Shown here: one piece after another, positions 1 to 32,098 of the stretch | Layout: the number at the start of each line of letters is the position of its first letter | Numbering within the stretch: the stretch's first letter is position 1 | Virus record (IMG/VR): IMGVR_UViG_3300046003_002627 | Location: 1 to 32,098 of that record | Direction: 5' to 3' (one strand) | Length of the DNA: 32,098 nt | From: a virus | The notes under the pieces: generated by a model | Told to the model about the DNA's origin: nothing | Databases searched by the model: none | Seen by the model: only the letters and a program-made list of their open reading frames with translations | Made by a program: the position numbers and the translations under genes

Positions 1-188
1 GAGATAGAAGAAAAAGAGAGAAGATTGATTTTTTCGGCATTGCGAATTTGGTATTGCATTAACACTAATGCAGAATGTATGGCCTCTGCATTGCCACCTT
101 TGTACGTTAGTTTCGCGCCTCCTTTAGGAATGTAGGCATCGGGGTTGCTTCGGTAACCGAAGAGTAATCGTTGGATTAGTTGTTTCAT
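1..188 (-). CDS. Hypothetical protein, N-terminal part only (runs off left edge)
   Basis: An open frame starts at an ATG at 188 and continues past the left edge, giving 62 visible residues that begin MKQLIQRLLFGYRSNPDAYI. The start is preceded by AACTAACAACTAACAAC, nearly the same leader as the gene starting at 1101, which supports this start. No domain can be named from the visible part: it is basic at the N-terminus, has a Gly/Lys-rich stretch (IPKGGAKLTYKGG) and then an amphipathic helix. It is the last visible member of the left minus-strand block, 17 nt downstream of the 139-aa gene. Function unknown. Confidence 0.6.
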   Translation of the reverse strand, partial: MKQLIQRLLFGYRSNPDAYIPKGGAKLTYKGGNAEAIHSALVLMQYQIRNAEKINLLSFSSI

Positions 189-205
189 GTTGTTAGTTGT
201 TAGTT

Positions 206-625
206 TTAAAAGTATGGAATAAATGGTGATTTTGATGTATTTTTAATTAACATTGATTTGGCTTTTTCATCAAGTCTTTTGCACATAAAATTGACTATAT
301 CGCTATCGCTCATTTGTAAATAGTTAATTTTTTTTAGAAATCTTTGAGTTTCTTTATCAACTAAATCAAAAGCATATTGCTTATCAGTAATTGAAAAAAA
401 TATACTATCATCAACAAAAGAACAAATATCATATCTTTTAGAAAAATGATACATATTAACTTCTATAATTGGTGTTGAATATTTACCATGAAATGATGGC
501 GGAGTATAATCTCTGCTAAAGCATTTTTTTAATTCACTTATTTTATGCTTTTGCCAACCATAAGTATCAGAATCAATTACCATTTTAACTAAATCAATTT
601 GTATGTTTTGCATTCTAATATTCAT
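206..625 (-). CDS. Hypothetical protein, 139 aa
   Basis: The product is 139 aa, rich in Lys, Asp and Ile, with no signal peptide or membrane segment. I do not recognise a family. Its ATG overlaps the stop of the upstream gene as TAATG (623-627), so translation is probably coupled to the 78-aa protein before it. A second ATG lies four codons in. AT-rich codon use matches its neighbours. In the left minus-strand block it sits between a known phage-type small protein and a truncated unknown, so an accessory early role is an inference only. Confidence 0.7.
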   Translation of the reverse strand: MNIRMQNIQIDLVKMVIDSDTYGWQKHKISELKKCFSRDYTPPSFHGKYSTPIIEVNMYHFSKRYDICSFVDDSIFFSITDKQYAFDLVDKETQRFLKKINYLQMSDSDIVNFMCKRLDEKAKSMLIKNTSKSPFIPYF

Positions 626-861
626 TATGCTAAAGAATCAAATTTTTTACTTTCAATTTCTCTAATTTGTTCCTTTGCATTGTTGCTTTCAATAGCATTT
701 ATAACAACTGCCCTTTTTAATTCATAGTTTAAAAGGTTGTTACATTGTGCTACAAGTTTAGCTTGTGCTGATGCAGTTGAAGCATCGATTTCTCCTTTGT
801 CTAATTTATCCATTTGGATGCAAAGGTGTGCAAATAATGATTTTGTGTTTACTGGTGTCAT
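625..861 (-). CDS. Small helical phage protein, 78 aa
   Basis: A 78-aa protein, almost entirely helical in character, with the core MDKLDKGEIDASTASAQAK followed by a short amphipathic helix and a charged C-terminus. The pattern of a Leu-rich helix, GEI(D/S), then an Ala-rich helix recalls small proteins that recur in Bacteroidota phages and whose function is not known. That resemblance is from memory of the family pattern, not a search. The leader is AACAACTAAACAA before the ATG. It is followed by a TAATG-coupled gene and preceded by a 36-nt gap. Confidence 0.75.
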   Translation of the reverse strand: MTPVNTKSLFAHLCIQMDKLDKGEIDASTASAQAKLVAQCNNLLNYELKRAVVINAIESNNAKEQIREIESKKFDSLA

Positions 862-897
862 TTGTTTAGTTGTTTAATTGTTAGTTGTTTTGTTAGT

Positions 898-1101
898 TTA
901 TATTCCTGCTTTAAATTTAAAGTCGTTAAGTATTTCTACAAGTTCATCAATGTTGTCAATAGCCCATCGTTGTGTTTGAAAAACTATGTATTTACATGCT
1001 CCGTTATCTTCCATAAATACTTTTAATTCTTGAATATCATTGCTTGATTCATCACATTCTTGTGAGTATGTTATTGATATTTCTTCTATTACTGCTTTCA
1101 T
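898..1101 (-). CDS. Small acidic hypothetical protein, 67 aa
   Basis: The frame is open from 1128, but the ATG at 1101 (MKAVIEEIS) is the better start. It has the TAACAACTAACAAC leader shared with the gene at 188 and lies about 20 nt downstream of a TAGGTTTG promoter box. The 67-aa product is acidic (many Glu/Asp), contains two Cys and one Trp, and has a helical C-terminus (NIDELVEILNDFKF). No family recognised. It is the first gene of the leftward transcript, divergent from the plus-strand block. Confidence 0.75.
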   Translation of the reverse strand: MKAVIEEISITYSQECDESSNDIQELKVFMEDNGACKYIVFQTQRWAIDNIDELVEILNDFKFKAGI

Positions 1102-1125
1102 GTTGTTAGTTGTTAAATTAGACCG

Positions 1126-1133
1126 CAAACCTA
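1126..1133 (-). promoter_or_regulatory. Bacteroidota -7 promoter box, leftward
   Basis: On the minus strand this reads TAGGTTTG, an exact match to the TAnnTTTG box of Bacteroidota primary-sigma promoters. The expected start of transcription is about 1121, giving a leader of roughly 20 nt before the ATG at 1101. No clear TTG is present at the -33 distance, where the sequence is a T-rich run. It lies back to back with the rightward promoter at 1158-1188, so one protein binding here could control both directions. Confidence 0.5.
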
Positions 1134-1157
1134 CTAATAATATTTTTAAAAATAAAA

Positions 1158-1188
1158 TTTGTATTTAAAAAAGATTACTTTATATTTG
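1158..1188 (+). promoter_or_regulatory. Bacteroidota promoter, rightward (TTTG-19-TATATTTG)
   Basis: TTTG at 1158-1161 and TATATTTG at 1181-1188 are separated by 19 nt, matching the -33/-7 arrangement of Bacteroidota promoters. Transcription should begin near 1193, leaving an 18-nt leader before the ATG at 1211. This would drive the first plus-strand genes, 1211-2010. Confidence 0.75.
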
Positions 1189-1210
1189 CCAAAATTTAAA
1201 ACTAATAACT

Positions 1211-1393
1211 ATGACAACAACACTAACATTAACATTGCATTTCGATTACGAAGAAACCGACAGAGAAAACAACATTCTTGGTGGTTGGGTATTAACTGAC
1301 ATTACTAATGGTAACACACCAGTACATTTAAGCCCGAAACTTGAACAATTATTAAATGAAGAATTAGACCCCGAAATTAGAATTAGATACTAA
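1211..1393 (+). CDS. Small hypothetical protein, 60 aa
   Basis: A 60-aa protein starting MTTTLTLTLHFDYEETDREN, probably a small beta-sheet N-terminus followed by an acidic helix (LEQLLNEELDPEIRIRY). No recognised domain. It has the leader CTAATAACT before its ATG and lies 18 nt after the predicted transcription start, so it is the first gene of the rightward transcript. The next gene starts 12 nt after its stop. Being first behind a consensus promoter makes it a candidate for strong early expression; the role is unknown. Confidence 0.7.
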   Translation: MTTTLTLTLHFDYEETDRENNILGGWVLTDITNGNTPVHLSPKLEQLLNEELDPEIRIRY

Positions 1394-1405
1394 CAATTTA
1401 TAACT

Positions 1406-1597
1406 ATGAAAACAAAACTATCACTTATCCTTTGGGCCGCAGCAGCCCTATTTCTATCTTGCTGGTCAGTAGGTTTCGCAATGTCTGGAGTGTTCTATGG
1501 CAATAGCGAATTCTTAACCTTTACTCTTTCCTTTTGCGCCTCGCTTACAAGCGCAGTTTGTGGTGCTGGATTTATGCAACAATGGATGAAAAGATGA
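1406..1597 (+). CDS. Small two-TM membrane protein, 63 aa
   Basis: The 63-aa product has a basic N-terminus (MKTK), a hydrophobic segment at about residues 5-27, a short loop (YGNSEF) and a second hydrophobic segment at about 36-57, ending in a basic tail. This predicts a hairpin membrane protein with both ends in the cytoplasm. The size and topology would suit a holin, an exclusion protein or an accessory membrane protein, and sequence alone cannot decide. Its stop overlaps the next start as ATGA (1594-1597), indicating coupled translation. Confidence 0.7.
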   Translation: MKTKLSLILWAAAALFLSCWSVGFAMSGVFYGNSEFLTFTLSFCASLTSAVCGAGFMQQWMKR

Positions 1598-2010
1598 GGT
1601 TGATTTGGAACCCTACCAAACTAACCTGCGAATTTATTGTGCCAGATATCGCAAAATCAGAAGGTGTTCAAAAGGTTTGCGGCTTTAGCAGAGGTTGGCA
1701 TCACTACAATAGCATCCGTTTAGGTATTCGTAAAGAAGATACCTACATTGTGCTATATTTCTATGCGTACATCAAAGGTGAGCGCACTATTCAAAGATTA
1801 GGCAGATTCGAGATTGGCGAAAAGGTATCGGTTGAATTGCAATGGGGGTATTATATTGAATGCAAAGCGAATGACAAGTACTCATTTAGAATAGCTCCCA
1901 AGCGTTCATTTCCGATTGGGTACTTATTGTACCCTTACGCAGAGAAAGATGGTGTGGAGGGTATAGAAGTGCCGATTGATATTGAGATAATGAACCTAAG
2001 GATTTATTAA
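1594..2010 (+). CDS. Hypothetical beta-rich protein, 138 aa
   Basis: An upstream ATG at 1534 is in frame, but the ATGA overlap at 1594-1597 with the preceding membrane-protein gene makes the 1594 start (MRLIWNP) the likely one, giving 138 aa; an ATG at 1582 is also possible. The protein is rich in aromatic residues and alternating hydrophobic strands with no membrane segment, suggesting a soluble all-beta fold. No family recognised. It ends the first rightward transcription unit, with a terminator about 110 nt downstream. Confidence 0.7.
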   Translation: MRLIWNPTKLTCEFIVPDIAKSEGVQKVCGFSRGWHHYNSIRLGIRKEDTYIVLYFYAYIKGERTIQRLGRFEIGEKVSVELQWGYYIECKANDKYSFRIAPKRSFPIGYLLYPYAEKDGVEGIEVPIDIEIMNLRIY

Positions 2011-2183
2011 CGGTTCTCGGCTTGGCGAAGAAGCGGACTTGAAAGCACAGACTTTCAGTTTAGCACAAAAGCCAATAGAAAGCACGAATGTTCAATATAG
2101 CACTAAACCCGCCATTTTGCCAAACTGCTTGTTAGGTGCAGTTTTTTTCAGAGTACCAAATTAATAATTAAAACGTAAATAAA
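2011..2183. other. Structured intergenic region with four phased AGCAC repeats
   Basis: This 173-nt gap has no credible ORF. AGCAC occurs at 2044, 2062, 2081 and 2099, a spacing of 18, 19 and 18 nt, within loosely similar units. GAAAG/CTTTC (2041-2056) and GTTTAG/CTAAAC (2058-2063 with 2103-2108) are inverted pairs. The outer parts, TTAAC...CTTGGC near 2008-2024 and GCCAAAC...GTTAGGTGC near 2119-2139, look like the folded arms of an attC-type recombination site. The right part doubles as a terminator. Confidence 0.45.
2122..2148 (+). terminator. Rho-independent terminator
   Basis: AAACTGC (2122-2128) and GCAGTTT (2138-2144) form a 7-bp stem with a 9-nt loop, and seven T (2142-2148) follow directly. 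It would end the transcript covering 1211-2010. The loop contains TTAGGTG, part of a 10-bp inverted match to 2654-2663. Confidence 0.7.
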
Positions 2184-2651
2184 ATGAATTTAGTAAAAGA
2201 ACATAGAGGAGTAAAAATATTCGTATCTATTCAAGGCGAATTTTATTGTGATGCAAACACTAACTCAAATGATTACAAAAAGAAAACTTTTGTATCAACA
2301 AAATTGCAGTCAATCGAAAAAGCTATTGATGACTTTAAAGGGCAAGAAATAGACGGTAATAGATATTATTATATTGCTGTTTACAATACAACATTAACAC
2401 CATTGAGAATAGTTAGGCAAGTAGGTAACAGATTATTCTTCGATGATGGAACTGATACTTCAAACTATTCACGAAAAGCACTTTATCCAAAATCAGTTGA
2501 TGAAAAACAAGAGTTTAAGGATTTGGAATTGCTTTTTGAACAACTAAAAGAAAATCAAAAAGTGATTAACAAGTTGTATGAAATTCAAAAACAATTAAGA
2601 GCCGAAGCAGAAAATAAGTTGAAGTTTCTGTCGAAAGTTACGGTATCGTAA
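2184..2651 (+). CDS. Hypothetical protein, 155 aa, in a cassette-like segment
   Basis: A 155-aa soluble protein: an N-terminal strand-rich region (VKIFVSIQGEFYCDA), a central YYYIAVYNTTLTPLRIVRQVG strand pair, and a long C-terminal coiled-coil-like helix from about residue 108 (KDLELLFEQLKENQKVINKL). No family recognised. No TAnnTTTG promoter is visible between the upstream terminator and its ATG, so it depends on read-through or a weaker promoter. It is bracketed by GTTAGGTGCA (2131-2140) and the exact reverse complement TGCACCTAAC (2654-2663), a layout expected of an integron gene cassette. Confidence 0.75.
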   Translation: MNLVKEHRGVKIFVSIQGEFYCDANTNSNDYKKKTFVSTKLQSIEKAIDDFKGQEIDGNRYYYIAVYNTTLTPLRIVRQVGNRLFFDDGTDTSNYSRKALYPKSVDEKQEFKDLELLFEQLKENQKVINKLYEIQKQLRAEAENKLKFLSKVTVS

Positions 2652-2672
2652 AATTGCACCTAACTAACATAT

Positions 2673-2810
2673 ATGCGCTACATTTACACGCTTATACAAC
2701 AATCTATGCGTGTCTTAATGTTAATGTTGTGGTTGCTATTCAATAGCTGCCATACGAGTAAAGAGTATAAACAATTTAAAAAAACTGTTAGATGCCCACA
2801 AAACAAATAG
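2673..2810 (+). CDS. Candidate small lipoprotein, 45 aa (or 34 aa)
   Basis: This short frame (ATG 2673, TAG 2808-2810) encodes 45 aa; an internal ATG at 2706 would give 34 aa beginning MRVLMLMLWLLFNSCHTSKE. From that start there is a positively charged residue, a Leu/Met-rich hydrophobic stretch and a Cys (LLFNSC), which is a lipoprotein-type signal, although Phe at -3 is not ideal. The mature part would be about 19 residues and basic. It overlaps the next gene by 19 nt. Possible roles are an outer-membrane spanin subunit or a surface-exclusion lipoprotein; this is inference, and the ORF may be fortuitous. Confidence 0.4.
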   Translation: MRYIYTLIQQSMRVLMLMLWLLFNSCHTSKEYKQFKKTVRCPQNK

Positions 2811-2989
2811 GCGCAGTTGACTGGTTAGCGAATGAGTTATCCATTCCAAAAGAGTTGCTAAAGTTAGCGAAAGAAATCGAAAAGCAAAACATTATCAATA
2901 GCTATCACGTTGGCTATTCAAGGGCTATAATGCCGAAACAGTACAATGCGCAGGAATATTATGAACAAAATTTTAATAAACAAGACTAA
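2792..2989 (+). CDS. Small hypothetical phage protein, 65 aa
   Basis: A 65-aa protein with a helical first half (AVDWLANELSIPKELLKLAKEI) and a C-terminal YNAQEYYEQNF motif. Small proteins with an AKE(I/M)EK helix followed by YY-E-(N/T)-(F/Y) are frequent in the early regions of Bacteroidota phages; none that I know has a proven function. Its stop and the next start form TAATG (2987-2991), the beginning of a tightly coupled run of small genes to 4141. Confidence 0.75.
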   Translation: MPTKQIGAVDWLANELSIPKELLKLAKEIEKQNIINSYHVGYSRAIMPKQYNAQEYYEQNFNKQD

Positions 2990-3207
2990 TGGAAGCAAAA
3001 TTAAAAGCAGAAGAATTAGTATTAAAGTTTTTAAGAGTAGAAAATAATACTCCAGAATGGTTTAATACACATATTGCCAAACAATGTGCATTGATTGCAG
3101 TTCAAGAAATAATTAACGCAAATCCGCATAGCAATCCATTCACAACGGAAGTTTATTCAACTATGTTATTTTGGCAAGAAGTTAAAAACGAAATAAACAA
3201 CATATGA
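2989..3207 (+). CDS. Small hypothetical phage protein, 72 aa
   Basis: A 72-aa helical protein with the core AKQCALIAVQEIINANPH and the C-terminal YSTMLFWQEVKNEI. This CALIAV-EII...(F/Y)W-EVK-EI arrangement is a recurring small Bacteroidota phage protein pattern with no known function. Translation is coupled at both ends: TAATG with the upstream gene and ATGA (3204-3207) with the downstream gene. Confidence 0.8.
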   Translation: MEAKLKAEELVLKFLRVENNTPEWFNTHIAKQCALIAVQEIINANPHSNPFTTEVYSTMLFWQEVKNEINNI

Positions 3208-3425
3208 AACAAGTCACAGCAGTTGAATGTTTACAAGAAGTAAAAATTAAATACGACTACAACTGCAAACATTACTTTGGTATTATATCTGCTAAAAACC
3301 AAGAAGAAGCAAAAAAAATATTACACAAAGACCATACTGGGAATGGTGATAAATTGTGTAATTGGAGCAAAACAACAAAAAAAGATTGTCAAATAAATTG
3401 TAAGTTAAACATAAAAAAAAGATAA
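3204..3425 (+). CDS. Small basic Cys-containing hypothetical protein, 73 aa
   Basis: A 73-aa, Lys-rich protein with five cysteines, four of them at residues 9, 21, 52 and 62. It starts with an ATGA overlap and ends in the basic tail KKR two nucleotides before the next ATG. The Cys content could bind a metal, but there is no paired CxxC, so this is weak. Basic charge would allow nucleic-acid binding. No family recognised. Confidence 0.65.
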   Translation: MKQVTAVECLQEVKIKYDYNCKHYFGIISAKNQEEAKKILHKDHTGNGDKLCNWSKTTKKDCQINCKLNIKKR

Positions 3426-3426
3426 T

Positions 3427-3735
3427 ATGAACACAGGAAATATGACAAATGACGAAGCAAAATCAATAGGTAATTTTATTGAACATCTTAACAATATTGA
3501 GCAAAGACTTAAAAAGATACAATACAATAATGATGTATTTTTAGACAATCAAGAATTTTTGCAAGTAATGAATATCAGTAAACGAACTGCTCAAATTTGG
3601 AGAGATAGTGGTATAATATCATTTTCGCAAGTAGGTGCAAAAATTTATTACCGATTTTCAGATATAGAAGAATTGTTAACTAAAAACTATAAAAAAGCAA
3701 AAAATTTAAAGAAACAATATGAAACCAAAAGATGA
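3427..3735 (+). CDS. Helix-turn-helix (excisionase/MerR-like) DNA-binding protein, 102 aa
   Basis: An N-terminal coiled-coil-like helix (about residues 14-35) is followed by a winged helix-turn-helix domain at about 38-88: a hydrophobic helix (LDNQEFLQVMN), then ISKRTAQIWRDSGII as the recognition segment, a wing (VGAKIYYRFSDIEELL) and a basic tail. This layout is typical of the HTH_17/excisionase-type proteins common on Bacteroidota mobile elements. It probably binds DNA as a regulator or directionality factor, although no integrase is visible here. It overlaps the endolysin gene by 17 nt, so it may regulate the lysis genes; that is inference. Confidence 0.8.
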   Translation: MNTGNMTNDEAKSIGNFIEHLNNIEQRLKKIQYNNDVFLDNQEFLQVMNISKRTAQIWRDSGIISFSQVGAKIYYRFSDIEELLTKNYKKAKNLKKQYETKR

Positions 3736-4141
3736 AACCAAGCCCTTTGAGAGCAGGCTATTAGAAGACCTACACCCAACATTAGCCAACGCTTATAAGA
3801 AAGCAGAAGCCCAGTTTAACGCTATCCATAACGATGTTCACGTTATCATTGTATGCACTTACAGAAACAATGCAATGCAAGAAGTGTACTTTGCTAAAAG
3901 ACCAAAGATAACCCAAGCCCGAGCCTCGCAGTCACCCCATAACCACTACCCCTCCAGAGCCTTTGACATAGCGTTTGTTAAGGTTGGCAAACGTGAGTTA
4001 GACTACTCGGCAAAGCATTTTAAAGAGTTTTGGGAGTTGTTGCAAACGGTAAGCAATAAGCTAACTTGGGGAGGTAACTTTAAATCGTTCAAAGATTTAC
4101 CCCACTACGAATTAACCAACTGGAAAATGACCATCGTATGA
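3719..4141 (+). CDS. M15-family peptidoglycan peptidase (endolysin), 140 aa
   Basis: The zinc-peptidase signature is visible: S72-x-H74-N..P78-S79-x-A81-x-D83 (SPHNHYPSRAFD) and H129 in LPHYEL, giving the His/Asp/His zinc ligands of the M15 family (VanY/CwlK-like D,D- or L,D-peptidases). At 140 aa it is a single catalytic domain, without a cell-wall-binding domain or signal peptide, so it should need a holin to reach the wall. The likely reaction is cleavage of peptide stems in peptidoglycan at the end of infection. It overlaps the HTH gene by 17 nt and the next gene by ATGA, with a holin-like gene about 420 nt downstream. Confidence 0.88.
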   Translation: MKPKDETKPFESRLLEDLHPTLANAYKKAEAQFNAIHNDVHVIIVCTYRNNAMQEVYFAKRPKITQARASQSPHNHYPSRAFDIAFVKVGKRELDYSAKHFKEFWELLQTVSNKLTWGGNFKSFKDLPHYELTNWKMTIV

Positions 4142-4323
4142 CACGCAACACACGCTACACTAATGGCAAAGAGGTTATAACCTTTAGCAAGATTGATTTT
4201 ATGGTTATCGGAGGCAGAAAGATAGACCACGTTTATTTTCGCAGGAAGGATAAAGTAGATTTGATTATGCCTTTGGTTGAATGGAATTTAAAGGGTAAAT
4301 TTGAATGGGAGATAATTAATTGA
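4138..4323 (+). CDS. Small basic hypothetical protein, 61 aa
   Basis: A 61-aa basic protein (MTRNTRYTNGKEVITFSKID) with alternating hydrophobic residues that suggest a small beta-sheet domain and no membrane segment. It starts within the endolysin stop (ATGA at 4138-4141) and ends 1 nt before the next ATG, so it is part of the lysis-region transcript. No family recognised. Confidence 0.65.
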   Translation: MTRNTRYTNGKEVITFSKIDFMVIGGRKIDHVYFRRKDKVDLIMPLVEWNLKGKFEWEIIN

Positions 4324-4324
4324 T

Positions 4325-4537
4325 ATGAAAAAACAAATTGAAAATATATTGATAAAAGTTGATGAAGGCAGGATGCCTGTTCAACAAGCATTAACTGAGC
4401 TATTACGTTTATTTAATGCCAGCGGTTTGCTTTGCGATGAGTGTGGGGATGGCTCTGGGTGGTATGGAAATGATATAGAACCTGAATATGGCAGTATAAC
4501 TATGAATTGTTCTAAATGTAATCCTGAAGCAAATTGA
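4325..4537 (+). CDS. Small zinc-ribbon protein, 70 aa
   Basis: A 70-aa protein with an N-terminal amphipathic helix (residues 1-30) and a C-terminal zinc-ribbon-like region: CDEC near residue 37, a Gly/Trp/Tyr loop (GDGSGWYGNDIEPEYG), then CSKC near residue 64. Two CxxC knuckles about 24 residues apart are enough to bind one zinc ion. The helix EGRMPVQQALTELLRLF resembles short phage proteins in which a helical tag precedes a zinc ribbon. Function unknown; nucleic-acid or protein contact is possible. Confidence 0.7.
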   Translation: MKKQIENILIKVDEGRMPVQQALTELLRLFNASGLLCDECGDGSGWYGNDIEPEYGSITMNCSKCNPEAN

Positions 4538-4559
4538 CCGATAATTAACACCAAATAAT

Positions 4560-4814
4560 ATGAATCTAAAACAAAAGTACCGCAGCCCAGACAACAAGCA
4601 ACTAAAGAAAATTGCAGACTACTTAATCTATGTTTTGCTGCCATTTATTCAAACATCGTTAGCATTGGCAGAAACGCAAGGATTAATCAGTTTAAAGCAA
4701 GCGTTTTGGGGTGGTTTGGCAGCTACGTTCTTATTGATTAATACCAAGTTTTTAACTAAATTTACAACCGAAACACCTACAACAACTGCGGTTATTGATG
4801 GGGATGGGTGCTAA
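4560..4814 (+). CDS. Putative holin, two-TM, 84 aa
   Basis: The 84-aa product has a basic N-terminus (MNLKQKYRSPDNKQLKK), a hydrophobic segment at about 19-39 (ADYLIYVLLPFIQTSLALAE), a short turn, and a second at about 48-64 (AFWGGLAATFLLINTKFL), then a Thr-rich polar tail ending in Cys. Length, two membrane segments and position just after an M15 endolysin fit a small holin that forms inner-membrane holes to release the endolysin. No specific holin family can be assigned from sequence alone. Confidence 0.75.
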   Translation: MNLKQKYRSPDNKQLKKIADYLIYVLLPFIQTSLALAETQGLISLKQAFWGGLAATFLLINTKFLTKFTTETPTTTAVIDGDGC

Positions 4815-4824
4815 AACTAACAAT

Positions 4825-5127
4825 ATGAAAAAAGAATTTGCAGTAAGAACACTTAAACGAATTAAAGAAATTAATGAAACACACCATAAGTTAAAGGCTT
4901 TGGGTATAGATTTAATTGATTATGAAAACGGTATTAACTTGCTTGAAGAAAGCATTGCGCTAATGTTTACCGAAAATGAAAATGACTTTGAAAAGGCTAT
5001 TGATGATGTTCAATGGTGGCTGTATGAAAATGTAGATAAAATTCTAACGCTTAAAGATAAGACTAAAGTTGATGTCAATACACCAGAAGCGTTTATTGAT
5101 TGGCTTAATAAATGGTATAAACAATAA
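4825..5127 (+). CDS. Acidic helical hypothetical protein, 100 aa
   Basis: The frame is open from 4795, but the ATG at 4825 (MKKEFAVRTLKRIKEIN) follows the AACTAACAAT leader used elsewhere and avoids overlapping the holin, so I take it as the start. The 100-aa protein is mostly alpha-helical and acidic toward the middle (FTENENDFEKAIDDVQWWLYENVDKI), with a short Trp-rich C-terminus (FIDWLNKWYKQ). It lies between holin and spanin-like genes with a 4-nt gap to the latter. No family recognised; an antiholin or lysis-timing role would be a guess from position only. Confidence 0.7.
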   Translation: MKKEFAVRTLKRIKEINETHHKLKALGIDLIDYENGINLLEESIALMFTENENDFEKAIDDVQWWLYENVDKILTLKDKTKVDVNTPEAFIDWLNKWYKQ

Positions 5128-5131
5128 CAAT

Positions 5132-5698
5132 ATGAAAACAAACCACATCGCCATCACATTCGGCATCAGTTGCCTACTATTAATTATCGGATTAAACCAT
5201 TGCGCAAAGGAGAAATCAAAACCTATTCCATTCGACTACAAAGCAGAAGCGGAACTAATCAAGAAGCAGTTTGGGATTGAACAAGCAATATTGCTCAACC
5301 AACTGGAGAATGTTAACCGAAGATTGCAAGTTGCAGTTAACGCAAAAGATAGCATTAGAAAGCGTGAAATATCATTAACCAACACTAACATAGCTTTGCT
5401 TAAGAAGTTGCGTGATAGGCTACCAAAAGAGTGTGACACAGTGTTTGTTTTGTGTGATGAGATTATCAATGTAAAGGATTCAAGTTATGCTGCGTTGTTT
5501 ACTGCGTTTCAACTTTGTGATTCGGCTTCAACAGTTAAGGATTCCTTAATAGTTACTTACAAGGCGGAAAACGTAACAGATAGCACTCTGTTAGTGATAA
5601 GTAAGCAAGAAACTAAACAACAACGCAAAGGTAAGATAGCTGCGTGGTGTGTTGGTGGGGCAATGTTTATGCTTTGGCTTGTTGTGGGATTGAAATAA
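5132..5698 (+). CDS. Spanin-like membrane protein with TM at both ends, 188 aa
   Basis: The ATG at 5132 (leader AACAATAACAAT) is preferred over 5069, which lies inside the previous gene. The protein has an N-terminal hydrophobic segment at about 8-22 ending in LNHC (Cys24), a long periplasmic coiled coil from about 35 to 105, a Cys/Asp-rich middle (CDTVFVLCDE) and a C-terminal membrane segment at about 168-187 (IAAWCVGGAMFMLWLVVGL). A lipobox-like N-terminus with a C-terminal TM is the layout of unimolecular spanins, which fuse inner and outer membranes at lysis; LNHC is a poor lipobox, so an Rz-like inner-membrane protein is the alternative. It is the last gene of the lysis block. Confidence 0.65.
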   Translation: MKTNHIAITFGISCLLLIIGLNHCAKEKSKPIPFDYKAEAELIKKQFGIEQAILLNQLENVNRRLQVAVNAKDSIRKREISLTNTNIALLKKLRDRLPKECDTVFVLCDEIINVKDSSYAALFTAFQLCDSASTVKDSLIVTYKAENVTDSTLLVISKQETKQQRKGKIAAWCVGGAMFMLWLVVGLK

Positions 5699-5711
5699 AT
5701 TACTATCTTTG
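5682..5711 (+). promoter_or_regulatory. Candidate promoter reading into the convergent terminator
   Basis: TTG at 5682-5684 and TATCTTTG at 5704-5711 are 19 nt apart, matching the Bacteroidota promoter pattern. Transcription would begin near 5716, with only about 25 nt before the terminator hairpin at 5741, so the product would be an RNA of about 60 nt with no convincing ORF. Confidence 0.45.
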
Positions 5712-5740
5712 CCTCGTTCAATGTTAGTTAGTTATAAGGT

Positions 5741-5776
5741 AAAGCCCTTGCAGAAATGTGAGGGCTTTGTTTATTT
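5741..5776. terminator. Bidirectional hairpin terminator between convergent operons
   Basis: AAAGCCCT (5741-5748) and AGGGCTTT (5761-5768) form a perfect 8-bp stem with a 12-nt loop. On the plus strand it is followed by GTTTATTT, a usable U-rich tail. On the minus strand the tail (ACCTTATAA) is poorer. It lies exactly where the rightward lysis block and the long leftward operon meet. Confidence 0.8.
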
Positions 5777-5938
5777 GTCATCCATTCCCAAAAAAACTAA
5801 TATCGCACAAACCATAGGCACTTGTTTCAACCGTTCTATTAACGATTTGTATTCACGTTCTTGAACGTAATACCAATATACAATACCAATTATTACTATT
5901 GATAATAGTGCTATAAGCAATACCATTTCCTTACTCAT
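5771..5938 (-). CDS. Small single-TM protein, 55 aa
   Basis: An ATG at 5938 opens a 55-aa frame (MSKEMVLLIALLSIVIIGIV...) with one strong membrane segment at about residues 5-23, then WYYVQEREYKSLIERLKQ as a cytoplasmic or periplasmic helix and a moderately hydrophobic C-terminus (VCAILVFLGM). The start overlaps the stop of the preceding two-TM protein gene by 8 nt, so the two are probably translated together. It is the last gene of the long leftward operon, and its stop lies beside the terminator. A holin-like or lysis-accessory role is possible but unproven. Confidence 0.65.
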   Translation of the reverse strand: MSKEMVLLIALLSIVIIGIVYWYYVQEREYKSLIERLKQVPMVCAILVFLGMDDK

Positions 5939-6137
5939 TCTTGTTTTTCTTTGCTACTCTGTAAGATGCCCACATTGATACTATCAATGCACCTAATTTA
6001 GCACCATCGTAAATCGTGTCGTAGATGCCCACTAAATTCATATTGCCAAACCAATCGGATGTCCACACTCCTGCCTGAATGATAACCGATGTAATGATGA
6101 CTAATATGCTATTGTCGGGGTGTTGGTGATGTATCAT
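5931..6137 (-). CDS. Small two-TM protein, holin-like, 68 aa
   Basis: A 68-aa protein with a His-rich N-terminus (MIHHQHPDN), a hydrophobic segment at about 10-24 (SILVIITSVIIQAGV), an amphipathic linker and a second hydrophobic segment at about 48-59 (GALIVSMWASY), ending in a Lys/Asn/Glu tail. Its ATG overlaps the preceding stop (ATGA at 6134-6137), and it overlaps the next small membrane-protein gene. The topology is that of a small holin or antiholin, possibly acting together with the separate holin candidate on the plus strand. Confidence 0.65.
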   Translation of the reverse strand: MIHHQHPDNSILVIITSVIIQAGVWTSDWFGNMNLVGIYDTIYDGAKLGALIVSMWASYRVAKKNKNE

Positions 6138-6442
6138 AAAGGGAATGTTGGTAAAGTTTCTAAAAATTCAACTGCGGTTTCTTCATTAGGATTCAAGGCT
6201 ACATAATTAGCCACTAACTTGCAAGTGGTAATCCACCAATCAATAATACTTTGTGCTTCTGCTCCATAATCAACATCGTTTACCCACATTGAAACTTCTC
6301 CGATTGATAGATAGTCATGCTCAGTTAATATAGCTTGCAATCGCTCATTATGGATTTTGTTTGTTGGGCTATCGTATGTTAATTCGGTATCAATATACCA
6401 CGATTTGCGACCATCGCCTTGTTGTTTGAATTTTATAGTCAT
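6134..6442 (-). CDS. Hypothetical protein after the fibre gene, 102 aa
   Basis: The frame extends to 6484, but the ATG at 6442 (MTIKFKQQGDGRKSWYIDTE) with leader AATAAACACT lies 5 nt after the stop of the fibre-like gene and is the better start, giving 102 aa. It has a beta-strand N-terminus, then a helical, Trp-rich part (EAQSIIDWWITTCKLVANYV) and an acidic C-terminus. Small genes directly downstream of a fibre gene often encode fibre chaperones or attachment accessories; no motif confirms that here. Confidence 0.65.
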   Translation of the reverse strand: MTIKFKQQGDGRKSWYIDTELTYDSPTNKIHNERLQAILTEHDYLSIGEVSMWVNDVDYGAEAQSIIDWWITTCKLVANYVALNPNEETAVEFLETLPTFPL

Positions 6443-6447
6443 AGTGT

Positions 6448-8364
6448 TTATTTTGTTACTGAAATTATACCCCCAAATACCCAATCAGATGGGTTTGTTC
6501 CCCATGCTGGAGTTAGTATTTTTAAAGTCCAATCATCAGTTGTGTTAACTGAAATTGATAAGGCTGTAATTAATGTTTTTAATGTTGTGTTTGCCCCGAA
6601 ATCAGATGTAAATGTGCCTATTAGATTGTCTGTTGATGTGGTTACATTTCTAAGGTAAATAGTAACTGTTTGATTACTGCCATTAAGTGTTTGAGATAGC
6701 GCAAAGGAAAACTTTTCAACTGTTCCTGCATCGGTAAATTTAAAAGCTCTAAACGCTGCTGTGGTGTTAGGTGTCCAAGGCTGTATTCCAAAATGATAAC
6801 TTGTGCTGTCTAAAGGGGAGGTTATGATTGTTCCCATAACTGCAAACGCTACGGTGTCTTTTTTAGCGTTTATTTGCGTTTGAATGTCACTACCTGTTAC
6901 ACCCTTAACCAATGCCAGCTCCGTTAAACTTGGATAGGTTGCAGTATTTAAAGATTTAATGCGTTTGCCTCCATCAAAACTTGCAATGGTTGAAGCAGTT
7001 TCATCTGTTATTGACACGCTACCTGCTGCAACCTCAATAGCATCACCGCTGCCACTTGATTTAGTTACTTTGATTCCTGCCCCAGCACCGCCTTTGGTAA
7101 TAATTATTGGGGTATCGTTACCACTTCCAATCGCAAATGTATTTTCGCCTGTAAATGTTTGGTCGTTGGCAAGGTAGGCATCACCACCACCGCTTGCTGC
7201 CGCCCAACTCGGTGCAAGTGTAGTTCCGTTTGATTGTAATACTTGCCCTGCTGTACCGTTGGCTAATCTTGTCGGCACACCCGAAGTCCCTCCGTAGATA
7301 ATGTCACCGCCCGTTGTCATTGGGTTAGCAACAATATCACTCAACATTGCAAATGTGTCATTTGTTGGTTTATATGGTAAATTAAACGAAACAGGAGTTG
7401 TAAGTGTTGTAGATGTTATTGATGCTACACCTCCCAATGTATTTGTAATATCAATAGTGTCATGCTTAATAGTTATACTTTCACTTGCTCCATTGTCAAC
7501 AGTAATTCCGTTTGTTGTTGTAGCACCTGCAGTTGTTACTTGTTGGAGGTCGGGAACGTTTGCTCTTAAAATCCAAGTGCCAGTTGCAGCAACGGTGCAT
7601 TCATAAGTATCACCATTATCTAATGTCCATAATGAGCCATCTTGATAGCCTAATGTTACATCATCACTTGTTGTTGGTGCGGTTGAAAAATTATACAAAG
7701 ATTGTCTAATAGTGTTGCCTGAACTGCCCATCACATACAACCGACCATTCTCCCACTTCAATTCATAGCCAGCACCACATATTTGAGCAATGCCTTTTAA
7801 CCCTCCAAGTCCCGCATCAATAGTTCCCTCTCTTAACCTTGATGAGTTTGCAAACAACAAACCTTGTGTGGCATCGAATTCAATATCGTTGGCTCCTGAA
7901 GTGTTACCTAATATTAAAGTATCTGATAATGTTTGTGCACTGCTTACAATAGGCGAAAACACATCGGTAGTGATGTCGTATGTGCCTATTTCGCCAGTTG
8001 TGGCATCGATACCAAATGAATATAAATTTATATTACTTTCCGCAATCACTAATAATGTTATCGTGCTTCCAACTGCATCGTTTATTCTGTAAAACTTACC
8101 ACCAACCGCCAAGTTAGCAGTCAATTCGGTAATCAAATCTGTTCTTGAAATTTCCTCATCGTAATAACTTGAGAATATTTCTAATGTTGGGCCTACACCA
8201 ACATATCCATTCGCTTGGTCTTTGTCGCTTAGTATATTCGGGCTGCTATCAAGTAAGTTTACAAACCTATCTTGAGCGTTTTGGCCCGTTATAAAGTTGA
8301 TTAAATTGTTGTAGATATTACTTACAATATCTGTGAGCATGTTTGCCCTATTCTTTTGTGCCAT
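6448..8364 (-). CDS. Tail fibre / receptor-binding-like protein, 638 aa
   Basis: A 638-aa protein with a helical N-terminus (about 1-70), a long region of Gly/Ser/Thr/Asn-rich beta strands, and the phage-fibre linker MTTGGDIIYGGTSG (about 346) followed by GTAGQVLQSNGTTLAPSW, a pattern very common in phage tail-fibre and tip proteins. A Gly-rich spacer (AASGGGDAYLANDQTF) and a C-terminal jelly-roll-like beta region follow. It probably forms a trimeric virion fibre that contacts the host surface. It is the last large gene of the structural operon, 3 nt after the tail-tube-like paralogs. There is no nearby reverse transcriptase, so no diversification system. Confidence 0.8.
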   Translation of the reverse strand: MAQKNRANMLTDIVSNIYNNLINFITGQNAQDRFVNLLDSSPNILSDKDQANGYVGVGPTLEIFSSYYDEEISRTDLITELTANLAVGGKFYRINDAVGSTITLLVIAESNINLYSFGIDATTGEIGTYDITTDVFSPIVSSAQTLSDTLILGNTSGANDIEFDATQGLLFANSSRLREGTIDAGLGGLKGIAQICGAGYELKWENGRLYVMGSSGNTIRQSLYNFSTAPTTSDDVTLGYQDGSLWTLDNGDTYECTVAATGTWILRANVPDLQQVTTAGATTTNGITVDNGASESITIKHDTIDITNTLGGVASITSTTLTTPVSFNLPYKPTNDTFAMLSDIVANPMTTGGDIIYGGTSGVPTRLANGTAGQVLQSNGTTLAPSWAAASGGGDAYLANDQTFTGENTFAIGSGNDTPIIITKGGAGAGIKVTKSSGSGDAIEVAAGSVSITDETASTIASFDGGKRIKSLNTATYPSLTELALVKGVTGSDIQTQINAKKDTVAFAVMGTIITSPLDSTSYHFGIQPWTPNTTAAFRAFKFTDAGTVEKFSFALSQTLNGSNQTVTIYLRNVTTSTDNLIGTFTSDFGANTTLKTLITALSISVNTTDDWTLKILTPAWGTNPSDWVFGGIISVTK

Positions 8365-8366
8365 GT

Positions 8367-8981
8367 CTAAGGTATATCAAAGGATTCATCAAAACTATTA
8401 TCGAAACTTGCACCATACACCACCGATGGGGCGCAAACAAATACGCCATCTGGAATGCTAAACTCCAATGGCATCTTATCGTGTATCCACTTGTAATTTA
8501 ATACAAAGTTTACCTCATCCTTTAATGAATTTGCAACGGGATTTGTTGCAATCAATGTGCCTGGTCTTTGTGAAATTCGCATCAATGTTTCAGAGCAAAA
8601 CGCTAAGTAAAAGTTTCGGCTTCCCGTAATCGAATTGTAATGCGGTAAGTTACTAACGTAATCGGGGTCTTTATAATTTACTTCAAAGTTATAGGCAATC
8701 AATGTTTCATCTGACCAACCAAAGCCACGCCCAACAATAGGGCTGCCACCATTATACTCGCCATGTGTTTGTGGCAACACTATAATCAAACCTCCACTTA
8801 TGCCCGTTTGCCAAATCAATGCCGATTCAGGATCGGTCATTAACTGTTGGTAAAATGTTTTATGTATCAAAGCCACCGAACGAACGCGTGCAAGCTCAAT
8901 GCTTGTGCACCCACCGCTTCCGCTTGTTCCGCAAGCAAAATGACTCTCAATAGTATTACAATTTGATGGATAGAATGCCAT
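8367..8981 (-). CDS. Candidate tail tube protein paralog B, 204 aa
   Basis: The 204-aa protein aligns by eye over its whole length with the upstream 180-aa product: shared starts MA(F/Y)YPS-C, ELSRVR/IELARVR, GA-IIV-PET-GE(F/Y)(D/N)GG, YKDP(D/N)YV, HYNS(I/V)-GSRNF, and IA(I/P)-LK-E. It adds a Ser/Gly/Cys insert near residue 20 and a C-terminal SFDNSFDESFDIP tail. Its place after capsid, connector and neck genes suits a major tail (tube) protein or a virion decoration; this assignment rests on position and abundance logic, not on a recognised motif. It could be a minor variant or tail-end protein. Confidence 0.7.
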   Translation of the reverse strand: MAFYPSNCNTIESHFACGTSGSGGCTSIELARVRSVALIHKTFYQQLMTDPESALIWQTGISGGLIIVLPQTHGEYNGGSPIVGRGFGWSDETLIAYNFEVNYKDPDYVSNLPHYNSITGSRNFYLAFCSETLMRISQRPGTLIATNPVANSLKDEVNFVLNYKWIHDKMPLEFSIPDGVFVCAPSVVYGASFDNSFDESFDIP

Positions 8982-8998
8982 TATTTTAAAGTATTAAA

Positions 8999-9026
8999 GG
9001 CGGCCACCTTACGGGGTGTTACCGCC
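8999..9026 (-). promoter_or_regulatory. GC-rich hairpin between the two paralogous tail genes
   Basis: GGCGG (8999-9003) pairs with CCGCC (9022-9026), and CACC (9005-9008) pairs with GGTG (9015-9018), making a compact hairpin in an otherwise AT-rich 50-nt gap. On the minus strand it is followed by TTTAATACTTT, a poor U-run. It could be a partial terminator or an RNA-stability element that sets the ratio of paralog A to paralog B. Confidence 0.55.
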
Positions 9027-9031
9027 AATGA

Positions 9032-9574
9032 TTAAACTACGTAACAAGTAAACAAGTTATTTGGAATAGCCGATTCTTCAGGGAAGTTATCAGATGTCCA
9101 CTTAACTTCTACATCCCAAGTGCGCTCAACTTTTAAATCGTTTGCGATTGGATTCTTTGGTACGATTGTGCAAGGCTCATCACTGATGGCAAGCACTGTT
9201 TCTGATCTAAATGCTACGTGAAAATTACGTGAGCCCTTAACGCTATTGTAATGGTTACGATTACCTACATAGTTAGGGTCTTTAAATGACAATAAGAAAG
9301 TGTAAGAATTTAAACTTTCCTCAGTATCGCCATAACCTTGGCCCATGTTAGGTGTTCCACCATCAAATTCACCTTGTGTTTCAGGGTAAACAATGATTGC
9401 GCCTGATGCTATGCCCGCATTCCACAACGCTTCATCTTCGAAGTCAGTTGATAATGTTGGGTAATAGCTTTTATTTATAAATGCAGTTCCTCTAACGCGA
9501 GATAACTCAACGCCGCAAGTACCACAACTGTGGGCGGTAATGTTTTCATCACAACCCGATGGATAATATGCCAT
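9032..9574 (-). CDS. Candidate major tail tube protein paralog A, 180 aa
   Basis: A 180-aa protein without membrane segments, predicted beta-rich, beginning MAYYPSGCDENITAHSCGTCG. It is the paralog of the next gene (see motifs there). The position (capsid, connector, neck, terminator-like, then this) matches that of the major tail protein in siphophages, and the size is normal for a tube subunit. It precedes a stable hairpin, which may favour its production over paralog B. No characteristic tube motif is visible, so the name is inferred from context. Confidence 0.7.
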   Translation of the reverse strand: MAYYPSGCDENITAHSCGTCGVELSRVRGTAFINKSYYPTLSTDFEDEALWNAGIASGAIIVYPETQGEFDGGTPNMGQGYGDTEESLNSYTFLLSFKDPNYVGNRNHYNSVKGSRNFHVAFRSETVLAISDEPCTIVPKNPIANDLKVERTWDVEVKWTSDNFPEESAIPNNLFTCYVV

Positions 9575-9586
9575 GATTATTTATTT

Positions 9587-10138
9587 TTAGCACTCACAGA
9601 TGACTGTGCAGCCTCTGCGATATGATTGTTTGATTTCGTATCGAACTGCAAGCAGTCCATGGTTTAGACCGACTCTCACATCGGGTATTGAACATTCCTC
9701 GCGAAACACTAAAGTTGAATTCATTTCGGTTTCCGTTAACTCGAATGTGCAATCAAATACGTTAATGCTCTCACACACTAATTTACTTAACACACTTGGA
9801 ATAGCCGAAACAAATATATCCTTAATTGTTTGCGATGTCAATGTTTTATTTGCATAAATGACAAGTGTAACTGGTGTTGTTTCCTCCACCTTATCCATCT
9901 TGTCACCAAAATTGTTTTCAATTACTGTTAAACGTGATGACTCGCTGCGATGATACCAACTAATTTCGTATTGATCTTGCAATAAACAGTTAGTTACTTC
10001 GCCATTAATGTTGATGCCAGGATAACGCTTCTCGCCATCATAGTAAAACTCAGCAAGTCCAAACGCCTTGTTAGGTGTTAATGGTAACGCTGCGATTATA
10101 GCGTTGTCAATTTCGGTTATTACTTGCTTTAAATTCAT
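9587..10138 (-). CDS. Candidate tail terminator / head-tail joining protein, 183 aa
   Basis: The 183-aa protein starts with an amphipathic helix (MNLKQVITEIDNAIIAALPL) and continues as mixed alpha/beta, ending in a Cys-rich tail (RRGCTVICEC). It lies directly after a gp10/gpG-like neck gene (ATGA overlap at 10135-10138) and before the tail-tube candidates, the usual site of the tail terminator protein that caps the tube. An N-terminal helix followed by a beta sheet agrees with that fold class, but sequence motifs are not diagnostic. Confidence 0.6.
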   Translation of the reverse strand: MNLKQVITEIDNAIIAALPLTPNKAFGLAEFYYDGEKRYPGININGEVTNCLLQDQYEISWYHRSESSRLTVIENNFGDKMDKVEETTPVTLVIYANKTLTSQTIKDIFVSAIPSVLSKLVCESINVFDCTFELTETEMNSTLVFREECSIPDVRVGLNHGLLAVRYEIKQSYRRGCTVICEC

Positions 10139-10575
10139 TTGTTCATAATTAATAAAGCGGTTTCTTGCGCAACGATTTGAGTCATCTCGCGTTCACGTTC
10201 TGTTAACTGCCAAATGTCACCATACTTCTCAGTTAAGTGACCGATTATCTCTTCATTTGCGGGCGATGTGTTGCCTATTGTATAACCTTTCTCTGTGGCT
10301 TTTACTGTGTACCCATTTTCAAGTTGGCGCGTTAACGATATAATTACCTTAGTGCTTGTGCCTCTATTCTCACGCTCACGAATCTTTAAATAACTATTGC
10401 TATAAGTTCCGATTGCTGCACCGCTTGAATTCTTTCCCTCTACGTGTATTCTATAACGCAATTCAGGCTCTATTGCAACTGCCGCAGCCCTTGAAACCGT
10501 TTCGGGGTTTCCAAGTTCGCGAAACTTTGCAAGGATATTGCCTACTACAAATGGTATGTTAGAGGTTATGTCCAT
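10135..10575 (-). CDS. Neck / virion morphogenesis-like protein, 146 aa
   Basis: A 146-aa protein with an N-terminal helix (ILAKFRELGNPETVSRAAAVAIEPELRYRIHVEG) typical of HK97 gp10-like or Mu gpG-like neck proteins, a basic middle with a TRQLENGYTVKATEKGYTIG beta hairpin, and a C-terminal helix containing HLTEKYGDIWQLTERE. In those families the residues ending in a helix with LTEKYG/I...LT belong to the tail-completion fold. Coupled by TAATG to the connector gene upstream. Likely a tail completion or neck component. Confidence 0.65.
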   Translation of the reverse strand: MDITSNIPFVVGNILAKFRELGNPETVSRAAAVAIEPELRYRIHVEGKNSSGAAIGTYSNSYLKIRERENRGTSTKVIISLTRQLENGYTVKATEKGYTIGNTSPANEEIIGHLTEKYGDIWQLTEREREMTQIVAQETALLIMNK

Positions 10576-11597
10576 TAAGGTAGCTGAGTAAACACTTGTA
10601 CTTGACTATTGCACTCTAAACATGCATCACATTCTAATTTAATCCCGCCTAAAGCATTCTTAATTGCTTCCTCATAACGTGTGGTGTAAAGTGCTAACAA
10701 CTCGTTAGCCTCCTCACGTTTAACCGTTGTATAGAAGTTTGTTCTTTCCGAATATAAACGCTCGGTCATAAACTCGATGCCTAATGCATACCAATACGCC
10801 TCAGCAAACAGCATTCTATTTGAACAAACCGCAGAATCATAACTGCATCCAAGCGTTAACAATACTTGTAATGAATCAGCAATGGTGTTATATGATAATG
10901 TTCCGTTTGCACTTGAGTTTGATGACACAAAGCCATTGATTTGACCGCATGTTCCGCAGTCATAATAAGCACTGAAGCAACTTGCAAAAAACGTATCTGA
11001 ATCGGTAGTTGAATAAGTAACACCGTTAATGTTTGTGTCTAAAAAACCGATGGCCAAAATAGCACAATCGAATTGTTTTAGTATAGAGAATTCATTCCAA
11101 CCATTAACCATATTAGCAACGGTTAAAGTCTTAGTGAATAGTACTTCCTTAGATAAGTAATTAAAAAACTTTACATCAATTGTCGTTGCAGTTGTTGTTG
11201 CCGACTTGTAAAATCTTATTTTGTCAACCGTTGTTGTTTGCAATGGGCTAATCTTCCAATTGTCTACAAGTGTATAAGCCGAATTTATAACGATGCCCTT
11301 GAATAAATCGTTACTTGTTGAGGGTAACTCATCATCGCCAAACACATCGACTGTCCTACGCACTCTTTTAATATCGTAACGGGTTGACATATACGATATA
11401 ATTTGATTCTTCATTCGCGCCTCAGCACGTTCATTGATAGCATTCCATACGCCAATATAGTTTTGTTGCTCACTATTGGCTACTTGCTCAAATGATTTTA
11501 GGGAAATGCCAGGCAGGCTGTTTAAAGAATAAACAGCCTGCGGCACCTCTGTAATTGAGCAACCGTTGAGTTTTACGATTCCGTCAAAACAACTCAT
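10575..11597 (-). CDS. Head-tail connector-like protein with an inserted beta domain, 340 aa
   Basis: N-terminal helices (about 28-72, with FEQVANSEQQNYIGVWNAIN and RAEARMKNQIISYM) and C-terminal helices (about 245-320) resemble a gp6-like head-tail connector split by a beta-sandwich insert (about 95-205). The C-terminal part is rich in Cys (DCGTCG, GCSYDSAVC, CDACLEC). It lies directly after the capsid gene, the usual connector position, and is larger than typical connectors because of the insert, which could be exposed on the neck. Assigned from position and architecture. Confidence 0.6.
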   Translation of the reverse strand: MSCFDGIVKLNGCSITEVPQAVYSLNSLPGISLKSFEQVANSEQQNYIGVWNAINERAEARMKNQIISYMSTRYDIKRVRRTVDVFGDDELPSTSNDLFKGIVINSAYTLVDNWKISPLQTTTVDKIRFYKSATTTATTIDVKFFNYLSKEVLFTKTLTVANMVNGWNEFSILKQFDCAILAIGFLDTNINGVTYSTTDSDTFFASCFSAYYDCGTCGQINGFVSSNSSANGTLSYNTIADSLQVLLTLGCSYDSAVCSNRMLFAEAYWYALGIEFMTERLYSERTNFYTTVKREEANELLALYTTRYEEAIKNALGGIKLECDACLECNSQVQVFTQLP

Positions 11598-11599
11598 TT

Positions 11600-12712
11600 T
11601 TAAGAGTTAGTTGCGGTGTAACGTAAACTTCCATTGTTGCCAGTTAATCTGTCAGATGCTAAGTAAGCATCACTTGGCACTTGCCATAATGCAAATCTCT
11701 TAGACATAATCAAAGAATAACCTGCTCCAAGTGTTGCAGACTCATAACCAACTGTGGTTTCAGTAGGGCAGTCAATTTCTCTTAATTGGAAATCGATGTT
11801 CAACATGCCTAATGTTCCCTCACTTCCTGGCATTTCAAATGGCAATGCCATGTTCCAGAATGTAGATAAACCAAGTTGTTGCGCTCTGAATCCTTTGTAA
11901 CGGTCTAATTCAACCATTCCAAATGTTCCTGGCATCAATACTGCAAACTGGTCTGCTCCCCAAGATGTACCTGAATAGATATCATGATAGTAATCAATGT
12001 TACCCGCAGCGGCCGCGTTGTTTAACGTAGCGTATTGAGTCATCATTGGATTTAAAGATTGAACGTATGCAGAATCAACTAAACCACTTCCAACAACGAT
12101 TGGTCTACCTTGACCCTCATTGCTTCTGTAATCAGTTAATACTTTTGTCCAACCCTCAGAGAAACTGTTAACTGTAGAGTCATTGTTGAAGTTAACGGTA
12201 ACTGCAGTATTTGCGCCCGTAACGACATTCTTACCCCAAGTAACTTGACCTAACAATGTTTGGTCAATCTTACCAACAAAACCATTCATTGCAGCCATTA
12301 AGCCTGCTAAGTGCTCTTGCATAAATGGAGTTGGTGCACCACCTATTGATACAGTTGCAGAAGCCTCATCGCAGTAACGTGCGATAGTTGCTTGGTCGAA
12401 GTGTAATCCGAACTTTACGATTGAAGTTGTATCAATAGTAATTTCATCATACGCTTGTACTAAGTCAATATCACAGTTGTCAGCAGTTGACATTTGTGCT
12501 GGTGTTGTACGTTGGTAGTATTTCAATCTCAAATCTTTAATGTGGCCCGCAGTGTTTGCAAGTTGTAAAGAGTCAGCGATTGGTGTCGCGTTTGCGCCCT
12601 TTTCTAAGGCTGCGCGTAAAAATCCCGTAGGAGTAATCTTATGTTCTGGTGCGTTTTGTCCAATCACATATTTCATGTGTTGTAACATCGCGGGGCAATA
12701 ACCTAATGCCAT
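11600..12712 (-). CDS. Major capsid protein, 370 aa
   Basis: A 370-aa soluble protein without membrane segments, Ala/Gly/Thr-rich, located between a scaffold-like gene and the connector. It has a long N-terminal part, a central helix-rich section (AGLMAAMNGFVGKIDQTLLGQ, about 143-163), a GRPIVVGSGLVDSAYVQSL segment and a C-terminal sheet (GAGYSLIMSKRFALWQVPSD). Length and layout fit an HK97-fold major capsid protein of a Bacteroidota phage. There is no visible protease gene, so the precursor may not be processed, or the neighbouring scaffold has that role. Confidence 0.8.
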   Translation of the reverse strand: MALGYCPAMLQHMKYVIGQNAPEHKITPTGFLRAALEKGANATPIADSLQLANTAGHIKDLRLKYYQRTTPAQMSTADNCDIDLVQAYDEITIDTTSIVKFGLHFDQATIARYCDEASATVSIGGAPTPFMQEHLAGLMAAMNGFVGKIDQTLLGQVTWGKNVVTGANTAVTVNFNNDSTVNSFSEGWTKVLTDYRSNEGQGRPIVVGSGLVDSAYVQSLNPMMTQYATLNNAAAAGNIDYYHDIYSGTSWGADQFAVLMPGTFGMVELDRYKGFRAQQLGLSTFWNMALPFEMPGSEGTLGMLNIDFQLREIDCPTETTVGYESATLGAGYSLIMSKRFALWQVPSDAYLASDRLTGNNGSLRYTATNS

Positions 12713-12725
12713 GATTTTTTAGTGT

Positions 12726-13604
12726 TTATTTCTGCCCGAAACCTTGCAATGCGATTTCTAAGTCGCTTAAAGCGTTGGCTGCCGCGGCAGATGGTTTAGA
12801 TGAGCTTTGTGGGCTCTGTGGCGACTTAGGTGGCATACCGCCTCCGTTGTCAGATACTTTCAAAAACTTATTGTCGGCCAAGGCCATATCTGTGAGAGTG
12901 TCAAGGTCGAGTTCCTTTCCGTTGTCAAAGATAAGCATTTTATCATCATCTTTTGCAACTAATTTTAATTTTCCATCAATTTTTTTTATGGCAGCACTTT
13001 TCTCGGCAAGTTTCTTATTCAAAAACTCACGCGCAATCTTACTTTCAACATCCAAACCAAACTGCCCGGGCAACTTTTTAGATGAAATGATGCGATTAAT
13101 CTCCATCTCTGTAAACTCGCCATCATACTTAGCAACAATCGCATCAATAGCACTTTGCTTTTCGTTTGCGGCATCCGTTGCAGCCTTTGATAGTTGTGCG
13201 CTTAGTTCGTTAATCTTACGTTCAAGTTCTGCCTTATCGCCTTTGCCATCAACTTGCTTTGATTTCAATTCAGCAATCTTCTTAATTGCAACCTCAACTT
13301 TGTTATAGGTGTTAGGGTCATCAGTAATCAGTTTGATAGTGTCATCATCAGCACCGTTGTCCTTTAACCACGTTGAAACTTTATTGTTAAACGGATCAAG
13401 TGCCTCGGCTTTAAAATGTTTCTTAATGTCGATGTTATTCTTGGCCTCATTAGCACTCATAAGAGTTGTCAATGATTGGTCCACCTCATCAGGTATTTCA
13501 GCAACAAGTTCTTTGATGCCTATAAGTTGTCTATATGTTTCAGAGTTAAGGTCAAAACCCGCTTTAGTAAGTAATTTTTTAATTGTATCAGCTAATATTG
13601 CCAT
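12726..13604 (-). CDS. Capsid scaffolding protein, 292 aa
   Basis: The protein is highly charged and helical: a folded N-terminal part (about 1-110), a long coiled coil (about 125-165, ELERKINELSAQLSKAATDA), a second helical part to about 250 and a Pro/Ser/Gly-rich linker (GGGMPPKSPQSPQ) before a short C-terminal helix (LSDLEIALQGFG). Coiled coil, Pro-rich linker and a C-terminal helix immediately upstream of the capsid gene are the hallmarks of phage scaffolding proteins, whose C-terminal helix binds the capsid shell. No serine-protease motif is evident. Confidence 0.78.
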   Translation of the reverse strand: MAILADTIKKLLTKAGFDLNSETYRQLIGIKELVAEIPDEVDQSLTTLMSANEAKNNIDIKKHFKAEALDPFNNKVSTWLKDNGADDDTIKLITDDPNTYNKVEVAIKKIAELKSKQVDGKGDKAELERKINELSAQLSKAATDAANEKQSAIDAIVAKYDGEFTEMEINRIISSKKLPGQFGLDVESKIAREFLNKKLAEKSAAIKKIDGKLKLVAKDDDKMLIFDNGKELDLDTLTDMALADNKFLKVSDNGGGMPPKSPQSPQSSSKPSAAAANALSDLEIALQGFGQK

Positions 13605-13627
13605 TTTGTTTATGTTTTAAATTATAA

Positions 13628-13684
13628 TTAACGTGAGCCACCACATCCTTTGCAGCCGCCTTTAGGTTTAGTTTGCTTTGCCAT
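13628..13684 (-). CDS. 18-residue Cys/Gly/Lys microprotein
   Basis: ATG at 13684 and TAA at 13628-13630 enclose 18 codons: MAKQTKPKGGCKGCGGSR. The ATG overlaps the stop of the 114-aa gene as TAATG, the coupling used elsewhere in this operon, and the scaffold gene follows 24 nt later. The peptide is very basic with a CKGC pair, so it could bind metal, RNA or DNA. The coupled start and compact spacing favour a real gene, but at this length chance cannot be excluded. Confidence 0.45.
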   Translation of the reverse strand: MAKQTKPKGGCKGCGGSR

Positions 13685-14028
13685 TATTTCTTTGGTTTAG
13701 TGGTTTCGTTTTTAGATTCTAACATCTCCATTAACTTAGCATTTTGCGCAATAAGCATCTCCATAATGTTGTTGCTTGTTGCATTCGGTTGCCCTTTGCG
13801 TGTCGGTGGGTAAAGAATAGCGTGTGCTTCTGCAACACCTAACTCTGCCGCTTGCTCGGTTGTCAATTCAACTTCCTCAACTTTGTACTTCTCGCGTTTT
13901 TCATTGCTCAAAGAACGCTTATAAGTTTCGTGAAATTGTTTGTTAGTGCGGTTAAGAGGAAAGTAATTAACTTCATTTCGCACGTTTGTAATCTTTAATA
14001 ATTTAAATAGTGTCGGATTTGTTTCCAT
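13684..14028 (-). CDS. Hypothetical head-module protein, 114 aa
   Basis: A 114-aa protein with a globular N-terminal half (TLFKLLKITNVRNEVNYFPLN) and the helical segment VELTTEQAAELGVAEAHAIL, a Pro-containing linker, then a C-terminal coiled-coil-like helix (MLIAQNAKLMEMLESKNE). It lies between the MuF-like protein and scaffold, so it is probably a head-assembly accessory. A promoter candidate lies in the end of the MuF gene just upstream (14057-14086). No family recognised. Confidence 0.7.
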   Translation of the reverse strand: METNPTLFKLLKITNVRNEVNYFPLNRTNKQFHETYKRSLSNEKREKYKVEEVELTTEQAAELGVAEAHAILYPPTRKGQPNATSNNIMEMLIAQNAKLMEMLESKNETTKPKK

Positions 14029-14045
14029 TTTATTATTGGGTTTAA

Positions 14046-14963
14046 TTATTTATTTGCAAATGTAGCAATTATATTCTTAGGCACAAGCGATGCGGGTATC
14101 GGATATGCTTGGTGCCCGCAGTTATAACCGCCTCGATAAGTTTGGAAGTTACTTGGGTTAGTGTCCTCAATCATTCCTTGCGGTAATCCAGTACGCTCAT
14201 AGATTTCTCCTTTCATTTCTTTGAATTCAGCAAAGTTACCTTTGATAATCTTTGGTAGTTCGCTTCTGTGATAGTATTGCTTTTGCGTTAATGCCTTACA
14301 AAACGTTCGTGTTGTCTTTATATTGCTGCCGACATATCGAAACCAATCCCACCCTAAATCCGCGCTTATAGCTTGGTTAACGGTTGCGTTGTATTGATTG
14401 ATTGAATCGGTTGCAATCTGTTTTGTGTACTTAACAAGTGCACCATCAATCGTTGGTGTTCCGTTAATGTAGTTGTTTAACTCCTTAGATAGTTGCGAAT
14501 AACTTCCACCCGTAGTCACATAGGTGTTTATCATTTCGCGCACCGGTGTTATGAGGTTTTGATTCAATCCCGATTCAGTTAATCCCTCCAAGGTAACTGA
14601 TATTGATTGTTGCCTGATTGCTTCAACTACTTTGGGCGGTTTGAATTTCTTTTCAAGTGCTTTGTAGTAAGAAAAATTAAGCGCGTTTACCTTATCATAA
14701 AGTTTTGCAAATTTAGTTACACTTTCGCCATAATCCGAGTCATCAAGAATGATTGTTTCCAAATCACTCTTAAGACTGGATAACAGTTTAATGTTCTTAA
14801 CTGAATTCGTTATCGTATCGCCTTGAATACCTAACTCACGTTGGAATTGTAATAGCCTACGATAAATTTGCTCTTGGATTTTCGGCATTGCCTCATTCCA
14901 AGTAATTAAACCACTGTCAATGGCGTTTAATGTTGCTTGTATTTCTTTACTTCCAACAGCCAT
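14046..14963 (-). CDS. MuF-like minor head protein, 305 aa
   Basis: A 305-aa protein, all-helical to about residue 190, with a C-terminal MuF-type module: YVGSNIKTTRTFCKALTQKQYYHRSELP followed by the closing motif YRGGYNCGHQAYPIP. The conserved pattern T-R-x-F-C ... R-G-G-x-N-C-x-H-x is typical of phage Mu gpF/SPP1 gp7-like proteins, which act with the portal in capsid assembly or are injected with DNA. The gene follows the portal with a TAATG overlap, its usual position. The C-terminal module has no extra toxin domain. Confidence 0.85.
   Translation of the reverse strand: MAVGSKEIQATLNAIDSGLITWNEAMPKIQEQIYRRLLQFQRELGIQGDTITNSVKNIKLLSSLKSDLETIILDDSDYGESVTKFAKLYDKVNALNFSYYKALEKKFKPPKVVEAIRQQSISVTLEGLTESGLNQNLITPVREMINTYVTTGGSYSQLSKELNNYINGTPTIDGALVKYTKQIATDSINQYNATVNQAISADLGWDWFRYVGSNIKTTRTFCKALTQKQYYHRSELPKIIKGNFAEFKEMKGEIYERTGLPQGMIEDTNPSNFQTYRGGYNCGHQAYPIPASLVPKNIIATFANK
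14057..14086 (-). promoter_or_regulatory. Internal promoter before the scaffold/capsid genes
   Basis: On the minus strand TTG at 14086-14084, a 19-nt spacer, and TACATTTG at 14064-14057 match the Bacteroidota -33/-7 pattern. Transcription would start near 14052, about 24 nt before the ATG at 14028. It would give extra transcript of the scaffold and capsid genes. Confidence 0.5.
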
Positions 14964-16912
14964 TAAGTCAACTGAGTTATCTTATCTAACTGCGCCTCCG
15001 ATGTTATGATTTGAGGTGTACCTAATTGAGCTCTTGCTTGCTCATAAGTTAATCCGAATCTATCCATAACCATTTGAATAGCTGCCTCCAAATCGTAAAC
15101 ACCACTACTTACCGCTTTAACGATTTCAATAATACCAGTTAAACCACCTACTGTGTATTTTAAATCCGCAGGAGATTTACCACTACTTAAAGTTTCGGTT
15201 TCGTTTATATTAAATATCTGATTAAACAATATATCCTTAGTGTTTATTTCTCTTAACTTCTCAACTGCAAATGCATTCAATACCGCTTGCTGCCTTGACT
15301 TATCTAAGCGGTTGAATTCAGGATTCTCAGCGTATGCACGTTGCACGAAATCTTGAATGTATGTGCTTATAACTGCATCTGTTTTGGACATCATCTTATT
15401 GCTAACCAACAACGCTTTCTCCTCTTGCGTTTTACCACTCGCAGGGTCAAGGTTGAATGCATCACGTAACATATCTTGCATTGCAATGTCATTCGGGAAA
15501 CGCTTAACGATATATTCCAACTCTTGCGCACTTAACACCGCATCGTTTAGACCGCTATCCTTAGCCGCTTTAATCTCCTCAAGTATTAGTTGACTGCCTA
15601 AGATGTCAAACTGATTTGGCACAACGCAAACGGGCACCATTGACTTAATGGTTGCCACATCGTATATCTCTTTATATCTCCACATCGCACATAACTCCGC
15701 AATGTTAGTCATTATCGTTCCTAAGTCAACTGCAACACCATAAAATGTGTTGTTAGTTTCATCTCTATCGTATGCCTTTGCAACACCACTTTGAGCCGCT
15801 GGTTGTGCCTCTAAAAACTGCATATTGATGGCAGCTAACGAACGATAACGCATTTCGTTTATGCGTTTGTCCTGCAACTCTGCAATCTCGGTTTGTTTTT
15901 GAATATAGCCCATCGGTGGAGTCGGTGCAGGCACTTCCCCCATCGTTGTTTTTGCAGGCCTTACACGTATAGTTTCGTAAGGTGATGTCGGTATCTGCCC
16001 ATCCTTACACTTGCTATTCGTACATGGCACACGCTCTTGCTCTTTGGTAAAGGTAAAGCCTTGACCGTTGCATGATTTACATTGCTCATCTTGGTAAATC
16101 CAAACCGTTGAATGTATGTGCTGCGTAATCTCAGCACGCAAATCACTAAACTCAACCGTTGCCACGTTAAGCCATGGTAACATTGCCTTTAATCTACTTT
16201 GATATTCGCGGCCAAGTTCCTCTTCCTCTTCAACTACACCACCAATTGTAAAGCCAGGGAATACACCTAAGCCATGGAATGTTTCCTCAACTAAATCAAA
16301 TCCGTTTCCTTTCTTTTTCTTGCGCCACTTGGACCAACTAATCTTATCAATCGAATAATATACATTGCCATTGTCATCATCTTTATAGACAATCGAATTG
16401 CCCTCGTAATGGTAAACAATACTGCTTGAATTGATTACGTAAGGTTTCGGCTTCTTATATTCAGTTGGTTCAGCTTGTTCCGCCCAAACAATAATAACAC
16501 CGTTAGCATCGATTGTATATTGTTTTAACCCAACTTGAAAGGCCCAATTAATTAATGATTTGGAAGCGGTAAAGTTTTTAGTAAGGTATGTTTTTAAGTC
16601 CTCATCTTTTGCTATTCGTGGATATTGCGTGTCTGGAAACTTTAAAAAGAATCCATCAGCACGTTGTATTTTATTAAGTGCATTTAACACACGATCATAA
16701 ACCTCGCTAAACACCGCCTCATAAGTTTTCTTGCGATATTCCTTAACGATAATGTGTTCGTTAGGTCTTACCTCATCAATTAATTTACGCGGATATTCTC
16801 CATCGGAATAGTACTGGAAGTTAACATACTCTTCATCTTCGATATGTGGATTACGCGCCACATCTGCAACGATATCGGCATCAATAATAATGTATTTGTT
16901 TTCGGTTTCCAT
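14963..16912 (-). CDS. Portal protein with an internal zinc ribbon, 649 aa
   Basis: The 649-aa protein has a mixed alpha/beta N-terminal half (wing/clip), then a long-helix region (from about 325: EIAELQDKRINEMRYRSL...) resembling the portal stem/crown, and an acidic C-terminal helical part. It lies directly before the MuF gene. A four-Cys insert at residues 278-302 (CKSCNGQG, then CTNSKC) resembles half of a DnaJ-type zinc ribbon and is unusual for a portal. The portal forms the 12-mer ring at one capsid vertex through which DNA passes. Confidence comes from context and helical architecture. Confidence 0.75.
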   Translation of the reverse strand: METENKYIIIDADIVADVARNPHIEDEEYVNFQYYSDGEYPRKLIDEVRPNEHIIVKEYRKKTYEAVFSEVYDRVLNALNKIQRADGFFLKFPDTQYPRIAKDEDLKTYLTKNFTASKSLINWAFQVGLKQYTIDANGVIIVWAEQAEPTEYKKPKPYVINSSSIVYHYEGNSIVYKDDDNGNVYYSIDKISWSKWRKKKKGNGFDLVEETFHGLGVFPGFTIGGVVEEEEELGREYQSRLKAMLPWLNVATVEFSDLRAEITQHIHSTVWIYQDEQCKSCNGQGFTFTKEQERVPCTNSKCKDGQIPTSPYETIRVRPAKTTMGEVPAPTPPMGYIQKQTEIAELQDKRINEMRYRSLAAINMQFLEAQPAAQSGVAKAYDRDETNNTFYGVAVDLGTIMTNIAELCAMWRYKEIYDVATIKSMVPVCVVPNQFDILGSQLILEEIKAAKDSGLNDAVLSAQELEYIVKRFPNDIAMQDMLRDAFNLDPASGKTQEEKALLVSNKMMSKTDAVISTYIQDFVQRAYAENPEFNRLDKSRQQAVLNAFAVEKLREINTKDILFNQIFNINETETLSSGKSPADLKYTVGGLTGIIEIVKAVSSGVYDLEAAIQMVMDRFGLTYEQARAQLGTPQIITSEAQLDKITQLT

Positions 16913-17782
16913 TTAATAAGTATGGCGTTCTGGAGCCCATCTTCTTTTAGGCTGTTGTAAAAATTTATATCGCATATTCATTCTTAATGCATGAATTTGC
17001 ACAAGGTTGTTATAGATTGTTAATTGCACTTCACTTATTCTGTTACCTCCAATAGATACACCACAATAATCATCTGTTAAATCCTTTAATCGCATTGTTT
17101 TAGTTGAATCCATTGGCCAAAAAGTAGGATGATACATCTCTTGATGGCAGTCAACACCTAATTGGCACATTGCTATCCATAACGGTAGCTCATCGGGTAT
17201 GCAACCCGCAAACTCAATGTTTTTTACACGTATGTTTTCAAAGTTTTCTACCCACTTTGCAAATAATGGATGGCCTTTTTTCCACCAAATAAATTCACTA
17301 TGTACGTTCCAAATCTTTTCATTTGTAAATCCAAACGCCTCTTTAACTTCTAACAAGTTAGCCCATTGCTTTGCATCGGGTGTAATCTTATCACTATCAT
17401 AGGTAGTGAAACCGCTATTTTTTACCGCGAAATCAATACCTTTTAATTTCTCAATCTCTGCATTAATGGAATGGTTGTTAATCATTATCACATCGGCATC
17501 AATAAACAACGTATAGTCATACGGTGTGAGTTCATCCATGTGCGCCTTTGCTTTAATGTAACACGTTTCGTTATCGGCAAGTGTGTAGCAATGTGGTGGT
17601 ATTTCTTTTATCTCGGTAAACAACGCTTTATAGTCATCATCTAAACGCGTTATGGTGTCGGCTTGCGTTACTAATGTTATAGGCAAGTGACAACCGTTGG
17701 CACGTAATGACATCGCAAGGTTTGCAGCCATGCACCCATAGTTTTTATGACCTATTCCAATTAATAGTATTCCAGTTGTCAT
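16913..17782 (-). CDS. GT-A-type glycosyltransferase, 289 aa
   Basis: The N-terminus ILLIGIGHKNYGCMAANLAMSLR and PITLVTQ is a Rossmann-like start, and YTLFIDADVIM (DAD at about 95-97) is the metal/nucleotide-sugar DxD motif of GT-A enzymes, close to the GT8 type. It continues with FEFVWW-like (EFIWWKKGHPLF) and PDELPLWIAM, a usual pattern for late acceptor contacts. It probably transfers a sugar from a nucleotide sugar to protein, DNA or glycan. It lies between the tail-tip and portal genes, overlapping the former by ATGA, and so is made late with virion proteins. Confidence 0.72.
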   Translation of the reverse strand: MTTGILLIGIGHKNYGCMAANLAMSLRANGCHLPITLVTQADTITRLDDDYKALFTEIKEIPPHCYTLADNETCYIKAKAHMDELTPYDYTLFIDADVIMINNHSINAEIEKLKGIDFAVKNSGFTTYDSDKITPDAKQWANLLEVKEAFGFTNEKIWNVHSEFIWWKKGHPLFAKWVENFENIRVKNIEFAGCIPDELPLWIAMCQLGVDCHQEMYHPTFWPMDSTKTMRLKDLTDDYCGVSIGGNRISEVQLTIYNNLVQIHALRMNMRYKFLQQPKRRWAPERHTY

Positions 17783-18672
17783 TCGCAGTTAGAATTAAAG
17801 TTGTTAAATGGCGTTTCAAAGATAGTAAAATCTGAGCTCCAAATGTTTACGTTCTGCATTATTTCGGGATAATTATTGTTATACTCATCCTCAAATCGTG
17901 CTTGTATTTGAGTTGTAAAGTTTTCGGGTGTAAAGTAAATGCCATCGTGATTCAATGCAATTACTAAGTTTTGATGCACTTCCTCTGGCACTTCATCGAC
18001 ATAACCTTTATAACGCTTTGCCAATCGTGCCGACAATAATTGGCGGCTTCCATCAGGTCTAACGTAAACAGTTTTGTCGCTGCTAATGTTTGGCTCTTTG
18101 AAGTATAATGGTAAGCGGATATAGTTAGTTGTAGGTATAAGCAATGGTGGTGCAGGAGGTGGGTTAATAACAACAACCGCAGTCCTATAATAAAAACCAA
18201 ATGCGTTTGATGTGTTTGTGTATGCAAGTTTAGTGGTTAAGCATTTATCATTAACCTTTTTAAAGCATTGATTAGATATAAAAAAACTTGGCTCAGAAAC
18301 ACCACAAGCAAACGCTAACTGAAAACAATCTCCATCAAAAGTATTATCAAGTAAATTAGATAACACAAAAGAAAAATAAATATTGTAAATCGGCACTCCG
18401 CTTTGTGTTCCATTAGTTACAATGCTTGTTATTACATCGTTCAAAATTATACCAGTGCCACTTGTCGGCACTTTATAAACTGTCACGCTACTTATTACTT
18501 CACTTGATACTATTTGCGTTTGAAAAGCCACATCGCCAACATCATAAATAGGTAAGCAAAAATCTTTTTGAATTCCGCATTCGGTATCAGTTACATACTC
18601 GGGTATGCCTAAGTCATTTGCCAGGTTGTAAAATGTTACAAAGCTATTAGGTATGTTTAATATCGCTGCCAT
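17779..18672 (-). CDS. Tail tip / baseplate-associated protein, 297 aa
   Basis: A 297-aa beta-rich protein with four Cys in the N-terminal half (GDCFQLAFACG, FISNQCFKKVNDKC), a Pro-rich linker (INPPPAPPLLIP) and a C-terminal domain (LPLYFKEPNISSDKTVYVRPDGSRQLLSA...LNHDGIYFTPENF). This layout occurs in tail-tip genes of Bacteroidota siphophages as I remember them. It overlaps both neighbours (TAATG upstream, ATGA downstream) in the tape-measure/tip order. Probably a distal tail structural protein. Confidence 0.6.
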   Translation of the reverse strand: MAAILNIPNSFVTFYNLANDLGIPEYVTDTECGIQKDFCLPIYDVGDVAFQTQIVSSEVISSVTVYKVPTSGTGIILNDVITSIVTNGTQSGVPIYNIYFSFVLSNLLDNTFDGDCFQLAFACGVSEPSFFISNQCFKKVNDKCLTTKLAYTNTSNAFGFYYRTAVVVINPPPAPPLLIPTTNYIRLPLYFKEPNISSDKTVYVRPDGSRQLLSARLAKRYKGYVDEVPEEVHQNLVIALNHDGIYFTPENFTTQIQARFEDEYNNNYPEIMQNVNIWSSDFTIFETPFNNFNSNCE

Positions 18673-20870
18673 TATCTTCTTATTAAAAGTTTAAATTCTG
18701 CTAATCCCTCGTTTGGATCGTGATTGATTTCAACAATGTTACCAATGTAGTAAGTGTCTGAGCATCTGAATCGAATCGCACCATAAGGATTTACTTTAAC
18801 ATCTTCAAAGTCTGCCATTGAAAACGGTGCGGTAAAGGTCACGTATTCTGTCTTCCAAATTGGTGTTGGGTCAGCTACATCGGTGCTTATTACTGTTTGA
18901 TTTTCGGCAACAACTCCCGTTTCAACAAAGCACTGGTCTGCAAATCGTGACTCGGCAATATAGTTTCCAGTTCCGCTTGTGAATATTAATGACTCATTCG
19001 TAATCAATGGCGTTGGTGCACATATTGATTTAAACCATCGCATCAAGTTTCTTAAAGGTGTAATCCTTAAATTCATTCTTGTTGATGGTGAGTACATATT
19101 AGCGGCATCTGTTGTGCCGCGGTAAGCATATAAATTACCACCCTCAACAACTGCATTAACAATAAACAAGTCATCATCATAACGCCAATCACTTGTGCCC
19201 GTTTCGGTTTGGTTTTTTCTACGTGTTACTTCAATCGTATATCCTGCGCTTATAAGGTCAGACATTAGGTCTAACTCGCTTGGATTTGAGTCTATGTTTC
19301 TGCGATATTGTCGCTCTGTATTCATCTCATCAAGTCCGTTATACTCTTCGGCTTCCCATTTGTCATAGCCCACGTTAATCGTGCCATAAATCAAATCTTG
19401 GGCAGTTGTGAATATAGCTTTGTCAACCAACCCAACATCGAAAACTATTGTTGACTTATAAAAATAATCAATGCTTGCAATCTTTAATTCAGTTTCGTTG
19501 TTGTCAAACCCCCAACCGATGTTGAATATTTTTCGGCATTGCTCAAATAAATACTCGTATGATACAAATAATTTTGGAACACTTGGCTGAGTTACATCAC
19601 GTAAAAATGAGCCCTTAGTTATTTGATAAAAATCTAAACATTGATTCAATTCATCTTCCATTACTAACGATGGGCAATCTGTGTCCATGTATGCCGATGG
19701 GAGAAACTTTAACAACTCAGGCAAATAAACTGATGTGGCAACTGATGCCGGGCTAATGCTATTCGCTTCCATATTGAAATAGTTAACACCACCTGCATCA
19801 TAATCAACACTTACATCAAATGTATCAACTCCGCCAGTTGTTGTTAATTTTACAATATCTATATTAAAATAATAACTTATTTGCTCCAAGTCACCCTCTG
19901 GATTTGTAACACTTCCTGAAAATGATTCATCAAAAGATATAACTAAAGGTGTAGATGCAGTTAATGAGCCAGTAGCAATCGTTGTACTTCCTAAAGATGT
20001 TAAAAATACAGTGTCTGATGCTTTTTCTGCAAAAATAAAAATTGCAAAGTTTGCGTCATAACTGCAAGTTATTGTCATTGTGCCTTTGCATCGCCATGTA
20101 ACATCTATTGTATTAATAATATTTTCCGATTCAACTGGCTTATAAAATCGTAATTTTTTATAACCTGCAAATTGAATGGATGTCATTGGCCAAATTATTA
20201 TATTAGATTGTGCATTGTTAATAAAAACAAGTGATGGAGATACATTTGAAATGTTACTATTTTTAAACTCGATTATAGGATTTTTTGGCAAATAAACTGG
20301 AAAGTAGTAAAATCTTTCATCAGGTGATAGACCAATAGGATCATCGTGATGTCCACTCCAATTCGCACCATCTTTATTGTTTGCTTTATTCTGCAACAAT
20401 ATATCTTGCCCCTCAATGTTTAATACCCTCAACAATGGTGGTGTAATCGCTTGCCCATCAAAGTTAGTTGTTGCTTCAATGTCCACATCTTGCCCCATTC
20501 TACTCATAAACACATCGGTGCACTTTGATGCGGTAACGCTAATTTTAATAAAGCAATAATCCGAGCATTGTCGCTCAAATGTATTGAAGTCAAATGCACC
20601 AATAAAGTAGTTTGTATAGCCATCGCCCTCGGCACATTCGTAATCAATTTGCACTTGGTATTGACCGTTGGCGCCATTGGTTAAGTATTCAGCATAAAGC
20701 AAATCGTAAGCCTCGCCTACCCACTCAAATGAATCGGTTGAGATGTTTATATTGATGCCATGGTGTATGATGTTTCGCGTTAGGTTTCCACCGATGCCAT
20801 TCCACCCTACTGGCGATTCAACAACGGTTGAAACACTTGAACTGTCTATTAATGTGAACTTCCAATTCAT
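18672..20870 (-). CDS. Distal tail / tail-associated protein, 732 aa
   Basis: The 732-aa protein lies directly after the tape measure, the position of the distal tail protein (Dit) or tail-associated (Tal) protein. It starts with a beta-rich N-terminal domain (MNWKFTLIDSSSVSTVVESPVGWNG) and has several beta-sandwich-like regions (about 150-400), a more helical centre (LNQCLDFYQITKGSFLRDV), and a C-terminal part with EIDHDPNEG-like strands (VEINHDPNEGLAEFKLLIRR). The size suits a hub protein with extra domains. No hydrolase motif visible. Confidence 0.65.
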   Translation of the reverse strand: MNWKFTLIDSSSVSTVVESPVGWNGIGGNLTRNIIHHGININISTDSFEWVGEAYDLLYAEYLTNGANGQYQVQIDYECAEGDGYTNYFIGAFDFNTFERQCSDYCFIKISVTASKCTDVFMSRMGQDVDIEATTNFDGQAITPPLLRVLNIEGQDILLQNKANNKDGANWSGHHDDPIGLSPDERFYYFPVYLPKNPIIEFKNSNISNVSPSLVFINNAQSNIIIWPMTSIQFAGYKKLRFYKPVESENIINTIDVTWRCKGTMTITCSYDANFAIFIFAEKASDTVFLTSLGSTTIATGSLTASTPLVISFDESFSGSVTNPEGDLEQISYYFNIDIVKLTTTGGVDTFDVSVDYDAGGVNYFNMEANSISPASVATSVYLPELLKFLPSAYMDTDCPSLVMEDELNQCLDFYQITKGSFLRDVTQPSVPKLFVSYEYLFEQCRKIFNIGWGFDNNETELKIASIDYFYKSTIVFDVGLVDKAIFTTAQDLIYGTINVGYDKWEAEEYNGLDEMNTERQYRRNIDSNPSELDLMSDLISAGYTIEVTRRKNQTETGTSDWRYDDDLFIVNAVVEGGNLYAYRGTTDAANMYSPSTRMNLRITPLRNLMRWFKSICAPTPLITNESLIFTSGTGNYIAESRFADQCFVETGVVAENQTVISTDVADPTPIWKTEYVTFTAPFSMADFEDVKVNPYGAIRFRCSDTYYIGNIVEINHDPNEGLAEFKLLIRR

Positions 20871-23155
20871 GCTCTATATCTCATTTTTTTGTTACGAAAT
20901 TCAACGCGGCTATTTTCTTTAAGCAAAAAAGTTGTTAACCCTTGCTCATCAATATTGACATTAAGATTCGATTTGTGCTTTGCCATAATTCGGTCTAACT
21001 TATCGTAGTTAATTCCATGACTACTTGCACTTTGTTTGGTTTGAAATTGTGCCGCAAGGTCGAATGTTCCGTTGGCTAATGATGCTAATATATTGTTTGC
21101 AAATGTTGGCTCTCCCTCATTGATGGCTTTTAATACGGGCAAATATTCGGCAGTTGCATGTCGGTTTACAACGTATTCACCTCGCTCAGCCTCTATCAAT
21201 GTGCCTCCACTTGAATGCAATTGACCGCCAACAACACCGCCCTTTTCAAACTTTGGCGGTTGTGCGCTTTCAATGACTGCAATTTGTGCGCCCGTTGCTA
21301 TGGCAGCGGCTGATAATGATGCTATGGTTGCAGGACTTAATGGCCCGCCTGGAACTGTTGCAAGTATGTTACCAATTGCTAATGCTCCATTGATTATAGC
21401 TTGCATTATTGCCGCTTGTTTCTGTCCCTCCCACGCGCGTGTTTTGATTTCGGCTTCTTGTTGTGCGTATCTTTCCTCAATCTGTAAGCGTTGTGCATCG
21501 GTTAACTCTTTATTGCTTAACTCGGCATCTTTACGCATGCTAAGTGACTCTAATATCGATGCGGTTTCGGCATCTCTATTTTGTTGGTTAATAGTGAAGA
21601 TGGTGTCGGAGATAACTTGCGCTGAAGAAAGTGCTAAGTCAGTGTATTCCTTAATTGATTCTTTTCTTCTTTCTTTATTTTTTCTTTCTTGCTCTTCTAA
21701 AAAAGCATCCTCAGTTTCAAAGTATTTTTCCCACCAATCTAAATTAGCTTCTAACTTTACCTCATTGGCTTCATTAAACGCTTCTATATCGGTTTCACTA
21801 CGCTTATTAAATGATTCCTCATAAACACGTTGTGAATCATTAAGGTTTGCAATTTCTAATTTTTTTTCATTTGCAGTTAATGAACTATCAAGTCTAACTT
21901 GGTCTTGTTTTAGTTTTGTTATTGCAGCATAATAAGCCATCTTAGCATCCAAATCGTTTGTTTCACGCATCAATAATTCATTTGCTGCTATCTCATCACG
22001 TATCTGTCTAAGTTGCGCTTGTAATGCTTTATCGTTAGCAATCTTTTTATCTTGCACTAACTTTTCTTGATGGGCTTTTGCTGCATCGGCTTCTTGCTTT
22101 GCAAACTTATCTCTCGTTTGTTGTTGAATAGATAAAAACAAATCATCTTCAATACGCACCGCATCTTGATAGGCTTCTTGTGATAATGTTTTAGCGCGAA
22201 ATTTCTTATCGAGTTCGTTTATTTCTCTTTGATGCGCTTGCTTATTCATTAACAATTCTTTGTCCAAGCCATCTTTAATCATGCTTATCAACTTATCGTT
22301 AGATTTTTGCCTTACACCAGCATCATCTGCTAATGCTTTATTCATGTCTGTTGCGCTATCACGCGCATCATCCATAGTAATAATTAGGTAGGCTAACCCC
22401 GCAACAAGTAAACTTAAACCACCAGTTGCAACCGCTGTTGATGCAGCAATAGTTCTACCCATTATTGCTGATGATATTGTTGCCGCTTTTTGCGCTCCAT
22501 CCAAAAGAAACGTTCTCAATGCCCCCTCAGTTGTGGCTATGTTTGCTAATTCTTGGACACCTTGCAACAATGCCATTGCGCCTTGGGCTTGCGCTAATGT
22601 TTTAGTTAACTTTTCGTTCTCACTTCCAAACAATGTTGCAGCACCCGCAGCAACCGAAGCCGCTGCCGCTATACCTCTAAACGCAGTTACAACCGCATCT
22701 ATTCTCTTTGTATCGCTTGCTAATGCCTTAACCTTATCGTTGACATCGCCAATAGTATCGGTTAACTCAGCCGCGCGTTTTGTGGCCTCTCGCAATTCCT
22801 TTTCGCCTAATGACCCGCTTGCTATTTGTGCTTTAAGTTCTTTTAGTTCGGCTTTCATTGACTTGAAACCGCCACCCGCTTGCTTGGTTTCTTTTGTTAC
22901 CTCAGCTAAATGGTCAGCAAATCCCTCCATAACTCCCGCTTGAATTTCAGCCATAAGCCCATCGACCTCGTTGGACAATTTGCCCATTTCGGTTGTGGAT
23001 TTATTTAAGTTTTGGATAAATTCCTTTTGCTCATTGTTTACTTGCGCAAACGCGGCCGCATCATCTTTGCTAATTTTGCCAAGTAACTCAAGTTGCTTTA
23101 TTGCAGGCTCAAGTCCTGAAGTGTCGGCAACAAACTTTATTATTACGTTTTCCAA
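20867..23155 (-). CDS. Tail tape measure protein, 762 aa
   Basis: Very long helical protein: N-terminal helices with LEPAIKQLELLGKISKDDA, coiled coils over about 30-150 and 290-500 (rich in Ala, Lys, Glu, Asp), hydrophobic segments at about 160-185 (GIAAAASVAAGAATLFG) and 240-262 (GGLSLLVAGLAYLIITM), another at about 590-640 (AIINGALAIGNILATVPGG), and a C-terminal Gly-rich module (GGVVGGQLHSSGGTLIEAERGEYVV). That module is characteristic of tape measure proteins. It sets tail length; at about 0.15 nm per residue this predicts a tail near 115 nm (inference). The chaperone gene precedes it. Confidence 0.85.
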   Translation of the reverse strand: MENVIIKFVADTSGLEPAIKQLELLGKISKDDAAAFAQVNNEQKEFIQNLNKSTTEMGKLSNEVDGLMAEIQAGVMEGFADHLAEVTKETKQAGGGFKSMKAELKELKAQIASGSLGEKELREATKRAAELTDTIGDVNDKVKALASDTKRIDAVVTAFRGIAAAASVAAGAATLFGSENEKLTKTLAQAQGAMALLQGVQELANIATTEGALRTFLLDGAQKAATISSAIMGRTIAASTAVATGGLSLLVAGLAYLIITMDDARDSATDMNKALADDAGVRQKSNDKLISMIKDGLDKELLMNKQAHQREINELDKKFRAKTLSQEAYQDAVRIEDDLFLSIQQQTRDKFAKQEADAAKAHQEKLVQDKKIANDKALQAQLRQIRDEIAANELLMRETNDLDAKMAYYAAITKLKQDQVRLDSSLTANEKKLEIANLNDSQRVYEESFNKRSETDIEAFNEANEVKLEANLDWWEKYFETEDAFLEEQERKNKERRKESIKEYTDLALSSAQVISDTIFTINQQNRDAETASILESLSMRKDAELSNKELTDAQRLQIEERYAQQEAEIKTRAWEGQKQAAIMQAIINGALAIGNILATVPGGPLSPATIASLSAAAIATGAQIAVIESAQPPKFEKGGVVGGQLHSSGGTLIEAERGEYVVNRHATAEYLPVLKAINEGEPTFANNILASLANGTFDLAAQFQTKQSASSHGINYDKLDRIMAKHKSNLNVNIDEQGLTTFLLKENSRVEFRNKKMRYRA

Positions 23156-23161
23156 CTGCCA

Positions 23162-23871
23162 TTACTTTTTGGGCGGTTTAGGTTGTGGCTTCTTTGCTTC
23201 GTTGGCAAAGAAAAAGAAATCCCACAAATTTAGTAAATTAATTTGATAATTCGCGGGTAAATATTTTAATACGGTAATCTTTAATCTTTCTCTGCTTGCA
23301 ATTCCATCCCTAACGTCTGTAACGAAAGAATATCCCGTTGAATCTGCTCTACCTTTTCCACTATCGCCAAATACGTCAGGGAAGTGTCTCCTGACTTCGC
23401 TAAAAACGGTACTAATTTCTTTATTGGCATTGACAAAAAAAAACTATCGCCCGCATTCTCTTTCCAGTTCTTAATCTTCTTTTCGTTGGCCTTAAAGTCA
23501 TAGCGTGTCAATGGCTCACTTTTATCAACAAACGCAACAGAAGCAACCTTGTAAATAATATCCTTGCTTATAATGAAGTTACAACGTTCCTCGAATCGCA
23601 TTTGCAATTTAATGATTTCGTTAAGGTTGATTTTCTTTGGATCACTTAACAACTTGCTCATTGCCGCGTTGTAATTCTTAATGTAATCGTTTGTGACTCC
23701 GTTTTGCATTTCTTGGTAGAATGTCAACGCTTCTAACCCACGCTCATAAGGTAGATTATTTTTATCGACAAACTCAAAGTAGTCAACGCCTCCGCACTTG
23801 AACGCAAATTCAAGCGGGAATTCGGATTTATAAACTGGTGGCGAGTTCTTGAATAGGTTTCGGAAGTTCAT
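23162..23871 (-). CDS. Tail assembly chaperone, -1 frameshift fusion (GT-like), about 236 aa
   Basis: The -1 frame is closed by TAG at 23444-23446 and then open, with no ATG or GTG, from the T9 run (23435-23443) to TAA at 23162-23164, which overlaps the tape-measure reading region boundary by 7 nt of spacing. In the zero frame the run reads AGT TTT TTT TTG, so T-TTT-TTG or T-TTT-TTT can slip back one base. A slip at codons 145-146 would add 90 residues ending WDFFFFANEA then KKPQPKPPKK. Siphophages commonly make a long G-T chaperone this way from the gene just before the tape measure. Not proven; transcriptional slippage is an alternative. Confidence 0.55.
23281..23871 (-). CDS. Tail assembly chaperone (G-like), 196 aa
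   Basis: The 196-aa soluble protein has a short basic start, a globular core (FAFKCGGVDYFEFVDKNN at about 23-40) and mostly helical remainder (about 45-195). It lies just before the tape measure, where the tail assembly chaperone belongs, with an intervening 125 nt that are open in the -1 frame. The zero-frame C-terminus (MPIKKLVPFLAKSG...) looks like normal protein, so the short form is probably real as well. It would coat the tape measure before tube assembly. Its start overlaps the 66-aa gene by 44 nt. Confidence 0.7.
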   Translation of the reverse strand: MNFRNLFKNSPPVYKSEFPLEFAFKCGGVDYFEFVDKNNLPYERGLEALTFYQEMQNGVTNDYIKNYNAAMSKLLSDPKKINLNEIIKLQMRFEERCNFIISKDIIYKVASVAFVDKSEPLTRYDFKANEKKIKNWKENAGDSFFLSMPIKKLVPFLAKSGDTSLTYLAIVEKVEQIQRDILSLQTLGMELQAEKD

Positions 23872-24028
23872 TGTTATGTGTATAGTGTTTCGTTCTTAGA
23901 TTAATTATAATTTTACTATCTGTTTTATTGTAAGTCCGCTTCTTTGCGCTGCCTCCACACCCACACGTTTGACCGGTATAGGTGTATCCTAAACTTAGCA
24001 GAAACTTATGTGCATCTTCAATCTCCAT
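23828..24028 (-). CDS. Small hypothetical protein with CGCGG motif, 66 aa
   Basis: A 66-aa basic protein with a helical N-terminus (MEIEDAHKFLLSLGY), TCGCGGSAKKRTYN (a Cys-Gly-Cys turn followed by basic residues) at about 21-34 and a helical C-terminus. It overlaps the preceding membrane-protein gene by 11 nt and the chaperone gene by 44 nt. The Cys pair with basic residues could be a metal or nucleic-acid site. No family recognised. Confidence 0.6.
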   Translation of the reverse strand: MEIEDAHKFLLSLGYTYTGQTCGCGGSAKKRTYNKTDSKIIINLRTKHYTHNNELPKPIQELATSL

Positions 24029-24308
24029 AATAAAACATTTTAGATGTTAAAGCGTTAAGCCCACAAAGGGTAAGTAAGTAGGGTATCATTGCAATGTTTG
24101 GCTCAAAATAAAACCAACCAATTAAACCCCAAACCGAAGCCATACAAGGTGGGCAATCAAATAATGGTTTGCTCCAAAATTCGCCAATGTTATCACGTAT
24201 TAAGGTTGCTGCTTGCTCCAATAACATACCGTCACGCGTTAGGCAGTGAACACCTAAACAACCGAGGCTATTCAGGACAAGGACAAGGAATAATGGCAAT
24301 AGTATCAT
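24018..24308 (-). CDS. Small membrane protein with CPPC motif, 96 aa
   Basis: Three hydrophobic segments: about 1-23 (MILLPLFLVLVLNSLGCLGVH), 55-70 (around CMASVWGLIGWFYF) and 74-92 (MIPYLLTLCGLNALT). Between the first and second lies PLFDCPPCMASVWG, with a CxxC pair just before the membrane segment. A DCP-CM-SVWG pattern occurs in small membrane proteins of Bacteroidota phages, whose function is unknown. The CxxC might form a disulfide or bind metal in the periplasm. It overlaps the upstream gene by 41 nt. Confidence 0.65.
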   Translation of the reverse strand: MILLPLFLVLVLNSLGCLGVHCLTRDGMLLEQAATLIRDNIGEFWSKPLFDCPPCMASVWGLIGWFYFEPNIAMIPYLLTLCGLNALTSKMFYYGD

Positions 24309-24627
24309 CTTCAGTTATGTTTATGAAGTTAAGGGTAATCGATGAGTAAACGGTGCCACAAATGTCAAATGTTGCGACATTGCAGCCATTTAGTATTTCA
24401 ACTTTTACGGGGCCCGTTCCAATGTTCCAGAATCCGTTGTTGTTCATTTCAATGACTGCATCGTATAATCCGCTTGTTACATCTCGTTTTAATACCCATC
24501 CATTTGAATAGGTAAACTTAATGACGTAGTTAGTATCGTTTGTGAATGTGGGTGAACTAAATTCTAATACCTCAGCGCATCCGCTAATGTCTTGGGTGTA
24601 GCTTGTTAAACAGTTAAGTATGCTCAT
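24268..24627 (-). CDS. Hypothetical beta-rich virion-associated protein, 119 aa
   Basis: A 119-aa beta-rich protein, Asn/Thr-rich, starting MSILNCLTSYTQDISGCAEV and ending in IIPCPCPE. Seven Cys residues include a CPCP tail. The composition is like other virion proteins in this window (the connector and tail-tip products), so a tail-surface or baseplate component is plausible, but no motif decides. It starts 3 nt before the methyltransferase stop and overlaps the CPPC membrane protein. Confidence 0.6.
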   Translation of the reverse strand: MSILNCLTSYTQDISGCAEVLEFSSPTFTNDTNYVIKFTYSNGWVLKRDVTSGLYDAVIEMNNNGFWNIGTGPVKVEILNGCNVATFDICGTVYSSITLNFINITEDDTIAIIPCPCPE

Positions 24628-24630
24628 GGT

Positions 24631-25164
24631 TTATTTTTTTATTCCGTAAAAGTACAAATCTTGTGGGAAGTCTTTGCGTGTTTTGAATTTATAATTTGAA
24701 AATATTTTATCGCAATCCAACACGCTGCGAATGTCCTCCTCAGATAGGTTGCGGTAATAGTCGGTTGTGAATGGGCTATCCTTTGGGCTTGTTTTCTTTG
24801 TGCCATGTTCGGGTCTGCCTGGAGCCGCACAACTAAACAAAAACAAGCCGCCATCTTTGAGTAGGTTATTGATTACATTCTTTAATGTTTGTTGCCAATA
24901 TTCATCGTGCTCAAAGCATTCAGTTGAAATAACCACATCGTAATTGTTATCAATATCTGTCCTATGCAAGTGCCCTTTAATTACTAAGTCAACATTCGGG
25001 CCATCTCCAATATCGATGCCAGTATAATCACATTGCTCGAACAAGTAACGGTTGTTGCCATTGATATCAAGTGAGCCAATGTCTAATACCTTAACACCAA
25101 TAAAGTGTTCAGGGTGTGCGTGTTTGACTAATTTGCACCATTCAGCTTGTTCTCTGTGTGCCAT
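24631..25164 (-). CDS. SAM-dependent methyltransferase (class I), 177 aa
   Basis: Motif I is VLDIGSLDING (about 26-36), motif II is TGIDIGDGPNVD (about 47-58), and ISTECFEHDEYW (about 79-90) gives the acidic post-motif; KDGGLFLFSCAAPGRP follows as the fourth strand loop. This is a small Rossmann-type methyltransferase domain close to Methyltransf_11. There is no DNA-target-recognition part, so a small molecule, sugar or protein substrate is more likely than DNA. It overlaps the glycosyltransferase gene by 23 nt, suggesting joint action on a glycan. Confidence 0.82.
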   Translation of the reverse strand: MAHREQAEWCKLVKHAHPEHFIGVKVLDIGSLDINGNNRYLFEQCDYTGIDIGDGPNVDLVIKGHLHRTDIDNNYDVVISTECFEHDEYWQQTLKNVINNLLKDGGLFLFSCAAPGRPEHGTKKTSPKDSPFTTDYYRNLSEEDIRSVLDCDKIFSNYKFKTRKDFPQDLYFYGIKK

Positions 25165-25762
25165 ATTTTAGTTTATAAGTTTCGTTATCGGTGTGTTGAA
25201 TCATTCCAAACTCCTCCATTCTCGATGTTGTGCTGATTTCGGATTGCACCGCTAATCCATGCAAAACAAATGGTGTGGCGTGTTGTGCTAACCAATCGTC
25301 ACCGTTTGCAATCAATAGGTCTTCGGGTATCGGTGTGTACTTTGATTTGTGTATCAACATCAAACAGCCCCATCCATAAGGTCGCGTTTTCATCGGTTTG
25401 AGGTGGATGTTGTGGTCTTTCGGTAGTTGGTAGTTAGTAAAGTCCATGCCAATAACGCCAACGTGTTGCAATGAATCATCGTAAATCGATAGGAATGCAG
25501 GATCAAAGTTTATGTCATCGTTGCAAATTAATATGTTCTCAAATTGGGAACGTTCAACTCCGTAATTCCACGCAGGGTTTACGTAAATGTTGCGTGGCAT
25601 AAAACTCATTGATATTTTTTCGTGAAAACGCCATTCCGCTTCTTCTCCTGGTGCATTATCAATAATGATTACCTCACCCACCAATTCGCATTCGCACAAA
25701 TCGGTTAACAGTTGTGTGATGCGTGGAGATTTCCACATGGTTGGTATTATTACGCTAAACAT
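25142..25762 (-). CDS. GT2-like glycosyltransferase, 206 aa
   Basis: The N-terminus SVIIPTMWKSPRITQLL and EVIIIDNAPGE is a GT-A (family 2) start, NPAWNYGVERSQFENILICNDDINFD (NDD near 80) supplies the metal-binding acidic motif, and YGWGCLMLIHKSKY with NGDDWLAQHATP matches the acceptor region. It is shorter than most GT2 enzymes and has no membrane anchor. It overlaps TerL's stop by 8 nt and the methyltransferase's start by 23 nt. Probably glycosylates a virion or nucleic-acid target, or alters host glycan. Confidence 0.75.
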   Translation of the reverse strand: MFSVIIPTMWKSPRITQLLTDLCECELVGEVIIIDNAPGEEAEWRFHEKISMSFMPRNIYVNPAWNYGVERSQFENILICNDDINFDPAFLSIYDDSLQHVGVIGMDFTNYQLPKDHNIHLKPMKTRPYGWGCLMLIHKSKYTPIPEDLLIANGDDWLAQHATPFVLHGLAVQSEISTTSRMEEFGMIQHTDNETYKLKYGTQRTS

Positions 25763-27065
25763 TTGACAAATATATGAAATTTTTTAAATAAGTGTTACAT
25801 GCATAACGAAATGTGTCTAATGCATCCGCTTGTTGTGTCGGATCGTTACGGTCTGTTTTCTTTATTGTCCCATCGGGCAACACCGCCACGTTTTCTAAAT
25901 CGAATTGCAAGCCCTTAGTAAACTGAGGGTCAAGTTCTACATTGCCTCGCGCCAACAATGAGTTTACTAACATTCGGTTGTCTTCTAACGATGGGTTAAC
26001 GCTTGGAACTAACATCTGATTGTTGCTGAGGTTAAACTTCTGCCTTATCACAACATAATAGTTGAGGTTATCCTGAACCAATGCACTCGATGACTTGCCA
26101 CTTGCATCGCCAGTTACTTGGTATAGTGCATTGCCATACTTAGACTTAATAACATCGCATAGTTGATATATGTCACTGTTGGCAAGTTTAATCGTTTCCT
26201 TAACTCTTATGGTTGATGGCGGCATAACTTGAAGTACTGAGCAACAAATCGGGTTACGGTTAAAGTCAAAGCTAAGTATAATGGGCAGTTGTTTATTAAG
26301 TTCAACGGGCTTGAGGTGTTTAGTCGAATCGTAAGCATAGGCCCATCGGTTACCATCCATGTCAAAGTTTGTCCAATCGCCACCAATAAACTGCCGCTTA
26401 TAACGCTCATCCATACGTGACCAAACCTTTCGCTGCTCTTCAGTTACAAAAGCATTGTCATCGGGCAAAGCTAACTGATAGTAAAACTCGGGGCCTAATT
26501 CGCCTTTTAAATACGGGATATGTATTTCATCTTTAATCCACGTTTGAGTTGGGTTAAAGGTTGCTAATATCAAAGGTGTTGGCATCTTATCAATGTACCA
26601 TGAGCCAACGCGTGAGCTGCCGATATTCCAAAGTTTCTTACTCAGTTCCTCAATTTGCTCAAAGTAAACTCCATTCGTTTCAAGTCCAAGAAATGCATTC
26701 AACTCGGGGTCATGGCTTATGTTCTCAGCCATAAAAAATATTTTTGATTTGGTCTTAGTATTCTCTAAGAAGTAGTTTGACTTATCGCGTGACCATCTAA
26801 AGTGTGGTGAGCCATCGATAATTTTTTCAAATGTCGGTATGATTGTCTTAACTAACTTAGGAAAGTCGGAACGAATAACATGCCACTTGCTGCCTGGATA
26901 CATTGATGCCAAACGCAAACAGATCGTGGCGCAGATGAATGACTTGCCACCACGAATAGCGCCACCATAAAGCAAGTTGCGCTTCTCTGTTGCGCCTTGT
27001 GCCGCTGCCATCGCTTGAATGTAGAAATCGTATTGCTTTGGGTTGGCTTGTAAATCAACATTCAT
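25755..27065 (-). CDS. terL: Terminase large subunit, 436 aa
   Basis: The ATPase domain has Walker A GGAIRGGKS (34-42), Walker B GVYFEQIEE (132-140) and the coupling motif ATFNPT (168-173). The nuclease domain shows LSFDFNR (D267), VTGDASGK (D320) and the C-terminal DALDTFRY (D414/D417), the acidic triad of the RNase H-like nuclease. At 436 aa it is a normal TerL length. It packages DNA into the prohead through the portal and cuts the concatemer. Coupled to TerS by TAATG and to the GT2 gene by an 8-nt overlap. Confidence 0.93.
   Translation of the reverse strand: MNVDLQANPKQYDFYIQAMAAAQGATEKRNLLYGGAIRGGKSFICATICLRLASMYPGSKWHVIRSDFPKLVKTIIPTFEKIIDGSPHFRWSRDKSNYFLENTKTKSKIFFMAENISHDPELNAFLGLETNGVYFEQIEELSKKLWNIGSSRVGSWYIDKMPTPLILATFNPTQTWIKDEIHIPYLKGELGPEFYYQLALPDDNAFVTEEQRKVWSRMDERYKRQFIGGDWTNFDMDGNRWAYAYDSTKHLKPVELNKQLPIILSFDFNRNPICCSVLQVMPPSTIRVKETIKLANSDIYQLCDVIKSKYGNALYQVTGDASGKSSSALVQDNLNYYVVIRQKFNLSNNQMLVPSVNPSLEDNRMLVNSLLARGNVELDPQFTKGLQFDLENVAVLPDGTIKKTDRNDPTQQADALDTFRYACNTYLKNFIYLSNV
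25767..25774 (-). promoter_or_regulatory. Candidate leaderless promoter for the glycosyltransferase
   Basis: On the minus strand TATATTTG ends 4 nt before the ATG at 25762, the same spacing as the TATCTTTG box before TerS. Transcription would begin at or 1 nt before the start codon. No clear TTG is found at the -33 distance, so this is weaker. Confidence 0.35.
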
Positions 27066-27421
27066 TAAATTTCAATCTTAGTTCCATCAGGCATCGTAAC
27101 CGTTGATGGTGGGCGGTTGTCGGTGATAGTTGTTTCGGTTTTGGTTATTTGCTCCTCTATTCCGTTATTCAATGTGTCAATGGCTTTAGCATTGCCCATC
27201 TTTGCGTTGTTAAAAAGGCTATCGACATAGTCCTCTAAATTATTGGCGCCCGTTAACTTTTCAATAATCTTTTGAGTCAATAACCTTTCCGCGCGCCTTG
27301 CCTCCCATCCTTTGCTTTTGTTTTCAGGCGGTGGTTGATTGTCTTTGCTAAACTTAACACCCTCATCGCCTTTAAATAGTTTTTGAGGTCGTTTTTTGGT
27401 CGTTTTGTCATCGGCTTTCAT
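27065..27421 (-). CDS. Terminase small subunit-like protein, 118 aa
   Basis: A 118-aa protein that is basic N-terminally (KADDKTTKKRPQKLF) with FSKDNQPPPENKSKGW (a Gly/Pro/Asn-rich stretch as in DUF5681-like terminase-associated proteins), a helical core (ARRAERLLTQKIIEKL, then NNLEDYVDSLFNNA) and an acidic beta tail. Direct upstream coupling to TerL (TAATG) makes it the probable TerS, the DNA-recognition subunit. The ATG lies 4 nt after a promoter box, so the mRNA may be leaderless. Confidence 0.7.
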   Translation of the reverse strand: MKADDKTTKKRPQKLFKGDEGVKFSKDNQPPPENKSKGWEARRAERLLTQKIIEKLTGANNLEDYVDSLFNNAKMGNAKAIDTLNNGIEEQITKTETTITDNRPPSTVTMPDGTKIEI

Positions 27422-27425
27422 ACCA

Positions 27426-27455
27426 CAAAGATAAGTATTATTTTAATATGCTCAA
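27426..27455 (-). promoter_or_regulatory. Late promoter before terminase genes (leaderless)
   Basis: On the minus strand TTG at 27455-27453, a 19-nt spacer and TATCTTTG at 27433-27426 match the Bacteroidota pattern. The box is 4 nt from the TerS ATG, so transcription should begin on or next to the start codon. It would drive the long late operon. The -33 element lies inside the end of the nuclease gene. Confidence 0.6.
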
Positions 27456-27968
27456 TAATTCCGTTTGCAACTGCTCAAACGATGTAGCAATAATGTAATG
27501 ACCTCCATCGGCTTCTATTGATGCTTTACGTTTTAATTGTGCTTCTCCCATTCGGTCACTTTCGGATTTAACCTCAATCGCAAACAATCGGCCTTTCAAT
27601 ATGCACTGGATATCCTCCATGCCTTTGTTCAATCCTGCAATGTAACCAATACCTTTTCGATATCTGCCCTCACTACTGATGCGCCTTGCACTATTGCAAC
27701 TGTGTACTGATTTAAGGTAGGCAATAATAAGGTCAGTAAACTTATTAGTATTAAAAGCATCTTTGGTTTCTTTCGGTTGGATAACATTGTTTACTGGCAA
27801 GTCTAAATGGTTTGTCGTGAGCTCCGCTTTGCGCTTCTTAACTACTTTCTTTTTGTTGAGGTTAAATCGCTCAATCGGTAATGTGTTCCAAAACGCCTGA
27901 GCCATGTTTGACCGTTTGTATTGGTTGTGGTAATATAGTTCGAATTCGGGGATTGTGTAAATTTTCAT
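27438..27968 (-). CDS. VRR-NUC-type nuclease, 176 aa
   Basis: The C-terminal half is a VRR-NUC domain (about 70-176): RRISSEGRYRKGIGYIAG, LNKGMEDIQCILKGRLFAIEVKSESDRMGEAQ with the D...ExK active-site pattern (MEDIQC, IEVK), and QLKRKASIEADGGHYII. The N-terminal 65 residues are a basic, unrecognised extension. VRR-NUC enzymes in phages act as Holliday-junction or flap nucleases in recombination/packaging. It is the last gene of the early module and borders the AT-rich repeat region upstream. Confidence 0.85.
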   Translation of the reverse strand: MKIYTIPEFELYYHNQYKRSNMAQAFWNTLPIERFNLNKKKVVKKRKAELTTNHLDLPVNNVIQPKETKDAFNTNKFTDLIIAYLKSVHSCNSARRISSEGRYRKGIGYIAGLNKGMEDIQCILKGRLFAIEVKSESDRMGEAQLKRKASIEADGGHYIIATSFEQLQTELLSILK

Positions 27969-28243
27969 ATTGTTAATTTATAATTTATAGAAAACGTAAT
28001 TTTTTTCTAAGTCTTTTCTAATAACTTTTCTAAGTCTTTTCTAAGCTATAACCCTTACTACTACTATATTTTATATATATATAGAAAAAAGAAAGAGGTA
28101 AATGGCTAAAACTATTCCTATTATTATTATTGATAATATTTTTTGTAGTAGTTTGCCAAATACCTTTTCTATTTCTATTTTTTTCTAAATAATTAGTAAT
28201 CAATAGTTTAATATAGAAAAGACTTTTAGAAAAAACATTACTA
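27969..28243. other. AT-rich non-coding region with repeats and a large inverted repeat
   Basis: This 275-nt gap is very AT-rich. It contains the 19-bp direct repeat (28003-28044), further TTTTCTAA copies or near-copies (28181-28188; the reverse complement TTAGAAAA at 28226-28233), a perfect TATTAT-TG-ATAATA palindrome near 28124-28137, and an imperfect inverted repeat at 28097-28164: GGTA/TACC, TGGC/GCCA and AAACTA/TAGTTT. A frame across part of it (28030-28284) is low-complexity and judged non-coding. Iterons plus AT-rich DNA beside helicase and nuclease genes fit a replication origin or operator (inference). Confidence 0.5.
28003..28044 (+). repeat. Two 19-bp direct repeats built of four TTTTCTAA units
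   Basis: TTTTCTAAGTCTTTTCTAA occurs exactly at 28003-28021 and 28026-28044 (23-bp period). Each copy holds two TTTTCTAA units, so the unit starts at 28003, 28014, 28026 and 28037 (11, 12, 11 nt apart), about one helical turn each. This is the look of iterons or an operator array rather than a simple sequence. Confidence 0.75.
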
Positions 28244-29800
28244 TTAATATGGTTGTCTGTTTTCATAATCGCTATAAGATTCATTTTGAACGGTTTGAGT
28301 ATTTTCCCTCACAAATAGAAACGGAGTGCCTTTCTTTTTTTCAAGGTAATTATTGCTATTAAATGGAAAATAATACTTATTCGGTTGTGGTGTCATTTTC
28401 ATTTCATTTTTAAGCACTTTAAGGATGTAAGACATCTTTTCTCTTTCTTTGTCAAACCACCTTTCTTTAATATCTTTTGCAGTTGCTTCAAACTCATTTA
28501 CATCGTTATTGTTAAAAAAGTCATCAATGTATATTTCAAGTTCTTTTCTCAATCCGTTTTTACTTTCTTTTTTGATAAGCTCCAGCGAATCAGTTTGTAT
28601 TTCTTCCTGCGTGAATACCATGCGCGAATTTGAAAAGTCAATATCAGGCAGTTGTTCTAAATATTTTAGGAATTTAGGTATCTCGTTAAACAAATCATTT
28701 TCAATGTTTGTATTTTTTTTGCCAACGATTGGGTTTATTTTCCTAATCCAAAAGCGAATTTCTTCGTCATCAATTCGCATAAAATCGGTTTCCTTATTTG
28801 TGCAAACGATAATTTTACCAAAGAATGGAACGCTGTAATGTTGCACAAACTTTTGCGATACTGAAATAGTTTTTGCAGTTGCCAACGATTTAAGTTTTTC
28901 AACAACGTGTTGCTTTTCAATTACGGTTTCATCAATCATAATTATATTCTTTGTGGCATAAGCATCGTTAAAGCTACTCATTAAGTCACTTGGATTGATA
29001 AGTGTTGAATTTTCGCCAAATAACATCTGAATATAATTTAAAAAAGTAGTCTTACCTGTTTCTCTTTCAGTTGAAACTAACGAAAGCACTGGCAATATTT
29101 GACAAGGATACTCATAAAGTAACTTCATGTACTTCAAACCTAATTCTAACTGCTCACCAAATATGTGACTTAACAAACCAAGTGTAACACTAATGTCATT
29201 GGTGTAAACAGTATCACTAAATTTTGTATGTGGGAATTTGGCATACAAATTATAGCAGTTGTTTTTAGATGGAATAAAAGTCACATTATTAGGAATAATT
29301 GTGAAGTCATCAAACTTATAAATTTTGCAAAGTATATTTTTCGTATGATCTTCTTTTATTTCATCTTTTTTCCAAGACTTTAAAATAACATTAGTTCCTG
29401 AATAGCGGTCATCTTTTTTAATTACTTTAAAATAATCGGAGCCAACGCGAATGTAAGGTATTTCGTTTTGCATTATATTGTAAGAAACGTGACTCATTGC
29501 TTGAAAGTAATCGCCTTTAAATTTTACTGTTGTAAGTAAAATAAATTTACTGAAGCTTTGTCCAGTTGCTAAATCAAATGGGTTTGACTTCTTAATGTCA
29601 ATCTTTCCGTTTTTATTTAAAATAAAATTAGGACTTTTAGACAAATCACTTGCATCACTAACTGGATATGTTGCTTCAGTTTCTGAAAACGAAATACATT
29701 TTTTATCGCCCTCAAATATTTGTTGCATCGTTCCAAATTCGTTAAACCAATCTATTGGATTGTAGATTGAATTCTTTTCGGGTTTCTTAAATTTGTTCAT
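28244..29800 (-). CDS. D5-like SF3 helicase (primase-helicase), 518 aa
   Basis: The open frame starts with TTG at 29809, but the ATG at 29800 (MNKFKK) is preferred; it lies 14 nt inside the upstream gene's end. It has an N-terminal region without a recognised primase motif, then an SF3/DUF5906-like ATPase: STERETGKTTF (about 243-253, Walker A), NIIMIDET (about 285-291, Walker B) and GKIIVCTNK (sensor). The C-terminal 130 residues are helical with a winged-helix-like part. It probably unwinds the phage DNA together with the BT4734-like primase encoded upstream. No SD is visible. Confidence 0.85.
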   Translation of the reverse strand: MNKFKKPEKNSIYNPIDWFNEFGTMQQIFEGDKKCISFSETEATYPVSDASDLSKSPNFILNKNGKIDIKKSNPFDLATGQSFSKFILLTTVKFKGDYFQAMSHVSYNIMQNEIPYIRVGSDYFKVIKKDDRYSGTNVILKSWKKDEIKEDHTKNILCKIYKFDDFTIIPNNVTFIPSKNNCYNLYAKFPHTKFSDTVYTNDISVTLGLLSHIFGEQLELGLKYMKLLYEYPCQILPVLSLVSTERETGKTTFLNYIQMLFGENSTLINPSDLMSSFNDAYATKNIIMIDETVIEKQHVVEKLKSLATAKTISVSQKFVQHYSVPFFGKIIVCTNKETDFMRIDDEEIRFWIRKINPIVGKKNTNIENDLFNEIPKFLKYLEQLPDIDFSNSRMVFTQEEIQTDSLELIKKESKNGLRKELEIYIDDFFNNNDVNEFEATAKDIKERWFDKEREKMSYILKVLKNEMKMTPQPNKYYFPFNSNNYLEKKKGTPFLFVRENTQTVQNESYSDYENRQPY

Positions 29801-29975
29801 TTTCGTCAATTTGTTTTATCATTTCTTGAGCAAATTCTCTTGCAGCAAAACATATAATTTCTATGTCAAGTTCTTCAAAATCTTTATAACTTTCTTCCAT
29901 TTTTGAAATAAAACTTTGCATTGCTAATCCTGCAAAGTAATCAAATCTTTCTTTTTTTGTTTTTGGGTTTTCCAT
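29787..29975 (-). CDS. Small conserved phage protein with AGLAMQ motif, 62 aa
   Basis: A 62-aa helical protein with DYFAGLAMQSFI near residue 12, followed by an acidic helix and AAREFAQEMIKQ. The YFAGLAMQ pattern is common in small Bacteroidota phage proteins and has no known function. Its start lies 11 nt after the terminal stem of the upstream RNA element (a pseudoknot with U6), so its expression is likely controlled by that element. Overlaps the helicase gene start by 14-23 nt. Confidence 0.85.
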   Translation of the reverse strand: MENPKTKKERFDYFAGLAMQSFISKMEESYKDFEELDIEIICFAAREFAQEMIKQIDENEQI

Positions 29976-29978
29976 AAT

Positions 29979-30080
29979 AAAAAATACCTATCAAACACAA
30001 AGGCTTACCCACTCGTTGCGGTCGCAACAATTGGCAATGTGAATGATAGGATTTTTAAATATTTTCATAAGTGAGTAAGC
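29979..30080 (-). ncRNA. Pseudoknot RNA element 2 (leader or small RNA)
   Basis: In minus-strand RNA, A = GCUUACUCACU (30080-30070) pairs with A' = AGUGGGUAAGC (30013-30003), 11 bp with one U-G. B = CCUAUCA..CACA (30050-30038) pairs with B' = UGUG..UGAUAGG (29999-29987), 7 + 4 bp with a UU/UU loop. The order A-B-A'-B' is a pseudoknot. Between B and A' is a third hairpin, GUUGC-GACC-GCAAC (30028-30015). U6 (29984-29979) and AUUAUG follow. A predicted -7 box ends 4 nt before A, so A would be the RNA's 5' end. A 25-codon ORF (30068-29991) spans it and stops in B'. Confidence 0.6.
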
Positions 30081-30084
30081 GGTG

Positions 30085-30115
30085 CAAATATAATTAAATA
30101 TTTTTAATTCCTAAA
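30085..30115 (-). promoter_or_regulatory. Promoter for RNA element 2
   Basis: On the minus strand TATATTTG at 30092-30085 is an exact -7 box. TTTAG at 30115-30111 lies 18 nt upstream as an imperfect -33. The start of transcription should be near 30081-30080, which coincides with the first base of the pseudoknot's A strand. Confidence 0.6.
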
Positions 30116-30116
30116 T

Positions 30117-30995
30117 TTATTTAGATAAATAAGTAGGAAAATTTAAACCCTTATCCACCATTTGTTTTGCGGTTTGTTTATACACATCAGGCTTTTTAGA
30201 AAGGTAGCTTTGCGAATCAATTAAGTTATTGATTAAAGAAATGGCATCATTATAATCAATATAATTTGCGCCAACATAACCTCCGAGCAAGTAACTCGTA
30301 GCACGTAAAATAATATGCCCAGTATCGGTTATGGTATTAATACGCTTTGAAATAATCTTTTCTATAACAGAAGTTTTGTCATCAATAATATATTGTTTTA
30401 CTGCAGGCCTAACGATTTCAATATGTTTTGTTGACCAAGTTTGAGCATCGTTTCTGTGTAGAATGTCGGCATCGTAACTAATAAACATTGGTAGTATGCA
30501 GTTCTTTGGTGCTGTATCAAACCCATTATAACAGTTAAGGTGTCGCTCAATTCCTGCATAGTATTGTTTGAATTCATCTACCGAAGTGCAAATCGGAATC
30601 TTAACCAGTGCGCGAACACCATGCCTTGAAGCCGATAGCCACGCGGTTATGATGTATTTATATTCATTGAATAAATATTCTTTAAATTCAACTGCCACAT
30701 CGGATGCTAAATGGTCAAAGTCTAAAACAAGTAAGCCAGTCCAATGTTGAATGTTGGAATACTTACGCGGCCCGTTAACATAAACACATGGAGTAAACGA
30801 GTATAGTTTTGACTTTAATGCTTGTTTTTTAGCCATGTCTTTATTTTCCTCTGCAATCCTTATCTCCTCAAATACATTGCGGATATCTTTTTTAGGTGTT
30901 CTAATAGCGTTTATAAGATATTCAAGCGTAACACTACCAAGTGGAGTGCTACGTTTGATGTCGGCTTCGTAATAGTTGAATGTTATTGGTTGCAT
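30117..30995 (-). CDS. BT4734/VirE-N-like primase-type protein, 292 aa
   Basis: The N-terminal 190 residues match the BT4734-like (VirE N-terminal) domain: GLLVLDFDHL (about 87-96), KYIITAWLSASRHGVRALVKIPI (about 113-135) and YYAGIERHLN, then PMFISYDADILHRN. These regions hold the DFD and S-x-x-H-G residues of the primase-polymerase-like fold. The remaining 100 residues are helical (IILRATSYLLGGYVGANYIDYNDAISLI), like the extension seen before D5 helicases. It overlaps the J-domain gene by 13 nt and probably synthesises primers for the SF3 helicase encoded downstream. Confidence 0.85.
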   Translation of the reverse strand: MQPITFNYYEADIKRSTPLGSVTLEYLINAIRTPKKDIRNVFEEIRIAEENKDMAKKQALKSKLYSFTPCVYVNGPRKYSNIQHWTGLLVLDFDHLASDVAVEFKEYLFNEYKYIITAWLSASRHGVRALVKIPICTSVDEFKQYYAGIERHLNCYNGFDTAPKNCILPMFISYDADILHRNDAQTWSTKHIEIVRPAVKQYIIDDKTSVIEKIISKRINTITDTGHIILRATSYLLGGYVGANYIDYNDAISLINNLIDSQSYLSKKPDVYKQTAKQMVDKGLNFPTYLSK

Positions 30996-31264
30996 AACAA
31001 ATAATAAAATTCGTTTATAGCTTGCATTGCTTCATTACTTCCTCCCTTATCAGGATGAAACCTTTTAGCCATAGTTAAATAAATTGTTTTAAAATTTACA
31101 TTTTTAACTGTTGGTGGATTTATATTAAACCTTGATGCGATTTCACATTTTATTGCACCAGACAAATCTTCATTTATATCAAAATTTTCAAGTGCATAAA
31201 TAAGGTAACTTGTTTCAATGTCATCAATGTAAGTGCCTTTAAATTTTCCAAATGGGAATTTCAT
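30983..31264 (-). CDS. DUF3820-like plus J-domain fusion protein, 93 aa
   Basis: The first half (about 1-47) has the pattern FPFGKFKGTYIDDIETSYLIYALE with SGAIKCEIASRF, like the C-terminal module of exonuclease X/DUF3820. The second half (about 50-92) is a truncated J domain with IYLTMAKRFHPDKGGSNEAMQAINEFYYLL, including the intact HPD triad that activates Hsp70 ATPase. It could recruit host DnaK to replication, as lambda P and similar factors use chaperones. It starts 14 nt after the U6 of RNA element 1 and overlaps the primase gene. Confidence 0.8.
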   Translation of the reverse strand: MKFPFGKFKGTYIDDIETSYLIYALENFDINEDLSGAIKCEIASRFNINPPTVKNVNFKTIYLTMAKRFHPDKGGSNEAMQAINEFYYLLCNQ

Positions 31265-31277
31265 AGTTATAATAATT

Positions 31278-31372
31278 AAAAAAGCCTATCTAATTTCGTG
31301 TAGGGTTCGACTTCTACACTCCATTAAATAGGCCAATAAGTTTATGTTTCTTTAGTGTCGAACCGAAACAAC
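31278..31372 (-). ncRNA. Pseudoknot RNA element 1 (leader or small RNA)
   Basis: In minus-strand RNA, A = GGUUCGAC (31364-31357) pairs with A' = GUCGAACC (31311-31304) in the loop of a long hairpin. The hairpin arms are B = GCCUAUUUAAU, GGA, GUGUAG (31333-31314) and B' = CUACAC, GAA, AUUAGAUAGGC (31303-31284): 11 bp (one U-G) plus 6 bp, with a GGA/GAA internal loop. U6 (31283-31278) follows directly and the ATG is 14 nt further. A -7 box ends at 31377, so RNA would start near 31372. A 12-codon ORF (31324-31286) stops in B' in the GAUAGG motif. Confidence 0.65.
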
Positions 31373-31376
31373 AATG

Positions 31377-31407
31377 CAAACTTAATGAATCTTTCCCAAA
31401 GTCGCAA
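31377..31407 (-). promoter_or_regulatory. Promoter for RNA element 1
   Basis: On the minus strand TAAGTTTG at 31384-31377 is a -7 box overlapping the exonuclease stop codon, and TTG at 31407-31405 is 20 nt upstream as the -33. Transcription should start near 31372, about 8 nt before strand A of the pseudoknot. Confidence 0.6.
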
Positions 31408-32005
31408 GCATTTTTTTATCATATTCCTCCAACCATTCGCGACATTGAATGACGCGCTGAATAATTAACTGCTCAATAGTTACATCGCGTTGCACCTGAT
31501 AAGCCACCCATCTTTCGTTATCCGGTAAGTCATCATACACAACTTCTCCTTCGTAATTCGCCTCCTCTGGTGTGTTCATAAGGCCATGAAACACGATAAA
31601 CGTAGGTCTTTCATAAAGTGCCATGTAACCGCGACCTTGCCATTCGTAATCGCTATTCATTCCCTCAATAGCTTGTTGTTGCAATGTTTTACGAGACCAC
31701 GCTGCCTTAACATCAACAATTAAGTGATTCGTTATAACATCGCACGTTCCAACCATCCATTCGTTGTGAACGGTTACTTCATTCTTTTGAGCCATACCAA
31801 GTCCGATTTGCTCGGCCATAAAGTCGATAAGGTCAATCTCAACTAAGTTACCTTTCATAATGTACTTGGAATGTATTTGTTCGCGGTCATTTGCATACCA
31901 CTCCATCAAGAATGTTTTGCAGGTTGCTGACAATTCTCCTTTAGTTTTTGCGTTGCTCATTATCTTACCGATTTGAGAGCAATGTATTCTGAATATCTTA
32001 TCCAT
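31382..32005 (-). CDS. YqaJ/lambda-exonuclease-like recombination nuclease, 207 aa
   Basis: PD-(D/E)xK-type residues are visible: KGNLVEIDLIDF (about 51-62, Glu), GTCDVITNHLIVDVKAAWS (Asp about 87; D-x-K about 98-100) and YEWQGRGYMALY (Gln/Tyr) near 119-130. At 207 aa it is close to the lambda exonuclease/YqaJ size. It resects double-stranded DNA 5'-3' for single-strand annealing. The start ATG overlaps the upstream stop by 8 nt, so it probably works with the protein encoded there. Confidence 0.85.
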   Translation of the reverse strand: MDKIFRIHCSQIGKIMSNAKTKGELSATCKTFLMEWYANDREQIHSKYIMKGNLVEIDLIDFMAEQIGLGMAQKNEVTVHNEWMVGTCDVITNHLIVDVKAAWSRKTLQQQAIEGMNSDYEWQGRGYMALYERPTFIVFHGLMNTPEEANYEGEVVYDDLPDNERWVAYQVQRDVTIEQLIIQRVIQCREWLEEYDKKMLATLGKIH

Positions 32006-32098
32006 TTGTCAATAGTTTTTCCACCTCGTTAGTAACATTATACTTCTTTTTAATTGCATCTATCGTAACCGATCCCGCAGCAATAGCCGCTTTGGCCT
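31998..32098 (-). CDS. C-terminus of an unknown protein, possibly recombination mediator (runs off right edge)
   Basis: The last 33 codons are visible, ending in a helical segment (AKAAIAAGSVTIDAIKKKYN, then VTNEVEKLLTNG) and TAA at 31998-32000. The stop overlaps the exonuclease ATG by 8 nt. A short helix-turn-helix-like tail (TIDAIKKKYNVTNEVEKLL) is seen in C-terminal parts of phage recombination proteins. Together with the exonuclease this would suggest a RecT/Erf-type annealing protein, but too little is visible to name it. Confidence 0.5.
   Translation of the reverse strand, partial: AKAAIAAGSVTIDAIKKKYNVTNEVEKLLTNG

Follow-up and report, generated by a model that had tools for sequence, protein, structure and literature searches.

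The window analysed here, the whole of a 32,098-base virus record, carries phage genes in long runs on one strand. Element 2, the subject of this study, occupies the minus-strand gap that separates a VirE-N/BT4734-like primase gene from a gene of 62 aa without a confident family (29787–29975, ATG at 29975), and all coordinates below likewise refer to the minus strand. Read 5′ to 3′, it is preceded by a predicted -7 promoter box of the Bacteroidota type, TATATTTG (30085–30092), recognised by sequence reading and situated 4–5 nt 5′ of helix A at every one of 18 homologue sites; the consensus of such boxes is TAnnTTTG (PMC7366714). Transcription would start about 4 nt past the box, which together with the pairing places the 5′ strand of helix A, GCTTACTCACT (30070–30080), at the predicted transcription start. 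An A-rich linker, TATGAAAATATTTAAAAAT (30051–30069), joins A to the 5′ strand of helix B, CCTATCA-TT-CACA (30038–30050), in which CCTATCA (30050–30044) and CACA (30041–30038) flank one side of a 2x2 internal loop. There follow a conserved unpaired TTGCC (30033–30037; YTGCC in most homologues of the alignment), a third hairpin, P3, of sequence GTTGC-GACC-GCAAC (30015–30028) that has compensatory changes among relatives, and the 3′ strand of helix A, A′, AGTGGGTAAGC (30003–30013), which crosses helix B. The 3′ strand of helix B, B′, TGTG-TT-TGATAGG (29987–29999; TGTG at 29999–29996 and TGATAGG at 29993–29987), lies 3 nt 3′ of A′, and both helices are identified by pairing and covariation. Abutting the B stem is a terminator-like U-rich tract, TATTTTTTATT (29976–29986), and from sequence, nested fold and joint lengths the stem stands 11 nt from the start codon.

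An earlier note on this DNA had read the same succession of box, A at the 5′ end, B, A′, B′, U-rich tract and start codon, and every one of these pieces was found. The whole is an H-type pseudoknot with an inner hairpin, and the helices are those the note had described: A/A′ of 11 bp including one U-G, when read off the minus strand, and B/B′ of 7 + 4 bp enclosing the third hairpin. Its pseudoknot score is 43.5, where shuffles average 19.3 and none of 400 dinucleotide shuffles is as good; the nested fold has z = -4.3. The crossing-helix scores of elements 1, 3, 4 and 5, described below, were likewise reached by 0/400 shuffles each, and that of a leader in the Flavobacterium columnare phage FCV-1 by 1/400. 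Because its B helix is split by an internal loop, element 2 escaped a single-sequence pattern scan of the window. A terminator scan for loops of 3–8 nt found no classical terminator site here, because the B loop is long; a G-C-based stem followed by a U tract, as in an intrinsic terminator or attenuator, is present with a loop that exceeds the standard scan, and the tract (UAUUUUUU) is broken by one A.

A protein scan with the primase retrieved 46 phage loci, and element 2 lies behind the primase gene in only a few of them, most of the others having element 3 or none. Scanning for the A-rich linker gave 24 viral stretches, most with the element 2 structure and some very divergent. A covariance model of element 2 (R2; the corresponding model of element 1 is R1) detects 19 copies at 39–121 bits, all from uncultured phages, and confirms two of the divergent ones (L265 and L266). 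Two patterns independent of the linker recovered the same set and one more divergent copy, in L273. The contigs carrying element 2 are environmental and often partial. Pairing was read from an alignment built on the model and, separately, from a hand-made helix table, as MAFFT alone misplaced A′ in some rows.

The homologues have several telling features. First, 94.7% of cells in the 19-row alignment are paired, compared to 70.6% when the 3′ letters are shuffled, and double-sided compensatory changes number 110 cells compared to 31 in the shuffles, with 19 of the 27 pairs changed on both sides. Second, the covariation measure is 0.610, against 0.179 for shuffled letters and no more than 0.093 with the partners slid; a displacement of 1–3 columns abolishes the signal. 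Third, A/A′ examined by hand has 9–12 pairs without a single mismatch in all 15 sequences, which form 13 distinct helices, and 12 of them contain a U-G pair. Fourth, the pairs counted across copies include 22 G-U and only one A-C, and we therefore assign the fold to the minus-strand transcript, since the opposite transcript would present these pairs as A-C. The crossing helices A/A′ and B/B′ and the inner hairpin are all kept by compensatory change. The earlier note had named conserved sequence with lost pairings as the pattern that would speak against it, and the reverse is seen: the sequence varies and the pairings persist. These comparisons support the view that element 2 is a structured phage RNA with covarying helices, coupled to a predicted Bacteroidota-type promoter.

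The joints between the helices, and those to the flanking signals, vary little. The box lies 4 nt from A at 16 of 18 sites and 5 nt at the other two, despite differing upstream DNA; among the homologues the linker is 18–20 nt and the A′–B′ joint 3 nt; and B′ is separated from the ATG by 9–11 nt in 14 of 15 copies, with different genes downstream; one copy, in L272, lacks a start codon in the next 20 nt. The 3-nt joint would fit a path that leads from A′ into B′, with the long A-rich linker returning along the helices. One pairing proposed in the earlier note fared less well, namely a switch in which UUGCC pairs with GGUAA in A′ and competes with A/A′. The type found in the window offers 5 bp for it, and 13 other variants just 2–4 bp; this alternative pairing is not kept among the variants tested, and we reject the competing helix.

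A second structure, element 1 (31280–31371), lies further upstream on the same strand. Its box, TAAGTTTG (31377–31384, from sequence reading), overlaps the stop codon of an exonuclease gene, and an alignment of 29 sequences gives the order 5′ hairpin, A, B, inner hairpin, A′ and then U6. Here A (31364–31357) is held in the loop of the 5′ hairpin (31369–31365/31350–31346) and A′ (31311–31304) in the loop of the inner hairpin (31319–31314/31303–31298), within the B stem (31333–31323/31294–31284). A and A′ are paired in 100% of cells across 29 distinct sequences. The helix occurs mainly as three alleles (GGUUCGAC, GAUUCCAC and GGUCUCAC, each with its partner), and over the entire structure 17 pairs have changed on both sides. 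Behind it is a 93-aa J-domain-like gene (30983–31264; DnaJ E=0.0012, below the Pfam cut-off). In this position many relatives carry a 187-aa PD-(D/E)XK nuclease-like gene, as in L001 (5450–6013) and its relatives, where it lies behind a 49-aa gene following element 1. Elsewhere in the window, a 275-base AT-rich gap (27969–28243) with repeated TTAGAAAAGACTTAGAAAAG units is conserved behind the primase-helicase gene in three other phages (L003, L009 and L043) and is possibly an origin or regulatory region.

The claim that elements 1 and 2 follow the same plan holds for the order A-B-A′-B′ and fails for the wiring, which is a loop–loop pairing in element 1, with A and A′ each in a hairpin loop, as against a free 5′ end (A) and a strand 3′ of the inner hairpin (A′) in element 2. 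R1 detected no copy at the element 2 loci to which it was applied and R2 did not detect element 1, in both cases at E up to 10, and with these cross-searches empty a single family is rejected; element 1 forms a covarying family of its own, wired differently. The CCUAU/AUAGG that the two share, to which the earlier note had drawn attention, is a coincidence of the window genome and is not conserved in relatives, which have CCCAU, CCCGU or CCCCU at this position of element 2 and CCCUU, CCCGU or CCUGU in element 1. Of the covarying family of structured RNAs that the note had anticipated, the covarying helices of element 2, the Bacteroidota-type promoter and the occurrence in phages stand, and the union of the two elements does not.

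Three further sequence types resemble these elements. Element 3 (L004 6898–7031 and about 20 relatives) sits in the slot held by element 2 in the window, and consists of a 5′ hairpin, A (GATTCAC), an inner hairpin with A′ (GTGAATC) in its loop, a 15-bp B stem and U6; it precedes the 61–62-aa gene or the primase-helicase gene directly. Element 4 (L017 about 5752–5875, L038 about 5203, L215 and L241) occupies the element 1 slot, with A ACCCGCCAA, A′ TTGGCGGGT in a hairpin loop and B CCCCTATC/GGTAGGGG, and in some phages lies 5′ of a 700-aa primase-like gene. Element 5 (L054 about 9246–9350) has a similar plan, with a GTAGGAG/CTCCTAC pairing between two hairpin loops, a GU-rich B stem and U6, and stands before a DNA cytosine methyltransferase-like gene. 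In all three, A′ lies inside the inner hairpin. Two replacements link the types: in L015 element 2 is placed between promoter and start codon in flanks that hold element 3 elsewhere, and the small gene that element 1 precedes has element 4 in front of it in other phages; the elements therefore behave as interchangeable modules. A U-rich tract follows a C/G-based stem in elements 1–5 and in the FCV-1 leader. The leaders of two other promoters in the region are unstructured and lack this kind of stem, and genes here can therefore do without one.

The A-rich linker deserves separate consideration, and its conservation is partly built in, the linker having belonged to the main search pattern. The L273 copy and a second copy in L272 break that pattern yet retain both the AUG and the A-rich linker. 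Compared with shuffled linkers, a common linker motif is above expectation for element 3 (0.25% of shuffles) and for one element 4 variant (2%), and not for elements 1 and 5. The linker AUG occurs in every aligned copy, including the two that break the pattern, and this raises the idea of a translation-sensing attenuator, in which a ribosome starting there would cover A and B and prevent both pseudoknot and terminator. We regard this as very improbable, since the frames read from the AUG vary in length, the shortest having 4 codons and others staying open across the element, since elements 1, 3, 4 and 5 have no linker AUG even though one slot can hold element 3 in place of element 2, and since a structural role of the A-rich linker would explain the conserved AUG equally well. 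A leader peptide encoded from this AUG is rejected, as neither length nor frame is conserved.

The window and its close relatives have the 61–62-aa gene without a confident family behind element 2; outside this locus most copies precede free-standing homing endonuclease genes. The endonuclease lies directly behind element 2 in nine loci (L022, L187, L195, L258, L260, L262, L263, L268 and L269), with HNH_3, NUMOD4, NUMOD1, NUMOD3 or GIY-YIG domains. The corresponding gene in L259 has an AP2 domain below cut-off, and those in L264/L267 and L261 are HNH-like by eye, without a Pfam match. In L022 (about 9150–10008) and L187, a resolvase gene contains element 2 and its endonuclease within its 3′ end. 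The gene has acquired a new end (C-terminus) upstream, and the displaced old tail remains behind the endonuclease. This is the pattern expected of homing, and element and endonuclease move together as one cassette. Such cargo was seen for element 1 only in L095, where a divergent copy lies 5′ of a NUMOD4-HNH gene, and not for elements 3, 4 and 5.

Each element could instead be an independent small RNA gene, with its own promoter, a compact RNA of about 100 nt whose 5′ end is buried in helix A and a terminator, acting in trans on host or phage targets, the gene behind being merely a neighbour. The unit is complete from promoter through terminator, a 5′ end in a helix and a U-rich 3′ end are typical of stable small RNAs, nearly every contig has no more than one copy of a given type, and the genes behind elements 1 to 4 differ. 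However, element 2 holds its 9–11 nt to the next start codon despite different genes, its stable partner is the cargo gene with which it travels, unrelated sequences substitute for each other in one slot, and the free drift of the helices leaves few candidate seed sequences; we consider a trans-acting RNA unlikely.

Rfam 15 has no match anywhere in the window at the gathering cut-off, and at permissive thresholds it gave chance matches of at most 13.7 bits for element 2 and none for element 1. A blastn search of 50,697 phage records found no close copy of either element; matches in Freya, Bacteroides and other isolates extend over about 20–40 bases only and were taken as chance, and two matched loci that were read further (MT835485 and OP172646) contain no element. 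Among bacterial genomes there are 50 exact linker matches, none with the pseudoknot, which therefore serve as a useful negative control for the linker pattern. Covariance model searches of 395 and 399 Bacteroidota genomes gave no matches, a weak negative in view of the stricter filters used. Approached by way of the endonuclease, FCV-1 has an analogous leader (L348 1107–1203) between a RusA-like resolvase gene and a NUMOD4-HNH-AP2 gene, with a TATATTTG box, a hairpin with a GTAGTGC loop, the stem AAAAAAGACT/AGTCTTTTTT, an inner GGG/CCC hairpin with a GCACTAC loop, a U run and the ATG. At least 80% of the length of this stretch is matched in 65 phage records. The FCV-1 leader is a loop–loop pseudoknot, its stem is flanked by A8/U8, and the gene behind is annotated as hypothetical only. 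The Polaribacter phages P12002L (L346 1084–1198) and P12002S (L347 1046–1198) have other structured leaders before HNH genes, in which the stem loop can pair just 5′ of the start codon (GCGTTTA with TAAACGC, twice, and TCTATGTT with AACATAGA).

We propose, with a probability of roughly 55%, that element 2 is a promoter-coupled 5′ leader RNA that acts in cis as a brake on the gene behind it. The TAnnTTTG box would set the start of the transcript at helix A, and the A/A′ helix would close once A′ exits the polymerase, locking the leader. B/B′ and the U tract would then halt most transcripts by intrinsic attenuation, and in the mRNA that reads through, a B stem 9–11 nt from the AUG would leave scant free RNA and limit ribosome access. 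Expression of the gene behind would in this way be low or regulated, with some release signal perhaps relieving the brake. Such a brake suits the commonest cargo of element 2, free-standing homing endonuclease genes that move with it as one cassette, and it is favoured by the covarying structure and its assignment to the minus-strand transcript, the fixed box–A and B′–ATG spacings, the terminator-like tract, the endonuclease cargo, the co-mobility and the modularity. Counted against it are the A-interrupted tract, the lack of a classical terminator site, the unstructured neighbouring leaders, the absence of this cargo for elements 3–5 and the L272 copy.

Two other roles for a leader have to be weighed against attenuation. 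One is put-like processive antitermination, known from the putRNA of phage HK022 (PMC9378689), by which the polymerase would be altered by the RNA folding behind it. The position right behind the promoter and the RNA-only anatomy would agree with this. Put elements, however, are stem-loops without a terminator-like U tract, element 2 itself ends in such a tract, and no terminators were identified further downstream; we regard put-like action as extremely improbable. Alternatively, termination would be beside the point, and the pseudoknot would be a translational operator that blocks ribosomes by itself or when bound by a phage protein, such as a single-strand binding protein. The tight stem-to-AUG spacing of element 2 would suit an operator, and there are precedents in the pseudoknot operator of T4 gene 32 (PMC3014915) and the hairpins at the starts of T-even homing endonuclease genes (PMC2988022). 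Against this are the long terminator-like U runs, uninterrupted or nearly so, that follow the stem in elements 1, 3, 4 and 5 and the FCV-1 leader, the variable start-codon spacing of element 1, and a range of genes behind the elements too diverse for simple autoregulation, and we find an operator quite unlikely. Extending the attenuator reading beyond element 2, we tentatively suggest that Bacteroidota phages possess a class of interchangeable promoter-coupled pseudoknot attenuators, in at least six sequence types (elements 1–5 and the FCV-1 leader), that would serve accessory and mobile genes as their standard leader; their helices would drift by compensatory change at fixed joint lengths, and a common A-rich linker and mode of release may be shared.

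Element 2 is a well-supported RNA family absent from Rfam, linked to homing endonucleases, in a phage group with little-known RNA biology, and it suggests a way in which selfish genes that insert between phage genes hold their own expression low. The related leader before the endonuclease gene of FCV-1, a cultured phage, makes the model testable. In kind, element 2 is a probable structured regulatory leader RNA of a phage, outside any named family. The T4/T2/RB69 gene 32 leader is likewise an H-type pseudoknot in a phage 5′ leader with an A+U-rich stretch before the start codon, but is much smaller, is bound by its own single-strand binding protein, has no terminator tract and serves one essential gene (PMC3014915). 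HK022 putRNA is also a phage RNA element directly behind a promoter, but it acts on polymerase to prevent termination, whereas element 2 ends in a terminator-like tract (PMC9378689). In T-even phages, RNA hairpins directly 5′ of homing endonuclease genes, whether free-standing or intron-encoded (I-TevI, segB, Aeh1 mobE and seg43(25)) are thought to limit expression, and in seg43(25) the stem ends just 5′ of the ribosome site, much as here; these are simple hairpins that mask the Shine-Dalgarno sequence on read-through transcripts and are bypassed by an internal late promoter (PMC2988022). Element 2 has a promoter before the whole structure, a pseudoknot, a U tract after it and other genes also served. 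An endonuclease lies directly behind the RNA in the nine homologous loci, the window having the 62-aa gene instead, and in place of a masked Shine-Dalgarno sequence with an internal late promoter there is a TAnnTTTG box that precedes the entire element. The PeSL cassettes of T4-type phages are mobile promoter and stem-loop units between phage genes, among which pseudoknots and covarying families are not known. They share with element 2 the mobile union of promoter and RNA structure. Newly observed here are the endonuclease cargo outside the window locus, the joint mobility into a resolvase gene, the swap with element 3 and the analogue in FCV-1.
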